Source: Cryobacterium lactosi (lineage in GTDB: Bacteria; Actinomycetota; Actinomycetes; Actinomycetales; Microbacteriaceae). Taken from it: DNA of 64,000 nt. Below, one piece after another: positions 1 through 64,000 of the stretch. A model generated the notes under the pieces. It was not told the origin of the DNA. It was given only the letters and a program-made list of their open reading frames with translations, and did no database searches. The stretch spans positions 2,205-66,204 of the forward strand of contig NZ_SOHM01000025.1 in NCBI RefSeq assembly GCF_004403945.1, read 5' to 3'. Position 1 is the first letter of the stretch, and each line of letters starts with the position of its first letter. The translations under genes and the position numbers were made by a program.

Positions 1-42
1 TTAAGAAGTACCCCGTAATTTTTAGGTTTATAGGAGTTCGAC

Positions 43-570
43 ATGGTAGATCCGGCACGCGCTAGGAAGATGGCGGACCGCATCAAGGTCATCGTGGCCA
101 AGCGGCTCGAACGCGGCATCCGCGACCCGAGGCTCGGCTTCGTGACCATCACCGACGTCAAGGTCACCGGCGACCTGCAGCACGCCTCGGTGTTCTACAC
201 GGTCTACGGCTCCGAAGAGGAGCGCAAGGACAGCGCCGCAGCCCTCAAGGCCGCCACCGGCATGTTCCGAAGCGAGGTGGGCAAGAACATCACCGCGCGA
301 CTGACCCCGTCGATCGAGTTCATCGCCGACGGCATCCCGGAGAACGCCGCCCTCATCGACGACCTGCTCCGTGAAGCACGCGAGCGCGACACCCAGGTCG
401 ACGAGATGGCCCGTACGGCCGTCTACGCCGGCGACGAGGACCCGTACGTCAAGCCCCGCGAATACGTGGAGGACGACGAAGACGAAGACGACTCCGACGA
501 AGACGAGGTGGAGGCTGCCCCGGCCCACACCGGTCGTCACGTCGCCCCGACGGAGCCCGACGCTCAGTAG
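43..570 (+). CDS. rbfA: Ribosome-binding factor A
   Basis: Small KH-fold protein that binds the immature 30S subunit and helps process the 5' end of 16S rRNA. The N-terminal part (about residues 5-115) carries the family pattern, including the start region DPARARKMADRIKVIVAKRL and the helix AALKAATGMFRSEVG that contains the A-x-G kink. The last 35 residues form a very acidic tail (runs of Glu/Asp around residues 143-160), common in actinobacterial RbfA. The ATG at 43 is preceded by AGGAG at 32-36. It probably belongs to a nusA-infB-rbfA operon lying left of the window. A hairpin terminator follows, so it is not read through into truB, which lies 7 kb away. Confidence 0.95.
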   Translation: MVDPARARKMADRIKVIVAKRLERGIRDPRLGFVTITDVKVTGDLQHASVFYTVYGSEEERKDSAAALKAATGMFRSEVGKNITARLTPSIEFIADGIPENAALIDDLLREARERDTQVDEMARTAVYAGDEDPYVKPREYVEDDEDEDDSDEDEVEAAPAHTGRHVAPTEPDAQ

Positions 571-600
571 CCCTCGGCAGCCCGGCAACGAGTTGCTTCA

Positions 601-634
601 GAATGCCCCTTGACCTGGTGTCAAGGGGCATTTT
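601..634 (+). terminator. Intrinsic terminator after rbfA
   Basis: The arms 602-613 and 621-632 are perfectly complementary (AATGCCCCTTGA and its complement) around a 7-base loop and are followed by T-rich sequence. The hairpin lies 32 bases after the rbfA stop and faces the end of the convergent epimerase gene, so it may act in both directions. Confidence 0.85.
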
Positions 635-721
635 GCTTCCTCTGAGCGCAGCAGGATGCCGCGAATCGCCGCTGAATTCCCCTTCGACGGGCGCGATGGG
701 TGCTTCTGCGGTAACTCGGCG

Positions 722-1693
722 TCAGGCCTCGGTGGCCGCGATGGTCCAGGCGGCGGAGTGGGACTGGCCGGGGGCCAGCAGCACCAGGTCCTCCCCGGTG
801 GAGAAGGCGTCAGGCGGGCAGGTCATCGGCTCGACGGCCAGACCGATCCGGCTGCGCTCCGGCGCGGGACGGTCGGCGGTGTGCACCTGCAGCCAGGGCA
901 GCTCGGCGCCGAAGCTCATGCGCACTCCGGTGCCGGCCGGGCTACTCAGTGTGACGCCGGCCGACCCATCCGCTTCACGTGCGATCGAGGTGAAGGCGTG
1001 GTCGATGAAGGTGTCGCCGATCGCACGGGGGGTGCGGAAGTCGAATTCCGGCGTGGTCTCCACCGGCACGGTGGCCACGGGGCTGAGCCGGTCCGGGGTC
1101 ACCGTGAGGTAGCTGGCCGCGGGGAACTCGAGCGTCCAGTCGTCGACGGTGCCGGGGCCGGCCACGAGGTAGGGGTGCGGGCCGGTGCCGTACGGGGCGG
1201 TGGCCGCGCCGAGATTCTCCGCGGTCACGGTGCTGGTGAGGCCGTGGTCGGTGAGGCTGTAGGTGGCGAGGAGGGCGATGCGATGCGGGTAGCCGTCGCT
1301 GGGCACGATGGTGGTGCCGAGGGTCACGGAATCGTTCGATCGGGCCTGCAGCGTCCAGTCGGCCCAGCAGACCAGGCCGTGCAGGGCGTGCGCGCGGCTG
1401 GGTTCGGTGAGCGGCAGCTGGTAGTCGACGCCGTCGAAGGTGTAGGTGCCGTCGACAACCCGGTTGGGCCAGGGCGCCAGCACGGCACCCCGGTAGCCGG
1501 GCCGCACCTCGTCGGCGGCGAACGGCACCACGAGGTCGCGTTCGTGCCAGGTGAGCTCGCGCAGGCTCGCTCCGACGCTGGCGATCGTGGCCGAGTAGCC
1601 GCCGTGGCTGATCGTGTACTGCAGGCCGGAGCGCGGCAGCACCGGCGCATCCGTGCTGGTGGGGGTACCGGTGGCGACGGCGGCGTCAGTCAT
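722..1693 (-). CDS. Aldose 1-epimerase (galactose mutarotase) family
   Basis: Interconverts alpha and beta anomers of an aldose in the cytoplasm. The 323-residue protein shows the family landmarks in order: NRVVDGTYTFDG (substrate-side Asn/Arg), HALHGLV, GTGPHPYLV with the general-acid His, and a C-terminal VEPMTCPPDAF that carries the catalytic Glu. Its ATG lies 8 bases inside the end of the alditol oxidase gene, so the two are co-transcribed and probably translationally coupled. This suggests a shared sugar or polyol substrate. The exact sugar cannot be read from the sequence. Confidence 0.85.
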   Translation of the reverse strand: MTDAAVATGTPTSTDAPVLPRSGLQYTISHGGYSATIASVGASLRELTWHERDLVVPFAADEVRPGYRGAVLAPWPNRVVDGTYTFDGVDYQLPLTEPSRAHALHGLVCWADWTLQARSNDSVTLGTTIVPSDGYPHRIALLATYSLTDHGLTSTVTAENLGAATAPYGTGPHPYLVAGPGTVDDWTLEFPAASYLTVTPDRLSPVATVPVETTPEFDFRTPRAIGDTFIDHAFTSIAREADGSAGVTLSSPAGTGVRMSFGAELPWLQVHTADRPAPERSRIGLAVEPMTCPPDAFSTGEDLVLLAPGQSHSAAWTIAATEA

Positions 1694-2966
1694 GGGACAG
1701 TACTCGTTTCAGGTAGGCGTTCTCGAAGCGTCCGTCGGGATCGACCCGGCGCACGTGTGCCGCGAAATCATCGAGGCGGGGATAGGCACGGCGGAGCCGG
1801 GCCGGGGACATCGTGGCGACCTTGCCCCAGTGCGGGCGGGGCGCGAACGGCTCGAGCGTGTGCTCGATCAGGGGCAGCACCGCGAGGATCGCAGGCAGCA
1901 CCGGCTTCCAGGTGAAGTGGATGGCGAGCGAGTCACGGGCGTAGCTGGGGCTGAGCCAGGCGGTGTCAGCGGCCACGCTGCGGAGCTCGGAGATGTGCAG
2001 CAGGGGTGCGATGCGGTCGCCGATCGCGCGCAGCGCCGTGATCGCGGCGACGGCGTGCTCGGCCGGAATCAGGTACTCGGACTGGATCTCCTCACCGTGG
2101 CTGGGCTGGAACTCGCTCCGGAAGTGCGCCAGTCGCTCGTTCCACGGACCGGGCTCGCGCAGCTGGCCGGTCACGCTGTCTGCGGCGACACCGGGCAGCG
2201 GATGCAACGCCACAGTGGCCTCCGTTGCACCCAGGGCGGCGAGGTCCAGCTCGGGGCCGTCCACATCGAGTCGACGCTTCGACCACACCTGGTGGGTGTT
2301 CTCGCCCTGGAAGGTGGTGAACACGCTGACGCTGTAACCACTGGACATGATGGCGGCCCAGTTGGCCAGGGCGGCGGTCCAGGAGAGTCCCTGGTGCACG
2401 TACTGGGAGATCTGGAAGTGCGGTTGCACCCGCAGGGTCACGGCGGTGATGATGCCCACGGCACCGAGGCCCACCACCGAGGCGGCGAAATCGGCGTCGT
2501 GCTCCCCGACGACCTCGACAGCGCCGGACGCCCGCACGATCTCCAAAGCCAGCACCGACGACGCCAGCGACCCGTTGCGGACGCCGGAACCGTGCGTGCC
2601 GGTCTGGATCGCGCCGGCGATCGAGATGTGCGGCAGCGAGGCGAGATTGGGCAGGGCCAACCCCTGGTCGGCCAGATAGGCGCCCACCTGGGCATAGGTG
2701 CTGCCGGCGCCGACCCGCACGCTCACCGGGGCGCCGTCGTCGCCGAACTGCAGCGTGGGCGGGGCATCCAGGCGGTCCAGCGCCACCAGGGTGCCCGCGG
2801 TGTCGGCGATGGTGGAGAACGAGTGCCTCGAGCCCAGGGCCTTCACTCGGCCACCGGCGGAGTCGGCCGCGGCTACGATGGCCGAGACCTCCGCCGTCGT
2901 GGCGGGATGCCTGACGTCGTCGGTTGAATACTCGACATTGCCGGCCCAGTTCTTCATCGAAACCAT
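1686..2966 (-). CDS. FAD-linked alditol/xylitol oxidase-like protein
   Basis: Flavoprotein of the alditol oxidase / aldonolactone oxidase family, expected to oxidise a polyol or lactone with O2. The N-terminus NWAGNVEYS is typical of AldO and xylitol oxidase. LGSRHSFSTIAD holds the His that bears covalent 8-alpha-histidyl FAD in relatives, and the C-terminal RPHWGKV matches the H-W-G-K signature of the family. I place the start at the ATG at 2966; a second ATG at 2957 is equally possible. Reading further upstream would overlap mutY and give non-homologous residues. The length of about 426 residues fits AldO. Neither start has a clear ribosome binding site. It is followed by an overlapping epimerase gene. 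Confidence 0.85.
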   Translation of the reverse strand: MVSMKNWAGNVEYSTDDVRHPATTAEVSAIVAAADSAGGRVKALGSRHSFSTIADTAGTLVALDRLDAPPTLQFGDDGAPVSVRVGAGSTYAQVGAYLADQGLALPNLASLPHISIAGAIQTGTHGSGVRNGSLASSVLALEIVRASGAVEVVGEHDADFAASVVGLGAVGIITAVTLRVQPHFQISQYVHQGLSWTAALANWAAIMSSGYSVSVFTTFQGENTHQVWSKRRLDVDGPELDLAALGATEATVALHPLPGVAADSVTGQLREPGPWNERLAHFRSEFQPSHGEEIQSEYLIPAEHAVAAITALRAIGDRIAPLLHISELRSVAADTAWLSPSYARDSLAIHFTWKPVLPAILAVLPLIEHTLEPFAPRPHWGKVATMSPARLRRAYPRLDDFAAHVRRVDPDGRFENAYLKRVLSHD

Positions 2967-2991
2967 TTCTGTTGGAGAGAACGCGGGGTTG

Positions 2992-3945
2992 TCACCCCTG
3001 GGAAAGAGCGTACATCCCGGGTTCGGTCGTGACGGCGAGGCCGTCCGCGAGGAGGCCGGCCAAGGCGCGGCTGCGCTGCACGGCATCCGGCCAGAGGCCC
3101 TCGATCTCCGCATCGGTCACGGGATGATGCGTGGCACGCAACTCGGCCATGATCAGCCCGCGCACCTGCCGGTCGCTGCCCTCGAACTTCTTCTGCACGG
3201 CCTTCTTCGGCCCGTCGTATGCCGGGTAGCCGGCCGCCCGCCAGGCGCATGCATCCTGAATCGGGCAGACCGCACAGCGTGGGCTGCGGCTGGTGCAGAC
3301 GATGGCCCCGAGCTCCATGATGGCCGCGTTGAACACCGCTGCCGCGGCAGGTTCTGCGGGCAGCAGCGCCGACATCGCCTCGAGGTCCCGGCCGCGGCTG
3401 GGCGGCGCAGGTTCGGCCTGGCCGGTCACGGCCCTGGCGATCACCCGTCGGGTGTTCGTGTCGACCACCGGATGCCGGTGGCCATACGCGAACGCCGCGA
3501 CGGCCCTGGCCGTGTAGTCGCCGATCCCGGTCAGGGCGAGTAGGTCGTCGACGTCCTCAGGCACGATGCCGCCGTGCCGTTCGGTGATCTGCCCCGCGGC
3601 GGCGTGCAGCCACAGCGCCCGGCGCGGGTAGCCCAGGCTCGCCCAGGCCCGAACGGCCTCACCGGGCGGCACGCTGGCCAGGTCCTTCGGAGTCGGCCAC
3701 CGCTCGAGCCATTCGCTCAGGCGGGGGATCACCCGGTTCACCGGGGTCTGCTGCAGCATGAACTCGCTCACCAGGGTGCCCCAAGCGCTGAACCCGTCTC
3801 GCCGCCAGGGCAGGTCGCGGGCGTTCTCGCCGAACCAGAGACTGATGCTGCGGCTGAGGTCCGGACTGGCGGGTGCAGTCTCGGCTGCGGCACTCTCGAG
3901 TGCGGCACTGTCGACGGGGGCCGCGCTGTGGGCTGTGACGTTCAT
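2992..3945 (-). CDS. mutY: A/G-specific adenine glycosylase
   Basis: Base-excision repair enzyme that removes adenine mispaired with 8-oxoguanine. Visible elements are LPWRR, SEFMLQQTPVNRV with the catalytic Glu, the helix-hairpin-helix LTGIGDYTARA, the catalytic Asp in VVDTNTRRV, and the [4Fe-4S] cluster pattern C-x6-C-x2-C-x5-C in CTSRSPRCAVCPIQDAC. At 317 residues it is a little shorter than E. coli MutY, with a reduced C-terminal recognition domain as in many actinobacteria. It starts at the ATG at 3945, seven bases after a TAGGTT -10 element, so the mRNA may be leaderless. Confidence 0.93.
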   Translation of the reverse strand: MNVTAHSAAPVDSAALESAAAETAPASPDLSRSISLWFGENARDLPWRRDGFSAWGTLVSEFMLQQTPVNRVIPRLSEWLERWPTPKDLASVPPGEAVRAWASLGYPRRALWLHAAAGQITERHGGIVPEDVDDLLALTGIGDYTARAVAAFAYGHRHPVVDTNTRRVIARAVTGQAEPAPPSRGRDLEAMSALLPAEPAAAAVFNAAIMELGAIVCTSRSPRCAVCPIQDACAWRAAGYPAYDGPKKAVQKKFEGSDRQVRGLIMAELRATHHPVTDAEIEGLWPDAVQRSRALAGLLADGLAVTTEPGMYALSQG

Positions 3946-3952
3946 CGGTTCT

Positions 3953-3962
3953 AACCTAGGCT
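3953..3962. promoter_or_regulatory. Symmetrical bidirectional -10 element
   Basis: The sequence AACCTAGGCT reads TAGGCT on the + strand (3957-3962), six bases before the ATG at 3969. On the - strand it reads TAGGTT (3958-3953), seven bases before the mutY ATG at 3945. Both genes would start at or next to the transcription start, without a leader. Confidence 0.6.
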
Positions 3963-3968
3963 CGATTC

Positions 3969-4571
3969 ATGAAGCTCGTTTCCACTCCTCGCGTCGAGTA
4001 CCTGCGTACCCTCGCGGCCGAGATCCTCAACCTGAACGGCCGGGGGAGGGTGATCGTCGCCGTGGACGGCGCCGACGCCGCCGCGCGCACCGCCTTCGCC
4101 GACGACCTGGCGGCGGTGCTCGACGAAGCCGGAACCCCCGCCTTCCGGGCGTCGCTGCGTTACTTCCAACGCTCCCGTGAAGACGCCGCCCGGTTCGGTG
4201 CCGACACCCCGGAGCGCCACTACCGGCACGGCTACGACTATTCGGCGTTGCGCCGGGTGCTGCTCGAACCGTTCCGCCTCGGCGGCAGCACAGGTTTTGT
4301 CACCCAGGTCTTCGACCCCGACCGGGATGTCTGGATCGAACCGACGTGGACCACAGCTCCGGCCGACGCGATGCTGGTGATCGACGGCGAGTTCATCAAC
4401 CGCGGCGAGCTGCGGGACGCCTGGAACTACCGCATCCTGTTGGAGAGCGAAGCGACCTCTGAGGCCGACTACCTCTACCAGAAGGAGGAACGGCCTCGCC
4501 AGGTGGTGTCGGCCGTCATCGACCTCAGCCAGCGGCATCTGCCCCAGCGGGTGTTCAGCGACTCCTGCTGA
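3969..4571 (+). CDS. Uridine-kinase-like P-loop-fold protein
   Basis: The 200-residue protein resembles the small 'uridine kinase' proteins of Microbacteriaceae: GRVIVAVDG, a mid-protein YDYSALRRVLLEPFRLGGSTGFVTQVFD, a hydrophobic ADAMLVIDGEFINR strand (Walker B-like) and the C-terminal VFSDSC. The phosphate-binding loop is degenerate: where kinases have G-x4-G-K-S/T this protein reads GADAAARTA, lacking the Lys. Kinase activity is therefore doubtful. It starts at the ATG at 3969 behind a leaderless-type TAGGCT element, and its 3' end overlaps the convergent panE-like gene by 17 bases. The substrate is unknown. Confidence 0.6.
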   Translation: MKLVSTPRVEYLRTLAAEILNLNGRGRVIVAVDGADAAARTAFADDLAAVLDEAGTPAFRASLRYFQRSREDAARFGADTPERHYRHGYDYSALRRVLLEPFRLGGSTGFVTQVFDPDRDVWIEPTWTTAPADAMLVIDGEFINRGELRDAWNYRILLESEATSEADYLYQKEERPRQVVSAVIDLSQRHLPQRVFSDSC

Positions 4572-5556
4572 ACCGCGCCAGAACCTCATCAGGGCCGAGG
4601 AACGACCCGCGCTGCTCGACCTCGTGGACCAGGGCGGTCAGCCGGTGGTTCACCGGCGCGGAAATGCCGGCCACGGCGGCCTCCCGCACCACAGCGCCGT
4701 TGAGGAAGTCGACCTCGGTGCGTTGGCCGCGAGTGACGCTCTGCAGAGTCGAACCCAGGTTGGGTACCGTGCCCATGCGGGCGCGCATCCGCAGCGGCAG
4801 CACCTGCCCGGCCCAGGCCGGCAGCAGAGAGAAGAGCCGCAGCCGCACGTCGTCGAGCGCCTGCATGGCACCGAAGCGGATGCCGCGACGCATGCCCACC
4901 CGCACGGCCTCCCGCATGCTCAGGGTCATCACCCGGCGCAGCCCCCGGTGGGCGACCACGCTCTGCACGCTCAGCCCGGTGATCGCCGGCAGGGCGTTCA
5001 GCATGTTGACGACCAGCTTCGTCCACTGGGCGCCGACGAAGTTGTCGATGGTGCGGCAGGGCACGGCCCCGGCGAGCACCTCCTGCCAGTGCCTGGTGGC
5101 CGCGTCGGCGGGTCCGGTGCCCCGGCCGAGGTAGGTGGGCGCGGCCGTGGTGACGGTGACCAGGCCCGGCTCGGTGTAGTTGGCGGCGATGATCGAGAGG
5201 GCGCCGAAGCAGTCCGAACCCGGGAGCAGCCGCGTGGCGGTGTCAACACCGTCGAGGCCGTTCTGGATGACGATCACCGCGGCACCGTCGAGCACGGCGG
5301 CGTTGTCCCGGATCGCCTCTTCGGCATCCTGTGCCTTGGTGCACACCAGAGCCAGGTCGGGTGTCTCGACCAGCCGTTCGAGGGCAGTGGGGCGCGCCGC
5401 CGCCCGGCCGAAACCGCCCTCAAGCCGGATACCCCGCTCGCGGATCGCGGCCAGCCCGGCACCGCGGGCCGTGACGGAGACGTCATGACCCGCCGCGCTG
5501 AGCAGGGTGGCGAAGGTTCCGCCCAGGGCGCCGGCACCGATCACAGCTATTCGCAT
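4555..5556 (-). CDS. 2-dehydropantoate 2-reductase family (PanE/ApbA)
   Basis: NADPH-dependent reductase of the ketopantoate reductase family. The N-terminal Rossmann motif is MRIAVIGAGALGGTFA. The strand LALVCTKAQD carries the conserved Lys region, and VIVIQNGLDG and the C-terminal helical-domain residues FVGAQWTKLVVNMLNA (conserved Lys and Asn) follow the family order. The 333-residue length is normal. The family includes paralogues that do not make pantoate, so the role in coenzyme A synthesis is likely but not proven. The ATG at 5556 lies six bases after a TAGGCT -10 element on the - strand. Confidence 0.75.
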   Translation of the reverse strand: MRIAVIGAGALGGTFATLLSAAGHDVSVTARGAGLAAIRERGIRLEGGFGRAAARPTALERLVETPDLALVCTKAQDAEEAIRDNAAVLDGAAVIVIQNGLDGVDTATRLLPGSDCFGALSIIAANYTEPGLVTVTTAAPTYLGRGTGPADAATRHWQEVLAGAVPCRTIDNFVGAQWTKLVVNMLNALPAITGLSVQSVVAHRGLRRVMTLSMREAVRVGMRRGIRFGAMQALDDVRLRLFSLLPAWAGQVLPLRMRARMGTVPNLGSTLQSVTRGQRTEVDFLNGAVVREAAVAGISAPVNHRLTALVHEVEQRGSFLGPDEVLARFSRSR

Positions 5557-5562
5557 GCTCTC

Positions 5563-5568
5563 AGCCTA
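5563..5568 (-). promoter_or_regulatory. -10 element of a leaderless panE-like transcript
   Basis: TAGGCT on the - strand (5568 to 5563), followed by six bases and the ATG at 5556. No ribosome binding site could fit between them. Confidence 0.5.
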
Positions 5569-5591
5569 GGAGCCCCACCGCGTCGCCAGGA

Positions 5592-7049
5592 CTAGCCGAC
5601 GAGCATGGAGTCTGCCGGGGCCGGGGCCGTCGACGGCGTCGGGGCCACCCGGCGGCCGGACGGCAGCGCGAGGGCGATCACCGCCGCGACGGCGAGTACC
5701 CCGGCGCCGACCATCACGGCGGGCACCGCGGCATCCACGTACCCGGAGGGCGTGAGCGTGCCGCCGTTGCCGGTGAACACCGCGGTGAGCACCGCGACGC
5801 CCAGCGCCACGCCGATCTCTCGGAAGGTGGAATTGGTGCCGGACGCCTTGGCTTGATCGTCGGGCACCATATTGGCCAGCACGGCGGTGGAGCTCGGCGC
5901 GAAGACCAACCCCATACCGAGCCCGGCCAGGATGAACGCGCCCACCAGCTCGCCGTATTCGACGTCGACGGACATCGTGACGGCCACCCAGAACATGGCG
6001 ATGGCCAGCAGGGCCAGGCCCAGCACAATCGGCAGCCTGGTTCCCGTTCTCGGGCTGAGCATCCCGGTCAGCGGTGCCACGATCATCGGAGCCAGCGTCC
6101 ACGGCATGGTCATCACGCCGGCTTCGAGCGGGCTGTGGCCCTGCACGATCTGCAGGAACTGGATCAGGATGAAGATAGACCCGAAGATACCGAAACTGAA
6201 CGTGATCCCCACCAGGTTCGCCACCGTGAAACTGCGGTCACGAAAGAGCCGCAGCGGCAACAGCGGGGCGGATGCCCGCCCCTCCCACCAGACGAAGGCC
6301 AGCAGCAGGATTCCGCCGCCGATGAGCGCCGTGAGAACCTCGGTGCTCGTCCAGCCGGCCTCGTTGCCCCGCACGATGCCGTAGACGATCCCGAAGACCC
6401 CGCCGCCGGCCAGCACCAGGCCCACCACATCGGCGCGCAGTCGGGCGCCGAAGCTATTGGGCAACGCGATCAGCGCGAGCGGGATCGACAGCAGGCCGAG
6501 CGGCACGTTCAGCCAGAAGATGGCCTCCCAGTTCCAGCCCTCCACCACGGCGCCGCCGATCAGCGGGCCGAGCGCAACACCCAGTCCGGCGATGCCGCCC
6601 CAGATGCCGATCGCCGCCGGCCGGAACCGGTCGGCGACCGACCCGACGAGCAGGGTGAGGGAGAGCGGCATGAGCGCCGCGGCACCGACGCCCTGGAGTG
6701 CGCGGGCCGCGATCAGCATCCACGGCTCGACGCTCATCGCACAGAGCGCCGATGCGGCGGTGAAGAGGGCGATGCCGGCCAGGAACACCGACCGGCGGCC
6801 GAAACGGTCGCCGATGGCGACGGCCATCAGCATGAAGGTGGCGAAGCTGAGCGAGTAGGCGTTGACGACCCACTGCAGTTCTTCGATGGTGGCGTTCAGA
6901 TCTGTATTGATCACCGGCAGGGCGCTGGTGACCACGAGGTTGTCGAGGGTGGCCATGAACATGGGCAGCGACGCGGCGACGACGGCAAGCCAGACGGGCA
7001 CCCGGTTCAGGCGCCGGGCGACCGGTGGGGTGGAGGCGGTGGTCATCAT
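5592..7049 (-). CDS. MFS drug efflux transporter, DHA2 (EmrB/QacA) type
   Basis: Proton-coupled multidrug exporter of the 14-helix DHA2 group, 485 residues, inner membrane. TM1 contains PMFMATLDNLVVTSALPVI, the D-x-x-x-V-x-x-ALP motif of the group. RFGRRSVFLAGI is motif A. GIAGLGVALGPLIGG in TM5 is the antiporter motif C. It is transcribed divergently from a TetR gene, and two operator-like repeats lie between them. This indicates ligand-induced expression of a toxic-compound pump. The substrate cannot be predicted. Confidence 0.88.
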   Translation of the reverse strand: MMTTASTPPVARRLNRVPVWLAVVAASLPMFMATLDNLVVTSALPVINTDLNATIEELQWVVNAYSLSFATFMLMAVAIGDRFGRRSVFLAGIALFTAASALCAMSVEPWMLIAARALQGVGAAALMPLSLTLLVGSVADRFRPAAIGIWGGIAGLGVALGPLIGGAVVEGWNWEAIFWLNVPLGLLSIPLALIALPNSFGARLRADVVGLVLAGGGVFGIVYGIVRGNEAGWTSTEVLTALIGGGILLLAFVWWEGRASAPLLPLRLFRDRSFTVANLVGITFSFGIFGSIFILIQFLQIVQGHSPLEAGVMTMPWTLAPMIVAPLTGMLSPRTGTRLPIVLGLALLAIAMFWVAVTMSVDVEYGELVGAFILAGLGMGLVFAPSSTAVLANMVPDDQAKASGTNSTFREIGVALGVAVLTAVFTGNGGTLTPSGYVDAAVPAVMVGAGVLAVAAVIALALPSGRRVAPTPSTAPAPADSMLVG

Positions 7050-7084
7050 GGGAGGTCCCTTCGGGTACGGAGACAGAGGATGTT

Positions 7085-7127
7085 GTAATTGAATGATTAC
7101 AAGATAGGAGAGTAGTAATCGACTGAT
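7085..7127. promoter_or_regulatory. Tandem TetR-type operators between pump and regulator
   Basis: Two related 16-base imperfect palindromes, GTAATTGAATGATTAC at 7085-7100 and GTAATCGACTGATAAC at 7112-7127, sit 27 bases apart centre to centre in the 90-base divergent region. The shared half-site is GTWATY with the complementary arm six bases away. The second copy lies over the expected tetR promoter, so autoregulation is likely. Confidence 0.65.
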
Positions 7128-7139
7128 AACCTGTCAAGT

Positions 7140-7787
7140 GTGAACGAGACATCCGGCACCGCAGCCGCCCAGCCCACCGAGCGCATCCCCGCCGCCGAAC
7201 GCCGCGAGCAGATCCTGGCGGCGGCCAGCGTGGTCTTCGGCGAGCGAGGCTATTCCGGCGCGACCACCGACCAGGTGGCCAAGGCGGCCGGAATCAGCCA
7301 GCCCTATGTGGTGCGGATGTTCGGCACCAAGGAGAAGCTCTTCCTGGAGGTTCTGGCGCGCGCCCTGGACCGTCTGATCGTCGGCTTCCGGCAGATCATC
7401 GCCGAACCGCGTGAACCGGGCGACGATGAGGTGGAGTTGCTGGCCGCACGGCTCGGCGCCGCGTACGTGGACCTCATCGAAGACCGCGGCATCCTGCTTT
7501 CGCTCATGCAGGCATTCATCAGCGGGCACAACCCGGTCGTCGGAGCCAAGGCCAGGGCAGGTTTCCTCGAGATCTACCGGATGCTGCGCGACGAGGCCGG
7601 CTTCCCGCCGGACGCCATCCGCGAGTTCCTGGCCGACGGGATGCTGTTCAACACGCTGCTGGCCATCCGGCTGCCCGACATCTTCGACGAGGATCCCGAC
7701 GCCGAGGAACTCATGCGCTGCACGTTCCGTGGCAAGCTCGATGTTGTGCTCGGCGCTACGGCAGCCGAGGCCGCAGAGCATGCCTGA
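7140..7787 (+). CDS. TetR/AcrR family transcriptional regulator
   Basis: Predicted repressor of the divergent MFS pump and of itself. The N-terminal helix-turn-helix spans about residues 20-62 (RREQILAAASVVFGERGYSGATTDQVAKAAG followed by ISQPYVVRMFGTKEKLFLEVL). The remaining 150 residues form the usual all-helical ligand and dimer domain. The GTG at 7140 is chosen because the HTH begins soon after it. Its stop lies only 21 bases before truB, so a transcript from this promoter probably continues into truB. Confidence 0.88.
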   Translation: MNETSGTAAAQPTERIPAAERREQILAAASVVFGERGYSGATTDQVAKAAGISQPYVVRMFGTKEKLFLEVLARALDRLIVGFRQIIAEPREPGDDEVELLAARLGAAYVDLIEDRGILLSLMQAFISGHNPVVGAKARAGFLEIYRMLRDEAGFPPDAIREFLADGMLFNTLLAIRLPDIFDEDPDAEELMRCTFRGKLDVVLGATAAEAAEHA

Positions 7788-7808
7788 CCCAGCCAAGAAG
7801 GATTTCCC

Positions 7809-8789
7809 GTGAACGCCCCCCGCCGCAAGCCCGGCAGCACCACCAGCGGCCTCGTGCTGATCGACAAGCCCCAGGGCTGGACCAGCCACGACGCCGTCGC
7901 CCGCACCCGCCGCCTGGCCAACACCCGCAAGGTCGGCCACGCCGGCACTCTCGACCCGATGGCCACCGGACTGCTGATCCTCGGCATCAACAGCTCAACC
8001 CGGCTGCTCACCTACGTGGTCGGCCTCGACAAGGAATACCTGGCCACCATCCGGCTGGGCGCGGCGACAACCACCGATGATGCCGAGGGGGAGGAGCTCA
8101 CCCGCGCGCCCGCCGAGTCTGTCGCCGCGGTGTCCGCGGCGGCCATCACCACGGGCATCCGGGGGCTCACCGGGGCGATCAGCCAACGCCCCAGCGCCGT
8201 GAGCGCGATCAAGGTGGACGGCAAACGCGCCTACGCCAGAGTGCGGGCCGGCGAAGACGTCGAACTGCCCGCCCGCCCGGTCACCGTCAGCGAGTTCGAG
8301 CTGGTCAGCAGCACCCCGCTCGACGGTTTCCTCGACCTCGAGGTGCGCGTGGTCTGCTCCTCGGGCACCTACATCAGGGCGCTCGCCCGAGACCTCGGCG
8401 CCGAACTGGGTGTCGGCGGGCACCTCACCAGCCTCCGTCGCACCCGCATCGGCCCGTTCGGCATCCAGGACGCCGACCCGCTCGACCAGCTCGACGTGGC
8501 CCGCGCCATGATCGGGCCGGCGGATGCCGCGAGCAGGCTGTTCGAGAGGCTCGACCTCGACGACAAGCAGGCCGTCGATCTCGGTCAGGGCAAGCGCATC
8601 GACGCGCCGGCCGGCGCCGTGGACGGCGGCCCGGTCGCCGCGGTCGACCCGCACGGCCGGCTCGTCGGACTCGTCGAATACCGCGCCGGGCAGGCCAAGT
8701 CGATCGTGAACTTCCCGCCGGACGCCCCCGCTGATCCGGTCACTGTGGCCGATCCCGCCGAGCCCGCCGCGCCGGAGGATGCATCGTGA
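7809..8789 (+). CDS. truB: tRNA pseudouridine(55) synthase
   Basis: Makes pseudouridine 55 in the T-arm of tRNAs. GLVLIDKPQGWTSHD, VGHAGTLDPMATGLL with the catalytic Asp, KEYLATIRLGAATTTDDAEGE and SSGTYIRALARDLG are all family signatures. The C-terminal part (about residues 215-300) has the actinobacterial accessory domain, followed by a Pro/Ala-rich tail. The GTG at 7809 is preceded by AAGGAT. The gene ends in a 4-base GTGA overlap with the next gene. It is separated from rbfA, its usual neighbour, by 7 kb. Confidence 0.95.
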   Translation: MNAPRRKPGSTTSGLVLIDKPQGWTSHDAVARTRRLANTRKVGHAGTLDPMATGLLILGINSSTRLLTYVVGLDKEYLATIRLGAATTTDDAEGEELTRAPAESVAAVSAAAITTGIRGLTGAISQRPSAVSAIKVDGKRAYARVRAGEDVELPARPVTVSEFELVSSTPLDGFLDLEVRVVCSSGTYIRALARDLGAELGVGGHLTSLRRTRIGPFGIQDADPLDQLDVARAMIGPADAASRLFERLDLDDKQAVDLGQGKRIDAPAGAVDGGPVAAVDPHGRLVGLVEYRAGQAKSIVNFPPDAPADPVTVADPAEPAAPEDAS

Positions 8790-9154
8790 TCGAGTGGTTC
8801 ACCTATCTGCAGCTGGCCGTCGCCACCGCCGCCGGTCTGCTCTGCCTGGGCCTCGGCTTTGTCGGCCGCAAACCCACCGACCTCAGCATGGGGGCGACGC
8901 TGCTGGTCGAGCTGCTGCTGATCGGGCAACTCGTGGTCGCCATCGTCGCGCCCCTCACCGGGAACCAGGCCACCGGCAGCCTGCTCGAGTTCTACACCTA
9001 CCTGATCAGCGCCATCCTGTTGCCGATCTTCGGGGGAGTGTGGGCGCTGATCGACCGCAGCCGGTGGAGCACAGTGATCCTCGGCGTGGTCTGCCTGTCG
9101 GTGGCGGTCATGGTCTACCGGATGCTGCAGATCTGGACCGTGCAGGGCGTCTGA
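8786..9154 (+). CDS. Small membrane protein between truB and ribF
   Basis: Unrecognised 122-residue protein with four predicted membrane segments (about residues 5-25, 32-53, 63-85 and 92-115) and short loops, no signal peptide and no cysteine pair. The GTG overlaps the truB stop by 4 bases, so translation is coupled. Nothing in the sequence indicates a function; position alone groups it with the tRNA-modification/flavin operon. Confidence 0.7.
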   Translation: MIEWFTYLQLAVATAAGLLCLGLGFVGRKPTDLSMGATLLVELLLIGQLVVAIVAPLTGNQATGSLLEFYTYLISAILLPIFGGVWALIDRSRWSTVILGVVCLSVAVMVYRMLQIWTVQGV

Positions 9155-9211
9155 GCCGAGGTTCGCGCCCGGCACCGTTCGGCCCGAAGATGCTGCGATA
9201 ATTACTGAGCG

Positions 9212-9676
9212 ATGAATGAGCTCAAGACCGACTCCGGAGACAACGCCACCGGCACGACGAAACCCGGTCGGGTGACCGGTATCGGTCGTGTGCTGATCAT
9301 GGTCTACGGAGTTCTCGCCCTGGCCGCCACCGGTCGCTCCTTCGTGCAGATCGTCGGCAAGTTCGACGAGGCTCCGCTGGCGTACACCCTGTCGGCGCTC
9401 GCCGCCGTGGTCTACATAGTCGCCACCATCGCCCTGATCAATCGGGGTCAGGCCTGGTACCGGATCGCCTGGATCACCATCGGCTTCGAGCTCCTGGGCG
9501 TTCTGGTGATCGGCACCCTCAGCCTGGTCGACCCGCAGCTGTTCCCGCACGACACCGTCTGGTCGGTGTACGGGCGTGGCTACCTGTTCATCCCACTGGT
9601 GCTGCCGGTCCTGGGCATGTGGTGGTTGGCGCGCCATGCGCCCGAACGCGCCGGCGGAACCGGAGCCGCAGCGTGA
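9212..9676 (+). CDS. Conserved membrane protein upstream of ribF
   Basis: 154-residue protein with a polar N-terminus (about 25 residues) and four hydrophobic segments: about 27-45, 61-78, 88-108 and 127-142. I do not recognise a domain. A GATAAT -10-like sequence at 9197-9202 lies just upstream, so it may have its own promoter. Its stop overlaps the possible GTG start of ribF by 4 bases, which ties it to ribF expression. Confidence 0.7.
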   Translation: MNELKTDSGDNATGTTKPGRVTGIGRVLIMVYGVLALAATGRSFVQIVGKFDEAPLAYTLSALAAVVYIVATIALINRGQAWYRIAWITIGFELLGVLVIGTLSLVDPQLFPHDTVWSVYGRGYLFIPLVLPVLGMWWLARHAPERAGGTGAAA

Positions 9677-10662
9677 GCGCCGCCAGGACCGCACCCACGA
9701 ACGTGCCCAGGCAGGCGCCGATGAAGGTGCTCAACGGCCTCGGCGCCGTTCCGGCCGACTGGCCGGCCTCGGCGGTCAGCATCGGCAAGTTCGACGGGGT
9801 GCACGCGGGCCACCGCGCCGTGATCGGTGAGCTCAAGGCTCACGCAACCCGGGAGGGCCTGGCGGCCGTTGTCGTCACCTTCGACCGGCATCCGCTCGCC
9901 CTGCTGAACCCGGCCAAGTGCCCCGCCGAACTGGTCAGTGTGCAGCAGAAGCTCGACCTGCTCGGTGAGACCGGCATCGACGCCACCCTGGTGCTCGCCT
10001 TCGACACCGCGCTCTCGTCGCTGCCGCCGGAGGACTTCGTGCGCGGCATCCTGGTGGACACCCTGCACGCTCGCCACGTGATGGTGGGGCGGGACTTCAG
10101 GTTCGGCGCCCGCGGTGCCGGCGACGCCGACCTGCTCACCGAACTCGGCCACCGTTACGGCTTCGATGTGCGCCTCATCGACGACGTCATGCCGCACGGG
10201 GAGCGCCGGGTCTCGTCCACCTGGATCCGCGAGCTGCTCTCCGCCGGTGACGTGCGGGCCGCGACCCGCCTGCTCGGGCACACCCCCGGAGTGCGCGGAG
10301 TGGTGGTGCACGGCGCGGCCAGAGGTCGCGAACTCGGCTTTCCCACCGCGAACCTCTCGCCAGAGGCTGAGGGGCTGATCCCCGCGGATGGTGTCTACGC
10401 CGGCTGGCTCACCGACAACGGGGAGCGCTACCCGGCCGCCATCTCGATCGGCAACAACCCCACCTTCGACGGTGTGCCGCAGAAGCAGGTTGAGGCGTAC
10501 GTGCTCGATCAGGACATCGACCTCTACGACCACGTCGTCGAGGTCGCCTTCGTCGAGCACATCCGCGGCATGGTCGCCTTCACCGGCATTGAGCCGTTGA
10601 TCCGGCAGATGCAGGACGACGTGGTGAAGACCCGCGCGATCCTGAACCTCCCGCTGGGATAA
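9673..10662 (+). CDS. ribF: Bifunctional riboflavin kinase / FAD synthetase
   Basis: Converts riboflavin to FMN and then FAD. The adenylyltransferase half shows VSIGKFDGVHAGHRAVI (nucleotide-binding G-x-F-D-G-x-H-x-G-H) and GRDFRFGARGAGDADLL. The kinase half shows RGRELGFPTANL and DGVYAGWL. Two starts are possible. The GTG at 9673 overlaps the upstream stop by 4 bases and has GGAG at 9662-9665, giving 329 residues. The ATG at 9721 is where homology to other RibF proteins begins but has no visible ribosome binding site. I list the former. No FMN riboswitch is visible upstream. Confidence 0.93.
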   Translation: MSAARTAPTNVPRQAPMKVLNGLGAVPADWPASAVSIGKFDGVHAGHRAVIGELKAHATREGLAAVVVTFDRHPLALLNPAKCPAELVSVQQKLDLLGETGIDATLVLAFDTALSSLPPEDFVRGILVDTLHARHVMVGRDFRFGARGAGDADLLTELGHRYGFDVRLIDDVMPHGERRVSSTWIRELLSAGDVRAATRLLGHTPGVRGVVVHGAARGRELGFPTANLSPEAEGLIPADGVYAGWLTDNGERYPAAISIGNNPTFDGVPQKQVEAYVLDQDIDLYDHVVEVAFVEHIRGMVAFTGIEPLIRQMQDDVVKTRAILNLPLG

Positions 10663-10683
10663 ACGGGCCGGTCGGGCGCCAGG

Positions 10684-11373
10684 TCAGACGGTCGGCTGCA
10701 CCGGCGGTATCTGCTCCGGCGTGTCCGCGGGCAACGGCCCGCGGCCGAACAGGAACAGGATCAGTTCCGGCGCGGTGCTGCGGAGCGGGGTGCCATGGCC
10801 GACGCTCCACTCGGCATCCGTCGCCACCAGCCGGCGGGTGCGCAGCACGGCCTTGATCTCGGTAGGCGCGATCAGGCTGCGTCGCAGCGCCACCGCACCG
10901 CCGGCCATGGGGTGAATGGGCAGGGTCAGGCCCAGCGGATGCGCCAGGTCCAAGCCGTGAACCACGGCCTCGGTCAGGTCGGTGATGCCGCCTCGGCCCG
11001 TGGCCGCCCTGGCTGCGGCGATTTCGCGCAGCCGGAGCACCAGCTGGTCCGGCTCGGCCGCTGCAGCGGCCCGGCTGACGGCCTCGATGGCGCGCGCCGG
11101 GCGCAGATGGTGCCCGACGTAGGCGCGGGTGGCGCTGCCGAGGAGCTCACGTTTGCTGCTGCCCAGCCGCCAGACCAGGTGCCCGGCGACGTCGCGCACC
11201 CGCCACCCGGCGCACAGGCTCTGCGCTTCCCACTGCTCGGGAGCCAGCCCGGCGAGCAGATCGGCTATGGCCGTGAGGGTGGCGGCCAGATGCCCGGACC
11301 AGCGCGCGTTGACTCCGGATTCATTGCCGACGCTCCGCAAGCTGAGGGGGAGGAGTCGTGCGAATTCTGCCAT
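10684..11373 (-). CDS. Mycothiol-dependent maleylpyruvate isomerase family protein
   Basis: 229-residue protein with the DinB-like four-helix arrangement of the TIGR03083 family. CAGWRVRDVAGHLVWRLG has the metal-ligand His of the first motif, and DLTEAVVHGLDLAHPLG has the His/Asp of the second. Relatives use mycothiol as cofactor, fitting an actinobacterium, but most members have no known substrate. The ATG at 11373 is chosen because it follows a - strand TAGGCT element by seven bases; an upstream start would run into the divergent MFS gene. Confidence 0.7.
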   Translation of the reverse strand: MAEFARLLPLSLRSVGNESGVNARWSGHLAATLTAIADLLAGLAPEQWEAQSLCAGWRVRDVAGHLVWRLGSSKRELLGSATRAYVGHHLRPARAIEAVSRAAAAAEPDQLVLRLREIAAARAATGRGGITDLTEAVVHGLDLAHPLGLTLPIHPMAGGAVALRRSLIAPTEIKAVLRTRRLVATDAEWSVGHGTPLRSTAPELILFLFGRGPLPADTPEQIPPVQPTV

Positions 11374-11380
11374 GCCGTCC

Positions 11381-11390
11381 AGCCTAGACT
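11381..11390. promoter_or_regulatory. Symmetrical bidirectional -10 element
   Basis: AGCCTAGACT reads TAGACT on the + strand (11385-11390), six bases before the MFS GTG at 11397. It reads TAGGCT on the - strand (11386-11381), seven bases before the ATG at 11373. The two hexamers share the central TA. The layout copies that at 3953-3962. Confidence 0.6.
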
Positions 11391-11396
11391 TGCTGA

Positions 11397-12626
11397 GTGT
11401 CAGCCACCTCGCCCCGCTCCCTGTGGGCCGGGCGAACCCTGGCGCTGCTGGGCATCGTCCTCGTCGCCGCCAACCTGCGCACCGCCGTCGCGGCACTCTC
11501 GCCCATCGTCAGCCAGATCTCCACCGACGTTCCGCTGAGCGCAACGGCCATCGGCATCCTCGGCATGCTGCCGCCGGTCTGCTTCGCCGTATTCGGCATC
11601 TTCACCCCGGTCTACACGCGCCGGCTCGGCCTGGAGAACGTTCTTGTGCTCGCCCTCACCGCGATGATGATCGGGCACCTCACCCGCGGCCTGGCCGGCT
11701 CTCTCCCGGTCCTGGTGATCGGGAGTGTGGTCACCTTCGCCGGCCTCGGCGTGGGCAACGTGCTGCTGCCGCCGCTGGTGAAGAAGTACTTCCCCGACCG
11801 GATCGGCCTGGTCACGTCGCTCTACGTCACGATGCTGTCGCTGAGCACCCTGTTCCCCCCGCTGATCGCGGTGCCGGTGGCGGATGCCGCCGGCTGGCGG
11901 GTGTCCCTCGGCCTCTGGCTGCTGCCGGTGCTGGTCGCCCTCGTGCCCTGGGTCACCATGTTCGTGCGGCACAGGGTGCAGGTGGCTCCCGGCACAGTCG
12001 TCGAGGAGGCCGAACCGGCGCTGGTGGGCCGGATCTGGCATTCGTCGATCGCCTGGGCCCTGGCCGTGGTCTTCGCGGCATCGTCGCTCAACGCCTACGC
12101 GATGTTCGCCTGGCTGCCGCAGCTGCTCATCGACACGGCCGGCGTCACCCCCGCGCAGGCCGGCACCCTGCTTTCGGTGTACGCGGCAATGGGGATTCCC
12201 TGTGCCCTGCTGATTCCCTGGCTGACCGCCCGGATGAAAAACGTGGCGGGCCTCGTGTACCTCGGCGCCGCGGTCTTCCTGATCGGCGACCTGGGACTGC
12301 TCCTGGCCCCCGGCACGCTGACCTGGCTCTGGGTGGTCATGGCCGGCCTCGGACCGTTGCTGTTCCCCCTCGTCCTGGTGCTGATCAACCTGCGTACCCG
12401 AACCCATGCCGGGTCGGTGGCCCTGAGCGGGTTCGTGCAAAGCGTCGGCTACACGCTCGGCGCGATCGGCCCGCTCAGTGTGGCCCTGTTGCACGAGGTC
12501 ACCGGGGGCTGGACGGCGCCGCTGCTGTTCCTGATCGGCACGGCGCTCGCGGTCACCGTGGCCGGTGCCGTCATCGCCCGCCCGCACCTGCTCGAGGACG
12601 ATCTGGATCGCCGACACCGCCTGTAG
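11397..12626 (+). CDS. MFS transporter, CynX/NimT type
   Basis: 409-residue 12-helix major facilitator. The N-terminal ALLGIVLVAANLRTAVAALSPIVSQIS is typical of the cyanate/2-nitroimidazole transporter (CynX/NimT/YycB) group, with the conserved N-L-R-T/P in TM1. Later helices contain VVTFAGLGVGNVLLPPLVKKYFPDR and a C-terminal half beginning SSIAWALAVVFAASSLNAYAMFAWLP. The substrate is not predictable; group members export small anions or nitroimidazoles. No cyanase gene is nearby. Start: GTG at 11397 directly after a TAGACT element. Confidence 0.8.
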   Translation: MSATSPRSLWAGRTLALLGIVLVAANLRTAVAALSPIVSQISTDVPLSATAIGILGMLPPVCFAVFGIFTPVYTRRLGLENVLVLALTAMMIGHLTRGLAGSLPVLVIGSVVTFAGLGVGNVLLPPLVKKYFPDRIGLVTSLYVTMLSLSTLFPPLIAVPVADAAGWRVSLGLWLLPVLVALVPWVTMFVRHRVQVAPGTVVEEAEPALVGRIWHSSIAWALAVVFAASSLNAYAMFAWLPQLLIDTAGVTPAQAGTLLSVYAAMGIPCALLIPWLTARMKNVAGLVYLGAAVFLIGDLGLLLAPGTLTWLWVVMAGLGPLLFPLVLVLINLRTRTHAGSVALSGFVQSVGYTLGAIGPLSVALLHEVTGGWTAPLLFLIGTALAVTVAGAVIARPHLLEDDLDRRHRL

Positions 12627-12630
12627 CCGC

Positions 12631-12644
12631 TGCTCATATGAGCA
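12631..12644. promoter_or_regulatory. Perfect palindrome upstream of the SorC regulator
   Basis: TGCTCATATGAGCA is a perfect 14-base palindrome located 5 bases after the MFS stop and about 17 bases upstream of the probable -35 box (TTGTCC, 12661-12666; -10 TACGCT, 12685-12690; 18-base spacer) of the regulator gene. It is a candidate operator for that regulator. Confidence 0.5.
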
Positions 12645-12716
12645 AGATCTGCAACGAGTGTTGTCCCGGTCGGAGAACTCCACTTACGCTAGGGCCACGT
12701 GGGAAGGCACCAGCGA

Positions 12717-13664
12717 ATGACCGACATCGACGAACTGCGCTCCATTCGGGCGGCCGAGTTGTATTACGAAGAAGACAAGACCCAGGACGAGATCGGCACG
12801 ATCCTCCGGCTCACCCGGTGGAAGGTCGGTAGGCTGCTGGCCCAAGCCAAGGCCAACGGGTTCATACGTATCGAAATCGTGCATCCCCGCGCGCGTCGTC
12901 TCGGTATCGAACGTCAGCTGCGCGAAGCCACGGGCCTCACCGACGCCATCGTGGTCTCCACTGCCGGAGTCGTCGACGAGCTCGACCTGCACAAGCGCAC
13001 CGCGCAGGCGGCCGCGGACTACCTCACCGCCCTGCGCCCGGTGCCGCGCACTCTCGGGATCAGCTGGGGCCGCACCCTGTACGACATTTCGGTGCAGCTC
13101 AAGCCCGGCTGGGCCAGCGGCGTCAACGTGGTGCAGATCAACGGCGGCGTGAGCCTGAATGCCCGCCCGGGAACGGCCGCAGCCACCGCCGTGAGCATCG
13201 CCCAGAAGGGCGCAGGTCAGTTCACCCTGCTGCCAAGTCCCGCCATCCTGGAGCGGATGGAGACCAAGCAGGCCATCGCCTCCGACCGCTCGGTCGCGGC
13301 AGTGCTCGAGATGGGCTCAGCGGCCTCGGCCTACCTGTTCAGCGCGGGCCAGGCCGACGAGGACTCTGCCCACGTCGACAGCGGGTACCTCACGCCGGAG
13401 CAGGTGGCCGAGCTCGTACGCAAGGGGGCCGTCGGCGACGTGGTCGGGAGGTTCATCGACAGCGCGGGCCAGATCGTCGACCCTGCGCTGGACGAACGCA
13501 CCTTCGGCATCCAGCTGGAGCAGTTGCGCCGGGCGAAGACCGCCATCGCCGTGATCGGCGGTCCGCGCAAGCACGCGATCGCGCGCTCCGTTGTGCTCAG
13601 CGGCCTCTGCACGGTTCTGATCACCGACGAGGACACCGCCCTCGCCCTACTTCGCGAACCGTGA
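12717..13664 (+). CDS. SorC/DeoR-type sugar-responsive transcriptional regulator
   Basis: Predicted regulator of 315 residues. The N-terminal HTH is AAELYYEEDKTQDEIGTILR followed by LTRWKVGRLLAQAKANGFIRIEI, the SorC form. Residues about 60-310 form the sugar-phosphate-binding domain (TLGISWGRTLYDIS, NVVQINGGVS and a late AVIGGPRKHAIA match the order in the family). The ATG at 12717 has GGAAGG nine bases upstream and is preferred to a GTG at 12699. No sugar-transport or catabolic gene adjoins it on the same strand, so its target may be the upstream MFS gene or lie elsewhere. Its stop codon lies inside a large hairpin. Confidence 0.82.
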   Translation: MTDIDELRSIRAAELYYEEDKTQDEIGTILRLTRWKVGRLLAQAKANGFIRIEIVHPRARRLGIERQLREATGLTDAIVVSTAGVVDELDLHKRTAQAAADYLTALRPVPRTLGISWGRTLYDISVQLKPGWASGVNVVQINGGVSLNARPGTAAATAVSIAQKGAGQFTLLPSPAILERMETKQAIASDRSVAAVLEMGSAASAYLFSAGQADEDSAHVDSGYLTPEQVAELVRKGAVGDVVGRFIDSAGQIVDPALDERTFGIQLEQLRRAKTAIAVIGGPRKHAIARSVVLSGLCTVLITDEDTALALLREP

Positions 13665-13714
13665 GCTAAGCACCGGAAAACGCCCGTTTTGGGTGCTTAA
13701 CTCACAGTTCGCGA
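13652..13714. terminator. Long inverted repeat between convergent genes
   Basis: The arms 13652-13674 and 13692-13714 match at 21 of 23 positions. The 17-base centre contains a further perfect inverted repeat (AAAACG-CC-CGTTTT, 13677-13690), so nearly the whole 63 bases can fold. It includes the SorC stop codon and ends just before the convergent metalloprotease-like gene. It probably terminates both transcripts. Confidence 0.7.
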
Positions 13715-13721
13715 GGGGGAG

Positions 13722-15092
13722 TCACGCCTCGTGGGGACGGTCGGGGTTGTCGTCGCGGAGGAGGTCGGCCAGGGCCTGGTCGACGTCGTCCAGCACCGGT
13801 GGCTCACCCTTGGCTGTGGAGGTGAGCCGCGCGACCAGCGACTGCGGGTCGTCGAGGTCCGCAGACGTCGGCAGGATGTCGGGGTGCGCCCACAGGGCGT
13901 CCCTGGCCTCGTTGCCCACGGCGTCGGTGACCGCCTGCCACATCGCGGCAGCCTCACGCAGCCGGCGGGGGCGCAGCTCCAGGCCCACCAGGGTGGCGAA
14001 AGCCGACTCGGCGGGGCCACCGGATGCCCGGCGGCGCTTGACGGTCTCGTTGATCGCATCCGCGCGCGGCAACCGGCTGGTGGCCTCGAGGGTGACCACG
14101 TCGACCCAGCCCTCGACCAGGGCGAGCATGGTCTCGAGGCGACCGAGCGCGGCCAGCTGGGCGTCGGACTTGGGCGGGATCAGCGAGCCGTTCACCATGG
14201 CGTCGCGCAGTTCCTCGGGGTTCGACGGGTCGAAGCCCTCGGCGAGGGACTCCAGGCGTTCGGTGTCGATGGTGATGCCATGCGCAAAATCGGTGATCGA
14301 GCTGATCATGTGCAGACGCAACCAGCGGGAGTGCCTGAACAGCCGGGCGTGGGCGAGCTCGCGCACGGCGAGGTAGATCTGCACCTGGTCGGCCGGCACA
14401 TCCAGGCCTTCGCCGAATTCGGCGACGTTCTGGGGGAGCAGGGCGGCCTGCTGATCGCCGAAGAGGGGGATGCCGATGTCGCCGCCGGAGACGACCTCGC
14501 TGGCAAGCTGGCCGACAACCTGGCCCAGCTGCATGGCGAACAGGGTGCCGCCGAGACTGCGCATCATCTGGCTGGCGCCGGCGAGCATGCCCTTGAGCTC
14601 CTCGGGGGCCTGCTCGGTGAGCACGTTGGTGAGGGAATCCGAGATGCTGGTGGCCACAGGTTCGGAGAGCTGGCTCCACAGCGGCATGGTGGCGCTCACC
14701 CACTCCCTGCGGGTCATCAGGCGAGGTTCGACGGTGAGCTCGGCAACGTTGATCACATCGTCCAACCAGAGCGCCGCGATGTGGAAGGCCTGCTCGAGCT
14801 CGGCTCGCTGGGCATCGGTCGTGCTGAGCGCTCCGGCGGCGGCGCGCTCCTGGCCCTGCTGAAGGGCGATGTCCCAGTTGATGCCGCCGTCGCCGCCGCC
14901 CTTCAGGGCGCCCTGCAACTGGCTCATCAGGGCCGCGACACTCGCGGGGTCGTTGGGAAGCCCGGCAGCGCCGGCCAACTGGCCGGGGTCGATCGACGAT
15001 TTGCCGGACAGGATGTCCCGGAGCATGTCCCGGAATTCGTCTTCTGGATTCTGACCCTCGTCGGGTCGGGAGTCATCGGCCACTTCAGGCAC
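13722..15092 (-). CDS. Zincin-like metallopeptidase family protein (TIGR03624-like)
   Basis: 456-residue actinobacterial protein of the 'putative hydrolase / zinc-dependent metalloprotease' family. After a charged, flexible N-terminus (residues 1-75), the core includes ASQMMRSLGGTLFAMQLGQVVGQLASEVVSGGDIG and the helix LAVRELAHARLFRHSRWLR, which occupies the position of the zincin H-E-x-x-H helix in degenerate form. Peptidase activity is not demonstrated for the family. The GTG at 15092 is the most plausible start (VPEVADDSRPDEG). It is divergent from the PDZ/Lon-like protease gene, an arrangement often seen in actinobacteria. Confidence 0.72.
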   Translation of the reverse strand: MPEVADDSRPDEGQNPEDEFRDMLRDILSGKSSIDPGQLAGAAGLPNDPASVAALMSQLQGALKGGGDGGINWDIALQQGQERAAAGALSTTDAQRAELEQAFHIAALWLDDVINVAELTVEPRLMTRREWVSATMPLWSQLSEPVATSISDSLTNVLTEQAPEELKGMLAGASQMMRSLGGTLFAMQLGQVVGQLASEVVSGGDIGIPLFGDQQAALLPQNVAEFGEGLDVPADQVQIYLAVRELAHARLFRHSRWLRLHMISSITDFAHGITIDTERLESLAEGFDPSNPEELRDAMVNGSLIPPKSDAQLAALGRLETMLALVEGWVDVVTLEATSRLPRADAINETVKRRRASGGPAESAFATLVGLELRPRRLREAAAMWQAVTDAVGNEARDALWAHPDILPTSADLDDPQSLVARLTSTAKGEPPVLDDVDQALADLLRDDNPDRPHEA

Positions 15093-15224
15093 CTCTCAGT
15101 TGCGTGCCTCTACGCTAGCCCGAGAACCCCGGCTAGAACTGGGAAATGACCTACGCTGGGTTCTTGCGTTGTCGCCTGTAGCGAACAGGCCGCGTACTTC
15201 TCGTTCATCCTTCTAAGGAGCCTG

Positions 15225-16328
15225 GTGGCCCTCTTCACCGCTGACCCGCATTCAGGCGCCGACCGACCCCGCCGGGGTTCCCGCACCGGCTGGGTGGTAC
15301 TGGGCATCGCGCTGGTCACCGGGCTCACCCTGGCCGTCGTACCGTCGCCGTACGTCGTGGAAAGGCCGGGTCCGGTGTACAACACCCTGGGCTCGGCCGA
15401 AAACGACGGTGAGAAGACCGACCTCATCACGATCCCCGACGAGACCGTGTACCCGACCGAGGGCAGCCTCGACCTCCTCACCGTCTCCGTGCTCGGCAAC
15501 CCGGACAACCGGCTGAACTGGCTGACTGTCGCGGCAGCCTGGCTGGACCCGAGCCAGGCCGTGGTGCCGCTTGAGTCGGTCTTCCCGACCGACGTCACCA
15601 CCGAGGAGCGCGATGAGCAGAACCAGGTCGCCATGGTCAACTCCCAGCAGGACGCCATCGCCGCAGCCCTGACCAGCCTCGGCTATGACTACCCCACCGA
15701 ACTGAGCGTCGTGTCCCTGGCCGACGGCGCCCCGGCCGAGGGGCTGATCCAGGCCGGAGACCTCATCGAGTCCGTCAACGGCGAAACCGTGGCGGATATC
15801 ACGGCGCTGCGGACCGCGCTGACGGCCAGCGGCGCCGGCACCCCTGTTACCATCGGGCTGAACCGCGACGGCACCGAACAGAGCGTCGAGGTCGCACCCG
15901 TCGACATCGACGGCAACGTGGTGCTCGGCATCAACGTCAAGTCGGACTACAAGTTCCCGTTCGACGTCAACATCCAGCTCGACAAGGTCGGCGGACCGAG
16001 CGCGGGCATGATGTTCGCGTTGGGCATCATCGACAAGCTCACCCCCGGGTCGATCCAGGGCGGGGCGGATGTCGCCGGGACCGGCACCATCGACCAGTCC
16101 GGCACCGTCGGCCCCATCGGCGGAATCCGCCAGAAACTCTTCGGGGCCAAAGAAGCCGGTGCGGAGTGGTTCCTGGCGCCAACGGCGAACTGTGACGAGG
16201 TCACGGGGCACGTTCCAGACGGGCTGACCGTACTGGCCGTGAGCACCCTGGACGAGTCCCTGGCCGCACTGGATGCCATCCGCACTGGAGCCGATATCGG
16301 CGACCTGCCGACCTGCCCAGCCGGCTGA
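15225..16328 (+). CDS. PDZ-domain Lon-like serine protease (S16), membrane anchored
   Basis: 367 residues with one N-terminal membrane anchor (about residues 22-42, WVVLGIALVTGLTLAVV) and the rest outside the membrane. A PDZ domain follows (about 165-235: GAPAEGLIQAGDLIESVNG), then a Lon proteolytic domain with the catalytic Ser in GGPSAGMMFALG and the Lys in IGGIRQKLFGAKEAGAEWF. No ATPase domain is present. Its start GTG at 15225 is preceded by AAGGAG. It probably takes part in envelope protein quality control; the substrate is unknown. Confidence 0.88.
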   Translation: MALFTADPHSGADRPRRGSRTGWVVLGIALVTGLTLAVVPSPYVVERPGPVYNTLGSAENDGEKTDLITIPDETVYPTEGSLDLLTVSVLGNPDNRLNWLTVAAAWLDPSQAVVPLESVFPTDVTTEERDEQNQVAMVNSQQDAIAAALTSLGYDYPTELSVVSLADGAPAEGLIQAGDLIESVNGETVADITALRTALTASGAGTPVTIGLNRDGTEQSVEVAPVDIDGNVVLGINVKSDYKFPFDVNIQLDKVGGPSAGMMFALGIIDKLTPGSIQGGADVAGTGTIDQSGTVGPIGGIRQKLFGAKEAGAEWFLAPTANCDEVTGHVPDGLTVLAVSTLDESLAALDAIRTGADIGDLPTCPAG

Positions 16329-16437
16329 TAGCAGGGCTGCTTCTGGGCGAGCCCTCAGCGAACTGGGGGTTTGCCCTGAGGAGGCTTGCATAGAATGAGG
16401 GTCTGACCCCCGATCTATCAGAGCAAGAGGCCAATTC

Positions 16438-19341
16438 GTGACCACATCATCCGCCGGAAACGCTCCACGCCGGAGCCGTGCCCCGCTCGCCATCACGGCA
16501 GCGATCATCGCAGGGCTGGTGATCTTATTCTTCATCTTCGCCGGGCTGTACGCGGATGTGTTGTGGTTCGACCAACTCGGATTCCTCAGCGTGCTGACCA
16601 CCCAGTGGATCGCCAGTGCGGTCCTGTTCGTCATCGGGTTCCTCGGCATGGCCGTACCGGTGTGGGTGAGTATCCAGCTCGCCTACCGCCTGCGCCCCGT
16701 CTACGCCAAGCTCAATTCGCAGGTCGACCGCTACCAGCAGGTCATCGAGCCGCTGCGCCGGCTCGCGATGTACGGCATCCCCGCCCTGCTCGGCCTGTTC
16801 GCCGGTGTCGCCGCCGCGACACACTGGCAGACCATTCTGATGTGGCTCAACCGCACCGAGGCTGGCACCACCGACCCGCAGTTCGGCTTCGACGTGTCGT
16901 TCTACCTCTTCGACCTGCCGTTCTACCAGTCACTCCTGGCCTTCAGCTCCGCGGTGGTGCTCATCTCCGCGCTCGTCGCCCTCGCCACCTCGTACCTCTA
17001 CGGCGCCATCCGCATCACCGGCCGTGAGGTCTTCGTGGCCAAGGCCGCGCGCGTGCAGATCGCCGTCACCGCCGCGATCTACCTGCTGCTGCAGGGCGTG
17101 AGCATCTGGCTCGACCAGTACTCCACCCTCACCCAGGCCAACGATCTGATCACCGGCGCCGGCTACACCGACGTCAGTGCCACCATCCCCGGCCGCGCCA
17201 TCCTGGCCGGCATCGCGATCTTCGTCGCCATCCTGTTCCTGGTCACCGCGTTCATCGGTCGCTGGCGCCTGCCGGTGATCGGCACCGCACTGCTCATCGT
17301 GAGCAGCCTCCTGATCGGCTCGCTCTACCCCTGGGTCGTGCAGCGCTTCCAGGTGGACCCGAGCGCCAAGACCCTCGAGGCCCCGTACATCCAGCGCAAC
17401 ATCGACCTCACCCGGGACGCCTACGGCGTCGCCGACGTGGAAGAGATCCCCTACACAGCCACCACAGAGGCCACCCCAGGTGCGCTTCGCGCGGACGCCG
17501 AGACCACGGCCAACATCCGTATTCTGGACCCCGCACTGGTCAGCGATGCGTTCGCCCAGCTCGAGCAGTTCAAGCAGTACTACCAGTTCCCCGCCAACCT
17601 CGATGTGGACCGATACACGATCGACGGCAAGTCCCAGGACACCGTGGTCGCCGTGCGTGACCTCGACCTCGGCGGCCTGAGCAGCGAGACCTGGGTCAAC
17701 TCCTCGGTCGTCTACACGCACGGCTATGGCGTCGTCGCCGCCTACGGCAACCAGCGCTCGGCCGATGGCCAGCCGGTGTTCCTGGAGAACGGCATCCCCA
17801 CCTCAGGAGCCCTGGGCGAATTCGAGCCGCGGGTCTACTTCGGTGAGACCTCGCCGACCTACTCGATCGTCGGTGCCCCCGAGGGCAGTGACCCGGTCGA
17901 GCTGGACTACCCGTCCGGCGAGGACGGCGCCCAGCAGACCTACACGACCTTCAGCGGAGAGGGCGGCCCCAGCCTGAGCGGTCCGTTCAACAAGCTGATC
18001 TACGCGCTCAAGTTCCAATCCGAGCAGATCTTCCTGGCCAACGCCGTCAACGACGAGTCGCAGATCCTCTACGACCGTGACCCGATCACCCGGGTGCAGA
18101 AGGTTGCCCCGTACCTCACGCTCGACTCCGACCCGTACCCGACCGTCGTTGACGGCCGGATCAAGTGGGTTGTCGACGCGTACACGACCTCGGCCAGCTA
18201 CCCGTACTCCACCGCGGTGAGCCTCAGCGATGCCATTGCCGACACCGAGACGCCCGAACAGCCCTTTGCGCTGGACAACATCAACTACATGCGTAACTCG
18301 GTCAAGGCGACAGTGGATGCCTACGACGGCTCCGTGACCCTGTACGCCTGGGATGAGAAAGACCCGCTGCTGCAGACGTGGCAGAAGATCTTCCCGACCA
18401 CCGTCGAGCCGATGAGCGAGATGAGCGGCGACCTGATGAGCCACGTGCGCTACCCGGCCGACATGTTCAAGGTGCAGCGTTCGGTCCTCGGTAAGTACCA
18501 CGTGACCGACCCGGGCTCGTTCTACTCCGAAGACGACGCGTGGACCACGCCGAACGACCCGGTGTCGCCGTCGACGAACACGACCCTGCAGCCGCCGTAC
18601 TACCTGACGATGCAGATGCCCGGCCAGGAAGCACCGTCGTACTCGCTGTACTCGACGTTCATCCCGAACGCGTCCGGTGAGACCAGCCGAAACGTGCTGA
18701 CGGGGTACCTTGCCGCAGACGCGGATGCGGGTGCGACCGACGGTGAACGTGCGGACGGCTACGGAAAGTTGCGCCTGCTGACCCTGCCGAACGACATCAC
18801 GGTGCCCGGCCCCGGCCAGGTGCAGGCCAAGTTCAACGGTGATCCCACGATCTCCGCCGAGCTCAACCTGCTCAAGCAGGGCCAGTCCACTGTGCTCAAC
18901 GGAAACCTGCTGACCCTCCCCGTCGGTGGCGGTCTGCTCTACGTGCAGCCCGTCTACGTGCAGTCCACCGGTGAGACCAGCTATCCGCTGCTGCAGAAGG
19001 TCCTGGTGGCCTTCGGCGACCAGATCGCTTTCGAGGACACCCTGGATACCGCGCTCAACGTGCTCTTCGGCGGTGAATCCGGTGCTAACGCCGGCGACAC
19101 CGACGTGCCGGCCGTCGAGACGCCGACCGAGCCCGGAACCGACGGCGACACGACAGTGCCGTCGACCGAGACCGGCAACCCGGAAGTCGACGCCCAGCTG
19201 CAGACTCTCCTCGCCCAGGCGAAGCAAGCCATCGCCGACAAGCAGGCGGCCCTGGCCGCCAACGACCTGGCCGCGTTCGGAGTCGCCGACAAGAAGCTCT
19301 CCGACACCGTGGAGAGCATGCTCACGCTGATCGGGCAGTAG
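16438..19341 (+). CDS. UPF0182 family large membrane protein
   Basis: 967-residue protein of the actinobacterial and cyanobacterial UPF0182 (COG1615) family. The first 310 residues hold about seven membrane helices, with the characteristic GLYADVLWFDQLGFLSVL after TM1 and DPQFGFDVSFYLFDLPFYQ. A large extracytoplasmic domain follows, starting near PYIQRNIDLTRDAYG. The C-terminal 90 residues are a Thr/Pro/Glu-rich linker plus a Gln/Ala-rich coiled-coil segment. The GTG at 16438 follows AGAGG, with a possible -10 TAGAAT at 16391-16396. Function unknown. Confidence 0.9.
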   Translation: MTTSSAGNAPRRSRAPLAITAAIIAGLVILFFIFAGLYADVLWFDQLGFLSVLTTQWIASAVLFVIGFLGMAVPVWVSIQLAYRLRPVYAKLNSQVDRYQQVIEPLRRLAMYGIPALLGLFAGVAAATHWQTILMWLNRTEAGTTDPQFGFDVSFYLFDLPFYQSLLAFSSAVVLISALVALATSYLYGAIRITGREVFVAKAARVQIAVTAAIYLLLQGVSIWLDQYSTLTQANDLITGAGYTDVSATIPGRAILAGIAIFVAILFLVTAFIGRWRLPVIGTALLIVSSLLIGSLYPWVVQRFQVDPSAKTLEAPYIQRNIDLTRDAYGVADVEEIPYTATTEATPGALRADAETTANIRILDPALVSDAFAQLEQFKQYYQFPANLDVDRYTIDGKSQDTVVAVRDLDLGGLSSETWVNSSVVYTHGYGVVAAYGNQRSADGQPVFLENGIPTSGALGEFEPRVYFGETSPTYSIVGAPEGSDPVELDYPSGEDGAQQTYTTFSGEGGPSLSGPFNKLIYALKFQSEQIFLANAVNDESQILYDRDPITRVQKVAPYLTLDSDPYPTVVDGRIKWVVDAYTTSASYPYSTAVSLSDAIADTETPEQPFALDNINYMRNSVKATVDAYDGSVTLYAWDEKDPLLQTWQKIFPTTVEPMSEMSGDLMSHVRYPADMFKVQRSVLGKYHVTDPGSFYSEDDAWTTPNDPVSPSTNTTLQPPYYLTMQMPGQEAPSYSLYSTFIPNASGETSRNVLTGYLAADADAGATDGERADGYGKLRLLTLPNDITVPGPGQVQAKFNGDPTISAELNLLKQGQSTVLNGNLLTLPVGGGLLYVQPVYVQSTGETSYPLLQKVLVAFGDQIAFEDTLDTALNVLFGGESGANAGDTDVPAVETPTEPGTDGDTTVPSTETGNPEVDAQLQTLLAQAKQAIADKQAALAANDLAAFGVADKKLSDTVESMLTLIGQ

Positions 19342-19357
19342 TCACCAGCTCCATCCC

Positions 19358-19401
19358 ACGCGGGTGGTGCGCCGGGGAAACCCCGGTCGCACCACCCGCG
19401 T
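19358..19401 (+). terminator. Terminator of the UPF0182 gene
   Basis: The outer arms 19358-19371 and 19388-19401 pair perfectly over 14 bases. Inside them, 19372-19377 (CCGGGG) pairs with 19381-19386 around an AAA loop, leaving one bulged T. The hairpin lies 17 bases after the stop codon and is followed by T-rich TTCTGTGT. Confidence 0.85.
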
Positions 19402-19505
19402 TCTGTGTGCCAGGCACCGATGCCGGACCCGACCGAGTGCGACTCGCCCGGGGGGAGGGGCCGATTCGAGGGGCTTGGAGAACTGTGGTAACTTAGTTCT
19501 TGTAG

Positions 19506-19579
19506 CGCGGGGTGGAGCAGTTCGGTAGCTCGCTGGGCTCATAACCCAGAGGTCGTAGGTTCAAATCCTGCCCCCGCAA
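19506..19579 (+). tRNA. Initiator tRNA-fMet (CAT)
   Basis: The 74-base cloverleaf starts CGCGGGG and ends CCCCGCA plus discriminator A. The first pair is the C1-A72 mismatch that marks initiator tRNA. The anticodon stem 19533-19537/19545-19549 contains the three consecutive G:C pairs (GGG/CCC), with anticodon CAT at 19540-19542. The T-arm is GTAGG-TTCAAAT-CCTGC. CCA is not encoded (CAA follows). A -10-like TAACTT at 19489-19494 places the transcript start about five bases upstream. Confidence 0.97.
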
Positions 19580-19584
19580 CAAGA

Positions 19585-19618
19585 AAAAGTCCCGGTCTCG
19601 AAAGAGACCGGGACTTTT
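19585..19618. terminator. Bidirectional terminator between tRNA-fMet and arsA
   Basis: Perfect 15-base arms (19585-19599 and 19604-19618) close a GAAA tetraloop. The stem begins AAAA and ends TTTT, so it reads as an intrinsic terminator on both strands. It serves the tRNA on + and arsA on -. Confidence 0.92.
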
Positions 19619-19621
19619 GCG

Positions 19622-21466
19622 TTAACGGCCCGACAGGCCGGCCAGGGCCGGAATGCCGATCGGCTCGACGGCCAGCAGCGGAACCACGATCGTGCGGGCA
19701 GCGTATCGGTGCACCGCGTCGATCTCGGGCAGTTCGTTGGCCGCACGGCGCTGAAGCAACGGGGAGGTCGGTGCCGCCGCCGCGATCGAGTTGTTCACTA
19801 TCCACGCCCACGGCTCGATACCGGCTCGACGCAGGTCCTCCTGCAGCCCGGCGGCCTCGAGCACCGGGGTGGTCTCGGCCAGGGTCACCAGAAGGACCTT
19901 GGTCTGGGCCGGATCCTGCAGCTTCATCATCGGGGTGACGAAGTGCATCGTGGTGCCCATTTGACGGGCGACCTCGCGGTGATAGGACCCCGTCGCATCC
20001 AGCAGTAGCAGGGTGTGCCCGGTGGGGGCGGTGTCGAGCACCACGAACTTGTTCCTGGCTTCCCTGGTCACCCTGGAGAAGGCCTGGAAGACGGCAATCT
20101 CCTCGGTGCACGGCGACCGGAGGTCCTCGCGAAACATGGCCAGGCCCTGCTCGTCGAGGCGGGCGCCCTTGGTGGCCAGGACGTGCTCCGTGTAACGCTT
20201 GATTTCCACCGCCGGGTCGATGCGGGAAACCTCGAGGTTGGTGAGCTCGCCGTCGAGCGTGTCGGTCAGGTGCGCGGCGGGGTCTGTCGTGGTCAGGTGA
20301 ACGGCAAAGCCGCGTTCGGCCAGGGCGACGGCGACGGCGGCGGCCATGGTGGTCTTGCCCACACCGCCCTTGCCCATCAGCATCACCAGGCCGTGGTCGT
20401 CGGCGGCGATCTGATCGACCAGGGTCGAGAGGCCGACGGCACCGAGCTGCGCCGCATCGGACGAGTTGCCCCTGTGCACGGGGGCATCTGGTCCGGACGT
20501 GAGCAGCTCGGCGGCAGAGTCCATGCCCACGGCGGTGCCGTCGCGGGGGAGCAGGCTGCGGAGTGCGGGCAGGCCCACCATATTCGCGGCCATCAGGGGC
20601 AGGTAGCCGGTGGGCAGCGCAGCCAAGGCCGGGTCGCGGGCGTCGAGAGCGCGCCGCTCACGTCGGCGGATGGCGGCGGCCAGCGGGTCGGCATTCTCGC
20701 CCGGCAGCACCCCGTTCACGACGAGGTACTGACGGCTCATGCCAATGGCGGCCAGTTCACCGTGGGTTCTCGCGGCCTCCGCGAGAGTGGACTGCTGGGC
20801 GCGGGCCACGAGCACCAGCCGGGTGCGCTCAGGATCACCGAGAGCATCCACAGCCTGGGCGTACACGGCGCGCTGCTTCTCGAGGCCGGACAGCGGGCCC
20901 AGGCAGGACGGGTCGCCCTTGCCCGTGGTGAGGAAGTCGGTCCAGTCGCCGGGCAGTTGCAGCAACCGGATGGTGTGCCCGGTCGGTGCGGTGTCGAAGA
21001 CGATGTGGTCGTACGCGGCGGTCCACGCGGCATCCGTGAGCAGGTCGGTGAACTCGTTGAACGAGGCGATCTCGGTGGTGCAGGCGCCGGAGAGCTGCTC
21101 CTCGATCGAGGCGACTTCTGCGGCGGGCAGCAGGCCACGGACCGGGCCCACGATGCGTTCGCGGTACTGCTGGACGGCCTGCTCCGGGTCGATCTCCAGC
21201 GCAGCGAGCCCGGGCACGGCGTCAATCCGCGTCACGGTGTTGCCGATGGTGACACCGAAGACCTGGCCGACATTCGAAGCCGGGTCGGTGCTGACCAGAA
21301 GCACGGATGCGCCGCCCTCGGCCAGCCGGATGGCGCTCGCGCAGGCGATGGAGGTCTTGCCCACGCCGCCCTTGCCGGTGAAGAAGAGAAACCGTGGGGC
21401 ATCCGCCAGGAAGGCGGGGGAGGTGAGGCTGTCTGTGCCTGGAAGAGTGTCGGTGCCCAGCGGCAT
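19622..21466 (-). CDS. arsA: Arsenite-stimulated ATPase ArsA (duplicated)
   Basis: Soluble ATPase that energises arsenite efflux through ArsB or Acr3. The 614-residue protein has the two tandem halves of ArsA: P-loops GKGGVGKTS near residue 32 and GKGGVGKTT near residue 360, each with a DTAPTGHT signature. Cysteines in GACTTEIASF, DPSCLGPL and SPCTEEIAVF occupy the places of the three metalloid-binding Cys of E. coli ArsA. The ATG overlaps the arsD stop (TGATG), so translation is coupled. No ArsB/Acr3 pump gene adjoins it here. An upstream start would overlap arsD and lacks homology. Confidence 0.93.
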   Translation of the reverse strand: MPLGTDTLPGTDSLTSPAFLADAPRFLFFTGKGGVGKTSIACASAIRLAEGGASVLLVSTDPASNVGQVFGVTIGNTVTRIDAVPGLAALEIDPEQAVQQYRERIVGPVRGLLPAAEVASIEEQLSGACTTEIASFNEFTDLLTDAAWTAAYDHIVFDTAPTGHTIRLLQLPGDWTDFLTTGKGDPSCLGPLSGLEKQRAVYAQAVDALGDPERTRLVLVARAQQSTLAEAARTHGELAAIGMSRQYLVVNGVLPGENADPLAAAIRRRERRALDARDPALAALPTGYLPLMAANMVGLPALRSLLPRDGTAVGMDSAAELLTSGPDAPVHRGNSSDAAQLGAVGLSTLVDQIAADDHGLVMLMGKGGVGKTTMAAAVAVALAERGFAVHLTTTDPAAHLTDTLDGELTNLEVSRIDPAVEIKRYTEHVLATKGARLDEQGLAMFREDLRSPCTEEIAVFQAFSRVTREARNKFVVLDTAPTGHTLLLLDATGSYHREVARQMGTTMHFVTPMMKLQDPAQTKVLLVTLAETTPVLEAAGLQEDLRRAGIEPWAWIVNNSIAAAAPTSPLLQRRAANELPEIDAVHRYAARTIVVPLLAVEPIGIPALAGLSGR

Positions 21467-21882
21467 CAGCAACAGCCTTCGCCCGCCCCGCCGCCACAGC
21501 AGCCGGCATCGGCTGCGTCGGGCGTGGCCGCGGGCTGGGCGGACGCCAGCAGCGACGGCCGGTCCTCGACCGCGGGAGCGCCCAGACCGGCCCACCTGGC
21601 GAGTTCGGGGCGGGACGGGTAGCGCCCGGTGAGCACGGTGGCACCGTCGACCATCGTGACCGGCAGTCCTTCCTGGCCCACTGTGTGCAGGAAGCTGCGC
21701 ACGGTCTCGTTCTCGGCGAATGCGAGCGGTTCCTGGGCGAGGTTGAACCGGCGCACGTTGCCACCGGCCGAGGTCGCCCAGTCGATGTCTGCCGACACCG
21801 TCACAAGCTGCTGGTCGACGTCGACCCCGCAGATGCCGGTGCCGCAGCACAGGCCCGGTTCGAAGATCTGGATGGTCGTCAT
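21466..21882 (-). CDS. arsD: Arsenite metallochaperone ArsD
   Basis: Delivers As(III) to ArsA. Starting at the ATG at 21882 (MTTIQIFEPGLCCGTGICG), the cysteines fall at positions 12, 13 and 18, the triplet needed for transfer in E. coli ArsD. Vicinal Cys pairs near the C-terminus (AGCCGGG and EGCC) match the second and third metalloid sites of full-length ArsD. An in-frame start at 21909 would shift the triplet and lacks homology. AGAGG lies just upstream of 21882. It forms an operon with arsA. Confidence 0.93.
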   Translation of the reverse strand: MTTIQIFEPGLCCGTGICGVDVDQQLVTVSADIDWATSAGGNVRRFNLAQEPLAFAENETVRSFLHTVGQEGLPVTMVDGATVLTGRYPSRPELARWAGLGAPAVEDRPSLLASAQPAATPDAADAGCCGGGAGEGCC

Positions 21883-21944
21883 GGGAGCCTCTGATCCGCC
21901 GGGTGACAAGACACACTGTCGGGCACGTCCAGCCCCTCCAGTAT

Positions 21945-21960
21945 ATCGACGTTCATCGAT
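21945..21960. promoter_or_regulatory. Possible ArsR-type operator for arsDA
   Basis: ATCGACGTTCATCGAT is an imperfect palindrome (arms ATCGA/TCGAT, six-base centre) in an AT-rich patch about 65 bases upstream of arsD, on the side facing the divergent arsC gene. Confidence 0.4.
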
Positions 21961-22069
21961 TTCTAATATGGTGTCCGGCGCTCGTCGCCAGGTGAACGGA
22001 CGTTGAACAGGAGGCGTCCAGGGCGTGACGGATCGGCCCCGGATGCCGATGTTGCCGTGAATCGTCTAT

Positions 22070-22089
22070 ATTGACAGATGTCGATCAAT
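22070..22089. promoter_or_regulatory. Possible ArsR-type operator for arsC genes
   Basis: ATTGA at 22070-22074 and TCAAT at 22085-22089 form an inverted repeat with a ten-base centre, 21 bases upstream of the arsC ATG. The ATTGA/TCAAT pattern resembles SmtB/ArsR operators. The arms are short. Confidence 0.4.
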
Positions 22090-22110
22090 CGCAATCCGAA
22101 GGAAGCCCTC

Positions 22111-22545
22111 ATGCCTGACATCACTGCCGGTTCGTCCGCCGCCAAGCCCACGGTCCTGTTCGTCTGCGTGCACAACGCGGGCCGGTCCCAGATGGCCGCC
22201 GGCTACCTTTCGGCGCTCTCCCAGGGGCAGGTAGAGGTGCTCTCGGCCGGCTCGGAGCCGAAGGACCAGATCAACCCGGTGGCCATCCAGGCGATGGCCG
22301 AGGACGGCATCGACATCGCGAACAACGTGCCCAAAATCCTCACCGTCGAGGCCGTCAAGGACTCCGATGTCGTGATCACCATGGGTTGCGGCGATGCCTG
22401 CCCGATCTTCCCCGGCAAGCGCTACGAGGACTGGGAGCTGGCCGACCCGGCCGGCCAGGGCATCGAGTCGGTGCGCCCGATCCGCGACGACATCAAGGCG
22501 CGCATCCAGAAGCTGCTCGCCGAGATCCTGCCCGCCACCGTTTAG
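22111..22545 (+). CDS. arsC: Arsenate reductase, low-molecular-weight phosphatase type
   Basis: 144-residue ArsC that reduces arsenate to arsenite. The catalytic P-loop is VCVHNAGRSQM (C-x5-R) with further cysteines in TMGCGDACPIF and a conserved KRYEDWELADPAGQ. The ATG at 22111 has GGAAG upstream and is preferred to the ATG at 22078, because homology starts near TVLFVC and because the candidate operator would otherwise be inside the gene. It could use thioredoxin or mycothiol; the sequence alone does not decide. Confidence 0.9.
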   Translation: MPDITAGSSAAKPTVLFVCVHNAGRSQMAAGYLSALSQGQVEVLSAGSEPKDQINPVAIQAMAEDGIDIANNVPKILTVEAVKDSDVVITMGCGDACPIFPGKRYEDWELADPAGQGIESVRPIRDDIKARIQKLLAEILPATV

Positions 22546-22555
22546 CCCCGCGACA

Positions 22556-23215
22556 ATGGATGTTTCGGACCGTCGTCCCTTGCCCGGGCTCGCCTACCCT
22601 GAGGCGTACCTGCACCGTCTGGCCGATGAGCTGTCGGTCAAGTTCTCCGGCATCTTCGGTCTCGAGACCGTGGAGCGGTACGTGCTGGAGTCCTACACCG
22701 GTCTGTTGCGCGGCTCGACGGTGCGCGCGCACGTCGCCGCTCGCACGGTGCGGTTCGCCACCGACCGGCTGACGGCGCTGGCCCAAGCCAAGGGTGCGAT
22801 CACGCGCGACGTCCCCGAGGTGCTCTTCGTGTGTGAGCAGAACGCGGGCCGGTCCCAGATGGCCGCCGTACTCACGGCGCATCTCTCGGGCGGACGGGTG
22901 CACGTGCGCAGCGCCGGGTCGATGCCGACCGGTGAGATCCACGCCACCGTGGTCGAAGCCATGCGTGAGATCGGCCTGGACCTGGGCGAGGAATTCCCCA
23001 AGCCGCTCACCGACGACGTGGTGCAGGCAGCCGACGTGGTCGTGACCATGGGCTGCGGAGACGCATGCCCGGTCTACCCGGGCAAGCGTTACCAGGACTG
23101 GGAGTTGGACGACCCGGCCGGGCAGTCCCTTGAAACCGTGCGCGGCATTCGCGACAAGATCAGGGCGCAGGTCCTGGCCCTGCTCGACAGCGTGGGGGTG
23201 CGGGCAGAGGCTTGA
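22556..23215 (+). CDS. Arsenate reductase with N-terminal helical domain
   Basis: 219 residues. Residues about 1-75 form a helical domain (YLHRLADELSVKFSGIFGLETVERYVLES) often fused to actinobacterial arsenate-mycothiol transferases. Residues about 80-215 are a second LMW-phosphatase-type ArsC with VCEQNAGRSQM (C-x5-R), TMGCGDACPVY and KRYQDWELDDPAGQ. The start is the ATG at 22556, ten bases after the upstream arsC stop, so the two reductases form one operon. The pair are clear paralogues; the helical domain probably distinguishes their thiol partner or partner protein. Confidence 0.85.
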   Translation: MDVSDRRPLPGLAYPEAYLHRLADELSVKFSGIFGLETVERYVLESYTGLLRGSTVRAHVAARTVRFATDRLTALAQAKGAITRDVPEVLFVCEQNAGRSQMAAVLTAHLSGGRVHVRSAGSMPTGEIHATVVEAMREIGLDLGEEFPKPLTDDVVQAADVVVTMGCGDACPVYPGKRYQDWELDDPAGQSLETVRGIRDKIRAQVLALLDSVGVRAEA

Positions 23216-23245
23216 GCCGCACCGGGCCTCGCCCGGGTAACGCAG

Positions 23246-23275
23246 AACGGCCCCGCACGAGTGTGCGGGGCCGTT
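23246..23275. terminator. Terminator between the arsC operon and adhE
   Basis: Perfect 13-base arms (23246-23258 and 23263-23275, AACGGCCCCGCAC and its complement) with a four-base loop, 30 bases after the arsC stop and 42 bases from the convergent adhE stop. Confidence 0.85.
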
Positions 23276-23317
23276 GTGGTGGTGCAGGTCGAACGGGTGC
23301 TGCTGTGACCGTTGAGC

Positions 23318-26071
23318 CTACTTGCCGGCCTTGCGGGCCGGCTTCTTGGCGTCGGCGGCCGGGGCGGCAACCTCTGCACCGGTCTCGAGCGCGGCGTCAC
23401 CCACGGCTGCGCGGCCAGCGCGAACCTCGGCGAACGACGTGCCGTAGTACGCGGCTTCCATGAGGGTCTTCATGTCGTCCAGCATCGGCATCCGGGGGTT
23501 GGCCGGTGCGCACTGGTCGCCGTAGGCGCCCATGGCGAGCGAGTCGAGGCGGCTGATGAAGTCTTCCTCCGGCACGCCCTGTGCCTGGAAGGACGGCTTG
23601 ATGCCGACCTTGTCGCGCAGCTGCTCGACGGCCTTGGCGTAGGACTCGACGCCCTCGGCGGGGGTCGAAGCCGGGAGGCCGAGGTGCTTGGCGATCTCCT
23701 GGAAGCGCTCCGGGGCGATGTAGTGCTCGTACTTGGGCCAGCTGGTCAGCTTGGTCGGCACGGTGCCGTTGTACCGGATCACGTGCGGCAGGTAGGTCGC
23801 GTTGACCCGGCCGTGGATCAGGTGCAGCTGCGCGCCGGTGACGTGCGCCATGGCGTGGACTATGCCCAGGAAGGCGTTACCGAAGGCCATGCCCGAGATC
23901 GATGCGGCGTTGTGCATCTTCTCGCGGGCCTTGATCACGGTGTCGTCGGTGCTGCCGATGGTGCCCTTGACGCTGGTTTCGATGTTCTCGAAGATCAGCT
24001 TGATCGCGTGCAGGCACAGGCCGTCGGTGAAGTCGTTCGCGTAGACCGAGACGTACGCCTCAGTGGCGTGGGTCAGGGCGTCGAAGCCGGAGTCGGCGGC
24101 GAGGAACGATGGCATCATGGCCGTGAGCACGGGGTCGATGATCGCGACGGACGGGATCAGCGCGTAGTCGGCCAGCGGGTACTTGACACCGGTGACGTCG
24201 TCGGTGATGACGGCGAACGGGGTCATTTCGCTGCCGGTACCCGAGGTGGTCGGGATACAGACTAGCTTGGCGAGCTCACCGAGGTCGGGGAACTTGAACG
24301 CGCGCTTGCGCACGTCGAAGAACTTTTCCTTCATGTCGGAGAATTCGATTTCGGGGTGTTCGTACAGCAGCCACATGACCTTCGCGGCGTCCATCGGAGA
24401 TCCGCCACCGAGGGCGATGATGGTGTCCGGCTTGAAGGCGCGCATTTCTTCTGCGCCCTTCTCGACGGCGGCAACGGTGGGCTCGGGGAGCACGTTGTCG
24501 ATGATCTGCAGGGCAACGCGGCCCTCGCGGCGGTTGAGCACGTCGAGTATCTTGTCGACGAAGCCCAGGCGGGTCATGGTCGAGTCGGTGACGATGGTGA
24601 CCCGGGTGACGTCGCGCATGTCGGCCAGGTACCGGATGGCGTTCGGCTCGAAGTAGGTCTTCGCGGGGATCTTGAACCACTGCAAGTTGTTGTTCCTCCG
24701 GCCGATGCGCTTGATGTTGATCAGGTTGATCGCTGACACGTTGTTCGACACGGAGTTGTGTCCGTACGAACCACAGCCCAGCGTGAGCGAGGGGATGAAC
24801 GCGTTGTAGATGTCACCGATGCCACCGAGCGAGCTGGGGGCGTTGGTGATGATGCGGACAGCCTTGACGCGCTTGCCGAATTCCTCGATGATTGCGGGGT
24901 TCTCGCTGTGGATCGAGCCCGAGTGGCCCAGTCCGTCGAATTCCACCATCTGCTCGGAGAGCGAGATGCCCTCTTCGGCATCCTTGGCGTGCATGACGGC
25001 GAGAACCGGTGCGAGCTTTTCGCGGGTCATCGGCTCGTGCGGGCCGACGCCGGAGACCTCGACCAGGATGATGGACGTGTCTTCGGGAACGCTGAAGCCG
25101 GCCTGCTGAGCGATCCACACCGGCGACTTGCCGACGACGTTCGGGTTCAGCTTGGCGCCGGCGCAGTTCTCCGAGTTGGCCTGTACACCGAAGATGAATT
25201 CTTCGAGGAGGGCCTTCTCTTCTTTGTTGGTGCGGTACGCGTGCAGGATCTTGAACTCGGCCATGGCCTCGTTGTAGAGGGGCTCTTCGATGATGACGGC
25301 CTGCTCTGAGGCGCAGATCATGCCGTAGTCGAAGGCCTTCGAGAGCACGACGTCGTTGACGGCACGCTTGAGCTTGGCGCTCTTCTCGATGAAGGCGGGC
25401 ACGTTTCCGGCGCCGACGCCCAGGGCGGGCTTGCCGCAGGAGTACGCGGCGCGAACCATAGCGTTACCACCGGTTGCGAGGATGAGGGCCACACCGGGGT
25501 GGTTCATCAGCAGGGTGGACGCTTCGAGGGAAGGCTGTTCGATCCACTGGATGCAGTTGGCGGGGGCGCCGGCTGCGATGGCAGCGTCGCGGACGACGCG
25601 TGCGGCGGCGGCGGAGGATTCCTGCGCGGCCGGGTGGAAGCCGAAGATGATGGGGTTGCGGGTCTTGAGCGCGATGAGGGACTTGAAGATCGCGGTGGAC
25701 GTACAGTTCGTGACCGGGGTGATGCCACAGATGACGCCGACGGGCTCGGCGATCTCGGTGATGCCGGTGAGCTCGTCGCGGCTGATGATGCCCACGGTCT
25801 TGAGGTTCTGCATGCTGTTGGTGACGTGCTCGCAAGCGAAGAGGTTCTTCACGGCCTTGTCTTCGAAGACACCACGACCGGTCTCGGCGACGGCGTGCAC
25901 GGCGAGCGTGGCGTGCTGGGACAGAGCGGCGACGGAGGCCTTCTTGACGATGAAGTCGATCTGCTCCTGGGTGAAGTCAGCGTAATCCTTCAGCGCGACG
26001 TTGCCGGCGGCAACCAAGGTGTCGATCTGCGTAGCTATGGGAGTGGCGACTGGTTGGTCTGTGATCGTCAT
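23318..26071 (-). CDS. adhE: Bifunctional acetaldehyde-CoA / alcohol dehydrogenase
   Basis: 917-residue fermentative fusion enzyme that reduces acetyl-CoA to ethanol with two NADH. The N-terminal aldehyde dehydrogenase domain (about 1-440) has the nucleophilic Cys in YGMICASEQAV. The C-terminal iron alcohol dehydrogenase (about 450-880) has GGGSPMDAAK, TTSGTGSEMTPFAVITDD and the metal-ligand His region in GIVHAMAHVTGAQLHLIHG. The start is the ATG at 26071, behind a strong AGGAGG. The last 20 residues are Ala/Lys-rich. AdhE implies mixed-acid or ethanol fermentation or survival under low oxygen. Confidence 0.96.
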   Translation of the reverse strand: MTITDQPVATPIATQIDTLVAAGNVALKDYADFTQEQIDFIVKKASVAALSQHATLAVHAVAETGRGVFEDKAVKNLFACEHVTNSMQNLKTVGIISRDELTGITEIAEPVGVICGITPVTNCTSTAIFKSLIALKTRNPIIFGFHPAAQESSAAAARVVRDAAIAAGAPANCIQWIEQPSLEASTLLMNHPGVALILATGGNAMVRAAYSCGKPALGVGAGNVPAFIEKSAKLKRAVNDVVLSKAFDYGMICASEQAVIIEEPLYNEAMAEFKILHAYRTNKEEKALLEEFIFGVQANSENCAGAKLNPNVVGKSPVWIAQQAGFSVPEDTSIILVEVSGVGPHEPMTREKLAPVLAVMHAKDAEEGISLSEQMVEFDGLGHSGSIHSENPAIIEEFGKRVKAVRIITNAPSSLGGIGDIYNAFIPSLTLGCGSYGHNSVSNNVSAINLINIKRIGRRNNNLQWFKIPAKTYFEPNAIRYLADMRDVTRVTIVTDSTMTRLGFVDKILDVLNRREGRVALQIIDNVLPEPTVAAVEKGAEEMRAFKPDTIIALGGGSPMDAAKVMWLLYEHPEIEFSDMKEKFFDVRKRAFKFPDLGELAKLVCIPTTSGTGSEMTPFAVITDDVTGVKYPLADYALIPSVAIIDPVLTAMMPSFLAADSGFDALTHATEAYVSVYANDFTDGLCLHAIKLIFENIETSVKGTIGSTDDTVIKAREKMHNAASISGMAFGNAFLGIVHAMAHVTGAQLHLIHGRVNATYLPHVIRYNGTVPTKLTSWPKYEHYIAPERFQEIAKHLGLPASTPAEGVESYAKAVEQLRDKVGIKPSFQAQGVPEEDFISRLDSLAMGAYGDQCAPANPRMPMLDDMKTLMEAAYYGTSFAEVRAGRAAVGDAALETGAEVAAPAADAKKPARKAGK

Positions 26072-26216
26072 AGTTTTCCTCCTGGACAACCCGATCTGGG
26101 ATCTTTGTCTCTGGTTCAAACATAGAGCGCAGCACCACCCAGAACACGGGCCAAAGGTCCCACCTCCCCGCCATTTCCCGCCCGTTCAGCATCCGTTCGC
26201 CCAGGCCTAATTGTTG

Positions 26217-26266
26217 CCCGAACGGACAATTGCGCCCGGCGCACCGGGCGCAATTGTCCGTTCGGG
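26217..26266. terminator. Perfect 23-base-pair hairpin after the nad operon
   Basis: The arms 26217-26239 and 26244-26266 are exactly complementary with a four-base loop (CGCA). It lies 8 bases past the stop of the nifS-like gene on the - strand and about 145 bases upstream of adhE. No T-run follows on either strand, so termination would be of the U-less kind reported in actinobacteria. Confidence 0.7.
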
Positions 26267-26273
26267 GGAACAG

Positions 26274-27419
26274 TTATGACGTGGCGAGGCCGCGCACGGC
26301 GGCGACCGCGTCGTGCACCCGGGCGGCGGCCTCGGTGAGGTCCGCGGCCGTGGTACCCGCTGACAGGGTGAACCGCACGGCGGTCTGGGCCAGGTCGGCG
26401 GGGATGCCGAGGGCGGTGAGCACGTGCGACGGCTCGTCGCTGCCGGCGGCGCAGGCCGACCCGCTCGAGCAGACGATGTCGTGTCGTTCCAGTTCGAGCA
26501 GCACGGCCTCGCCGCCGGTTCCGGCGAAGGTGAAGGAGGCGTGGCCGGGCAGCCGGTGCAGCGGATGCCCGGTGAGCGCGGCCCCCGGCGTGCCGGTGAG
26601 CACGGCGGCCACGAAGGTGTCCCGCAGCGCGGTCAGCCGGGGCGTGAGCCCTGTGCGTTCGGCCTCGGCGAGCCTGAGGGCGACCGCCAGTCCCACGGCA
26701 CCGGCCACGTTCTCGGTGCCGCTGCGCTTGCCGCGCTCCTGGCCGCCGCCGTGCAGCACCGGTTCGACAGTGAGCCGGCCGCGCAGGTAGAGCGCGCCGA
26801 TGCCCGGGGAGGCGCCGAGCTTGTGCCCGGAGATGCTCAGAGCATCGACGCCGAGGTCTGCCGCGTTCAGCGGCAGCCAGCCGGCGGCCTGCACGGCGTC
26901 GGTGTGGAAGGGCACCCCGGCGGCGCGGGCAATTGCGGCGAGCTCGGCGATGGGCTGCACGGTGCCGATCTCGTTGTTGGCGTAGTGCACGGTGACGAGG
27001 GTGCTCTCCGGCCTGATGACCTGGGCGAGTTCGACGGGGTCGACCCGGCCGGTGGTATCCGTGCCCAGCAGGGTGATCTCGAACCCGTGCACCCGGTGCA
27101 GGTAGTCGCAGGACTCGAGCACGGCCTCGTGTTCGAGTGCGGTGGTGATGATGTGCCGGCCGCGGGGGCTGCCGAGCGCGAGCCCCTTGACCGCGAGGTT
27201 GTCGGCCTCGGTGCCGCCGCTGGTGATGGTGATCTCACCCGGCCGGCAGCCGAGCACCCGGGCGATGTCGGCCCTGGCGGCCTTGAGCGTGGCCGCGGCG
27301 GCCTCGCCCACCCGGTGGTGGCTGGACGGGTTGCCGAAGCCTCGGGTCATGACCGGCCAGATGGCTTCGGCCACCTCGCGGCGGAGCGGTGTGGTGGCCG
27401 CGTTGTCCAGGTAGATCAT
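26274..27419 (-). CDS. Cysteine desulfurase, NifS/IscS-like, NAD-operon member
   Basis: PLP enzyme that removes sulfur from cysteine, probably for the NadA iron-sulfur cluster. The 381-residue protein shows MIYLDNAATTPLRREV, SGGTEADNLAV, HTDAVQAAG, the PLP Lys in SISGHKLGA, and the persulfide-forming Cys in CSSGSACAAGSDEPSH. It begins 22 bases after nadC and ends the operon. Position, rather than sequence, supports a dedicated NadA role; a general IscS-like role is possible. Confidence 0.88.
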   Translation of the reverse strand: MIYLDNAATTPLRREVAEAIWPVMTRGFGNPSSHHRVGEAAAATLKAARADIARVLGCRPGEITITSGGTEADNLAVKGLALGSPRGRHIITTALEHEAVLESCDYLHRVHGFEITLLGTDTTGRVDPVELAQVIRPESTLVTVHYANNEIGTVQPIAELAAIARAAGVPFHTDAVQAAGWLPLNAADLGVDALSISGHKLGASPGIGALYLRGRLTVEPVLHGGGQERGKRSGTENVAGAVGLAVALRLAEAERTGLTPRLTALRDTFVAAVLTGTPGAALTGHPLHRLPGHASFTFAGTGGEAVLLELERHDIVCSSGSACAAGSDEPSHVLTALGIPADLAQTAVRFTLSAGTTAADLTEAAARVHDAVAAVRGLATS

Positions 27420-27441
27420 GGCTGTTCCGCCCCTGCTGGTT

Positions 27442-28302
27442 TCAATCCTCGGTGATGATCACGACGTCGAGGCCGAGGTCGAGGGAACGCACGCTGTGGG
27501 TGAGGGCGCCCACCGAGATCACGTCGACACCGGATTCGGCGATGCGGCGCACGGTGTCCAGCGACACCCCGCCGCTGGCCTCAACGATGGCGCGGCCGGC
27601 GACCCGGCGCACGCCCTCGCGCAGGTCGCCCGCGTCGAAGTTGTCGAGCATGATGGTGTCGATGCCCGCGGCGAGCACCGGTTCGATCTGGTCGAGGGTG
27701 TCCACCTCCACCTCGAAGTGGGTGGTGTGCGAGAGCTTGGCGCGCACGGCGAGCAGGGCGTCGGTGAGGCCGATGCCGCCGGCGCTGAGCACGGCCAGGT
27801 GGTTGTCCTTGGCCATCACGGCGTCGGACAGGCTGAACCGGTGGTTGTGGCCGCCTCCGTCGCGCACGGCCTGGCGTTCGAGTGCGCGCAGGCCCGGTGT
27901 GGTTTTGCGGGTGTCGACGATGCGGGCGTTGGTGCCGACGGTCTCTGCCACGTAGCGGGCGGTGAGCGCGGCGATGCCGCTCATGCGCTGCACGAAGTTG
28001 AGTCCGATGCGTTCGGCCGTGAGGATGCCGCGGGCCGGGCCCGAGGCCTCGGCGAGCAGCTCGCCGGCGGCGAACGGGGTGCCGTCGGCCAGGTGCAGGT
28101 GCACCACGATGCGTGGGTCGACGAGGCGGAAGGCGGCGGCGAACACGGCCCCGCCGCTGAAGACGCCGGGTTCCCTGGCGACGAGCTGGGCCGTGGCCAC
28201 GGCGTCGACCGGGATCAGCATTTCGGAGGTGAGGTCGCCCCAGGGGGCGTCCTCGTCGAGGGCGGCGCGCACGACGGTGTCGATGGCGTGACTGGTCAGC
28301 AT
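27442..28302 (-). CDS. nadC: Quinolinate phosphoribosyltransferase (decarboxylating)
   Basis: Makes nicotinate mononucleotide from quinolinate and PRPP. Diagnostic segments are ARIVDTRKTTPGLRALE, VRDGGGHNHRFSLSDAVMAKDNH and VEVDTLDQIEPVLAAG, followed by IMLDNF and EASGGV. The 286-residue length is typical. Its ATG overlaps the nadB end by 7 bases, consistent with coupled translation in the nadABC operon. Confidence 0.95.
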   Translation of the reverse strand: MLTSHAIDTVVRAALDEDAPWGDLTSEMLIPVDAVATAQLVAREPGVFSGGAVFAAAFRLVDPRIVVHLHLADGTPFAAGELLAEASGPARGILTAERIGLNFVQRMSGIAALTARYVAETVGTNARIVDTRKTTPGLRALERQAVRDGGGHNHRFSLSDAVMAKDNHLAVLSAGGIGLTDALLAVRAKLSHTTHFEVEVDTLDQIEPVLAAGIDTIMLDNFDAGDLREGVRRVAGRAIVEASGGVSLDTVRRIAESGVDVISVGALTHSVRSLDLGLDVVIITED

Positions 28303-29972
28303 GCGATGGCCTCCGAGGGCTGCGGTGATGAGGGCTGTGACGAAACAGAAATCAGGTTGCGGGACTTCAGGTCCCGGCGGCGGGTGACGTGTGGCCGGGC
28401 CAGCTCGGGCCTGCTGTCGGGGAAGTCGGCGCGGTGGTGGGCTCCGCGGGATTCCTCCCGGGCGAGGGCGGCGGCCACGATCAGGCGGCCGAGATCGAGC
28501 AGGTTGCCGGTTTCCAGCTCGGCGACGGACGCCGTGTCGCGGTCGGCGGCCCGCCAGCCGGCCAGCGTCACCGCGGCGCGGGTGAGTCCGGCGCCCGAGC
28601 GGTGCACGCCGGCGGCCTCCCAGAGGAGTTGTTGCAGTGCGCCGCGGTCGACGCTCACCCCGGTGGCGATGGTCTTGCGTGCACTGTCGAGCTCGTAGGC
28701 GAGCTCGTCGTCGAGGTCGGTGCCGCTGGGGTAGCCGGCCGTGGCCGCTTCGTCGCCGAACCGCGGTGCCTGCTGCTCGGGTTCACCCAGTGCGCGCACG
28801 GCCCGGTCGGCGAAGACGGCGGCTTCGAGCAGCGAGTTGGAGGCCAGCCGGTTGGCGCCGTGGGCGCCGGTGCGGGCTACCTCGCCCACGGCGTAGAGCC
28901 CGGGCAGGGAGGTGCGGCCCCACGCATCGGTGGCGACGCCGCCCATCCAGTAGTGCGCGGCCGGTGCGACCGGGATGGCTTCGACGGCCCAGTCCAGGCC
29001 CGCGTCGCGGCAGGCCGCCGTGATGGTGGGGAAGCGGCCTTCGAGCAGCTCACGGCCGAGGCCGGTGGCGTCGAGCATGACCGGGGCGCCGCCCTGCGCC
29101 TTCATCTGGGCGGCGATGCTGCGGGCGACGATGTCGCGGGGCGCGAGTTCGGCATCCGGATGGATGGCCGTCATGAAGCGTTCACCGGTGCTGCTGAGCA
29201 GCACGGCTCCCTCGCCGCGCACGGCCTCCGAGACCAAGGGAGTGCCGGGAACCGCCAGGGCGGTGGGGTGGAACTGGTAGAACTCGACATCGGCGACGGC
29301 CGCGCCGGCGCGCCAGGCGGCGGCGACGCCGTCGCCGGTGGCGATGGCTGGATTCGTCGTGTGCGTGTAGAGCGCGCCGGCGCCGCCGGTGGCGAGGATC
29401 ACGGCGTCGACAGTCACGGTGGGTCTGGCACCGCCGGACTCGAGCAGGGTGGCGCCGGTGACCCGGCCGTCATGCACGACGAGGTCGACGAGCATGCTGT
29501 GTTCGTGGATGGTGATCTGGTCGCCGCCGAGCGCGTGGGCACGGTTCGCCCGTTCCCGCACCGTGGCCACCAGGGCGGCCTCGATCGCGGCGCCGGTGGC
29601 GTCGCCGCCGGCGTGCAGCACCCGGGAGCGGGAGTGCGCGGCTTCGAGCCCACGGGTGATACCGGATTCGTCGCGGTCGAAGTCGACCCCGAACCGGATC
29701 AGGTCGCGCACCCGGGCCGGGCCCTCCGAGCAGAGCACCTGCACAGCGGCCGGGTCGCACAGCCCGGCGCCCGCCCGCAGGGTGTCGAGGATGTGCGCAT
29801 CCACCGAATCGTCGGGGAACAGCGCCGCGGCGATGCCGCCCTGGGCATAGCGGGTATTGCTCTCGGGCAGCGCGGCCTTGGTCACCAGGGTCACCCGGTG
29901 CCCGGTGTCGGTGGCCCGCACGGCGGCGAGCAGGCCGGCGAGTCCGCTGCCGACGACCAGCACACGTGCCAT
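28296..29972 (-). CDS. nadB: L-aspartate oxidase
   Basis: FAD enzyme that oxidises aspartate to iminoaspartate, the first step of de novo NAD synthesis. The FAD motif VVGSGLAGLLAAVRA opens the protein. NTRYAQGGIAAAL, HAGGDATG, EFYQFHPTAL and RGEGAVLLSS are flavin- and substrate-site segments shared with succinate dehydrogenase flavoproteins; TGAHGANRLASNSLLEA closes the core. At 558 residues it has a long C-terminal helical part. It starts 2 bases after the nadA stop. Confidence 0.95.
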   Translation of the reverse strand: MARVLVVGSGLAGLLAAVRATDTGHRVTLVTKAALPESNTRYAQGGIAAALFPDDSVDAHILDTLRAGAGLCDPAAVQVLCSEGPARVRDLIRFGVDFDRDESGITRGLEAAHSRSRVLHAGGDATGAAIEAALVATVRERANRAHALGGDQITIHEHSMLVDLVVHDGRVTGATLLESGGARPTVTVDAVILATGGAGALYTHTTNPAIATGDGVAAAWRAGAAVADVEFYQFHPTALAVPGTPLVSEAVRGEGAVLLSSTGERFMTAIHPDAELAPRDIVARSIAAQMKAQGGAPVMLDATGLGRELLEGRFPTITAACRDAGLDWAVEAIPVAPAAHYWMGGVATDAWGRTSLPGLYAVGEVARTGAHGANRLASNSLLEAAVFADRAVRALGEPEQQAPRFGDEAATAGYPSGTDLDDELAYELDSARKTIATGVSVDRGALQQLLWEAAGVHRSGAGLTRAAVTLAGWRAADRDTASVAELETGNLLDLGRLIVAAALAREESRGAHHRADFPDSRPELARPHVTRRRDLKSRNLISVSSQPSSPQPSEAIAC

Positions 29973-29974
29973 GG

Positions 29975-31291
29975 TCAGGCTCCCACCGGGGTGGCAACCG
30001 GCGGCTTGGCCGCGAGCATCCGCTCGAGAGCGATCCGGGCATGCCCGGCCACATCGTCGGCCACGGTGATGCGGTTGAGCACTTCGGCGGGCACGTCTTC
30101 GGTGCCCACGAGCGCCTCGAGCACCCAGGCGAGGTAGCCGGAGTGGATGCGGTACATGGTTGAGCAGGGGCAGACCACCGGGTCGAGGCAGAAGATGGTG
30201 TGTTGCGGGTACTGGGCGGCTAGGCGCTGCACGAGGTTGATCTCGGTGCCGATCGCGAACGTCGAGCCGGCCGGGGCGGCCGCGATGGCCTTGGCGATGT
30301 AATCGGTGGAGCCGTATTCGTCAGCGGCGTCGACGACGGCCATCGGGCACTCGGGGTGCACGATCACTCGCACGCCGGGGTGCTCGGCACGTGCGGCGTC
30401 GATCTGGTCGACGGTGAATCGGCGGTGCACACTGCAGAAGCCGTGCCAGAGGATCACCTGCGAGTTCTCCAGCTCGTTCTCGGTGTTGCCGCCGAGGGGC
30501 TTGCGCGGGTTCCACATCGGCATCCGGTCGAGGGGCACGCCCATGGCCTTGGCGGTGTTGCGGCCCAGGTGCTGGTCGGGGAAGAACAGCACCCGCTGGC
30601 CGCGTTCGAAGGCCCACTCGAGCACGGTTTCGGCGTTCGAGGAGGTGCAGACGATGCCGCCGTGCTCGCCGCAGAAGCCCTTGAGTGCGGCGGAGGAGTT
30701 CATGTAGGTGACCGGGATCACGGGTACGCGCCCGTCGGCATCCGGTTCGGTGCCGTAGAGCTCCTCGAGCTGTTCCCAGCACTCGGTGACGGAGTCGATG
30801 TCGGCCATGTCGGCCATGGAACAGCCGGCGGCGAGGTTGGGCAGGATCACGGCCTGCTCGGGGCGGGAGAGCAGGTCGGCGGTCTCGGCCATGAAATGCA
30901 CGCCGCAGAAGACGATGGCTTCGGCGTCGGGCCGGCTCTGGGTGGCCACGGCGAGCTGGAACGAGTCACCGACGAAGTCGGCGTGCTGGAGCACCTCCTC
31001 GCGCTGGTAGAAGTGGCCGAGCACGACGACCCTCTCGCCCAGGGTGGCCTTGGCGGCGCGGATCCAGTCGCCCAGCTCACCGTTCGAGGCCGTGCGGTAC
31101 CGCGCGGGCAGCTCGCCCTGGCGGGGGGAGCCGGTGGGGATGACGTCACCCATCGAGGAGCCCGGACCGTAGCCGGGGGCCTTGTCGTCGAAATACCAGG
31201 GATCGACGGCGAGGTCTGGCGTACAGGTGCTGCCGGCGGTTTCGCCCGTGCTGATCAAGCGGATGGTGCGGTCGACCGATGCGATGGTCAT
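29975..31291 (-). CDS. nadA: Quinolinate synthase
   Basis: Iron-sulfur enzyme that condenses iminoaspartate with dihydroxyacetone phosphate. The 438-residue protein belongs to the long actinobacterial NadA type. VVLGHFYQREEV is the first conserved segment. The cluster Cys candidates lie in VFCGVHFMAETAD, GIVCTSSNAE and DPVVCPCSTMYRI. The ATG overlaps the upstream regulator stop by 4 bases. Cluster supply probably comes from the nifS-like gene at the operon end. Confidence 0.95.
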   Translation of the reverse strand: MTIASVDRTIRLISTGETAGSTCTPDLAVDPWYFDDKAPGYGPGSSMGDVIPTGSPRQGELPARYRTASNGELGDWIRAAKATLGERVVVLGHFYQREEVLQHADFVGDSFQLAVATQSRPDAEAIVFCGVHFMAETADLLSRPEQAVILPNLAAGCSMADMADIDSVTECWEQLEELYGTEPDADGRVPVIPVTYMNSSAALKGFCGEHGGIVCTSSNAETVLEWAFERGQRVLFFPDQHLGRNTAKAMGVPLDRMPMWNPRKPLGGNTENELENSQVILWHGFCSVHRRFTVDQIDAARAEHPGVRVIVHPECPMAVVDAADEYGSTDYIAKAIAAAPAGSTFAIGTEINLVQRLAAQYPQHTIFCLDPVVCPCSTMYRIHSGYLAWVLEALVGTEDVPAEVLNRITVADDVAGHARIALERMLAAKPPVATPVGA

Positions 31292-32043
31292 GTCGTGCTC
31301 CTCGGGGGGTGCGGGGTGGATTGGAGGGGAGTCTCCGGCCAGCCGGCCGACGGGCCAAGCGGGCTCTGTTCGGTGAGGGACTGGGAGTCGTTGTAGCGGT
31401 AGAGCCGGGGTGGCCGGTGCGGCACGCCGGCCAGTCGGAGGCCGGTGTCGACGACGGTTCCGGACGACTCGATCATGCGGCGGAAGTTCGCCGGGTCCAG
31501 TGCGCGGCGCAGGACCGCCTCGTGCACGTCGCGTAACTGGGCCAGGGTGAACGTCTCACCGAGGAAGGCATGCGCGATGCGGGAGTACTCCACTTTGGTG
31601 CGCAGACGCCAGAGCGCGTATTCGACGATGTGGTTGTGGTCGAACGCGAGTTCGGGCAGCCGGTCGGCGGGGAACCACTGCACGTTGTCGCCGACGGCGG
31701 CGAGTTCGGCCTCGGTGGATTGCACCAGGGCCCAGTAGACGATCGAGACGACCCGGCTGCCCGGGGAACGGCCGAGGTCGCCGAAGGTGTAGAGCTGTTC
31801 GAGGTAGTTGGGGGAGAGGCCGGTGGTCTCGCGCAGGGTGCTGGCCGCGGCGGTGGAGAGTTCTTCTTCCGGCGGCAGCCAGCCGCCCGGCAGCGCCCAC
31901 AGGCCCAGGTAGGGGTCCCTGGTGCGGCGCACCAGGGGCAGCCAGAGCGTCATGAAACCAGACTCCACGTCGGGCCGGAGCGCGAAAATGACCGTCGAAA
32001 CCGCAAGCACGGGCGGGTGTGGATCGGTCATCGGGGCATCCAT
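31288..32043 (-). CDS. nrtR: Nudix-related NAD regulator, NrtR type
   Basis: 251-residue regulator of NAD synthesis. Residues about 10-150 are a Nudix domain (LGLWALPGGWLPPEEELST followed by TLRETTGL) in which the usual E-E-x-G-L catalytic pair reads E-T-T-G-L, as expected for an NrtR that has lost hydrolysis but binds ADP-ribose-type ligands. Residues about 155-235 contain the winged-helix part typical of NrtR (VEYSRIAHAFLGETFTLAQLRDVHEAVL). It heads the nadA-B-C-nifS operon behind two palindromes and so should control itself. Starts at 32043 and 32031 are both possible. Confidence 0.8.
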   Translation of the reverse strand: MDAPMTDPHPPVLAVSTVIFALRPDVESGFMTLWLPLVRRTRDPYLGLWALPGGWLPPEEELSTAAASTLRETTGLSPNYLEQLYTFGDLGRSPGSRVVSIVYWALVQSTEAELAAVGDNVQWFPADRLPELAFDHNHIVEYALWRLRTKVEYSRIAHAFLGETFTLAQLRDVHEAVLRRALDPANFRRMIESSGTVVDTGLRLAGVPHRPPRLYRYNDSQSLTEQSPLGPSAGWPETPLQSTPHPPRSTT

Positions 32044-32052
32044 CGAGTAAAG

Positions 32053-32097
32053 GTCAAGGTGACTCTAACGTGATGTCCATCATATAGTCATTGTGAC
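32053..32097 (-). promoter_or_regulatory. Two NrtR-type palindromic operators and nad promoter
   Basis: GTCAAGGTGAC at 32053-32063 and GTCATTGTGAC at 32087-32097 are two copies of the perfect palindrome GTCA-N3-TGAC, 34 bases apart. A - strand -10 candidate TATGAT (32084-32079) lies between them, so the copies would straddle the transcription start, a good layout for repression. Confidence 0.7.
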
Positions 32098-32158
32098 CCG
32101 AAGTGGCAACTGCGCTCGCAGTGGCAGCCGCGATGCCCGGAGCGGGTGGGGAGCGGGC

Positions 32159-32914
32159 TCAGCGTCCAAGCTGGGCGGAGCGCACAGAAGCCGGGTTGCT
32201 GTGCCGGGCGCCGCGGCCGGTCAGGCCCCAGATCGTGACCCGCACCATCGCCTCCAGAACGATCCTCCCGCTCATTTTCGAGCTGCCCAGGGTGCGTTCG
32301 ACAAAGGTGATCGGCACCTCCACCACGCGCAAGCGGGCACGGACGGCGTGCAGCAGCATGTCGATCTGGAAGCAGTAGCCGAGGCTGTCCACGGTGCCGA
32401 GCGCCATTTTCTGCAGAGCGTCGGCGCTGTACACCCGGTACCCGCCGGTGACGTCGCGCTGGGGCAGCCGGAGCAGCAGTCGCGAATACACCGAGCCGCC
32501 CTGGGAGAGCATCTGGCGGTGCCACGGCCAGTTCTGCACCCGGCCGCCCGGAATCCAGCGGGAACCGAGCACCACATCGGCGGTGCGCGCGGCCGCCAGC
32601 AGGTCTGGCAGCTGCTCGGGCTGATGCGAGCCGTCGGCATCCAGCTGCACAAGATAGTCGAAACCGCGTTCCCTGGCCCAGCCGAAGGAGTCGAGGTAGG
32701 CCGCGCCGAGGCCGTTCTTCTTGCTGCGGTGCAGAACGTGCACCCGTTCGTCCGATGCCGCGAGCAGGTCAGCCATCGCGCCGGTGCCGTCCGGCGAGGC
32801 ATCGTCCACGATCAGGACGTGGGCATCAGGCACGCTGGCGCGCACGCGGGCGACGATCGGGCGGATGTTGTCACGCTCGTTGTAGGTGGGAATGATGACC
32901 ACGGTGGATGGCAT
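32159..32914 (-). CDS. ppm1: Polyprenol-phosphate mannose synthase
   Basis: GT2-family enzyme that makes polyprenyl-phosphate mannose from GDP-mannose at the cytoplasmic face. VVIIPTYNERDNI, LIVDDASPDGTG, LDADGSHQPEQLPD and GSRWIPGGRVQNWP appear in the order found in dolichol/polyprenol-phosphate mannosyltransferases. The 251-residue catalytic domain has no membrane helix; in actinobacteria the membrane part is often a separate protein. Four bases separate it from the upstream membrane glycosyltransferase gene, the likely user of the lipid-linked sugar. Confidence 0.88.
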   Translation of the reverse strand: MPSTVVIIPTYNERDNIRPIVARVRASVPDAHVLIVDDASPDGTGAMADLLAASDERVHVLHRSKKNGLGAAYLDSFGWARERGFDYLVQLDADGSHQPEQLPDLLAAARTADVVLGSRWIPGGRVQNWPWHRQMLSQGGSVYSRLLLRLPQRDVTGGYRVYSADALQKMALGTVDSLGYCFQIDMLLHAVRARLRVVEVPITFVERTLGSSKMSGRIVLEAMVRVTIWGLTGRGARHSNPASVRSAQLGR

Positions 32915-32917
32915 GGG

Positions 32918-34465
32918 TTACCTTGTCATTTCGATGAGGATCGTGCGGTTGATCGTGCGAGACGTCGCGATGGAGAAGCCCGCCTGCCGGAGCACGTCGA
33001 GGTCGGTTCCCGCAGTGGTTTCGCTGCTGCCCACGTTCTGCAGCAGCCACACCCGGTGGGTGCCGGCCAGGCGGGAGGTGGCGTCGGCGAGCGGGATCGT
33101 GCTGTCCCACAGTCCGTCGCCGTCCTGGAAGGGCTGATCCAGGGTGACGTCGTTGAGCCCGACGAACGCCGCCGGGTAAAGGTGCATGGCCAGGCGCGGG
33201 CGGCGAGACGGCCTGGTGCTCTCGTCGAAGACCACGGCGTCTCGTGGCCGGGCCTCGGTGCGCAGGATGTCGGCCGTCTGGCGCCAGTCGCTTCCGTTGT
33301 CCTTGGCGAATTCGGTGCGCTGCGCGAGGTAGCCCGGCGCTGCGAGAACGACCACAAGCAGCAGGGTCAGCGCCTGAGCCCAGCGCGGTCGCAGCCCGAC
33401 GATGCCCACGGCCATCAGGATGGCCGCGGCCGGGGCGCAAAAAGAGAGGTAACGAAACGAGTACATCGGCGAGATCAGGTGGGTGCCGATGAGCAGGGTG
33501 GTGCTGGGCACGATCAGCCAGGCCAGCAGGATCAGCAGCTCGGCCCGCGGGGCCCGCTCGAGCGGGAAGCCCGCCGGTCGGTTCAGGAAACGCGGCACGA
33601 AGGTGGCCAGGCAGCCGACGGCGATGAGCAACCAGGCCAGGAAAGCCAGTGCCGGCGCACCGAACCACTGCTGCACGGCGGCGTCGAGCACGCCGGCCTG
33701 GACGCGGTGGGCCAGGAAGGAGACCTGGTGGCGTTGAGCGATGGACCAGACCAGGATCGGGGACGCGAGGATCAGCGCGACCGCCGCCGCGGCCGTCCAG
33801 GCGAGCACGGTGGACCGTCGGCGTTGCCGGCGCAGCAGGAGCACCACGAGCGCGTGCACCGGCACCAGGAGGGCCGCATAGATGAACACGCCGATACCGG
33901 CGGCGAGCAGTACCGCGTAGCCGGCCCACAGCGTGACCGACCGGGTCGCGGTGGCAGGTCGCGACCTCACGACGTGCACGAGAAGCACGGAGGACCACAC
34001 CCCGATCAGCGTGGCCAGGGCCGTTGAACGGGTCTCAGCGCCCATGTAGGTCACCCGGGGCAACATCGCGAAGACGAGGGCGGCGATAACGGCGGCCCGC
34101 GGGTTGACGAGCATCCGTGCCAACACGGCGGTGCCCGCGGTCGCGGCGCCGATGAACACGGCGCTGGGGAGCCGGGTGGCGAACTCGGATGCCCCGAACA
34201 GGTTGATCCAGCCGTGCAGGAGCAGGTAGTAGATGCCGTGCACGGCATCGACGTTGCCGAGCATCCGAAACAGTGACGGAATGGGCCGCTCGGCGGAGAG
34301 CACACTGGCCGCCTCGTCACCCCAATAGGACGGCTGCCAGGAGCCGGCTGCCGAGACCAGGAAGCCGACCAGGCCGAGTAGGGCGGCGGTGCCGGCGAAG
34401 CCGCGCCGATCCCGCGCCGTCGGCCCCGAGGCCTCGACGAGCGGAGAGGCGAGAACTATCGTCAC
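32918..34465 (-). CDS. Membrane glycosyltransferase, GT-C/GT39-like
   Basis: 515 residues with about ten or more membrane helices and a soluble C-terminal part from about residue 395. The first extracytoplasmic loop contains SYWGDEAASVLSAERP, the acidic motif expected for GT-C mannosyltransferases that use polyprenyl-phosphate sugars. HGIYYLLLHGW and LPSAVF follow in the family's order. It is in an operon with polyprenol-phosphate mannose synthase, which supports a mannosyl donor. The acceptor is unknown. The GTG at 34465 is six bases after a TACGGT element. Confidence 0.78.
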   Translation of the reverse strand: MTIVLASPLVEASGPTARDRRGFAGTAALLGLVGFLVSAAGSWQPSYWGDEAASVLSAERPIPSLFRMLGNVDAVHGIYYLLLHGWINLFGASEFATRLPSAVFIGAATAGTAVLARMLVNPRAAVIAALVFAMLPRVTYMGAETRSTALATLIGVWSSVLLVHVVRSRPATATRSVTLWAGYAVLLAAGIGVFIYAALLVPVHALVVLLLRRQRRRSTVLAWTAAAAVALILASPILVWSIAQRHQVSFLAHRVQAGVLDAAVQQWFGAPALAFLAWLLIAVGCLATFVPRFLNRPAGFPLERAPRAELLILLAWLIVPSTTLLIGTHLISPMYSFRYLSFCAPAAAILMAVGIVGLRPRWAQALTLLLVVVLAAPGYLAQRTEFAKDNGSDWRQTADILRTEARPRDAVVFDESTRPSRRPRLAMHLYPAAFVGLNDVTLDQPFQDGDGLWDSTIPLADATSRLAGTHRVWLLQNVGSSETTAGTDLDVLRQAGFSIATSRTINRTILIEMTR

Positions 34466-34471
34466 ATCCAG

Positions 34472-34477
34472 ACCGTA
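34472..34477 (-). promoter_or_regulatory. -10 element of the glycosyltransferase-ppm1 operon
   Basis: TACGGT on the - strand (34477 to 34472), six bases before the GTG at 34465; a leaderless start is indicated. Confidence 0.45.
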
Positions 34478-34573
34478 GAACCCTCGGGTTAACGTTTGCC
34501 GACCTGGGGTCGCACGCTCCTGCGAAGGTTCTCAGAGTCGCCGAGGCAGACTGTTGTGCTGGTCGGCGTCGAT

Positions 34574-35953
34574 TTAGCGCACGTGCCGCGGCAGCCGGAT
34601 CTCGACCGCGAGTCCGGTACCGGTGTTGCGCAACAGGACGGTGCCATGGGCACGCTCGACGATGGCGTGCACGATCGCCAGGCCGAGCCCTGAGCCGCCG
34701 GAACTGCTCGAACGCGCGTTGTCCGGTCGGGAGAACCTGTCGAAGGCCAGGGGGATGAAGTCCTCCGGCAGGCCGGGGCCGGTGTCGACCACTGTGATGA
34801 GTGCCCCGATGCCGGAGCGCATCAGTGAGACCGTGACGCTGCCATGGCCCGCCATCGCCGTGACGGCGTTCGAGATCAGGTTGTCGAGGAGCTGGCCCAT
34901 GTTGGTGGCCGAGATGCCGTACCGGCCCACCGGGTCGTCATCGTCGATGCGGTAGACCACCTCGAGTTCGTGGCCTTCCCGCACCACCCTGGCCCGGTCG
35001 ACCGACGCCGTGATCTCACCGACCAGTCCGGCCCAGTCGGTCTCTGGCGGCGCCTGCTCGCTTTCCAGCTTGCTGAGTTCGAGCAGGTTGGTCGCCAGCC
35101 GGCTGAGCCGGCCGGCGGTCGCCGACGCGTCGCGGATGTCCCGCTCGAGGGCCGGGGCATCACCGGAATCGAGGTGGGCCAGCTCGAGTTGTGCCTGCAG
35201 CACCGCCAGCGGGGTGCGTAGCTCGTGGCTGGCATCCGACACGATCTGTTTTTCGCGGTCCACCCCGCGCCGGAGCCTCTCGATGAAGTCGTTGAGGGTG
35301 CGGGCGAGCTGGCTCACCTCGTCCTTGCCGGCGGGCACCCGCAGCTGCGCCGAGGACCCGGTGGTGCTCAGGCTCTCGGCCTCCTCACGCAGGCGGGTCA
35401 CCGGGCGCAGGGCGGCTCCGGTGAGCAACCACGAGGCCAGCCCGAAGCCCGCGGTGAGGATCAGGGTGCCGAGGGTGAGTACCCCGGTGAGCTCGTCGAG
35501 CAGCAGCGTCGGCGCCTGTTGGCTGCGAGCGGCGATGACCAGCCAATCACCGGCATCCGAACTCACCGGCGTCGCCGATACCAGGTAGGTGGCGGCGGGC
35601 GTGTCCACGGTCTGCGGTTCGGCGCCCAGCTCGGTGAGAGCTTCGATCTGCCGGTCCAGGCTGCGCGGGAGGGACGACTTGCGTACGGTTCCGGCGGGGT
35701 CGACGATCGCGAGCAGCTGGCCCTCGCTCGGGCTTTGAATGGCCTCGGTGGGGTTGGTCGCGAGCTGACCGAGGAGGGACTCGGCATCGTTTCGCAGCAT
35801 CGTCTCATTCGTCTCCGTGAGGATCGACTGCACCTCGAGGCGGAAGAAGAACGCAGCGGTGCTGAACAGCACCGTGGCGACCAGGAGGCTTCCCACTGTG
35901 ATGCGCGCGCGGATCGACAGTGCCGGCCACCAGATGCGACGGAGACGACTCAC
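34574..35953 (-). CDS. Two-component sensor histidine kinase
   Basis: Membrane sensor of 459 residues: TM1 about 17-36, an extracytoplasmic sensor region of about 130 residues, TM2 near 165-185, a HAMP segment, the phospho-acceptor His in SDASHELRTPLAVLQ, and a HATPase domain with NMGQLLDNLISNAV, DTGPGLPEDF and GGSGLGLAIV. I chose the GTG at 35953, 13 bases after the regulator stop with GAGGCGG upstream. An ATG at 36031 would add 26 residues that overlap the regulator and look unlike a kinase N-terminus. The signal is unknown. Confidence 0.88.
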   Translation of the reverse strand: MSRLRRIWWPALSIRARITVGSLLVATVLFSTAAFFFRLEVQSILTETNETMLRNDAESLLGQLATNPTEAIQSPSEGQLLAIVDPAGTVRKSSLPRSLDRQIEALTELGAEPQTVDTPAATYLVSATPVSSDAGDWLVIAARSQQAPTLLLDELTGVLTLGTLILTAGFGLASWLLTGAALRPVTRLREEAESLSTTGSSAQLRVPAGKDEVSQLARTLNDFIERLRRGVDREKQIVSDASHELRTPLAVLQAQLELAHLDSGDAPALERDIRDASATAGRLSRLATNLLELSKLESEQAPPETDWAGLVGEITASVDRARVVREGHELEVVYRIDDDDPVGRYGISATNMGQLLDNLISNAVTAMAGHGSVTVSLMRSGIGALITVVDTGPGLPEDFIPLAFDRFSRPDNARSSSSGGSGLGLAIVHAIVERAHGTVLLRNTGTGLAVEIRLPRHVR

Positions 35954-35966
35954 CGGGCGGGCCGCC

Positions 35967-36641
35967 TCATTCGGCGAGCTCCACGGCGTAACCGCTGCCG
36001 CGCACGGTGACGATGCGCACGCCGGCGGCATCCGTGTCGATCTTGCGGCGCAGGTAACTGATGTACTGGTCGACGATGTTGGGGTCGATGTGGTTGGTAC
36101 CGTTCCAGATCTCTTCGAGGATGGTGGTGCGGTCCACGGTGGTGCCGGCCCTGCTGCAGAGCAGGCGCAGCAACGCCACCTCCTTGGGACTCATCGACAC
36201 CGCTCGCCCGGCGACGGTGACCCGCAGGTCCCGGGAGTCCAACACCAGGTGGCCGATCTCCAGGGTGGCCGGGGCTCCCATCGACCGGCGGCGCAGCAGG
36301 GCGCGCACCCGGGCGGAGAGCTCGGCGAAGGCGAACGGCTTGGTGAGGTAGTCGTCGGCGCCGCTGTCCAGCCCGAAGACCCTGTCGTCGACGGTGTCGC
36401 GTGCGGTCAGCAGCAGCACCGGCATGGTGCTGCCAGACTCGCGGATGCGCCGGCAGATCTCGAACCCCGACATCTGCGGCAGCATCACATCGATCGCGGC
36501 CAGGCTGAAGCCATCCCCGGCGATGGCGATGAGCGCGTCGATCCCGTTGGAGACCCGTGCGGTCTCGTATCCCTCGGCCTGCAATCCGCGTTCGATGAGG
36601 GCGCCCATCTGGTCATCGTCTTCCACGACCAAAATTCTCAT
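35967..36641 (-). CDS. OmpR/PhoB-family response regulator
   Basis: 224 residues. The receiver domain (about 1-115) has the acidic pocket EDDDQM, the phospho-acceptor Asp in LAAIDVMLPQMSG, the switch Thr in LLLTARD and the Lys in DDYLTKPFAF. The C-terminal winged helix ends in the OmpR pattern DQYISYLRRKIDTD with VRGSGYAV. It is followed by its partner kinase. AAGGG precedes the ATG at 36641. Target genes cannot be read from the sequence. Confidence 0.94.
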   Translation of the reverse strand: MRILVVEDDDQMGALIERGLQAEGYETARVSNGIDALIAIAGDGFSLAAIDVMLPQMSGFEICRRIRESGSTMPVLLLTARDTVDDRVFGLDSGADDYLTKPFAFAELSARVRALLRRRSMGAPATLEIGHLVLDSRDLRVTVAGRAVSMSPKEVALLRLLCSRAGTTVDRTTILEEIWNGTNHIDPNIVDQYISYLRRKIDTDAAGVRIVTVRGSGYAVELAE

Positions 36642-36734
36642 CCGTCACCCTTCACTCACATCCAGATCTCATGCTGGCACGTTGCGGGGCGCTTCGCTTG
36701 CAACCGGCCGACGGCCAAGCTGGGAAGCCGCCGC

Positions 36735-36740
36735 TAGGCT
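36735..36740 (+). promoter_or_regulatory. -10 element of a leaderless amidohydrolase gene
   Basis: TAGGCT followed by six bases and the ATG at 36747. Confidence 0.5.
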
Positions 36741-36746
36741 GGCGGC

Positions 36747-37568
36747 ATGGTGGATGCGCGCGCTCGAGACGAACTGGGAGTTGCCGTGGCGCAGTTCGCG
36801 CCCGGTGCAGATCAGGCCGCGAATCTGGCCGTTATGCGGGAGCTGGCCGGCACCGCCGTGGCCCGCGGGGCGCGCATCGTGGTGTTCCCCGAATACTCCT
36901 CCTTCTTCGAGAGCCGGTTGGGCGAGGCCTCCGTGGCTGCCGCCGAGGCCCTCACCGGGCCTTTCGTGACGGCCATTGGCCGGTTGGCGGCCGATCTGGG
37001 AGTGCACGTCGTCGCCGGCATGCTCGAACGCACCGCCGACCTCGACCGGGTGCACAACACCCTCGTCGCCGTCGACCCCGCCGGGCAGGTCGTGGCGCGC
37101 TACCGCAAACTTCACCTCTACGACGCATTCGGCGCCCGGGAATCCGACCGGGTGCTCGCCGGGTCCATCGAGGCGCCCGAGACCTTCGACGTGGCCGGGA
37201 TCACCGTGGGTCTGCAGACCTGTTACGACATCAGGTTCCCAGAGGTCACCCGTCGGCTGGTCGATGCCGGCGCCGACCTGGTGCTGGTGCCCGCCGAATG
37301 GGTGCGCGGACCGCTCAAGGAACAGCACTGGCGCACCCTCGTGACGGCCCGCGCCCTCGAGAACACCATCTACGTCGCGGCGGCCGACCACGCGCCGCCC
37401 GGCGGAGTCGGCGCGAGCATGGTGGTCGACCCGATGGGTGTCGAACTGGTCACACTCGGCGAGACGACGGATGTCGCGCTCGCGTGGATCTCCGCCGCCC
37501 GGCTCGCCCAGGTGCGCAGGACCAACCCCGCCCTGGCCCTGCGCCGATTCGGTACCGTGCCGCTGTAG
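36747..37568 (+). CDS. Nitrilase-superfamily carbon-nitrogen hydrolase
   Basis: 273-residue cytoplasmic amidase or nitrilase-like enzyme. The catalytic triad is complete: Glu49 in VVFPEYSSFF, Lys121 in YRKLHLYDAFG and Cys159 in GLQTCYDIRFPE. The C-Y-D-x-R-F-P-E form is typical of omega-amidase/NIT-type members rather than true nitrilases. The gene stands alone between a two-component system and a convergent DUF7882-like gene, so context does not name a substrate. Deaminated glutathione or glutamine is a plausible repair substrate by family analogy. Confidence 0.85.
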   Translation: MVDARARDELGVAVAQFAPGADQAANLAVMRELAGTAVARGARIVVFPEYSSFFESRLGEASVAAAEALTGPFVTAIGRLAADLGVHVVAGMLERTADLDRVHNTLVAVDPAGQVVARYRKLHLYDAFGARESDRVLAGSIEAPETFDVAGITVGLQTCYDIRFPEVTRRLVDAGADLVLVPAEWVRGPLKEQHWRTLVTARALENTIYVAAADHAPPGGVGASMVVDPMGVELVTLGETTDVALAWISAARLAQVRRTNPALALRRFGTVPL

Positions 37569-37581
37569 CCCGCCTGCCGCT

Positions 37582-37968
37582 CTACTCCGGCGCGGCCACC
37601 GACGATTTCGGCAGCGCTGACGCCGACTTGACCGCGAACGACACATCCGCGCCGCCCGCGTGACCTGAGTCGATGCAACGCTCCTCGCTTGTGGCGATGA
37701 GTCCCTGCGAGCTGTTCGCCGAGCGGGTCAACTGGGCGATCCACTCCGGATTGAGCGTTGGAGTATGCCCGCCGGTGAACTTGAAGTACAGCGGAATCGC
37801 CGGATTCATCCACGCCGAACTGCGCCCATCCCCAACGTCGATGGCGTTGCGCCACGAGAAGAGGAAGCTCTCGCCTCTGCGGAGTTTTTGCACGATGACG
37901 ACTTGCAAATGCGTCAGGATCCTGTCGTCAAATTCAACGACGACCCGGTCGTAGGACAGGGTGCCCAT
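37582..37968 (-). CDS. DUF7882-like small protein of Microbacteriaceae
   Basis: 128-residue protein of a small family I associate with Microbacteriaceae: MGTLSYDRVVVEFDDRILTH, then LQVVIVQKLRRGESFLFSW and IPLYFKFTGG. No signal peptide, membrane segment or catalytic motif is visible. Residues 1-95 look folded and the last 30 are Ser/Ala-rich. It has its own transcript and is convergent with the amidohydrolase gene (13-base gap). The function is unknown and the family name is from memory. Confidence 0.65.
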   Translation of the reverse strand: MGTLSYDRVVVEFDDRILTHLQVVIVQKLRRGESFLFSWRNAIDVGDGRSSAWMNPAIPLYFKFTGGHTPTLNPEWIAQLTRSANSSQGLIATSEERCIDSGHAGGADVSFAVKSASALPKSSVAAPE

Positions 37969-38061
37969 GGGTTTTCACGTTCACTTCCAGATTGGCCACA
38001 CACGGTGCCGGGAACGGGTGAAAGCGATGATGGGGCACTGACAAGAGAACCGGAGTATTTG

Positions 38062-39057
38062 TCAACTCTCCTCTGCCTGTCGGGGAAGCGCAAGAGTTCC
38101 GGGCGAATGCAGAGCCCGCAGGGCACCCGACGGCCGTTCGACGTGGCCGAAGTGGCCGGTCCGGCCGAGCACCGTGACCTCGAGGTCGGCGATGACGTCG
38201 GCCATCCGTCTGTCGTCGTCGGCGGTGACGAACACATCTCGGTCGCCGTGCACGGAGCGCACCGGGCACTCGATGCGTGCCCAGGAGACTTCGGCGTCGT
38301 ACCGCCCGGCGCGGCGGGCGGCCAGGGCGAAGGAGCGCGGCCGGGCCTCGGCGGCGAGGGCGGCCACCACACTGCCGTCGACCCGGCGGATGTCACCGAA
38401 CAACGGGGACACCAGTGGGCGCAGCAGGCCAACCCTGTGTAATCCAGCGGCCACGCCGCGCCCGACCGGGCCGAGCGCCGCCAGAACCCGCATGACGCCG
38501 AGCAGAGCCGTGAAGCCGGGCAGAACTGCGAACCGGGTGAGCGGATGCCGCACGCTGGTGATGACGCTGAATGTGGTGGCGGACACCAGGCCGACGAAGC
38601 TCGTCTGCCGGGGCGTGCTCGCCGCGAGTTCCAGGGCCACGAACCCGCCCAGCGAGTGCCCGAACACCTGCCAGCTCGGGTAGCCCAGGGCCGTGGCGAT
38701 TTCGGCGACGGCCGCGGCCAACGACTCGATGGTCTCGGCGTCGACGTTGCGCGGCAGGGGAGTGTCGCCCCAACCCGGTAGGTCCGGGATGATCAGGTCG
38801 GCCAGCCCGGCACCGGTCTGCCGGTCTGCCGCGCTGATCAAGGGTGTCCACGTGGTCCAGGAGCCGGCCGCGCCATGCAACAGGATCGTTGCGGGGGCGC
38901 CCGTGGTCGTGCGGCGGCCGTGGCGCACCGCCACGGGTCCGAGAGCCGTGTCGATCAGGCTCGTCTGCAGGCCGAGCCTGGCCGCGTCACGGGTCAGCGC
39001 ATCGGGGCAGTAGTCCGTGGCTGCGGCGGACGCCGATACGTCGGAGGTGATGCTCAT
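38062..39057 (-). CDS. Alpha/beta hydrolase
   Basis: 331 residues. LLHGAAGSWTTW supplies the oxyanion region, and GHSLGGFVALELA holds the nucleophile Ser. VHGDRDVFV gives the acid Asp and GHFGHVERP the catalytic His. The first 35 residues are variable and may reflect a start chosen slightly too far upstream. No neighbouring pathway genes point to a substrate; esterase or peroxidase-type activities are possible. It is divergent from the old-yellow-enzyme gene. Confidence 0.78.
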   Translation of the reverse strand: MSITSDVSASAAATDYCPDALTRDAARLGLQTSLIDTALGPVAVRHGRRTTTGAPATILLHGAAGSWTTWTPLISAADRQTGAGLADLIIPDLPGWGDTPLPRNVDAETIESLAAAVAEIATALGYPSWQVFGHSLGGFVALELAASTPRQTSFVGLVSATTFSVITSVRHPLTRFAVLPGFTALLGVMRVLAALGPVGRGVAAGLHRVGLLRPLVSPLFGDIRRVDGSVVAALAAEARPRSFALAARRAGRYDAEVSWARIECPVRSVHGDRDVFVTADDDRRMADVIADLEVTVLGRTGHFGHVERPSGALRALHSPGTLALPRQAEES

Positions 39058-39244
39058 GACAAGGGTTCGGTGCGCCCGGACGGCCGGATTGGCGCCCGGC
39101 CGAGGCTGTGCGCCGGCTATTCATATCCCGAGGCCCGGAATAGCGGGGCCGACAACACTGTTTGCTGAACGGGACGCTTGGCCGACCTCGGCGGCACAGC
39201 CGCGCATCCACTGCGTCCGCACCACACAGATATAGGAGTACTAC

Positions 39245-40318
39245 GTGAGTCTTTTCACCCCGCTGAACCTCGGCGCCCTCGAATTGCCCAACCGGATGGT
39301 CATGGCACCGTTGACCCGGATGCGATCCGGTGTCGAAGGCATCCCCGGCGCGTTGAACATCGAGCACTACCGCCAGCGGGCCACCCTGGGCCTCATCGTG
39401 ACCGAGGGCGTCTACCCCGACCAGGCCGGTCAGGGCTTCCCCGGCCAGCCAGGCTTGGTCACCGACGAACAGATCGACGGCTGGGCCAAGGTCGCCGACG
39501 CCGTGCACGCCGCCGGTGGACGCATCGTGGCTCAGATCATGCACGCCGGCCGCGTCACCCACCCCGAGACCAACGGCGGCCTCCAGATTGTCGCGCCCAG
39601 CGCCATCGCCATCCAGGGAGACAGCCACACCTACAAGGGCAAGCTGCCCTACCCGGTGCCGCGCGCCCTCACCCTCGAGGACCTGCCCGGCATCATCGAC
39701 TGCTTCGTGCAGGCTTCCCGCAACGCCGTCGCGGCCGGCATGGACGGCGTCGAGATCCACGGTGCCAACGGGTACCTGCTGCACGAATTCCTCTCGCCGG
39801 CCTCCAACCAGCGTGACGACGTCTACGGCGGAACGCCCGAGAACCGGGCCCGTTTCGTCGTCGAGGTCGCCACGGCCGTCGCCGCGGCGATCGGCGCCGA
39901 CCGGGTGGGCATCCGTATCTCCCCGCAGCACAACATCCAGGACGCCCTCGAGACCGACGACGCCGACGTGCTGGCCACCTATGGGGCCCTGGTCGATGGG
40001 CTGGCGCCGCTCAAGCTGGCCTACCTCAGCATCTTGAACCGCGACCCGTCCGGCGAACTGGTGCGCACCCTGCGCACCCGGTTCGAGGGACCGCTGCTGG
40101 TCAACACCGGCTTCAGCGAGGTCACCACGCGCGAGGAAGCGATCGCGCTGCTCGACGACGGCCTCGGAGACGGTGTCGTCGTGGGACGTGCCGTGATTGC
40201 CAACCCCGACCTCGTGCGTCGCTGGCTCGAGAACCTGCCGCTGAACGAGCCCAACCCGGCCACGTTCTACGGCCCGGATGCCGTCGGTTACACCGACTAC
40301 CCGGCCTACGCGAACTAG
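39245..40318 (+). CDS. Old yellow enzyme family ene-reductase
   Basis: FMN- and NAD(P)H-dependent alkene/nitro-ester reductase, 357 residues, TIM barrel. NRMVMAPLTRMRS is the phosphate/flavin N-terminus, AQIMHAGRVTHP and GVEIHGANGYLLHEFLSPASNQRDDVYGG are the substrate and flavin segments with the family His-x-x-Asn, and the C-terminal GDGVVVGRAVIANPDLVRR binds the FMN phosphate. The GTG at 39245 is preceded by AGGAG. It is classed with NemA/XenA-like enzymes; the physiological substrate is unknown. Confidence 0.9.
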   Translation: MSLFTPLNLGALELPNRMVMAPLTRMRSGVEGIPGALNIEHYRQRATLGLIVTEGVYPDQAGQGFPGQPGLVTDEQIDGWAKVADAVHAAGGRIVAQIMHAGRVTHPETNGGLQIVAPSAIAIQGDSHTYKGKLPYPVPRALTLEDLPGIIDCFVQASRNAVAAGMDGVEIHGANGYLLHEFLSPASNQRDDVYGGTPENRARFVVEVATAVAAAIGADRVGIRISPQHNIQDALETDDADVLATYGALVDGLAPLKLAYLSILNRDPSGELVRTLRTRFEGPLLVNTGFSEVTTREEAIALLDDGLGDGVVVGRAVIANPDLVRRWLENLPLNEPNPATFYGPDAVGYTDYPAYAN

Positions 40319-40333
40319 CCCCAGCCGCCACCT

Positions 40334-40384
40334 GCCGGCACACGAAACGGCCCCCTGCTGCAGGGGGCCGTTTCGTGTGCCGGC
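40334..40384. terminator. Bidirectional terminator, 24-base-pair stem
   Basis: The arms 40334-40357 and 40361-40384 are fully complementary with a three-base loop (CTG). It lies between the convergent reductase gene and the aminotransferase gene, 15 and 4 bases from their stops. There is no T-run. Confidence 0.85.
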
Positions 40385-40388
40385 CGTG

Positions 40389-41579
40389 TCACAGCCGGGC
40401 GAGCCGAGTGGCGGCCTCCTCGAGCACGTCGACGCGCTTGCAGAAGGCGAACCGCACCAGCGACGCGTACTGCGCCTTGTGCTCTGGCAGGCAGAACGCC
40501 GTGATCGGGATCCCGACCACCCCGGCCAGGTCGGGCAAAGCTCGGCAGAACTCGACGGCGTCCGGATGGCCGAGCGCGGCGGCATCCGCCACGATGAAGT
40601 ACGACCCCTGCGGTGCCGAGAGGGTGAACCCCGCCGCGCTCAGCCCGCGGGCCAGCACGTCCCGCTTGGCCTGCAGGTCGGTGGCGATGCCCGTGTAGTA
40701 ATTGTCGGGCAGGTCCAGTCCGACGGCCGTGGCCGGCTGGAACGGGGCACCGTTGACGTAGGTGAGGAACTGTTTGACGGCGAGGATCGCCGTGACGATG
40801 GCGGCCGGCGCGCTCAGCCAGCCCACCTTCCACCCCGTCGTGCTGAAGGTCTTGCCGGCCGAGGAGATCGTGACAGTGCGCTCGCCAGCACCGGGCAGCG
40901 TCGCGACCGGCAGGTGGGTCACGCCGAACGTGAGGTGTTCGTACACCTCGTCGGTCACGATCAGGGCGTCGTGCTTGTGGGCGAGGGCCACGACGAGTTC
41001 CAGGGTCTCCCGCGTGAAGACCGTGCCGGTGGGGTTGTGCGGGTTGTTGATCAGGATGACCCGGGTGCGGTCGGTCAAGACGGCGGCGAGTTCATCCAGG
41101 TCGGGTTGAAAATCGGGGGAGTGCAGCCGCACCGTGCGGTGCACGCCGCCGGCCAGGGCGATCAGGCCGCCGTAGGCGTCGTAGAACGGCTCGAAGGTCA
41201 CCACTTCGTCACCCGGTTCGAGCAGCGCGAGCAGTGTCGCGGCGAGGGCTTCCGTGGCACCGGCGGTGACCAGCACCTCGGTGCCGGGGTCGACGGTCAG
41301 GCCGTAGAAGCGGTGCTGGTGGCGCGCAATCGCCTCGAGCAGCACCGGCGTTCCCCGCCCGGGCGGGTACTGGTTGACACCGTCGCTGATGGCCTGACGC
41401 GCGGCCTCGAGCACCACGGCCGGTCCGTCTTCGTCGGGGAAACCCTGGCCCAGGTTGATGGCACCGGTGCGCATGGCGAGGGCGCTCATCTCAGCGAAAA
41501 TGCTCGCGGAGATGGTGCCGTCGGCGCCGAGGAGCCCGGCGCCTTGGGCGGTGCGCCGCCAGGCGCCGGAAATCGTCAT
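40389..41579 (-). CDS. Class I/II pyridoxal-phosphate aminotransferase
   Basis: 396 residues. INLGQGFPDEDGP is the N-terminal substrate segment, NNPHNPTGTVFT and DEVYEHLTFG bind the cofactor, and SSAGKTFSTTGWKVGW holds the PLP Lys. The pattern is closest to the methionine/kynurenine aminotransferase and N-succinyl-diaminopimelate aminotransferase (DapC) group, which cannot be separated by eye. It could act in lysine biosynthesis, but no dap gene is nearby. Confidence 0.82.
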   Translation of the reverse strand: MTISGAWRRTAQGAGLLGADGTISASIFAEMSALAMRTGAINLGQGFPDEDGPAVVLEAARQAISDGVNQYPPGRGTPVLLEAIARHQHRFYGLTVDPGTEVLVTAGATEALAATLLALLEPGDEVVTFEPFYDAYGGLIALAGGVHRTVRLHSPDFQPDLDELAAVLTDRTRVILINNPHNPTGTVFTRETLELVVALAHKHDALIVTDEVYEHLTFGVTHLPVATLPGAGERTVTISSAGKTFSTTGWKVGWLSAPAAIVTAILAVKQFLTYVNGAPFQPATAVGLDLPDNYYTGIATDLQAKRDVLARGLSAAGFTLSAPQGSYFIVADAAALGHPDAVEFCRALPDLAGVVGIPITAFCLPEHKAQYASLVRFAFCKRVDVLEEAATRLARL

Positions 41580-41688
41580 GTGGTGACCTGCTGCATACCC
41601 CCAAATTTACGACATCCCGCCCTGCACTCGGTCCTGCCCGCCCGCCGGGGCCTGTGGATAACTCCCGCGCGGGGAGGGGTGGCTGCCC

Positions 41689-41694
41689 TACGGT
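41689..41694 (+). promoter_or_regulatory. -10 element of the lipoprotein/PKD operon
   Basis: TACGGT, six bases before the ATG at 41701; leaderless type. Confidence 0.45.
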
Positions 41695-41700
41695 GGCGGC

Positions 41701-42282
41701 ATGGGGATCGTGGGCGTTGTGCGGAGAGGTGCAGGACGGGTGATCACTGCTGCCTGTGTGGGCGGTCTGCTGTTGGGTGCGGCGGGCTGTACGGCGGCTC
41801 CGAAATCCGCTCCGCCGTCGCCAACGTCCACGGTCGTCCCCATCTTCGCGTCCGACGAGGAGGCGCTCGCCGCGGCCACCGAGGCCTACGCGAACTACCT
41901 CCGTGTCCATGACGAATTCTGGGCGGAGGATGGTTCGTCTGAGGGCGAATACATGTCGCTGTCCACCGGAAGCGCTCACGACGGGGATGCAAAATCCATT
42001 GAGGAATGGCGAGCGAACGGATGGCGTGCGGTTGGAATCACAACTTTTGACTCAATACAGCTACAGAGCGTAGAGCTCGAGGACGGAGCGCAGCAGATCA
42101 GGACATACCTATGTCTCGATGTCAGTCAAGGAGACGTCATTGATAGCGAAGGCTTGTCCGTTGCTAAACCTGACCGACCGCTGCGTATGCCGCTCGAGGT
42201 CGAGTTTGAGGCGACATCGTCCACTTCAGTCGATTTGAAGATATCGAGGTCAGAGGTATGGTCCGGCGAAAACTTCTGTTGA
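41701..42282 (+). CDS. Secreted lipoprotein of unknown function
   Basis: 193 residues with a lipoprotein signal peptide: Arg-containing N-region, hydrophobic residues 14-28 and lipobox LGAAGC with Cys30. A Pro/Ser linker (residues 33-47) leads to a compact domain of about 140 residues with a Glu/Ala-rich helix (ASDEEALAAATEAYANYLR) and beta-rich C-terminal half containing two Cys (Cys138 region and the terminal Cys). It resembles the small lipoproteins paired with PKD-domain proteins in Microbacteriaceae. Codon use from about 41980 onward is visibly less GC-rich than neighbours. Function unknown. Confidence 0.75.
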   Translation: MGIVGVVRRGAGRVITAACVGGLLLGAAGCTAAPKSAPPSPTSTVVPIFASDEEALAAATEAYANYLRVHDEFWAEDGSSEGEYMSLSTGSAHDGDAKSIEEWRANGWRAVGITTFDSIQLQSVELEDGAQQIRTYLCLDVSQGDVIDSEGLSVAKPDRPLRMPLEVEFEATSSTSVDLKISRSEVWSGENFC

Positions 42283-43166
42283 GCACAGCTCTCGCACTCT
42301 CACTCTCACTGACCCAATCACTGAACTTCGATGCGCTGCTCAGACCCTCAATGGGGAACTGCTCCGTTGATGAAGTCCAGGTTGGCGTTTGCCCAGGGGC
42401 TTCCGTTGGCGATGGCGGGGTGAACGTCGGCGCGGAGCGGGAGGGTTTCACTCCAGGGCGGCAGGGTGATGGCGACGGAGGCAGCAGCGGGGGAGGCGAC
42501 TGGCGTGAGGGGGTCTGGGACGGCTTGCCCGATGGTGTCAGTTTTGTCCCCGGGGGTGTGTCCGTCGACCGGGGTGACGCATCCGTCGGCCCTGGCGGAC
42601 TGCCGAGGCGCTTGCCAAACGCGGTGCCGGCCGATCCCGCAGTGCCGGCGTGCCAGCCGCAGACTCCGTGCGACCCGGATCTCGTTGTGCGGGTGAGCGA
42701 TCTGGTCAGCATCCCAGCCGACGCGCCCACCCAGGGGATGGAACCCAACGGCTGGATCGTGGTTGGCGTGCCTACCAACTTCTTCGCCACGGCGTCCGCG
42801 CATGCCCGGTCAGGGCCGCTTCTGGGCGCGGCGGCCGAGGTACGGTTCACCCCGGTGGGTTTTCGCTGGGACTACGGCGATGGAACATCCCGTACCTCGG
42901 CGAGTGGCGGGGCGAGTTGGGCGGCCCTGAACCTCCCCGAGTTCTCAGAAACCTCAACCAGCCATGTGTTCGAGCAACCCGGCACGGTATCGATCGGCCT
43001 GGTCGCGTCCTATGCGGCCGAATATCGCTTCGCCGGCGGAGAATGGCGCGCCGTGCAAGGCCTGGTGCTCGTGCCGACGACCCCGATCATCGCGATCGCC
43101 GACCGGGCAGACACGGTTCTTGTTGCCGAGTCCTGCTCCATCAACCCCAGCGGTCCCGGCTGCTGA
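42258..43166 (+). CDS. Secreted PKD-domain protein
   Basis: 302 residues. An N-terminal signal sequence (MVRRKLLLSTALALSLSLTQSL) is followed by a Gly/Asp-rich, probably disordered stretch (about 45-125), then a PKD-like domain (about 150-290) with FRWDYGDGTS and SHVFEQPGTVSIGLVASY. Paired Cys are present near the start (CSVDEVQVGVC), in PACQPQTPC and at the C-terminus. The ATG lies 25 bases inside the lipoprotein gene, with GAGGTCAGAGGT upstream, so the two are coupled and likely work together at the cell surface. The ligand is unknown. Confidence 0.75.
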   Translation: MVRRKLLLSTALALSLSLTQSLNFDALLRPSMGNCSVDEVQVGVCPGASVGDGGVNVGAEREGFTPGRQGDGDGGSSGGGDWREGVWDGLPDGVSFVPGGVSVDRGDASVGPGGLPRRLPNAVPADPAVPACQPQTPCDPDLVVRVSDLVSIPADAPTQGMEPNGWIVVGVPTNFFATASAHARSGPLLGAAAEVRFTPVGFRWDYGDGTSRTSASGGASWAALNLPEFSETSTSHVFEQPGTVSIGLVASYAAEYRFAGGEWRAVQGLVLVPTTPIIAIADRADTVLVAESCSINPSGPGC

Positions 43167-43307
43167 GCGATACTTGAGTGAATCGTTCCGGTGCGCAGTT
43201 CCTCGAGCCGGGCAAGGTCACGGCTTCATCATTGACTGCTCCCAGTCTGCGCATATCAAACGTTCAGCTTCAGGCGAGAAGCTATCTTCGCTTGGAAGGA
43301 GCACATC

Positions 43308-45056
43308 ATGACCGACAACACTCAGGACCCGGGCACCACCCCCGACGAGCCTCAGGACAGCGCACCGATCGAGGTCAACTCGTCGGGTGAAGCCGTTCCG
43401 GGCAACACAAACGTTCCGCCCACCGATCCCACGGACGCACAGCCCACGGCGGTGCAGCCCACCGTTCCCCGGCCGGCAGACAACCAGCCCACCGAGGTTC
43501 TCGGCTCTGGAGACGGCACGGTCGCCGCCCAGACCCCTCAGGCTCCCGCCGCTCAGACGCCGGCCGCCCAGACGCCGGCACCCGTCGCAGCCGACCACCA
43601 GGCCGCTGCCCATCAGGCTGCTGCCGCCCAGGCCGCAGCTCACCAGGCTGCAGCGCAGCCGACGCACCCCTACACTCAGGCTCCGGCGCAGGCCGCGGCC
43701 TACCCCACGGATGCCTTCGGTCGTCCCATTCCGGGCCCGGACGGGTCCACCCCGATTTACGCTCCCACCGCCGCCCAGCAGCAGGCGTACGCCAACGCGA
43801 ACGGGTACCCCGCCCAGCCCTCCGTTGGCAAGGCCCCCAAGGACCCCAACCGGCGCAAGGGCAACGTCGCGTTCGTCGCCGCCCTCGCCATCGCCGCCCT
43901 GGTCGGCGGCGTCTCCGCCGCCGGCGTCTCCGCGCTGGTCTACTCGAGCCAGAGCAACGGCACCCCGGCCAGCCAGGCCCAGGGGCCGAGCACTGTGGTC
44001 GTCAACGACACCGAGAGCGTCAACGAGATCACCGCCGTTGCCGCCAAGGCCTCACCGAGCGTCGTCACGATCGAGGTCGCCGCGGGCGATTCCGGCGGAA
44101 CCGGGTCGGGCGTCATCCTGAGCGAAGACGGCTACATCCTCACCAACACCCACGTCGTCACGCTCGACGGCGCCGCGTCCGACGCGGCTATCCAGGTGAA
44201 GGCCAGCGACGGCAAGCTCTACGAGGCCACTCTGATCGGCACCGACCCGGTCTCCGACCTCGCCGTGATCAAGCTGAACGACGCGTCCGGCCTCACGCCC
44301 ATCACCTGGGCGGACTCGAGCGACCTCAACGTCGGCGACACCGCCATCGCGATCGGCGCCCCGCTCGGCCTGTCCGGCACCGTCACCAACGGCATCGTCA
44401 GCGCCCTCAACCGCAGCATCACCGTGGCCTCCTCTGCCGCCCCGACCACGCCCGACGAGACCACGCCGGACGAGGGCGACGGCAACTTCTTCAACTACGA
44501 CCTGCCGAACAGGGACGGTTCGACCCCCGACACCCAGGCCCCGCAGAGCAGCATCTCGCTCTCCGTCATCCAGACGGATGCCGCGATCAACCCCGGCAAC
44601 TCCGGCGGCGCACTGCTCAACAGCAAGGGTGAACTGATCGGCATCAACGTGGCCATCGCCAACGCCGGTGGCAGCTCGACCTCCACCACGGCGGGGAGCA
44701 TCGGTGTCGGCTTCTCGATCCCGGCCAACCTGGCCAAGCGGGTCTCCGATGAGATCATCGAGAGCGGATCCGCCTCACACGGCCTGCTCGGAGCCAGCGT
44801 CACCAGCGCCACCAGCACCGACAGTGCCACAGTCGGGGCCCTGATCAGCGAGGTGTCATCCGGAGGAGCCGCCCAGAAGGCCGGGCTCAAGGCCGGTGAC
44901 GTTGTCACCAACTTCAACGGCGTTCCCATCACCGACGCCACCGACCTCACCGCCCAGGTGCGCACCCTCGCGGCCGGCGACTCCGCCGACCTCATCTACG
45001 TGCGCGACGGCAAGTCCGTGACGGTCTCCGTCACCGTGGGCGAGCTCACCAGCTAG
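43308..45056 (+). CDS. HtrA/DegP-type membrane serine protease with PDZ domain
   Basis: 582 residues. An Ala/Gln/Pro-rich cytoplasmic region of about 180 residues precedes a single membrane helix (about 188-210, NVAFVAALAIAALVGGVSAAGVS). The trypsin-like domain has its His in LTNTHVVTLDG, Asp in VSDLAVIKLND and Ser in NPGNSGGALLN. The PDZ domain (about 490-575) includes SSGGAAQKAGLKAGDVVTNFNG. The ATG at 43308 is preceded by AAGGAG. It is expected to degrade or refold misfolded envelope proteins. Confidence 0.93.
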   Translation: MTDNTQDPGTTPDEPQDSAPIEVNSSGEAVPGNTNVPPTDPTDAQPTAVQPTVPRPADNQPTEVLGSGDGTVAAQTPQAPAAQTPAAQTPAPVAADHQAAAHQAAAAQAAAHQAAAQPTHPYTQAPAQAAAYPTDAFGRPIPGPDGSTPIYAPTAAQQQAYANANGYPAQPSVGKAPKDPNRRKGNVAFVAALAIAALVGGVSAAGVSALVYSSQSNGTPASQAQGPSTVVVNDTESVNEITAVAAKASPSVVTIEVAAGDSGGTGSGVILSEDGYILTNTHVVTLDGAASDAAIQVKASDGKLYEATLIGTDPVSDLAVIKLNDASGLTPITWADSSDLNVGDTAIAIGAPLGLSGTVTNGIVSALNRSITVASSAAPTTPDETTPDEGDGNFFNYDLPNRDGSTPDTQAPQSSISLSVIQTDAAINPGNSGGALLNSKGELIGINVAIANAGGSSTSTTAGSIGVGFSIPANLAKRVSDEIIESGSASHGLLGASVTSATSTDSATVGALISEVSSGGAAQKAGLKAGDVVTNFNGVPITDATDLTAQVRTLAAGDSADLIYVRDGKSVTVSVTVGELTS

Positions 45057-45078
45057 CCCGCGTCAGCTCCTTCCTTCC

Positions 45079-45113
45079 AACTGCGCCGCCGGTCCCGAAC
45101 CGGCGGCGCAGTT
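45079..45113 (+). terminator. Terminator of the HtrA-like gene
   Basis: Arms 45079-45093 and 45099-45113 (AACTGCGCCGCCGGT and its complement) pair over 15 bases with a five-base loop, 22 bases after the stop. Confidence 0.85.
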
Positions 45114-45187
45114 CTGCGTATCGGCCGGTTCCGGCCGTTCGCGGGTGCCGCACAGGCAACGCGACCCGAGTGAAAAGACTCGGCTGC

Positions 45188-45193
45188 TAGGCT
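45188..45193 (+). promoter_or_regulatory. -10 element before the glycopolymer locus
   Basis: TAGGCT 15 bases upstream of the ATG at 45209, giving a leader of about eight bases, unlike the six-base spacing elsewhere. Confidence 0.4.
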
Positions 45194-45208
45194 CAGGCGA
45201 TTGCCCGA

Positions 45209-46282
45209 ATGAGTGGAAAGATGGCCAGCCCAGTGCAGGAGAGCGCAGACACAGTGCTGATCGGCGTCTCGTACATCATGCCGGTGCTCAACGAGGCCAG
45301 CCATGTGCGAGCCGCGGTGCAGAGCCTGCTCGAGCAGGACTACGACGGACCCTTCGAGGTCACCCTCGCCCTCGGACCGAGCATCGACGGCACGACGGAA
45401 CTCGTTGAGGAGATGGCCGCGGTGGACCCGCGCATCCGCGTCGTCGCCAACGAGGTCGGGTCGACCCCTGCGGGCCTCAACATCGCCATTCGCGCCTCCA
45501 GCTACCCCGTCGTGATCCGTGTCGACGCCCACTCCGTGCTCCCGAGCGACTACGCCCGCATCGCTGTCGAGACCCTGCAGCGCACCGGTGCCGACAACGT
45601 CGGCGGCATCATGGATGCCCAGGGCACCGCACCGTTCCAACAGGCCGTCGCCCGCGCCTACGGCACCCGCATCGGCCTGGGCGGAACCCCGTTGCACGTC
45701 GGCGGGCCTGAGGGGGAGGCCGAGACGGTGTACCTCGGCTGCTTCCGCCGTGACAGCCTGCTGCGGGTGGGAATGTTCGACGAGGGCATCAAGCGTGGCC
45801 AGGACTGGGAACTCAACCGCCGTCTGCGCGAGCACGGCGGCTCGGTCTGGTTCACGCCCGCGTTGAAGGTCATCTACCGGCCGCGGCCCAGCCTGTCCCG
45901 ACTGGCTCGCCAGATGGTCTCGACCGGGCTCTGGCGGGGCGAACTGGCCCGCAGGTACCCCGAATCGAACGGGCTGCGCTACTTCGCTCCGCCCGTCATG
46001 GTGCTCGGCGTCTCGCTCGGCATCCTGCTGGGCCTTGCCGGCCTGGTCCAGGTGCTCCTGGGCGGTCCGGGCTGGCTGCTGCTGGGGTTCGTGGCCCCAC
46101 TGGCCTACCTACTCATCGTTCTCGCCGCCACGGTCGCGTCCACCCGCGCCGACGGCGTTCGTGTCGCGCTCTGGTTTCTCGTAGTCTTGCCGTGCATTCA
46201 CTTCTGCTGGGGCGTCGGCTTTCTGCTCGGTTACCTCAAGCTCACCACCAACATCTCGGCACACACGGGAAGACATCAATGA
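45209..46282 (+). CDS. GT2 glycosyltransferase with C-terminal membrane helices
   Basis: 357 residues. The GT-A domain opens with VSYIMPVLNEASHV, has a donor-site VIRVDAHSVLPSDY (D-x-H in place of D-x-D) and GQDWELNRRLREHGG, the general-base ED/QDW-type motif. The last 100 residues form three membrane segments (about 253-277, 280-303 and 313-337). This resembles ExoA-like enzymes that build surface polysaccharides on a lipid carrier. A start at 45221 is also possible. It begins the run 45209-47972 of overlapping or adjacent genes. Confidence 0.85.
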   Translation: MSGKMASPVQESADTVLIGVSYIMPVLNEASHVRAAVQSLLEQDYDGPFEVTLALGPSIDGTTELVEEMAAVDPRIRVVANEVGSTPAGLNIAIRASSYPVVIRVDAHSVLPSDYARIAVETLQRTGADNVGGIMDAQGTAPFQQAVARAYGTRIGLGGTPLHVGGPEGEAETVYLGCFRRDSLLRVGMFDEGIKRGQDWELNRRLREHGGSVWFTPALKVIYRPRPSLSRLARQMVSTGLWRGELARRYPESNGLRYFAPPVMVLGVSLGILLGLAGLVQVLLGGPGWLLLGFVAPLAYLLIVLAATVASTRADGVRVALWFLVVLPCIHFCWGVGFLLGYLKLTTNISAHTGRHQ

Positions 46283-47091
46283 CGTCTGCTTCGCCCAACA
46301 CGGCTCGGCCCTCTTCGATCGCCGAGCTTCGTGCCGTCGCGCAACCTCCCGAGGTGCGGATGCGCGCCAACGCCGAGCACTGGACGGCCTCGCTCTACCT
46401 GCGTGATCTGTCGCCGTATCTCACCTGGATGCTGCTGAAGACGCGCATCTCGGCCAATGGTGTCACCGGCCTGATGATCCTCGTCGGCTGGTCCACCGCC
46501 GCGGCCCTGCTGATCCCCGGCATCTGGGGCGCCCTGCTCGCGCTGGTGCTCGGCCAGCTGCAAATGCTGGTCGACTGCTGCGACGGCGAGGTCGCCCGCT
46601 GGCGCAAGACATCGTCGCCCGCCGGCGTGTTCCTCGACAAGGTCGGGCACTACTCCACCGAAGCCCTGATCCCCATCGCCCTGGGCATCCGCGCCGCCGC
46701 CTACCCGTTCGAGGCACCGGCCGACTTCCTGTTCACCACCTTGGGCCTTGCCCTCGCACTGCTGATCGTGCTCAACAAGGCGCTCAACGACATGGTGCAC
46801 GTGGCCCGCGCCAACGCCGGCCTGCCCAAGCTGGCCGACAACAAGGGCGAGAAGGTGCCGCAGGCCGGCCTGATCGCCACCCTGCGCCGCCTGGCGAGGT
46901 TCCTGCCGTTCCACCGCCTGTACCACTCGGTGGAAATGACCATGGTGATCTTCGTTGCCGCGGTCATCGGCCTGGTCGCCGGACAGCCGGTCACCGACCG
47001 GGTCTTCCTGGCCGTGCTCGTTCCGCTCGCCTTCCTCGCGTTGATGGGCCACTTCCTGGCGATCATGGCGTCGAAGCGGGTGCGCTCCTGA
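46279..47091 (+). CDS. CDP-alcohol phosphatidyltransferase family, variant motif
   Basis: 270-residue membrane enzyme with about six helices. The family signature D-x2-D-G-x2-A-R-x8-G-x3-D-x3-D is present at residues 99-124 as DCCDGEVARWRK then SSPAGVFLDKVGH, but the last Asp, the proposed catalytic base, is His124. The residues before the domain (1-40) are hydrophilic. The ATG at 46279 overlaps the previous stop by 4 bases. The reaction would transfer an alcohol phosphate from a CDP-alcohol to a lipid or sugar acceptor. The substrate is unknown; in this locus it could be a glycopolymer building block. Confidence 0.8.
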   Translation: MTSASPNTARPSSIAELRAVAQPPEVRMRANAEHWTASLYLRDLSPYLTWMLLKTRISANGVTGLMILVGWSTAAALLIPGIWGALLALVLGQLQMLVDCCDGEVARWRKTSSPAGVFLDKVGHYSTEALIPIALGIRAAAYPFEAPADFLFTTLGLALALLIVLNKALNDMVHVARANAGLPKLADNKGEKVPQAGLIATLRRLARFLPFHRLYHSVEMTMVIFVAAVIGLVAGQPVTDRVFLAVLVPLAFLALMGHFLAIMASKRVRS

Positions 47092-47105
47092 GTTCAGGCG
47101 ACAGC

Positions 47106-47972
47106 ATGCCCGTCACCGTCGGCGTCGTCGTGCTCACCCAGGGCCGTCGTCCGGACGACCTGGAGCGCGGCATCCGCAGTCTGCTCGCCCAGCAGGATGT
47201 GCAGCTCGACATCGTCTGTGTCGGCAACGGCTGGCAGCCCACCGGACTGCCCGACGGCGTCGCCGCCCTCGCCCTGCCCGAGAACCTGGGCATCCCCGCC
47301 GGCCGCAACCGCGGGGTGGAGCACGTCACCGGCGACTACCTGTTCTTTCTGGACGACGACGCCAGCCTGCCGGACCCCCGGTTCCTGATCGACGCCGTGA
47401 CCGTGCTGCGCGCCGATCCCAGCATCGGGCTGTTGCAACCGCAAGTGGTCGACCCGGCCGGTCTCACCGCGCCGCGCCGGTGGATCCCGCGCATCCGCAA
47501 GGGCGAAGCCACCGAATCCGGCGCCGTCTTCTCGGTGTGGGAAGGCGCAGTGCTGATGCCGCGGCCGGTCTTCGACGCCACCGGCGGTTGGGCCGAACCG
47601 TTCTTCTACGCCCACGAGGGCATCGAGCTGGCCTGGCGGGTCTGGGACCAGGGCCTGCGCACCTGGTACGCCGGCGACCTGGTGGCGAACCACCCGGTGA
47701 TCCTGCCCACCCGGCACGCCGATTTCTACAGGCTCAATGCCCGCAACCGGGTGTGGATCGCCCGGCGCAACCTGCCGGTGCCGTTGATGCCGCTCTACGT
47801 GGGGTCCTGGACGGTGATCCAGGTGCTGCGCGGCGCCCGCGACCCGGCCGCCCTGAAGGCCTGGTTCCGCGGCTGGTGGGAAGGCTGGACCACCGACCCG
47901 GGCGAGCGGCGGCCGCTGTCGGCGCGTACCATCTGGCGGATGACCCGCGCCGGCCGGCCCCCCGTCATCTGA
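47106..47972 (+). CDS. GT2 glycosyltransferase
   Basis: 288-residue soluble GT-A enzyme. VGVVVLTQGRRPDDLERGIRSL begins the domain, NLGIPAGRNRGVEHVTGDYLFFLDDDA carries the D-D-D donor motif, and FFYAHEGIELAWRVWDQG is the acceptor/base segment of the rhamnosyl/galactofuranosyl-like GT2 group. A ~60-residue C-terminal tail with amphipathic segments (VPLMPLYVGSWTVIQVL) may attach it to the membrane. It follows the CDP-alcohol transferase gene by 14 bases. Confidence 0.83.
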   Translation: MPVTVGVVVLTQGRRPDDLERGIRSLLAQQDVQLDIVCVGNGWQPTGLPDGVAALALPENLGIPAGRNRGVEHVTGDYLFFLDDDASLPDPRFLIDAVTVLRADPSIGLLQPQVVDPAGLTAPRRWIPRIRKGEATESGAVFSVWEGAVLMPRPVFDATGGWAEPFFYAHEGIELAWRVWDQGLRTWYAGDLVANHPVILPTRHADFYRLNARNRVWIARRNLPVPLMPLYVGSWTVIQVLRGARDPAALKAWFRGWWEGWTTDPGERRPLSARTIWRMTRAGRPPVI

Positions 47973-48046
47973 CCGCATCGCCTAACGATTGGCTACCGGT
48001 GCGCCTCATCCGGGGGTCAGTAGGCCTTAGGTCCCACCTCGGTGGG

Positions 48047-48052
48047 TAGGCT
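48047..48052 (+). promoter_or_regulatory. -10 element of a leaderless TagF-like gene
   Basis: TAGGCT, six bases before the GTG at 48059. Confidence 0.5.
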
Positions 48053-48058
48053 GGAACG

Positions 48059-49342
48059 GTGGTAAGCAGGAAAGACGTCCGACTCGCAGCAAAGCTGGTG
48101 AAGGATGTGCTCGGTTCCCGCAAGGCCCAGCGTCTCCTGACCGAGCGCCTCGCCGTGCGCGGCCCGTTGCCTGCGCATACCTACAAGATCGCCGTGTACT
48201 TCGCGGATGGGCCGGTCAACCTCTACCAGATGCGCCAGTGGTACAAGCCGCTCGCCAAGCTCGCCGAGACCTGGCCAGTGGTCATCCTGAGCCGCACCGC
48301 CGGCGGCACGAATAAGCTGCTCGAGGAAAGCCCGATACCGGTCGCCTACGTGCGCAAGGTGGTCGACCTTGAACGGGTGATCGCTGAGCAGGACATCCGG
48401 ATCGTCCTCTACGTCAACCAGAATTCCCGCAACTTCCAGATGATGCGCTACGGGCGCCGCTGGCACGTTTTCATCAACCATGGTGAGAGCGACAAGATGT
48501 ACATGACCACCAACCAGTTCAAGGCGTATGACTACTCGTTCGTCGCCGGCCAGGCTGCTGTCGACAGGCTCGGCAAGGTGCTCTGGGACTACGACTTCGA
48601 CAAGCGGGCGATCGCCATCGGTCGACCCCAGGCTGACCACTATTCCGGCCTGCTGCCGTACACGCCCGATGAGCGCACGGTCGTGCTCTACGCGCCCACC
48701 TGGGAAGGCGACCGTGCCGCCGCCGCCTACGGGTCCATCGCCACACACGGCGTGGCTCTCGTCACGGCGCTGTTGCGAAGCCCCCGGCACCGGGTGATCT
48801 ACCGTCCGCACCCGCGCTCCGGAGTCGTCGACCACGAATACGGTGTGGCGAACAAGCAGATCATGGCCGCCATCACGGCCGCGAACGGCCGCGACGCCGG
48901 TGCCCAGCACATAGTCGACACTGGCGCTGAACTCGGCTGGCAACTGTCCGCCGCTGATGTGGCCATCGTGGACATCTCGGCGATGGTCTACGACCGGCTC
49001 GCGTCAGGCAAGCCGCTCATGGTGACACGGCCATTGAACCCTCACGCCGCCATCGACACCAGCGGATACCTGTCCGACTGCGAGTGGCTCGATGCCGGTG
49101 ACACCGCTGGCATCGTGGAGACTCTGGACGAGCTTGTCAGCGACAGTGGCGCCGAGCAGCGGCTGCAGGTCTGGGTGGAGCAGTACTTCGGCGATCCGAC
49201 CCCTGGCGCACCGACGGCGCGATTCCATGCAGCGGTCGAGCACCTGATGGCAGAGTGGGACCGCTTCGCCGAGGTGAACGCCGACGTCGATGACGGCCTG
49301 GCCGAGTTCGTCGACGACGTCAGCGAGATCGAAGAGGTCTAG
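48059..49342 (+). CDS. TagF-like CDP-glycerol glycerophosphotransferase family protein
   Basis: 427 residues. The middle of the protein has VFINHGESDKMYM, the His-containing acceptor/donor motif of teichoic-acid polymerases, and later VLYAPTWEGDRAAAAYGS, VIYRPHPRSGVVD and the donor-binding DVAIVDISAMVYDRLASGKPLMV. These are the G-x-x-x-D-S/SP-H-type segments of the poly(glycerol-phosphate) transferase superfamily. The N-terminal 60 residues are a basic membrane-associating stretch. The last 25 residues are acidic. It probably adds polyol-phosphate units to a wall polymer; whether the unit is glycerol is not certain. Leaderless GTG start at 48059. Its 3' end overlaps the convergent gene by 4 bases. 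Confidence 0.8.
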   Translation: MVSRKDVRLAAKLVKDVLGSRKAQRLLTERLAVRGPLPAHTYKIAVYFADGPVNLYQMRQWYKPLAKLAETWPVVILSRTAGGTNKLLEESPIPVAYVRKVVDLERVIAEQDIRIVLYVNQNSRNFQMMRYGRRWHVFINHGESDKMYMTTNQFKAYDYSFVAGQAAVDRLGKVLWDYDFDKRAIAIGRPQADHYSGLLPYTPDERTVVLYAPTWEGDRAAAAYGSIATHGVALVTALLRSPRHRVIYRPHPRSGVVDHEYGVANKQIMAAITAANGRDAGAQHIVDTGAELGWQLSAADVAIVDISAMVYDRLASGKPLMVTRPLNPHAAIDTSGYLSDCEWLDAGDTAGIVETLDELVSDSGAEQRLQVWVEQYFGDPTPGAPTARFHAAVEHLMAEWDRFAEVNADVDDGLAEFVDDVSEIEEV

Positions 49343-50220
49343 CCCTCCGCAGGGTCGACCTGGTCTGCGGGCGCGCTCCTGCGGCGCAGCGGGCGGGGGA
49401 GGGCCTTGAGCGCCCCGTGACCCAACTGAGTGAGCCGGTTGCCGGGTACCACGGTGCCGTTCTGCAGCGTGATGGTGTGCACCTTCGGGTCCAGCTCGGC
49501 GCCGAACCAGGCGGGCGCCTGGCCGAACGCGAGCCTGGACGAGCCGACGACGCGTTTGCCGAGAATGTGGTTGCCCATTCCGCCGATGACGGCGCCGATG
49601 CCGAACGGCACGGCCTTGCCGATCAGGCTGGCTCCGCCCTTGGCGGCGAACTGCCGGATGAAGGAACGCTTCAGGCGGTCGGTCAGCGGGCCCATGATGG
49701 CCCGGGGGAGGCTGGTGGTCACCAGTTCGCCCCAGTACGCCGTGCGCGCCACGCCGCCGCCGGTGACCTGGCCGGCCAGCTGGCGCACCAGGTCGGAACC
49801 CTCGTGGCCGAGCATCATGGTCATCACCAAGGCCCTGGCCCGCTCGGGGTCGCTCACCGTGATGCCGTGAACCTCGCTGATGGACTGCGAGAACAGCGCG
49901 GTCGCTTCGAGGAACCCGGCCGTCTCAACGCCCGACAGTGCGAGGGTGATGCCGGTGCCCACTCCGGGGATCACGGCGGTCGCACCGACGGCGGCGCCAC
50001 CGCTGGTCACCGCGGCGAGATAACGCCGCTCCAGGATGCGCACGAGCTGCTCCGGGGTGGCATCCGGGTGACGGTGGCGGATGCTGCGAATGTGCGCGAG
50101 AACTGCCGGGCGGTGGATTGCCATGACCCTGTCGAACCCGGTGGCGACCCCGGTGGGCAGCTGGCCGCCCCGCGGCAGTCCGCCGGTGGGCGACAGCAGT
50201 GGTGTGGGCTTCTTGGCCAT
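49339..50220 (-). CDS. Uncharacterised protein with Gly-rich hydrophobic core (EcsC-like?)
   Basis: 293 residues, no signal peptide. Two glycine-rich, hydrophobic regions (about residues 75-105, SGGAAVGATAVIPGVGTG, and about 200-230, KGGASLIGKAVPFGIGAVIG) recall the EcsC family of membrane-associated proteins, but I cannot confirm it. The N-terminal 55 residues are basic. The ATG at 50220 is preceded by GAGGAGG, clearly better than the upstream ATG at 50250. It lies inside the surface-polymer locus in the opposite direction to the TagF-like gene; a role there is only positional. Confidence 0.65.
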   Translation of the reverse strand: MAKKPTPLLSPTGGLPRGGQLPTGVATGFDRVMAIHRPAVLAHIRSIRHRHPDATPEQLVRILERRYLAAVTSGGAAVGATAVIPGVGTGITLALSGVETAGFLEATALFSQSISEVHGITVSDPERARALVMTMMLGHEGSDLVRQLAGQVTGGGVARTAYWGELVTTSLPRAIMGPLTDRLKRSFIRQFAAKGGASLIGKAVPFGIGAVIGGMGNHILGKRVVGSSRLAFGQAPAWFGAELDPKVHTITLQNGTVVPGNRLTQLGHGALKALPRPLRRRSAPADQVDPAEG

Positions 50221-50332
50221 GGTGCGGTCCTCCTCGGGTGCGCAAAGCATGAGTTTACGGTTCGAAACTGAGCGTCGGCGAGATAATTCCCAGTCAGATG
50301 CGGTGCGTTGGCCGTGACGAATTGAGGTCGGG

Positions 50333-51082
50333 TTACGTCGCCGGTTTGATGCCGTATTCAGCGTTGTACCGGTCGAGCACCTCGTTGATCGGGGCGTCGA
50401 GGACGAGGGCGCCCTTGTCGAGATAGAGGCCTCTGGCGCAGAAACGCCGCAGATCGCGTTCGTTGTGCGAGACGAAGAACAGGGTGCGTCCGCCCGCGAG
50501 GAGCTCTTCGATGCGGCGGTAACACTTCTCGCGGAAGGCCTTGTCGCCGACGGCCAACACCTCGTCGACGAGGATGATCGGCTCCTCGAGCCTGGAGATC
50601 ACGGCGAACGCGATGCGCACCTTCATACCGCTGGAGAGGTGCTTGTACGGGGTGTCGATGAAATCGGCGATCTCGGCGAACGCGATGATGTCGTCGAATC
50701 TGGAATCGATCTGCTTGCGGGTCATGCCATGCAGACCCGCGGTGAGGTAGACGTTGTCGCGCACGGTGAGGTCGTCGACGAAGCCTCCGGTGATCTCGAT
50801 CAGCGGGGCGACCCCCTCGATGACGTTCACGGTGCCCTCGTCGGGCAGGACAACGCCGGTCACCAGCTTGAGCAGGGTGGACTTGCCTTGGCCGTTCCGG
50901 CCGACGACTCCGATGGCCTCTCCACGTTGCACTGTGAACGACACGTTCTGCAGCGCCCAGAACTCACCGGGCCTGGTGCGACGGCGGGTGCTGGCGAACA
51001 GGTCCTTGAAGCTGCGGCGGCTGCGTCGGTTGCGGCGGAACCTGATCCCGACGTCGTTCAGGGAGATGACGGTCTCGGTCAT
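50333..51082 (-). CDS. ABC transporter ATPase, TagH/Wzt-like
   Basis: 249 residues. RRRTRPGEFWALQNVSFTVQRGEAIGVVGRNGQGKSTLLKLV gives the Walker A in its TagH form (G-R-N-G-x-G-K-S-T), LSSGMKVRIAFAV the signature and PIILVDEVLAVGD the Walker B, with His in FVSHNERD. It lacks the C-terminal carbohydrate-binding extension of Wzt. The start ATG at 51082 overlaps the permease stop (TGATG), so the pair is coupled. It exports a lipid-linked wall polymer such as a teichoic-acid-like chain. Confidence 0.88.
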   Translation of the reverse strand: MTETVISLNDVGIRFRRNRRSRRSFKDLFASTRRRTRPGEFWALQNVSFTVQRGEAIGVVGRNGQGKSTLLKLVTGVVLPDEGTVNVIEGVAPLIEITGGFVDDLTVRDNVYLTAGLHGMTRKQIDSRFDDIIAFAEIADFIDTPYKHLSSGMKVRIAFAVISRLEEPIILVDEVLAVGDKAFREKCYRRIEELLAGGRTLFFVSHNERDLRRFCARGLYLDKGALVLDAPINEVLDRYNAEYGIKPAT

Positions 51083-51882
51083 CAGATCTCCTTCAGAACG
51101 GCGCGCTCGGTGCGTGAAAAGACCAGCAGACCGATCCCGAGGAAGGCCACGGACATGACCGCGCTGACGGTCACGACGAACCAATCCAGTTCGCCAGGGA
51201 AGAACGCGGCACGGTAGAGGCTGAAGATACCGCTGAGCGGGTTGAATGCCGCCCAGAAATGCAGCTGTTCCGGCAGGTCGCTGGTGCCGTAGATGATCGG
51301 CGACGCATAGAACAGGAAGCGCAGGATGAGCTTGACGGCTCGTTCGAGGTCGCGGAAGAACACGACCAGCGGGGCCACGATCAAGCCGACGCCGGCGGTG
51401 AGGATGGCCTGGATGATGATGGCCAGCGGAAAGAAGATCGCGTCAATGCTGATCTCGGCACCGGACCAGATGGCGAAGAGGATCAGGACGGGGATGGCGG
51501 CGACGAACTCGATGCCTTTGGAGAGCACGAGGCGGTTCACCCAGATGGTGCGGGGGATGCGGGTGGAGCGGATCAGCTTCGCTTCGCGCAGGAAGGCCCG
51601 GGTGCAGTCGGAGACGGCACCGTTGAACCACATCCACGGCAGGAGCGCGGCGAGCAGGAAGACGATGTACGGGTCGTTGCCCACGGTGCGCTGGAAAACC
51701 TGGGTGAAAACGAACCAGTAGATGCCGGCCATAACGAGCGGGTCGAGGATCGACCAGAAGTAGCCGAGCACAGACGTTGAGTACCGCACCCGCAGGTCGC
51801 GCTGGGTCAGCAGCCAGAGGGAATGACGGTAACGCGCAAACGGGGTGCGCTGTTCAGGACGCACCTGAGCGTAACTACTCAC
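51082..51882 (-). CDS. ABC-2 polysaccharide/teichoic acid exporter permease, TagG-like
   Basis: 266 residues and six membrane helices, with the ABC-2 pattern: TQRDLRVRYSTSVLGYFWSILDPLVMAGIYWFVFT, PWMWFNGAV, then FRDLERAVKLILRFLFYASPIIYG and NPLSGIFSLYR. The start is taken as the GTG at 51882, since reading further upstream runs into the nucleotidyltransferase gene. No strong ribosome binding site is visible. It is the membrane partner of the downstream ATPase. Confidence 0.87.
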   Translation of the reverse strand: MSSYAQVRPEQRTPFARYRHSLWLLTQRDLRVRYSTSVLGYFWSILDPLVMAGIYWFVFTQVFQRTVGNDPYIVFLLAALLPWMWFNGAVSDCTRAFLREAKLIRSTRIPRTIWVNRLVLSKGIEFVAAIPVLILFAIWSGAEISIDAIFFPLAIIIQAILTAGVGLIVAPLVVFFRDLERAVKLILRFLFYASPIIYGTSDLPEQLHFWAAFNPLSGIFSLYRAAFFPGELDWFVVTVSAVMSVAFLGIGLLVFSRTERAVLKEI

Positions 51883-51906
51883 GCGCTCTATCGTATGGGA
51901 GCGAAA

Positions 51907-51938
51907 TGGGGCGCCGCGCCATCGGCGGCGGCGCCCCA
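51907..51938 (-). terminator. Hairpin between nucleotidyltransferase and permease genes
   Basis: Arms 51907-51917 and 51928-51938 (TGGGGCGCCGC and complement) with a ten-base loop. It lies 14 bases past the nucleotidyltransferase stop and 24 bases before the permease start, so it probably reduces read-through or separates the units. Confidence 0.65.
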
Positions 51939-51952
51939 CGGCTGCAGACTGA

Positions 51953-52645
51953 TCAGACGAACAGGTTGGCGCGCTCGAGGTCCTCGGCGAAGTCGACCTC
52001 GACTGCGTAGAAGTCCGAGATGTCGACGGGTTCGACGAGCATGCGGTTCTTCTCGATGGCGAGCTCGATGCCGCGCTCAAAGTAGTCCTGGTCGGCGACC
52101 TTGCTGAGGTGGTGGATCAGCATGGCCTTGTCGGCACCGGACACGTAGTTGATGCCAACGGCCTCGCCGAGACCGTTCTTCACGGTCTTGGAGAGCTCCT
52201 TGATGTAGCCCTCGGCGCTCGTCGTGTACTTGACTTCCTCGTCAGAGACCTTGGACGTGTTGACCGTGACGAAGGACTGGTCGCGCTTCATCATCGCTGC
52301 GGCGCGGTCGAGGATGGCGGGATCGAAGACGACGTCGCCGTTCATCCACAGCACGCCACCGTTGGCGGATGCGCGAAGGGCGCGCAGCAGGCTCTTGGAC
52401 GTGTTGGTCACGTCGTACTGCTCGTTGTAGACGAAGGACGCCTGCGGGAAGGCCTCGATGATGTGCTCGAGCTTGTAGCCGACGACGATGGTGACCTTGG
52501 TCTTCTTGCCGAAGGCGTGCTCGATGTTGTCGAACTGCTGCTGCATGATCGTGCGGCCGTCATTGAGTTCGGTCAAAGGTTTGGGCAGCGAGCGGCCGAG
52601 ACGGCTGCCCATTCCTGCTGCAAGTATTACTACCTGGGTGGTCAC
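51953..52645 (-). CDS. Sugar/polyol-phosphate nucleotidyltransferase
   Basis: 230-residue NTP-transferase. The N-terminal VVILAAGMGSRLGRSLPKPLTELN contains the G-x-G-x-R and P-K signature. VLWMNGDVVFDP has the metal-binding Asp and the C-terminal VDFAEDLERANLF supplies the second. Its size and start are closest to LicC-like CTP:phosphocholine and CTP:polyol-phosphate cytidylyltransferases. It could provide the CDP-alcohol for the transferase at 46279-47091 or the TagF-like enzyme. AGGAGA precedes the GTG at 52645. Confidence 0.82.
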   Translation of the reverse strand: MTTQVVILAAGMGSRLGRSLPKPLTELNDGRTIMQQQFDNIEHAFGKKTKVTIVVGYKLEHIIEAFPQASFVYNEQYDVTNTSKSLLRALRASANGGVLWMNGDVVFDPAILDRAAAMMKRDQSFVTVNTSKVSDEEVKYTTSAEGYIKELSKTVKNGLGEAVGINYVSGADKAMLIHHLSKVADQDYFERGIELAIEKNRMLVEPVDISDFYAVEVDFAEDLERANLFV

Positions 52646-52938
52646 GAATATCTCCTAAGAAAGATCTGGGTGGCCCCGCGGCAGCCGGACGTTTTAGCCG
52701 AGTTTGCCTGCGGTTCACCCTTAAGTTCACGTATAGACACTCCGTTATGCCACCTTCAGACTAGCCGACCACCCCGTTCCGGGGGAAGAGACGACCCAAT
52801 GCGTGTCCGGATCGTAACGATGGTGCGGCCCCACGACCGGGGATTCCAGTGGTGAATCCGGTCGAAAACTTGGTGGGAATACGCCTGCGGATGGCGCCAT
52901 CCTCAGCGAGGTCAGACGGTCCTTGGTAGGTTAGCGAG
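52646..52938. other. Intergenic region between divergent genes
   Basis: A 293-base non-coding stretch between the nucleotidyltransferase gene (-) and the ABC ATPase gene (+). It holds the ribosome binding site of the former, a locally AT-rich patch around 52720-52745 that may contain its promoter, and the -10 element of the latter at 52927-52932. I see no hairpin, repeat, riboswitch or small gene. Confidence 0.5.
52927..52932 (+). promoter_or_regulatory. -10 element of a leaderless ABC ATPase gene
   Basis: TAGGTT, six bases before the GTG at 52939. Confidence 0.45.
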
Positions 52939-55350
52939 GTGACTCCAGTGCCTCCGAACTCCGAGCCTGACGAGCAGACTCCTGTCTTGCCCGTTCCCGA
53001 TACGGAGCCGGAACGTGAGGGTAGTGCCATCGAACACGACACCCCTGCGGACCGCCCCCATGAGCCCGTTTCCCCGTCTACGGCCGTGCCGCCGACAGAC
53101 GCGAAACCGCCCCGCAAGACCCCGGTGCGCCGCGCGCCCAGGACCACCGCGCCCAAGCCGATGACGCCCAGGGCCGGTGGGGCGTCGAGCGCGCCCGCCG
53201 ATGCCGCCGGCACGACGGCCTCGGCCGACGCGGCTGCTCCCGACGTAACTGCTCCCGACGCTGCTACTCCCGACGCAGCGACCGCCGCCGACTCGGCCGC
53301 GCCGGTCAAGCCCGTGCGGAGCACCACCCGCGCACCGCGCACCCCCGCGTCCCCGCGAGCCGCGACGACCCCGCGCGCACCGGCCAAGAAGAAGCCCGTC
53401 ACGAAGGCTCTCGCCGAAGACGTGGCTGCGCCCCCGACGACGCCCGTGGTACCGGATGCCGACGCCGATGTCGACCGCGCCGAACCCGTCGCGGATGCCC
53501 CGCGAGTTCCGGTGACCCGCGCCCCCGCTGCCCGAAAGACGCCCGTGAAGGCGCCTGCCAAGGCCATCAGGCTGCCGGCCACCACAACCGCCACGGCGGA
53601 TACCGCTGCTGCCGTCGAGGCCGCCGCCGTCGTCGACCAGGACCTGCCCGCCGACCCCGCTCAGGCGACTGCCGACAAGCCCGCCACCGCAGCGGCGCGC
53701 TCGAGTAGCGCGCGCACGGCGGCCTCGAAGGCCGCCGCGGCGAAAGCGGCCGCCGCCAAATCGGAATCGGCGACCAAGGCCGGCGCCGCCCGCGCTGCCG
53801 CAACGAAGGCCGCCGCGACGAGGTCTGCCGCTGCCAGGACCGCCGCCACGGCCTCGGCCCGCGCCGCTACCGCTGCGGCCGCCGCTGCCGCCGCCGCCCG
53901 CTCTGCTGCCGTCGACGACACGACATCCGGTGCTGCTGCCGCGCCCGTCACCACCGGCTCCGAAACCGCTGAGCCCGTCGTGCACGAGCCCGTAGTCGCC
54001 GAGCCTTCAGTTGCCGAGCCCGTAGTCGACGAGGCCGAAGTTGACGAGGCCGTGGTTGACGAGCCCATGGTTGACGAGCCCGTCGTCATCGCGCACACGG
54101 TGGTACTGCCGATCACGCGGGCTTCCGGGCCGGCCGACGAGAACGTCGACCTGCCCGTGCCCGCCGCCGCCGACGAGACCGCCGTCCTCACAACATCCAC
54201 AGCCGACTCGGACGACACCGTGGTGCTGGGCACTGCTGGGGCCGTGAGCAGTCCTGTCACCGAGCCGGTCCAGCCGTCGCGCCGGCCGTTTTGGAAACTG
54301 CCCCGGTTGACCCTGCGGCAGTCCGACACCGTGGCCCCGGCCGAGATGCCGGCCGAGCCCAGCGAGGTCGTCACCGGTGAGGAGTCTCCGGCTGCTGCCG
54401 CGCCTGGCGAGTCCCTGACCGGCAAGGCTGCCGTCACGGCTGCGGCACCCGTCGTCATGGCCGCAGACGCCGCCCGCCCGGCCACGGTCGTGCCAGGTCC
54501 CGCGACCACGGGCGGGCTGCGCATCCCCTCGGTCGTGCGCAAGCCGTCGGTGCCGCGCACCGGCGCATCCGCAGTGGTCGGGGGCGTCGCCCCCGTCGAA
54601 ATCGCGGTCAGCGGATTGAACAAGCGTTTCGGCCAGAACATCGCCGTCGCCGACGTCAACCTCGAGGTGCGGGCCGGGTCGTTCTACGGCATCGTCGGAC
54701 CCAACGGCGCGGGCAAGACCACGACGCTTTCGATGATCACCGGGTTATTGCGGCCGGACTCCGGTTCGATCCAGGTGCACGGTGTTGACGTGTGGGCAGA
54801 TCCCATCGCCGCCAAGCGCACCATCGGGGTCCTCCCTGACCGGCTGCGCCTGTTCGACAGGCTCACCGGAGCGCAGCTGCTTTACTACTCCGGCGTTCTG
54901 CGTGGTCTCGAGAGCGAAACCGTGCGCGCCCGCTCCGCCGACCTGGCCGCGGCGTTCGGCCTCGAGGACGCCCTCAACCGCCTGGTCGCGGACTACTCGG
55001 CCGGCATGACCAAGAAGATCGCCCTGGCCTGCGCCATGATCCACTCGCCACGGGTGCTCGTGCTCGACGAACCGTTCGAATCGGTTGACCCGGTGTCGGC
55101 CGTGAACGTCACCGAGATCCTGCAGCGCTACGTCGCCGCAGGCGGAACCGTGATTCTCTCCAGCCACGGAATGGACCTCATCCAGCGGGTCTGCGACCAC
55201 GTGGCGATCATCGTGCAGGGCTCCGTGCTGGCCGCGGGAACGATCGACGAGGTGCGCGGCAACGTGTCACTCGAAGAACGCTTCGTGGACCTGGCCGGCG
55301 GACGAAAGGTTGCGGAGGGCCTGGAGTGGTTGCACAATTTCTCGGACTGA
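52939..55350 (+). CDS. ABC transporter ATPase with long disordered N-terminal extension
   Basis: 803 residues, more than three times a normal ABC ATPase. Residues about 552-790 are a complete ATPase: GIVGPNGAGKTTTL (Walker A), DYSAGMTKKIALA (signature), RVLVLDEPFESVDP (Walker B), SSHGMD (switch His). Residues 1-550 are low complexity. They comprise a Pro/Arg/Lys/Ala part (to about 210), an Ala-rich basic part (about 250-325), an acidic repeat of E-P-V-V-type units (about 340-382) and Thr/Ala/Pro linkers. No signal peptide or membrane segment is seen, so the extension is cytoplasmic. It overlaps the permease gene by 25 bases. The GTG at 52939 is supported by a leaderless -10. Confidence 0.85.
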   Translation: MTPVPPNSEPDEQTPVLPVPDTEPEREGSAIEHDTPADRPHEPVSPSTAVPPTDAKPPRKTPVRRAPRTTAPKPMTPRAGGASSAPADAAGTTASADAAAPDVTAPDAATPDAATAADSAAPVKPVRSTTRAPRTPASPRAATTPRAPAKKKPVTKALAEDVAAPPTTPVVPDADADVDRAEPVADAPRVPVTRAPAARKTPVKAPAKAIRLPATTTATADTAAAVEAAAVVDQDLPADPAQATADKPATAAARSSSARTAASKAAAAKAAAAKSESATKAGAARAAATKAAATRSAAARTAATASARAATAAAAAAAAARSAAVDDTTSGAAAAPVTTGSETAEPVVHEPVVAEPSVAEPVVDEAEVDEAVVDEPMVDEPVVIAHTVVLPITRASGPADENVDLPVPAAADETAVLTTSTADSDDTVVLGTAGAVSSPVTEPVQPSRRPFWKLPRLTLRQSDTVAPAEMPAEPSEVVTGEESPAAAAPGESLTGKAAVTAAAPVVMAADAARPATVVPGPATTGGLRIPSVVRKPSVPRTGASAVVGGVAPVEIAVSGLNKRFGQNIAVADVNLEVRAGSFYGIVGPNGAGKTTTLSMITGLLRPDSGSIQVHGVDVWADPIAAKRTIGVLPDRLRLFDRLTGAQLLYYSGVLRGLESETVRARSADLAAAFGLEDALNRLVADYSAGMTKKIALACAMIHSPRVLVLDEPFESVDPVSAVNVTEILQRYVAAGGTVILSSHGMDLIQRVCDHVAIIVQGSVLAAGTIDEVRGNVSLEERFVDLAGGRKVAEGLEWLHNFSD

Positions 55351-56900
55351 AACTGAGGCTTCTCGCCAATCTGTTCCGGCGTAGCCCCTGGCAGGTCGTG
55401 GGAGTGGTGCTCGGCCTGCTGTACGGGCTGCTCGTCGCCGCGGCGCTGTTCGCCATGCTCATCGCCTTCCGGTTCGTCGACGATGTCGCCACCATCCGTG
55501 ACGGCGTCACCGTGGTGGGGTCGCTTGTGGTGCTCGGGTTCATCCTCGTGCCGCTGGTCTTCGGCGTGGACGACAGCATGGACCCGCGCAAGTTCTCCAC
55601 CATGGGCATCCCGAATAAGCAGCTGTCCTTGGGCCTGGCAGTCTCCGCACTGGTCGGGGTGCCGGCGACGACTCTCACGATCGTGCTGCTTGGCACCATC
55701 GTGACCTGGTCGCGGGGGGTGTTCGAGACGCTGCTCGCCATCGTGGCGGCGGCCCTGCTGCTGGCAACCTGCATGCTCGCCTCCCGCGTGAGCACGTCGA
55801 TATCGGCCTTCCTGCTCTCCACCCGACGTTCCCGCGAGTTCACCGGCATCATCGGCATCCTGCTGATCGTCATGATCACCCCCGTGGTGGTGTTGCTGGT
55901 CAACGTGGACTGGAGCAAGTACGGGCTCGACCTCCTCGGCGGTTTCGCGGCCATCCTCGGGTGGACGCCGCTGGGTGCGGCGTGGGCCGTGCCTGGCGAC
56001 GCCGCTGCAGGTGAATGGGGCATGTCCCTGCTCAGGCTCCTCATCGCCGCGGCGACTGTGTACCTACTCTGGCTCTCCTGGCAGGGTCTGGTGGCCCGGA
56101 TGCTCGTGTCGCCTGGTCGTGAGGCGCAGGCCAGGGCTTACGTCGGCCTGGGCTGGTTCGACCGGATGCCGCACAACCCGGTCGGCGCCATCGCCGCCCG
56201 CAGCATCACCTACTGGGGTCGTGACCCGCGCTACTGGGTCTCGTTGATCATGATCCCGATCGTGCCGATCCTGGTTGTCCTGCCGCTCGTGTTCGCCGGG
56301 ATGCCGTTCGAATACCTTGTGCTGGTTCCGGTGCCTCTCATGTGCGTCTTCCTCGGATGGACGCTGCACAACGATGTGGCTTACGACCACACCGCCATCT
56401 GGCTGCACGTGGTCTCCGGGCCACGCGGCGTCGCCGACCGGGTCGGCCGGCTGGTTCCCGCGTTGTTCGTGGGCATCCCGCTGATCGGCCTCGGTTCGGC
56501 GGTCAGCGTGAGCATCCACGGTGACTGGGCGGTGCTTCCCGGGCTGCTCGGCGTGAGTACCTGCATCCTGCTGGCCGGGCTCGGCTTCTCAAGCTTCACC
56601 TCGGCCAGGTTCCCCTACCCGGCGACCAAGCCGGGGGACAGCCCGTTCGCCCAGCCGCAGTCGTCGGACACGGCCGCCGCGGTCATCCAGTCGCTCACCT
56701 TCGTCGGGTCGATCATCGTGGCGCTGCCGGCCATCGTGTGCGCGGTGCTGGGAATTTTCGTGGATCCGATCTGGAACCTCCCGGCTCTGTACTGGGGCCT
56801 CGGCATCGGCTTCGTCATGCTGATCGGCGGGGTGTGGTTGGGTTCGCGTACCTTCGAACGTCGCGGACCCGAGATGCTCTCCTCCGCATTGCGCGCGTAG
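55326..56900 (+). CDS. ABC transporter permease
   Basis: 524-residue membrane protein with about 11-12 hydrophobic helices, without a recognisable substrate motif. The N-terminus VAQFLGLKLRLLANLFRRSPWQ is a basic amphipathic segment, as in ABC-2-type exporters of actinobacteria that pair with a single ATPase. RDPRYWVSLIMIPIVPILVV and the last helices complete it. The GTG lies inside the end of the ATPase gene, so the two form one unit. The exported substrate is unknown. Confidence 0.82.
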   Translation: MVAQFLGLKLRLLANLFRRSPWQVVGVVLGLLYGLLVAAALFAMLIAFRFVDDVATIRDGVTVVGSLVVLGFILVPLVFGVDDSMDPRKFSTMGIPNKQLSLGLAVSALVGVPATTLTIVLLGTIVTWSRGVFETLLAIVAAALLLATCMLASRVSTSISAFLLSTRRSREFTGIIGILLIVMITPVVVLLVNVDWSKYGLDLLGGFAAILGWTPLGAAWAVPGDAAAGEWGMSLLRLLIAAATVYLLWLSWQGLVARMLVSPGREAQARAYVGLGWFDRMPHNPVGAIAARSITYWGRDPRYWVSLIMIPIVPILVVLPLVFAGMPFEYLVLVPVPLMCVFLGWTLHNDVAYDHTAIWLHVVSGPRGVADRVGRLVPALFVGIPLIGLGSAVSVSIHGDWAVLPGLLGVSTCILLAGLGFSSFTSARFPYPATKPGDSPFAQPQSSDTAAAVIQSLTFVGSIIVALPAIVCAVLGIFVDPIWNLPALYWGLGIGFVMLIGGVWLGSRTFERRGPEMLSSALRA

Positions 56901-56905
56901 CTGCA

Positions 56906-56911
56906 TACACT
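56906..56911 (+). promoter_or_regulatory. -10 element of the DUF3039 gene
   Basis: TACACT, seven bases before the ATG at 56919, starting six bases after the preceding stop; leaderless type. Confidence 0.45.
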
Positions 56912-56918
56912 TGAAGTC

Positions 56919-57215
56919 ATGACACACGACATTCGCGCGAGCATCGCAGAGCCCGGCCGTGGCCCGGAAATCGGTGGCGGAACCTCCACCCTCGACCGTG
57001 AGCTCGAGGAGCTGCTCAACCAGGAGCAGATCGAGCCCGGCGACCACGAACGCTTCTCGCACTACGTGCCCAAGGACAAGATCCTCGAATCCGCCATGAC
57101 CGGTAAGCCGGTCAAGGCGCTGTGCGGCAAGAAGTGGCTGCCGGGACGCGACCCGGAGAAGTTCCCGGTCTGTCCGACCTGCAAGGCCATCTACGAAAAG
57201 ATGAAGCAGGACTAG
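56919..57215 (+). CDS. DUF3039 family small protein
   Basis: 98 residues. The C-terminal half matches DUF3039: DHERFSHYVPKDKILESAMTG, then VKALCGKKWLPGRDPEKFPVCPTCKAIYEKM. One His and three Cys (C-x19-C-x2-C) could bind zinc. No HTH or catalytic motif is visible. The family is widespread in actinobacteria and has no known function. It is convergent with pncB, with a 14-base gap. Confidence 0.85.
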   Translation: MTHDIRASIAEPGRGPEIGGGTSTLDRELEELLNQEQIEPGDHERFSHYVPKDKILESAMTGKPVKALCGKKWLPGRDPEKFPVCPTCKAIYEKMKQD

Positions 57216-57229
57216 TCAGCGAGTCCGTC

Positions 57230-58567
57230 CTAGCGGAACACCGTCGGGATGACGGCGTCACCGCGGCCGAGCCGGAACGCGTCGATGGGTAGTTCGCGCA
57301 TCGCCGCGGCGTTTTGCTCGCGGGCAAGCCTGGTGCCGCCGGCGCCCAGGTAGCGTTCGTCGACAACCCCGGCCTCCATCAGCGGCACGAGCAGAGACCG
57401 CTCCGCTGCACCGGTGGGGTCCGGCGCGGGGGTCGCGGCCGGTGGGGCTGCCGGGCCGCCGGAGTCAACCGTCACGACCTCCTCACGGGCCGTCCCGGTC
57501 GCGTCCAGTCGGCGCACAGCGCTCTTGCGCCCGCCGACCGAGGCTTTCGACGCTGAAGTCTTCGCCACCGACACCCACTCATCCTCGGCGTTCTTGTGAG
57601 CTACCAGTTTGTAGACCATCCCGGCGGCCGGAGCGCCTGAGCCGGTGACGAGGGAGGTGCCCACCCCGAACGCGTCCACCGGCGACGCCGACAAGGCCGC
57701 GATCGAGTATTCGTCGAGGTCGCTGGTGACGGTGATGCGGGTGTTCACGGCGCCGAGCGAGTCCAACTGGGCGCGTGCGGCGGCGGCCACCGTCGGCAGG
57801 TCACCGGAATCGATCCGGATCGAGCCCAGGCCCGTTCCCGCGACCGAGACGGCCAGTTCGATGCCGTGTTCGATGTTGTAGGTGTCCACGAGCAGCGTCG
57901 TCGAGGCGCCGAACGCATCCACCTGGGCTCTGAAGGCATCCTCTTCGGTGTCATGCAGCAGCGTGAACGAATGCGCGGCCGTGCCCATGGTGGGGATGCC
58001 CCAGCTGCGCCCGGCCTCGAGGTTGCTGGTGGAGGCGAACCCGGCGATGTACGCGGCGCGGGCCGCGGCCACGGCGGAGTACTCGCCCGTGCGGCGGGAA
58101 CCCATTTCGGCCAACGGCCGTCCCAGGCTCACCGAGACCATGCGGGCGGCGGCGCTCGCGACGGCGCTGTCGTAGTTGAGCACGCTGAGGATGAGGGTCT
58201 CAAGCACGACGCACTCGGCGAAGGTGCCGTCGACCTGGATCAGCGGGGAGCCGGGGAAGTAGGCATCACCCTCCCGGTAGCCCCAGATGTTCCCGGAGAA
58301 GGAGTAGTCCGCGAGCCAATCGAGGGTGGGCGGACGCACCACGTTGTTGTCACGCAGCCAGTCCAGTTCGGCATCGCCGAACCTGAAATCGCGGATCAAG
58401 TCGAGCAGCCGGCCGGTGCCGGCGACGATGCCGTACCGCCGGCCGGCGGGCAGACGGCGGGCGAACGCCTCGAACATGCACTCGCGGTTCGCGGTGCCGC
58501 TCTGAATGGCGGCATCCACCATGGTGAGCTCGTAGCGGTCGGTTCGGAATGCTGAAGACTCGGTCAC
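57230..58567 (-). CDS. pncB: Nicotinate phosphoribosyltransferase
   Basis: Salvage enzyme that turns nicotinate and PRPP into nicotinate mononucleotide. The 445-residue protein has RYELTMVDAAIQSG at the start, GTAAHSFTLLHDTEEDAF with the His that is phosphorylated during catalysis, RIDSGDLPTVA and AFGVGTSLVTGS. Salvage and the de novo nad operon are thus both present in this window. The GTG at 58567 lies six bases after a - strand TAGGCT. No GTCA-N3-TGAC site is visible at this promoter. Confidence 0.92.
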   Translation of the reverse strand: MTESSAFRTDRYELTMVDAAIQSGTANRECMFEAFARRLPAGRRYGIVAGTGRLLDLIRDFRFGDAELDWLRDNNVVRPPTLDWLADYSFSGNIWGYREGDAYFPGSPLIQVDGTFAECVVLETLILSVLNYDSAVASAAARMVSVSLGRPLAEMGSRRTGEYSAVAAARAAYIAGFASTSNLEAGRSWGIPTMGTAAHSFTLLHDTEEDAFRAQVDAFGASTTLLVDTYNIEHGIELAVSVAGTGLGSIRIDSGDLPTVAAAARAQLDSLGAVNTRITVTSDLDEYSIAALSASPVDAFGVGTSLVTGSGAPAAGMVYKLVAHKNAEDEWVSVAKTSASKASVGGRKSAVRRLDATGTAREEVVTVDSGGPAAPPAATPAPDPTGAAERSLLVPLMEAGVVDERYLGAGGTRLAREQNAAAMRELPIDAFRLGRGDAVIPTVFR

Positions 58568-58573
58568 GCGAGA

Positions 58574-58579
58574 AGCCTA
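58574..58579 (-). promoter_or_regulatory. -10 element of leaderless pncB
   Basis: TAGGCT on the - strand (58579 to 58574), six bases before the GTG at 58567. Confidence 0.5.
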
Positions 58580-58618
58580 GCCGCCCCGGCGACACCCGGG
58601 CTGGGTGCCCGGTGCGGC

Positions 58619-59851
58619 CTACAGGGCGCCGAAGGCGACGATGCAGTTCTGGCCGCCGAAGCCGAACGCGTTCACCAGGGCGTGCTTGATGGGCTGGATG
58701 CGCGCGGTGAGCGGCGTGTAGTCCAGGGTGCAGTCCGGGTCGGGGTTGCGCAGGTTGATCGTGGGCGGCACGATGCCGTTCTTGATCGACAGGGCCCCCA
58801 CCAGGGCCGACAGCGCGCCGGCGGCGCCGATCATGTGGCCGGTCATCGACTTGGGCGCGGTGATCGAGATCTTGTCGGCGAAGTGGCGCAGCGACTGGCG
58901 GATGGCGAGGGTCTCGGCCTTGTCGTTGGCCTGGGTGGAGGTGCCGTGGGCGACGATCATGTCGATATCGGCCGGATTGAGCTTGCTCTTGTCGAGCGCA
59001 CGGTTGATGGCCTGGCTCGCGTACTGCCCGGTCGGGTCGGGAGCCACGATACTGAAGCCGTCGCTGGTGAGAGCCCCGCCGAGAACCTCGGCGTAGATCC
59101 GGGCGCCGCGGGCACGGGCGTGCGAGAGCAGCTCCATCACGAAGACCACGGCGCCCTCACCGAAGACCAGGCCGTTGCGGTTCGCGTCGAACGGGCGGCT
59201 GGCCTCCGTGGGCTCCTCGTTGTGCGTCGACGCGGCGTGCATGGCGTTGAGCCCGGCGAACATCACCGGGGTGATGGCCGCCTCGACGCCGCCGGCGATG
59301 ACCACGTCGGCGTCGCCCATCACGAGCATGGTGCGGGCTTCGAGCAGGGCATAGGCGCCGCTTGCGCAGGCGAGGGCGCTGGCGTTCACCGGGCCGTGCA
59401 CGCCCAGGTCGATGGCGATCTCGCAGGCGGCCATGTTCATCAGCGACTGAGGAACGAAGCGCGGGGAGATCCGGCGGGCGCTGCCGGCATTGACGTGTTC
59501 GGTGGCATCCTGGATCTCGGCGTAGCCGGACACGGCGCTGTTCACGATGACCGCGGTGTGGATGCCCTCCATGGACGTGCCGAAACCGGCATCGGCGACG
59601 GCCTCCCGTGCGGCGGCGATGGACATCTGCGAGGCTCGCGAGGCGCGCTTGACCTGCTTGATCGACATCCGCGTGGCCGGGTCGAAGCCCTTGACCTCTC
59701 CGGCGATCTGGGTGGGCAGGTCGGTGGCGTCGAACTGGGTGATGCGGGCGACGCCGCTGCGGCCGTTGGTCAGGCCGTCCCAGGTTTCGGTCCAGGAATT
59801 GCCGAGCGGCGTGAGGGCTCCCAGTCCGGTGATTACGACTCGATCATTCAT
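58619..59851 (-). CDS. fabF: 3-oxoacyl-ACP synthase II
   Basis: Condensing enzyme of fatty acid elongation, 410 residues from the ATG at 59851. RVVITGLGALTPLG begins the thiolase fold, the nucleophile Cys lies in NASALACASGAYAL, the catalytic His residues in HGTSTQAND and KSMTGHMIGAAGA. GAGGAG lies nine bases before this ATG. An in-frame ATG at 59920 sits six bases behind TACACT and would add 23 residues (see findings). No acyl carrier protein or fabH gene is adjacent. Confidence 0.93.
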   Translation of the reverse strand: MNDRVVITGLGALTPLGNSWTETWDGLTNGRSGVARITQFDATDLPTQIAGEVKGFDPATRMSIKQVKRASRASQMSIAAAREAVADAGFGTSMEGIHTAVIVNSAVSGYAEIQDATEHVNAGSARRISPRFVPQSLMNMAACEIAIDLGVHGPVNASALACASGAYALLEARTMLVMGDADVVIAGGVEAAITPVMFAGLNAMHAASTHNEEPTEASRPFDANRNGLVFGEGAVVFVMELLSHARARGARIYAEVLGGALTSDGFSIVAPDPTGQYASQAINRALDKSKLNPADIDMIVAHGTSTQANDKAETLAIRQSLRHFADKISITAPKSMTGHMIGAAGALSALVGALSIKNGIVPPTINLRNPDPDCTLDYTPLTARIQPIKHALVNAFGFGGQNCIVAFGAL

Positions 59852-59926
59852 GACGATCATCTCCTCAGACGGCGCGAGGGACGTCTCCGGTGCGGGCTCT
59901 GCCTGGTTGGCCTGGCCCATATGCCG

Positions 59927-59932
59927 AGTGTA
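59927..59932 (-). promoter_or_regulatory. -10 element upstream of fabF
   Basis: TACACT on the - strand (59932 to 59927). Six bases downstream is an in-frame ATG (59920); the Shine-Dalgarno-led ATG is at 59851. Confidence 0.45.
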
Positions 59933-60015
59933 GTTATGGGTATATTCCGGCCCACGTACGTTGGGCGGTTCTGAGCATATGACGGTGTCACGCGTGGCCG
60001 AATGCCGAACCCGGC

Positions 60016-60021
60016 TAGGCT
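60016..60021 (+). promoter_or_regulatory. -10 element of murI
   Basis: TAGGCT, eight bases before the GTG at 60030; leaderless or nearly so. Confidence 0.4.
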
Positions 60022-60029
60022 TGATCGAC

Positions 60030-60913
60030 GTGACGGATGCACCGATTGGGATTTTCGACTCCGGAGTCGGCGGACTGACCGTCGCCCGGGCCATCAAGGA
60101 CCAACTGCCCAACGAATCGATCCTCTATATCGGCGATACGGCCCATTCGCCGTACGGACCGAAGAAAATCGCCGACGTGCGCGAGTACGCGCTGGAGGTT
60201 CTGGACGATTTGGTGTCCCAGGATGTGAAGTTGCTGGTAATCGCCTGCAATACCGCATCGGCCGCCGTGTTGCGGGATGCCAGGGAGCGCTACAGCGTGC
60301 CGGTGATCGAGGTGATCCAACCGGCAGTACGCCGTGCGGTGGGCACCACGCGCAACAAACGCGTCGGCGTGGTCGGCACCGCCGGCACGGTGAACTCGCG
60401 CGCCTACAACGATGCGTTCGCCGCGGCGACCGACATCCAACTGTTCTCCCAGGCCTGCCCCCGGTTCGTGGAGTTCGTCGAGTCCGGCGTCACCACGGGC
60501 GCCGAGGTGTTGCGGGTCGCCGAGGAGTACCTCGCCCCGCTCAAGGCGGCAGACGTGGACACCCTGGTGCTGGGCTGCACCCACTATCCCTTTCTGCGCG
60601 GCGTGATCTCCTACGTCATGGGCGATGCGGTGACGCTGGTCTCCAGCCATACCGAGACCGCCAATGACGTCTACCGGGTGCTCGTGGGGCAGGGCCTCGA
60701 ACGGGTCGAGACCGCACCGCCCAGCTACCGTTACGAGGCCACCGGCGACAGCGCCGACGACTTCCTCCGCCTCGCCCACCGGCTGCTCGGCCCGGAGATC
60801 TCCCATGTCGACCTGGTCGCCACCGGCACCATCAGCCTCAGCGAGGTCGCCAGACTCGCCGCATCGACCGCCGCGCCCCGCTTTTCCAATCCCCGTCCTA
60901 TCAAGGAGAACTC

Positions 60914-60917
<4 letters not shown>
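60030..60917 (+). CDS. murI: Glutamate racemase
   Basis: Supplies D-glutamate for peptidoglycan. The 295-residue protein starts [21 protein letters not shown]. Both catalytic cysteines are visible, in [13 protein letters not shown] and [13 protein letters not shown], with [10 protein letters not shown] binding substrate. The GTG at 60030 fits homologues better than upstream ATGs at 59961 and 59979. It overlaps rph by 4 bases, forming the operon murI-rph-rdgB. Confidence 0.95.
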
Positions 60918-61648
<731 letters not shown>

Positions 61649-61649
61649 G

Positions 61650-62240
61650 ATGCGCGTCGTTCTCGCCACCCACAACGCCCACAAGGTCGAGGAGCTGCGC
61701 CGCATCCTTGCGCCCATGCTGCCCGACCTTGAGGTGCTGGCCTACGACGGCCCGGAGCCGGTCGAGAACGGTGCGACCTTCACCGAGAACGCGCTGATCA
61801 AGGCGCGCGCCGCCGCCGCGCACACCGGCCTGCCGGCCATCGCGGACGACTCCGGAATCTGCGTCGACGTGCTCGGCGGAGCCCCCGGCATCTTCTCCGC
61901 CCGGTGGGGCGGACCGGCGCGGGACTCCGAGGAGAACCTGCGCCTGCTGCTCTGGCAGATCAGTGACATGACCGACGAGCACCGGGCCGGTCACTTCACT
62001 TGCGTGGCCGCGCTGGCGCTGCCGGACGGTGTGGAGCGGGCGGTCACGGGGGAGTGGCCCGGCCGGATCCTGCGGGAGCCCGCCGGTGCCGGCGGGTTCG
62101 GCTACGATCCCATCTTCCAGCCGGACGGCCACGCCGTGTCGGCCGCGGAGCTGCCTGCCGACGTGAAGAACGCCGTGAGCCACCGGGCCATCGCGTTCGC
62201 GGCACTTGGGCCAGTCCTGTCCGAGCTTTTGGGCCGTTGA
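61650..62240 (+). CDS. rdgB: XTP/dITP diphosphatase (RdgB/HAM1)
   Basis: Removes non-canonical purine nucleotides from the pool. The 196-residue protein begins MRVVLATHNAHKVEELRRIL (the T-x-N-x-x-K motif). FTENALIKARAAA, IADDSGICVDVLGGAPGIFSARW and GFGYDPIFQP follow, with a terminal SHRAIA. It starts one base after rph, completing the murI-rph-rdgB operon. Confidence 0.95.
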   Translation: MRVVLATHNAHKVEELRRILAPMLPDLEVLAYDGPEPVENGATFTENALIKARAAAAHTGLPAIADDSGICVDVLGGAPGIFSARWGGPARDSEENLRLLLWQISDMTDEHRAGHFTCVAALALPDGVERAVTGEWPGRILREPAGAGGFGYDPIFQPDGHAVSAAELPADVKNAVSHRAIAFAALGPVLSELLGR

Positions 62241-62339
62241 CCAGGACCTATTGTCCTGTCGGTCGGCGTGGCCGATGATGCTGAGAACGGCACTCATTCC
62301 CAACTAGCGGCTGGGCTGGCTTTCGCCCCGGCGGACTCG

Positions 62340-62345
62340 TAACTT
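62340..62345 (+). promoter_or_regulatory. -10 element of the CDF exporter gene
   Basis: TAACTT, six bases before the ATG at 62352; leaderless type. Confidence 0.45.
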
Positions 62346-62351
62346 TGAAGC

Positions 62352-63272
62352 ATGGGTCACGATCACGCATCCGCTTCGACGAGCAATCGCTTGCGCCTGT
62401 CGATCGTCATCGGCCTGGTCGCGACCATTCTGGTCGTCGAAGTCATCGGGGCCTGGCTCACCGGTTCGCTGGCGCTGCTCGCCGACGCCGGCCACATGTT
62501 CTCCGACTTGGCCGGCCTCATCATCGCGCTCACGGCCACGGTCGTCGCCGCCCGCCCGGCCACCGACCGTCAGACGTTCGGGTACCAGCGGGCCGAGGTC
62601 TTCGGTGCGCTGCTGAACGGCCTGATCCTGCTGGTGGTGGCTGGCTTCGTGGTTGTCGGTGCCATCGGCCGTCTGACCGCCGGTGCGCCCGCCGAGGTTC
62701 TGGCCGCCCCGATGCTCGTGGTGGCCGTGGTCGGACTCCTGGCCAACATCGTCGGGATCCTGCTGCTGCGTCCGGCGGCCGCAGGGTCGATCAACATGCG
62801 CGGCGCGTACCTCGAGGTGCTCGGTGACGCGCTGGGTTCGGTGGCCGTGATCGTGGCCGCGGTCGTCATCCTCACGACGGGCTTCGCGCAGGCCGACTCC
62901 ATCGCTTCGTTGGTGATCGCCGCGATGATTGTGCCGCGTGCGCTGGGCCTGCTCCGCGACGTCATTCGGGTGTTCAGCGAATCCGCCCCCGCGGATACCG
63001 ATGTGCGAGCGATCCGGGAGCACCTCGAGGGCACCGCAGGGGTGGTGGCCGTGCACGATGTGCACGTCTGGGCGATCACATCGGGGTCGCACGTGTTCAG
63101 CGCTCACATCGTGGTCGAGCCTGAGTTGCTGGCGGCGGGGAAATCAGGCGAACTGCTGCGCGAGCTATCCGAGTGCCTGTCGCACCACTTCGATGTCGAG
63201 CACTCCACGTTCCAGCTCGAGCCGGCCGATCACGCGGCGGATGCCGAACACGAGCACCACTCGCACCGCTGA
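62352..63272 (+). CDS. Cation diffusion facilitator metal exporter
   Basis: 306 residues, six helices and a C-terminal cytoplasmic domain (about 210-290). TM2 has the metal-site motif DAGHMFSD (H-x3-D), and TM5 has LEVLGDALGS, where E stands for the His usual in zinc-type members. His-rich ends (MGHDHAS and EHEHHSHR) likely collect the metal. GEEL/regulatory sequences for a sensor are not visible. It exports Zn, Co, Cd or Mn; the Glu variant makes the specificity uncertain. Confidence 0.9.
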   Translation: MGHDHASASTSNRLRLSIVIGLVATILVVEVIGAWLTGSLALLADAGHMFSDLAGLIIALTATVVAARPATDRQTFGYQRAEVFGALLNGLILLVVAGFVVVGAIGRLTAGAPAEVLAAPMLVVAVVGLLANIVGILLLRPAAAGSINMRGAYLEVLGDALGSVAVIVAAVVILTTGFAQADSIASLVIAAMIVPRALGLLRDVIRVFSESAPADTDVRAIREHLEGTAGVVAVHDVHVWAITSGSHVFSAHIVVEPELLAAGKSGELLRELSECLSHHFDVEHSTFQLEPADHAADAEHEHHSHR

Positions 63273-63296
63273 GCGTTGCAGGTGGGCCGGTCGGGC

Positions 63297-64000
63297 CTAG
63301 TGCTTGCCGTCGTGGTCGGTGTTGAAGGTCTCGGGGTCGAGCACGAGCTTGTCCGGGTCGACGGTCACGCCGGCGCGGGCCTGACGGCGGGCCTTCACGG
63401 TGGACTGGATGTAGTGGTAGATCGTGGGGAGCAAGGTGAGCACAACGGCGCCGAGCAGGATCAGGTCGATGTAGTCGCGCACGAAGTCGGCCAGCGGCGG
63501 GATGTAGCCGAGGAAGTAGCCGAAGAAGGTCAGGCCGGCGCCCCAGATCATGGCGCCGATGAAGTTGTACAGGCTGTACTTGCGGTAGTCCATGTGCCCG
63601 ACGCCGGCGGCGACAGGGGCGAAGGTGCGCACGATGGGCACGAAGCGGGCGGCGATCACGGCGAAACCACCGAAGCGAACGAAGAAGGCGTTCGTGCGTT
63701 GCACGTTCTTCACACTGAACAGCCCGGATTCTTTGCGTTCGAACACCCGTGGCCCGAGCCGGTGGCCGATCAGGTAGCCCACCTCGCCGCCGACGAAGGC
63801 GGCACCGCCGATGGCCAGGGCAACCCACCAGATGTCGATCGTGATGATGTCGAAGAACACGAACAGCCCGGTGATCACCAGCAGAGTGTCGCCGGGAAGC
63901 AGGAAGCCGATCAGCAGACCGGTCTCGGCGAAGACGATTGCGCACACGCCCAGGAGCGCCCAGGGGCCGAACCCGTTGATGAGGATCTCCGGGTCGAGCC
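63297..64000 (-). CDS. DedA/SNARE-associated family membrane protein, 5' end cut
   Basis: The protein continues past the window edge: the frame stays open upstream of the GTG at 63947 (LDPEILINGFGPWALLG), so 234 residues are visible and the N-terminus is missing. EGL-like membrane segment FAETGLLIGFLLPGDTLLVITG, the R-F-V-P-x-x-R-T-F-x-P-x-x-A-G motif in ARFVPIVRTFAPVAAGVGHM and GYFLGYIPPL identify the family, which includes lipid-carrier recycling enzymes and scramblases. The substrate of this member is unknown. Confidence 0.88.
   Translation of the reverse strand, partial: LDPEILINGFGPWALLGVCAIVFAETGLLIGFLLPGDTLLVITGLFVFFDIITIDIWWVALAIGGAAFVGGEVGYLIGHRLGPRVFERKESGLFSVKNVQRTNAFFVRFGGFAVIAARFVPIVRTFAPVAAGVGHMDYRKYSLYNFIGAMIWGAGLTFFGYFLGYIPPLADFVRDYIDLILLGAVVLTLLPTIYHYIQSTVKARRQARAGVTVDPDKLVLDPETFNTDHDGKH

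Follow-up and report, generated by a model that had tools for sequence, protein, structure and literature searches.

A candidate teichoic-acid-type wall polymer locus of Microbacteriaceae in which a CDP-alcohol phosphotransferase-like protein and a glycosyltransferase may replace the TagF polymerase

The genome of Cryobacterium carries, at positions 45209–52645 of the window (the whole 64,000-nucleotide stretch of DNA that was analysed), what we read, at a probability of roughly 45%, as a Microbacteriaceae locus for a wall polymer of the teichoic acid type, in which a CDP-alcohol phosphotransferase-like membrane protein (CDPOH) and a family 2 glycosyltransferase (GT2b) would replace the TagF polymerase. 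Judged from sequence, the product is likely to be a teichoic-acid-like polymer, its backbone made by CDPOH and GT2b instead of TagF and exported via TagGH. Directly observed are the gene content, the synteny, the exclusive alternation of CDPOH and TagF modules, the co-occurrence of a nucleotidyltransferase (NTP), and a broken family signature in CDPOH, which lacks the residue D4.

Profile matches place two family 2 glycosyltransferases (GT2s), CDPOH, a divergent TagF-like protein, TagG, TagH and NTP in the locus. The genes form two convergent groups, GT2a, CDPOH, GT2b and TagF-like on the + strand and NTP, TagG, TagH and a 303-aa protein on the - strand:

45209..46282, + strand: GT2a, family 2 glycosyltransferase whose C-terminal part holds membrane helices, these judged from sequence (PF00535, Glycos_transf_2, 63.9 bits, cut-off 23.3)
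46279..47091, + strand: CDPOH, class I CDP-alcohol phosphotransferase-like membrane protein with His124 in place of D4 (PF01066, CDP-OH_P_transf, 31.2 bits, passing the cut-off of 22)
47106..47972, + strand: GT2b, family 2 glycosyltransferase, partner of CDPOH (PF00535, 41.1 bits)
48059..49342, + strand: TagF-like protein (TagFl), divergent GT-B protein of PF04464 type that carries an NHGE motif (PF04464 under cut-off)
49339..50250, - strand: conserved 303-aa protein, function unassigned (a Pfam scan gave nothing over cut-off)
50333..51082, - strand: TagH-type ABC ATPase (ABC_tran, 76.5 bits; teichoic acid export ATPase models PRK13545 and PRK13546 at E 7e-56 and 1e-45, below their equivalog cut-offs)
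51082..51882, - strand, start inferred: TagG-type ABC permease (ABC2_membrane, 51.4 bits; also galactan, KpsM and VexB permease models, all below cut-off)
51953..52645, - strand: NTP, MobA/LicC/PntC-type nucleotidyltransferase (PF12804, NTP_transf_3, 66.4 bits)

Starts were corrected to about 46279 for CDPOH (not 46192), 51082 for TagH and 51882 for TagG, and codon-position GC backs the chosen reading frames. Every gene class named in the original prediction is present, the TagF-like call being weak (19.4 bits against the 22.1 cut-off of PF04464, Glyphos_transf). The 303-aa protein went unmentioned there; its gene is found in all 65 named loci with full flanks. As these loci were picked by CDPOH and yet hold GT2a and GT2b in 65 of 65 cases and the TagF-like gene in 57, the gene set is not a product of chance. 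Synteny across the family rules out a unique or horizontally gained island.

The argument for replacement comes from the sister genomes. A comparison across Microbacteriaceae, as had been proposed at the outset, was run on 150 genomes, and the locus proved widespread: NTP is present in 110 and a strong TagF-like match in 93 (of 104 genomes matching at E 0.001, 11 were dropped for having no match as strong as E 4e-96, G114 at 42% identity coming nearest). Fifty-five of the 93 have CDPOH nearby (within 7 kb), 33 have TagF nearby, five have neither and none has both; nor was CDPOH found (at E 1e-20) anywhere in the 33 TagF-type genomes. The two modules, GT2a–CDPOH–GT2b and genuine TagF, occupy one position with the same flanking genes and are alternatives there. 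This is new here, and in searches of open-licence PMC none of the listings and excerpts describes the swap. GT2a travels with the CDPOH module, since its identity to the window protein is 59–76% in 25 loci with CDPOH and the TagF-like gene and 43–53% in 15 TagF-type loci. Among the five genomes with neither module, G061, G113 and G146 are fragmented assemblies, G118 has a TagF about 20 kb away and G065 holds the most distant TagF-like gene retained (43%). PF04464 matches were listed only above about 76 bits, leaving weaker TagF relatives uncounted, and G113 has one (best E 5.3e-21) just below that limit.

NTP keeps close company with CDPOH, occurring in 66 of 66 CDPOH genomes, and CDPOH is found in none of the 40 genomes without NTP; 107 of the 110 NTP genomes hold either CDPOH or a genuine PF04464 gene from the list. 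Not every TagF requires NTP, since 5 of the 33 TagF-type genomes lack it and a genuine PF04464 gene occurs in 10 of the 40 genomes without it. Genuine TagF at the same position in sister genomes and NTP in every CDPOH genome support the idea that the locus serves a phosphate polymer of the cell surface, with export of the TagGH type. The exclusivity of the two modules gives a Fisher p of 3e-20, a figure that ignores ancestry. In a tree of the flanking genes, all four of the independent pairs that have support are opposite (sign test p 0.125, not significant), and a single TagF-type clade is not rejected (AU p 0.064); the exclusivity cannot be fully separated from ancestry.

Which protein, then, makes the backbone? 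The original prediction had the TagF-like protein extending the chain, and this part of its gene-by-gene model is not supported as it stands, whereas the phosphate polymer locus and its export are. The TagF-like gene accompanies either module, and a strong match to it is lacking in 11 CDPOH genomes, so CDPOH and GT2b are the better candidates to build the backbone, with the TagF-like protein a candidate for priming; as sole polymerase it was set aside. At 15 of 15 TagF-type loci the TagF genes have the WHG motif of glycerol-phosphate polymerases (described in an excerpt of PMC11666461), in place of which the TagF-like protein has NHGE in 42 of 42 orthologues. Several CDPOH-type genomes have a lone PF04464 match of far lower E-value (8.0e-8 in G129, for example), which we take to be the TagF-like orthologue passing the cut-off. 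The structure model of the TagF-like protein has a GT-B fold with the capsule multienzyme 8a0c as best row (Z 20.7); TagF 3l7l reaches Z 19.2 (rmsd 4.0, 316 aligned), tied with unrelated GT-B chains at Z 19.8, and on neither the Foldseek nor the VIA list does TagF stand out among GT-B folds. Searched against PDB sequences, the TagF-like profile returned a single weak, unrelated match.

CDPOH, in its structure model, has the CDP-alcohol phosphotransferase fold, and the model suggests six membrane helices. Its closest solved relatives, by sequence and fold, are Archaeoglobus AF2299 and the bifunctional DIPP synthase (PDB 4o6m, 4mnd); AF2299 is the best by either measure (Z 16.8, rmsd 4.5, 212 aligned, the next unrelated fold at 6.4), and rows 1–19 of the fold matches all belong to the family. 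Unlike these two, CDPOH has no fused nucleotidyltransferase domain and no D4. The family signature comprises eight residues, D1xxD2GxxAR...GxxxD3xxxD4 (as set out in part of PMC4634129), of which CDPOH retains seven, the fourth aspartate, D4, the presumed catalytic base, being absent. The same seven are kept in 46 of 46 CDPOH sequences. At the D4 position 40 of these have His and 6 have Ala; all 33 from Microbacteriaceae have His, and the 13 distant sequences used (from 20 distant matches) divide into 7 with His and 6 with Ala. These counts are less biased than the His found in 80 of 80 named loci, a tally that is circular in part, since that His was written into one of the scan patterns. Both other PF01066 proteins of the genome retain D4. 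With D4 lost and the other seven kept, CDPOH is a homologue with the fold and not a strict member by signature, and since the D93N change leaves the M. tuberculosis enzyme almost inactive (same excerpt of PMC4634129), CDPOH may perform other chemistry or be non-catalytic. Only tentatively, and with the odds against it, do we propose a teichoic-acid-like backbone polymerised by the D4-less integral-membrane CDPOH (His124 or the kept acid at 128 substituting) together with a GT2, interchangeable with TagF at a single place in the chromosome: a second, non-homologous way of polymerising teichoic acid.

The enzymes closest to CDPOH act on soluble acceptors, and CDP-diacylglycerol is the donor for some of them, so that neither donor nor acceptor of CDPOH is fixed. 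An unlikely reading, the foremost of the alternatives, follows the lipid route: CDPOH would use CDP-diacylglycerol to place a phosphatidyl or similar lipid anchor on a glycan, giving a lipoteichoic acid-like product, with the chain itself made by the TagF-like protein or other enzymes. The four NCBIfam matches of CDPOH, all far below cut-off, are archaetidylinositol phosphate synthase, bifunctional DIPP synthase, PIP synthase and PssA, and three of the four use lipid donors (in part after PMC4634129). Agromyces, reported to have lipoteichoic acid (in an excerpt of PMC3196553), carries the locus. The best relatives, AF2299 and the DIPP synthase, are however described as not processing lipids (again in part of PMC4634129), NTP would be unneeded with such a donor and yet accompanies CDPOH without exception, and the exclusivity with TagF would go unexplained.

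The rest of the genome bears on priming. TagA (PF03808) has no match in the whole genome, and the two PF00953 (TagO/MraY-type) genes lie on contigs other than the window's, in keeping with the earlier remark that tagO and tagA are absent from the window. Nor was genuine TagF found genome-wide, only the TagF-like gene matching, below cut-off; B. subtilis gave a positive control in both searches. The genome has five LCP genes; LCP ligases and a TagGH-type exporter (TagH under its equivalog cut-offs) are thus two features that it shares with the canonical wall teichoic acid pathway. Next in probability, and less likely still, is that CDPOH and GT2b make a unit for linkage or priming that replaces the TagA-dependent one, the main chain being made by other enzymes. 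The missing TagA would fit, as would the genuine TagF elsewhere in 14 of the 55 CDPOH genomes with the TagF-like gene and the genuine PF04464 gene elsewhere in all 11 without a strong TagF-like match; but no other TagF is listed anywhere in 41 of those 55, the window's genome included, and a primer module would not be expected to exclude a polymerase module from one position.

NTP, which presumably makes the CDP-alcohol, has PntC (6pd1, E 2e-7) as its best solved relative. Phosphonate chemistry, which that relative prompted, was set aside; the PEP_mutase Pfam scan of the genome gave five matches, was not specific and settles nothing. The superfamily of NTP includes the cytidylyltransferases PntC and LicC, and this speaks for a further reading, lower again in our estimation, in which CDPOH and NTP attach a phospho-alcohol side group (compare phosphocholine or phosphoethanolamine) to a GT2-made glycan with no teichoic-type backbone; the TagF module as replacement in 33 genomes points instead to the backbone.

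In distant actinobacteria CDPOH and GT2b stay paired, within 1.5 kb of each other in 11 of 13 loci, with TagH homologues in 8 of the 13 and an Fe-ADH_2 (AraM-type) gene as neighbour in both loci tested; the phylum-wide search scored the best six candidates per genome, so that absence there is soft. No Fe-ADH_2 gene was found among the genes of our locus, and the genome's matches reach only 32–46 bits, one of them at about 24374–24640 of the window and so beyond the locus, compared with 93 and 108 for the two distant loci; the idea that the window's genome has an alcohol supply of AraM type was set aside. A syntenic region of Streptomyces, with CDP-alcohol phosphatidyltransferase, GT2, tagG, tagH, araM, sugar-phosphate nucleotidyltransferase and crtB, has already been called teichoic-acid associated (in an excerpt of PMC13118837), and "undescribed", as the pathway was first termed, was too strong a word, the module swap and the missing D4 of CDPOH being what is new. 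From neighbouring genes and the published synteny, loci L112–L115 appear to be the published region. Like ours they have adjacent CDPOH (42% identical) and GT2b (41–43%) and a TagH homologue; unlike ours they have Ala at the D4 position, no TagF-like gene found in their 20-kb stretches and, in L114, an araM-type Fe-ADH beside the cassette. L114, the one presumed Streptomyces locus scanned, also has two squalene/phytoene synthase genes beside the cassette. Those synthase genes, and the soluble phosphodiester made by the DIPP synthase relatives, are what speaks for a small phosphodiester solute or glycolipid with no polymer, which the TagG/TagH-type exporter of the locus and the LCP enzymes of the genome make highly improbable.

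The tag/tar loci for wall teichoic acid in Bacillus subtilis and Staphylococcus aureus have in common with our locus a TagG/TagH-type exporter, a PF04464-type protein and a nucleotidyltransferase, and LCP enzymes are present in the window's genome too; in 33 sister genomes the TagF-like gene has genuine TagF genes no more than 7 kb away. In contrast to tag/tar, the window's genome has CDPOH and two GT2s in place of TagA and genuine TagF, and no TagD-type match was found among the locus genes scanned. The Bifidobacterium tag cluster is, like ours, actinobacterial, with PF04464-type genes, tagG, tagH and a cytidylyltransferase; it differs in having two tagB genes, and the excerpt of PMC12286996 mentions no CDP-alcohol phosphotransferase. 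TagF-like capsule polymerases make poly(glycosylpolyol phosphate) by alternating polyol-phosphate and sugar transfer (excerpts of PMC5974469 and PMC11666461), as we propose for CDPOH and GT2b, but their phosphate step belongs to a GT-B TagF-like domain and ours would belong to an unrelated membrane fold.

The pathway we favour, with backbone by CDPOH and GT2b, would run as follows. NTP would convert an alcohol phosphate to a CDP-alcohol. A lipid-linked primer would be made elsewhere, probably begun by a TagO-type enzyme and without TagA, and the TagF-like protein might place the first or transition alcohol-phosphate on it. CDPOH, adding alcohol-phosphate from the CDP-alcohol, would then alternate with GT2b, adding sugar, to give a poly(glycosyl-alditol phosphate) chain, to which GT2a may contribute another backbone or side sugar. 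By family, TagGH would export the chain and LCP enzymes would ligate it.

If this is true, a residue of the family signature of CDP-alcohol phosphotransferases is dispensable, and the wall polymers of a large actinobacterial family would be made at one locus by two unrelated, mutually replacing enzyme chemistries. Sister genera would then be predicted to differ in their backbone according to module, with sugar in the chain of one and a plain polyol-phosphate chain in the other.

The stretch from 45209 to 52645 lies on contig C40 of a draft genome that is 99.99% complete (4.66 Mb, 53 contigs). Two gene groups occupy it in convergent orientation:

Within 45209-52645, plus strand: GT2a (family 2 glycosyltransferase), CDPOH (CDP-alcohol phosphotransferase-like membrane protein), GT2b (a second family 2 glycosyltransferase), TagFl (divergent TagF-like protein)
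Within 45209-52645, minus strand: NTP (nucleotidyltransferase), TagG, TagH, a 303-aa protein

The inventory of the original prediction, which did not name the 303-aa protein, was right, and only one of its labels is weak: the TagF-like match scores 19.4 bits, under the cut-off of 22.1. The comparison across the Microbacteriaceae that it called for found the locus family-wide, with TagFl and NTP in most of 150 genomes. TagFl has matches at E 0.001 in 104 of these, 93 of which we kept as strong (the window's own, 91 others with 56-74% identity and one with 43%), and NTP is present in 110. The window's CDPOH places it in Cryobacterium, with 97-98% identity to its counterparts in C. zongtaii, C. 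adonitolivorans and C. arcticum. Six markers (aminotransferase, PDZ protease, TagFl, TagH, NTP, permease) are all found in 26 of the first 40 fetched 20-kb loci; the other 14 (L035, L039, L043-L045, L049, L061, L064-L066, L068-L071) miss at least one, because the stretch ends or the gene is really absent. Among 65 named full-flank loci, picked via CDPOH in Cryobacterium, Agromyces, Agreia, Herbiconiux, Leifsonia, Frigoribacterium and other genera, all have GT2a and GT2b, 57 TagFl, 51 TagH, 50 TagG and 47 NTP.

Many genera lack CDPOH and GT2b, and one or two genuine TagF (PF04464) proteins occupy the same place. The three such loci scanned score 191 (L053), 470 (L057) and 436 bits (L068), the latter two with two domains each. 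The two modules exclude one another: in 55 of the 93 TagFl genomes CDPOH lies within 7 kb and a genuine TagF does not, 33 have the reverse, five have neither and none has both. At E 1e-20 CDPOH is found nowhere in the 33 TagF-type genomes. A whole-genome search found no genuine TagF in the window's genome and, among the matches listed, 41 of the 55 have none elsewhere and 14 do. In another 11 genomes CDPOH occurs but TagFl has no strong match; each of them has a genuine PF04464 gene at another place (compared with those 14 of 55, by the same matches). Stretches around CDPOH were fetched from nine of these genomes (L072-L080). GT2a, CDPOH and GT2b are in all nine, with GT2a truncated where the contig stops in L079; the 303-aa gene comes next, NTP is inside eight stretches and TagFl in none. 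GT2a is 59-76% identical to that of the window in 25 CDPOH+TagFl loci, whereas it is 43-53% in 15 TagF loci; by these identities it goes with the module. NTP is at least 72% identical in both types (22 of 25 and 11 of 15 loci, those whose stretch includes it).

Have the modules been exchanged more than once? Mapping the three locus labels onto a tree built from the flanking proteins of 43 loci takes 10 changes, where shuffled labels average 16.8; for the TagF type, well-supported branches require a minimum of four. Four supported independent pairs all run in the expected direction (p 0.125), and the AU test does not reject a single clade for the TagF type (p 0.064). With these p values, repeated swapping is suggested, not proven.

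Several neighbours deserve a mention. The 303-aa gene (49339-50250; L053:12038-12901 in a relative) is kept beside both modules, and one relative weakly resembles EcsC (18.2 bits, cut-off 30.4). Between it and TagFl some relatives hold foreign cargo (L066:10850-15538, L035:10783-13791, L053:11027-12022), namely a type ISP restriction enzyme, a ResIII helicase-type protein and a topoisomerase IB; the interval is possibly an insertion hotspot. An 803-aa ORF (52939-55350), whose Ala/Pro/Thr-rich first 540 residues have no Pfam match and precede an ABC ATPase, and its neighbour (55326-56900, no Pfam match at 1e-3) border the locus in many relatives. Large genes fusing TagF-type and GT4-type domains lie elsewhere in two CDPOH-type strains (L083:9396-11918, L085:7108-12294); three such proteins scanned are 840-866 aa. 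L082 and L084 have similar-sized TagF relatives (blastp only), and L086 a GT2-TagF fusion.

What the comparison demonstrates is the gene content, the synteny and the mutual exclusion of the modules. The best-supported reading is that the locus makes a polymer of the teichoic type, for which CDPOH with GT2b would perform the backbone step in TagF's stead. In the pathway we infer, with its donor, sugars, step order and product, a primer would be made without TagA, possibly with a TagO-type starter, TagGH would export the polymer and LCP enzymes would join it to the wall. The window's genome has five LCP genes and two PF00953 genes, candidate TagO-type starters, one of which may be MraY. The absence of TagA, noted for the window, extends to the whole genome by profile search.

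NTP occurs in all 66 CDPOH genomes of the family set and 28 of the 33 TagF-type genomes; CDPOH is missing from all 40 genomes that lack NTP. CDPOH or a genuine PF04464 gene (matches listed) accompanies NTP in 107 of 110 genomes (exceptions G065, G113, G146), but a genuine PF04464 gene also occurs in 10 of those 40 without NTP, which counts against a strict link. NTP has its best match of known structure in PntC (E 2e-7), in which a nucleotidyltransferase is fused to an aminotransferase. This relation and the distribution fit a CDP-alcohol donor common to both modules.

What, then, would TagFl do? Its model (pLDDT 77) has a GT-B fold. The capsule multienzyme 8a0c heads the aligned chains (Z 20.7, rmsd 4.1, 324 aligned), but TagF (Z 19.2) is tied with unrelated GT-B folds (19.8). 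All 42 orthologues examined have NHGE where TagF genes of all 15 TagF-type loci have WHG, a motif that a passage in PMC11666461 ties to glycerol-phosphate polymerases, and its variants to other transferases. Extension had been proposed for TagFl; we prefer a priming or transition step, because of the NHGE variant and its presence beside both modules.

CDPOH itself is unusual. Structural work on the family (PMC4634129) describes eight of its residues as absolutely conserved, the fourth aspartate (D4) being the likely catalytic base, and reports activity nearly abolished in the M. tuberculosis D93N enzyme; D93 is also the presumed base in a passage of PMC6506517. CDPOH keeps seven of the eight in 46 of 46 sequences. 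At D4 it has His in all 33 family sequences, and His (seven) or Ala (six) in 13 distant ones; both other PF01066 proteins of the window's genome keep D4. An acid four residues past D4 is kept in all 46, and since AF2299 has an acid there too in a printed alignment, it is not new in itself. Against the AlphaFold model (pLDDT 78), AF2299 scores Z 16.8 and the first unrelated fold 6.4. Given this fold and the D4 replacement, CDPOH is a homologue that falls outside the strict signature, and a putative enzyme.

Across the phylum, CDPOH matches at 1e-12 in 21 of 396 genomes (best six candidates per genome scored): three from Microbacteriaceae, 11 from one genus, taken to be Streptomyces, and seven from other lineages. 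Thirteen distant loci were fetched, from 20 distant matches. GT2b lies within 1.5 kb of CDPOH in 11, the exceptions being L116, whose stretch stops at the gene, and L117, which has none; a TagH homologue lies inside the stretch in eight, and Fe-ADH_2 is directly upstream in both scanned with Pfam (L114, L118). The L116 and L117 genomes have a second CDPOH paralogue (38% identical, Ala at D4), with neither GT2b nor a TagH homologue near it in L117; L116 ends just after the gene. The pathway had been put forward as undescribed, but such a region already figures in a 2026 paper on Streptomyces synteny, which links it to teichoic acid biosynthesis (PMC13118837); the alternation of CDPOH and TagF at one position is what this analysis adds. 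The kind of pathway is already known, and its new side is the proposed CDPOH+GT2b variant of a teichoic-type pathway.
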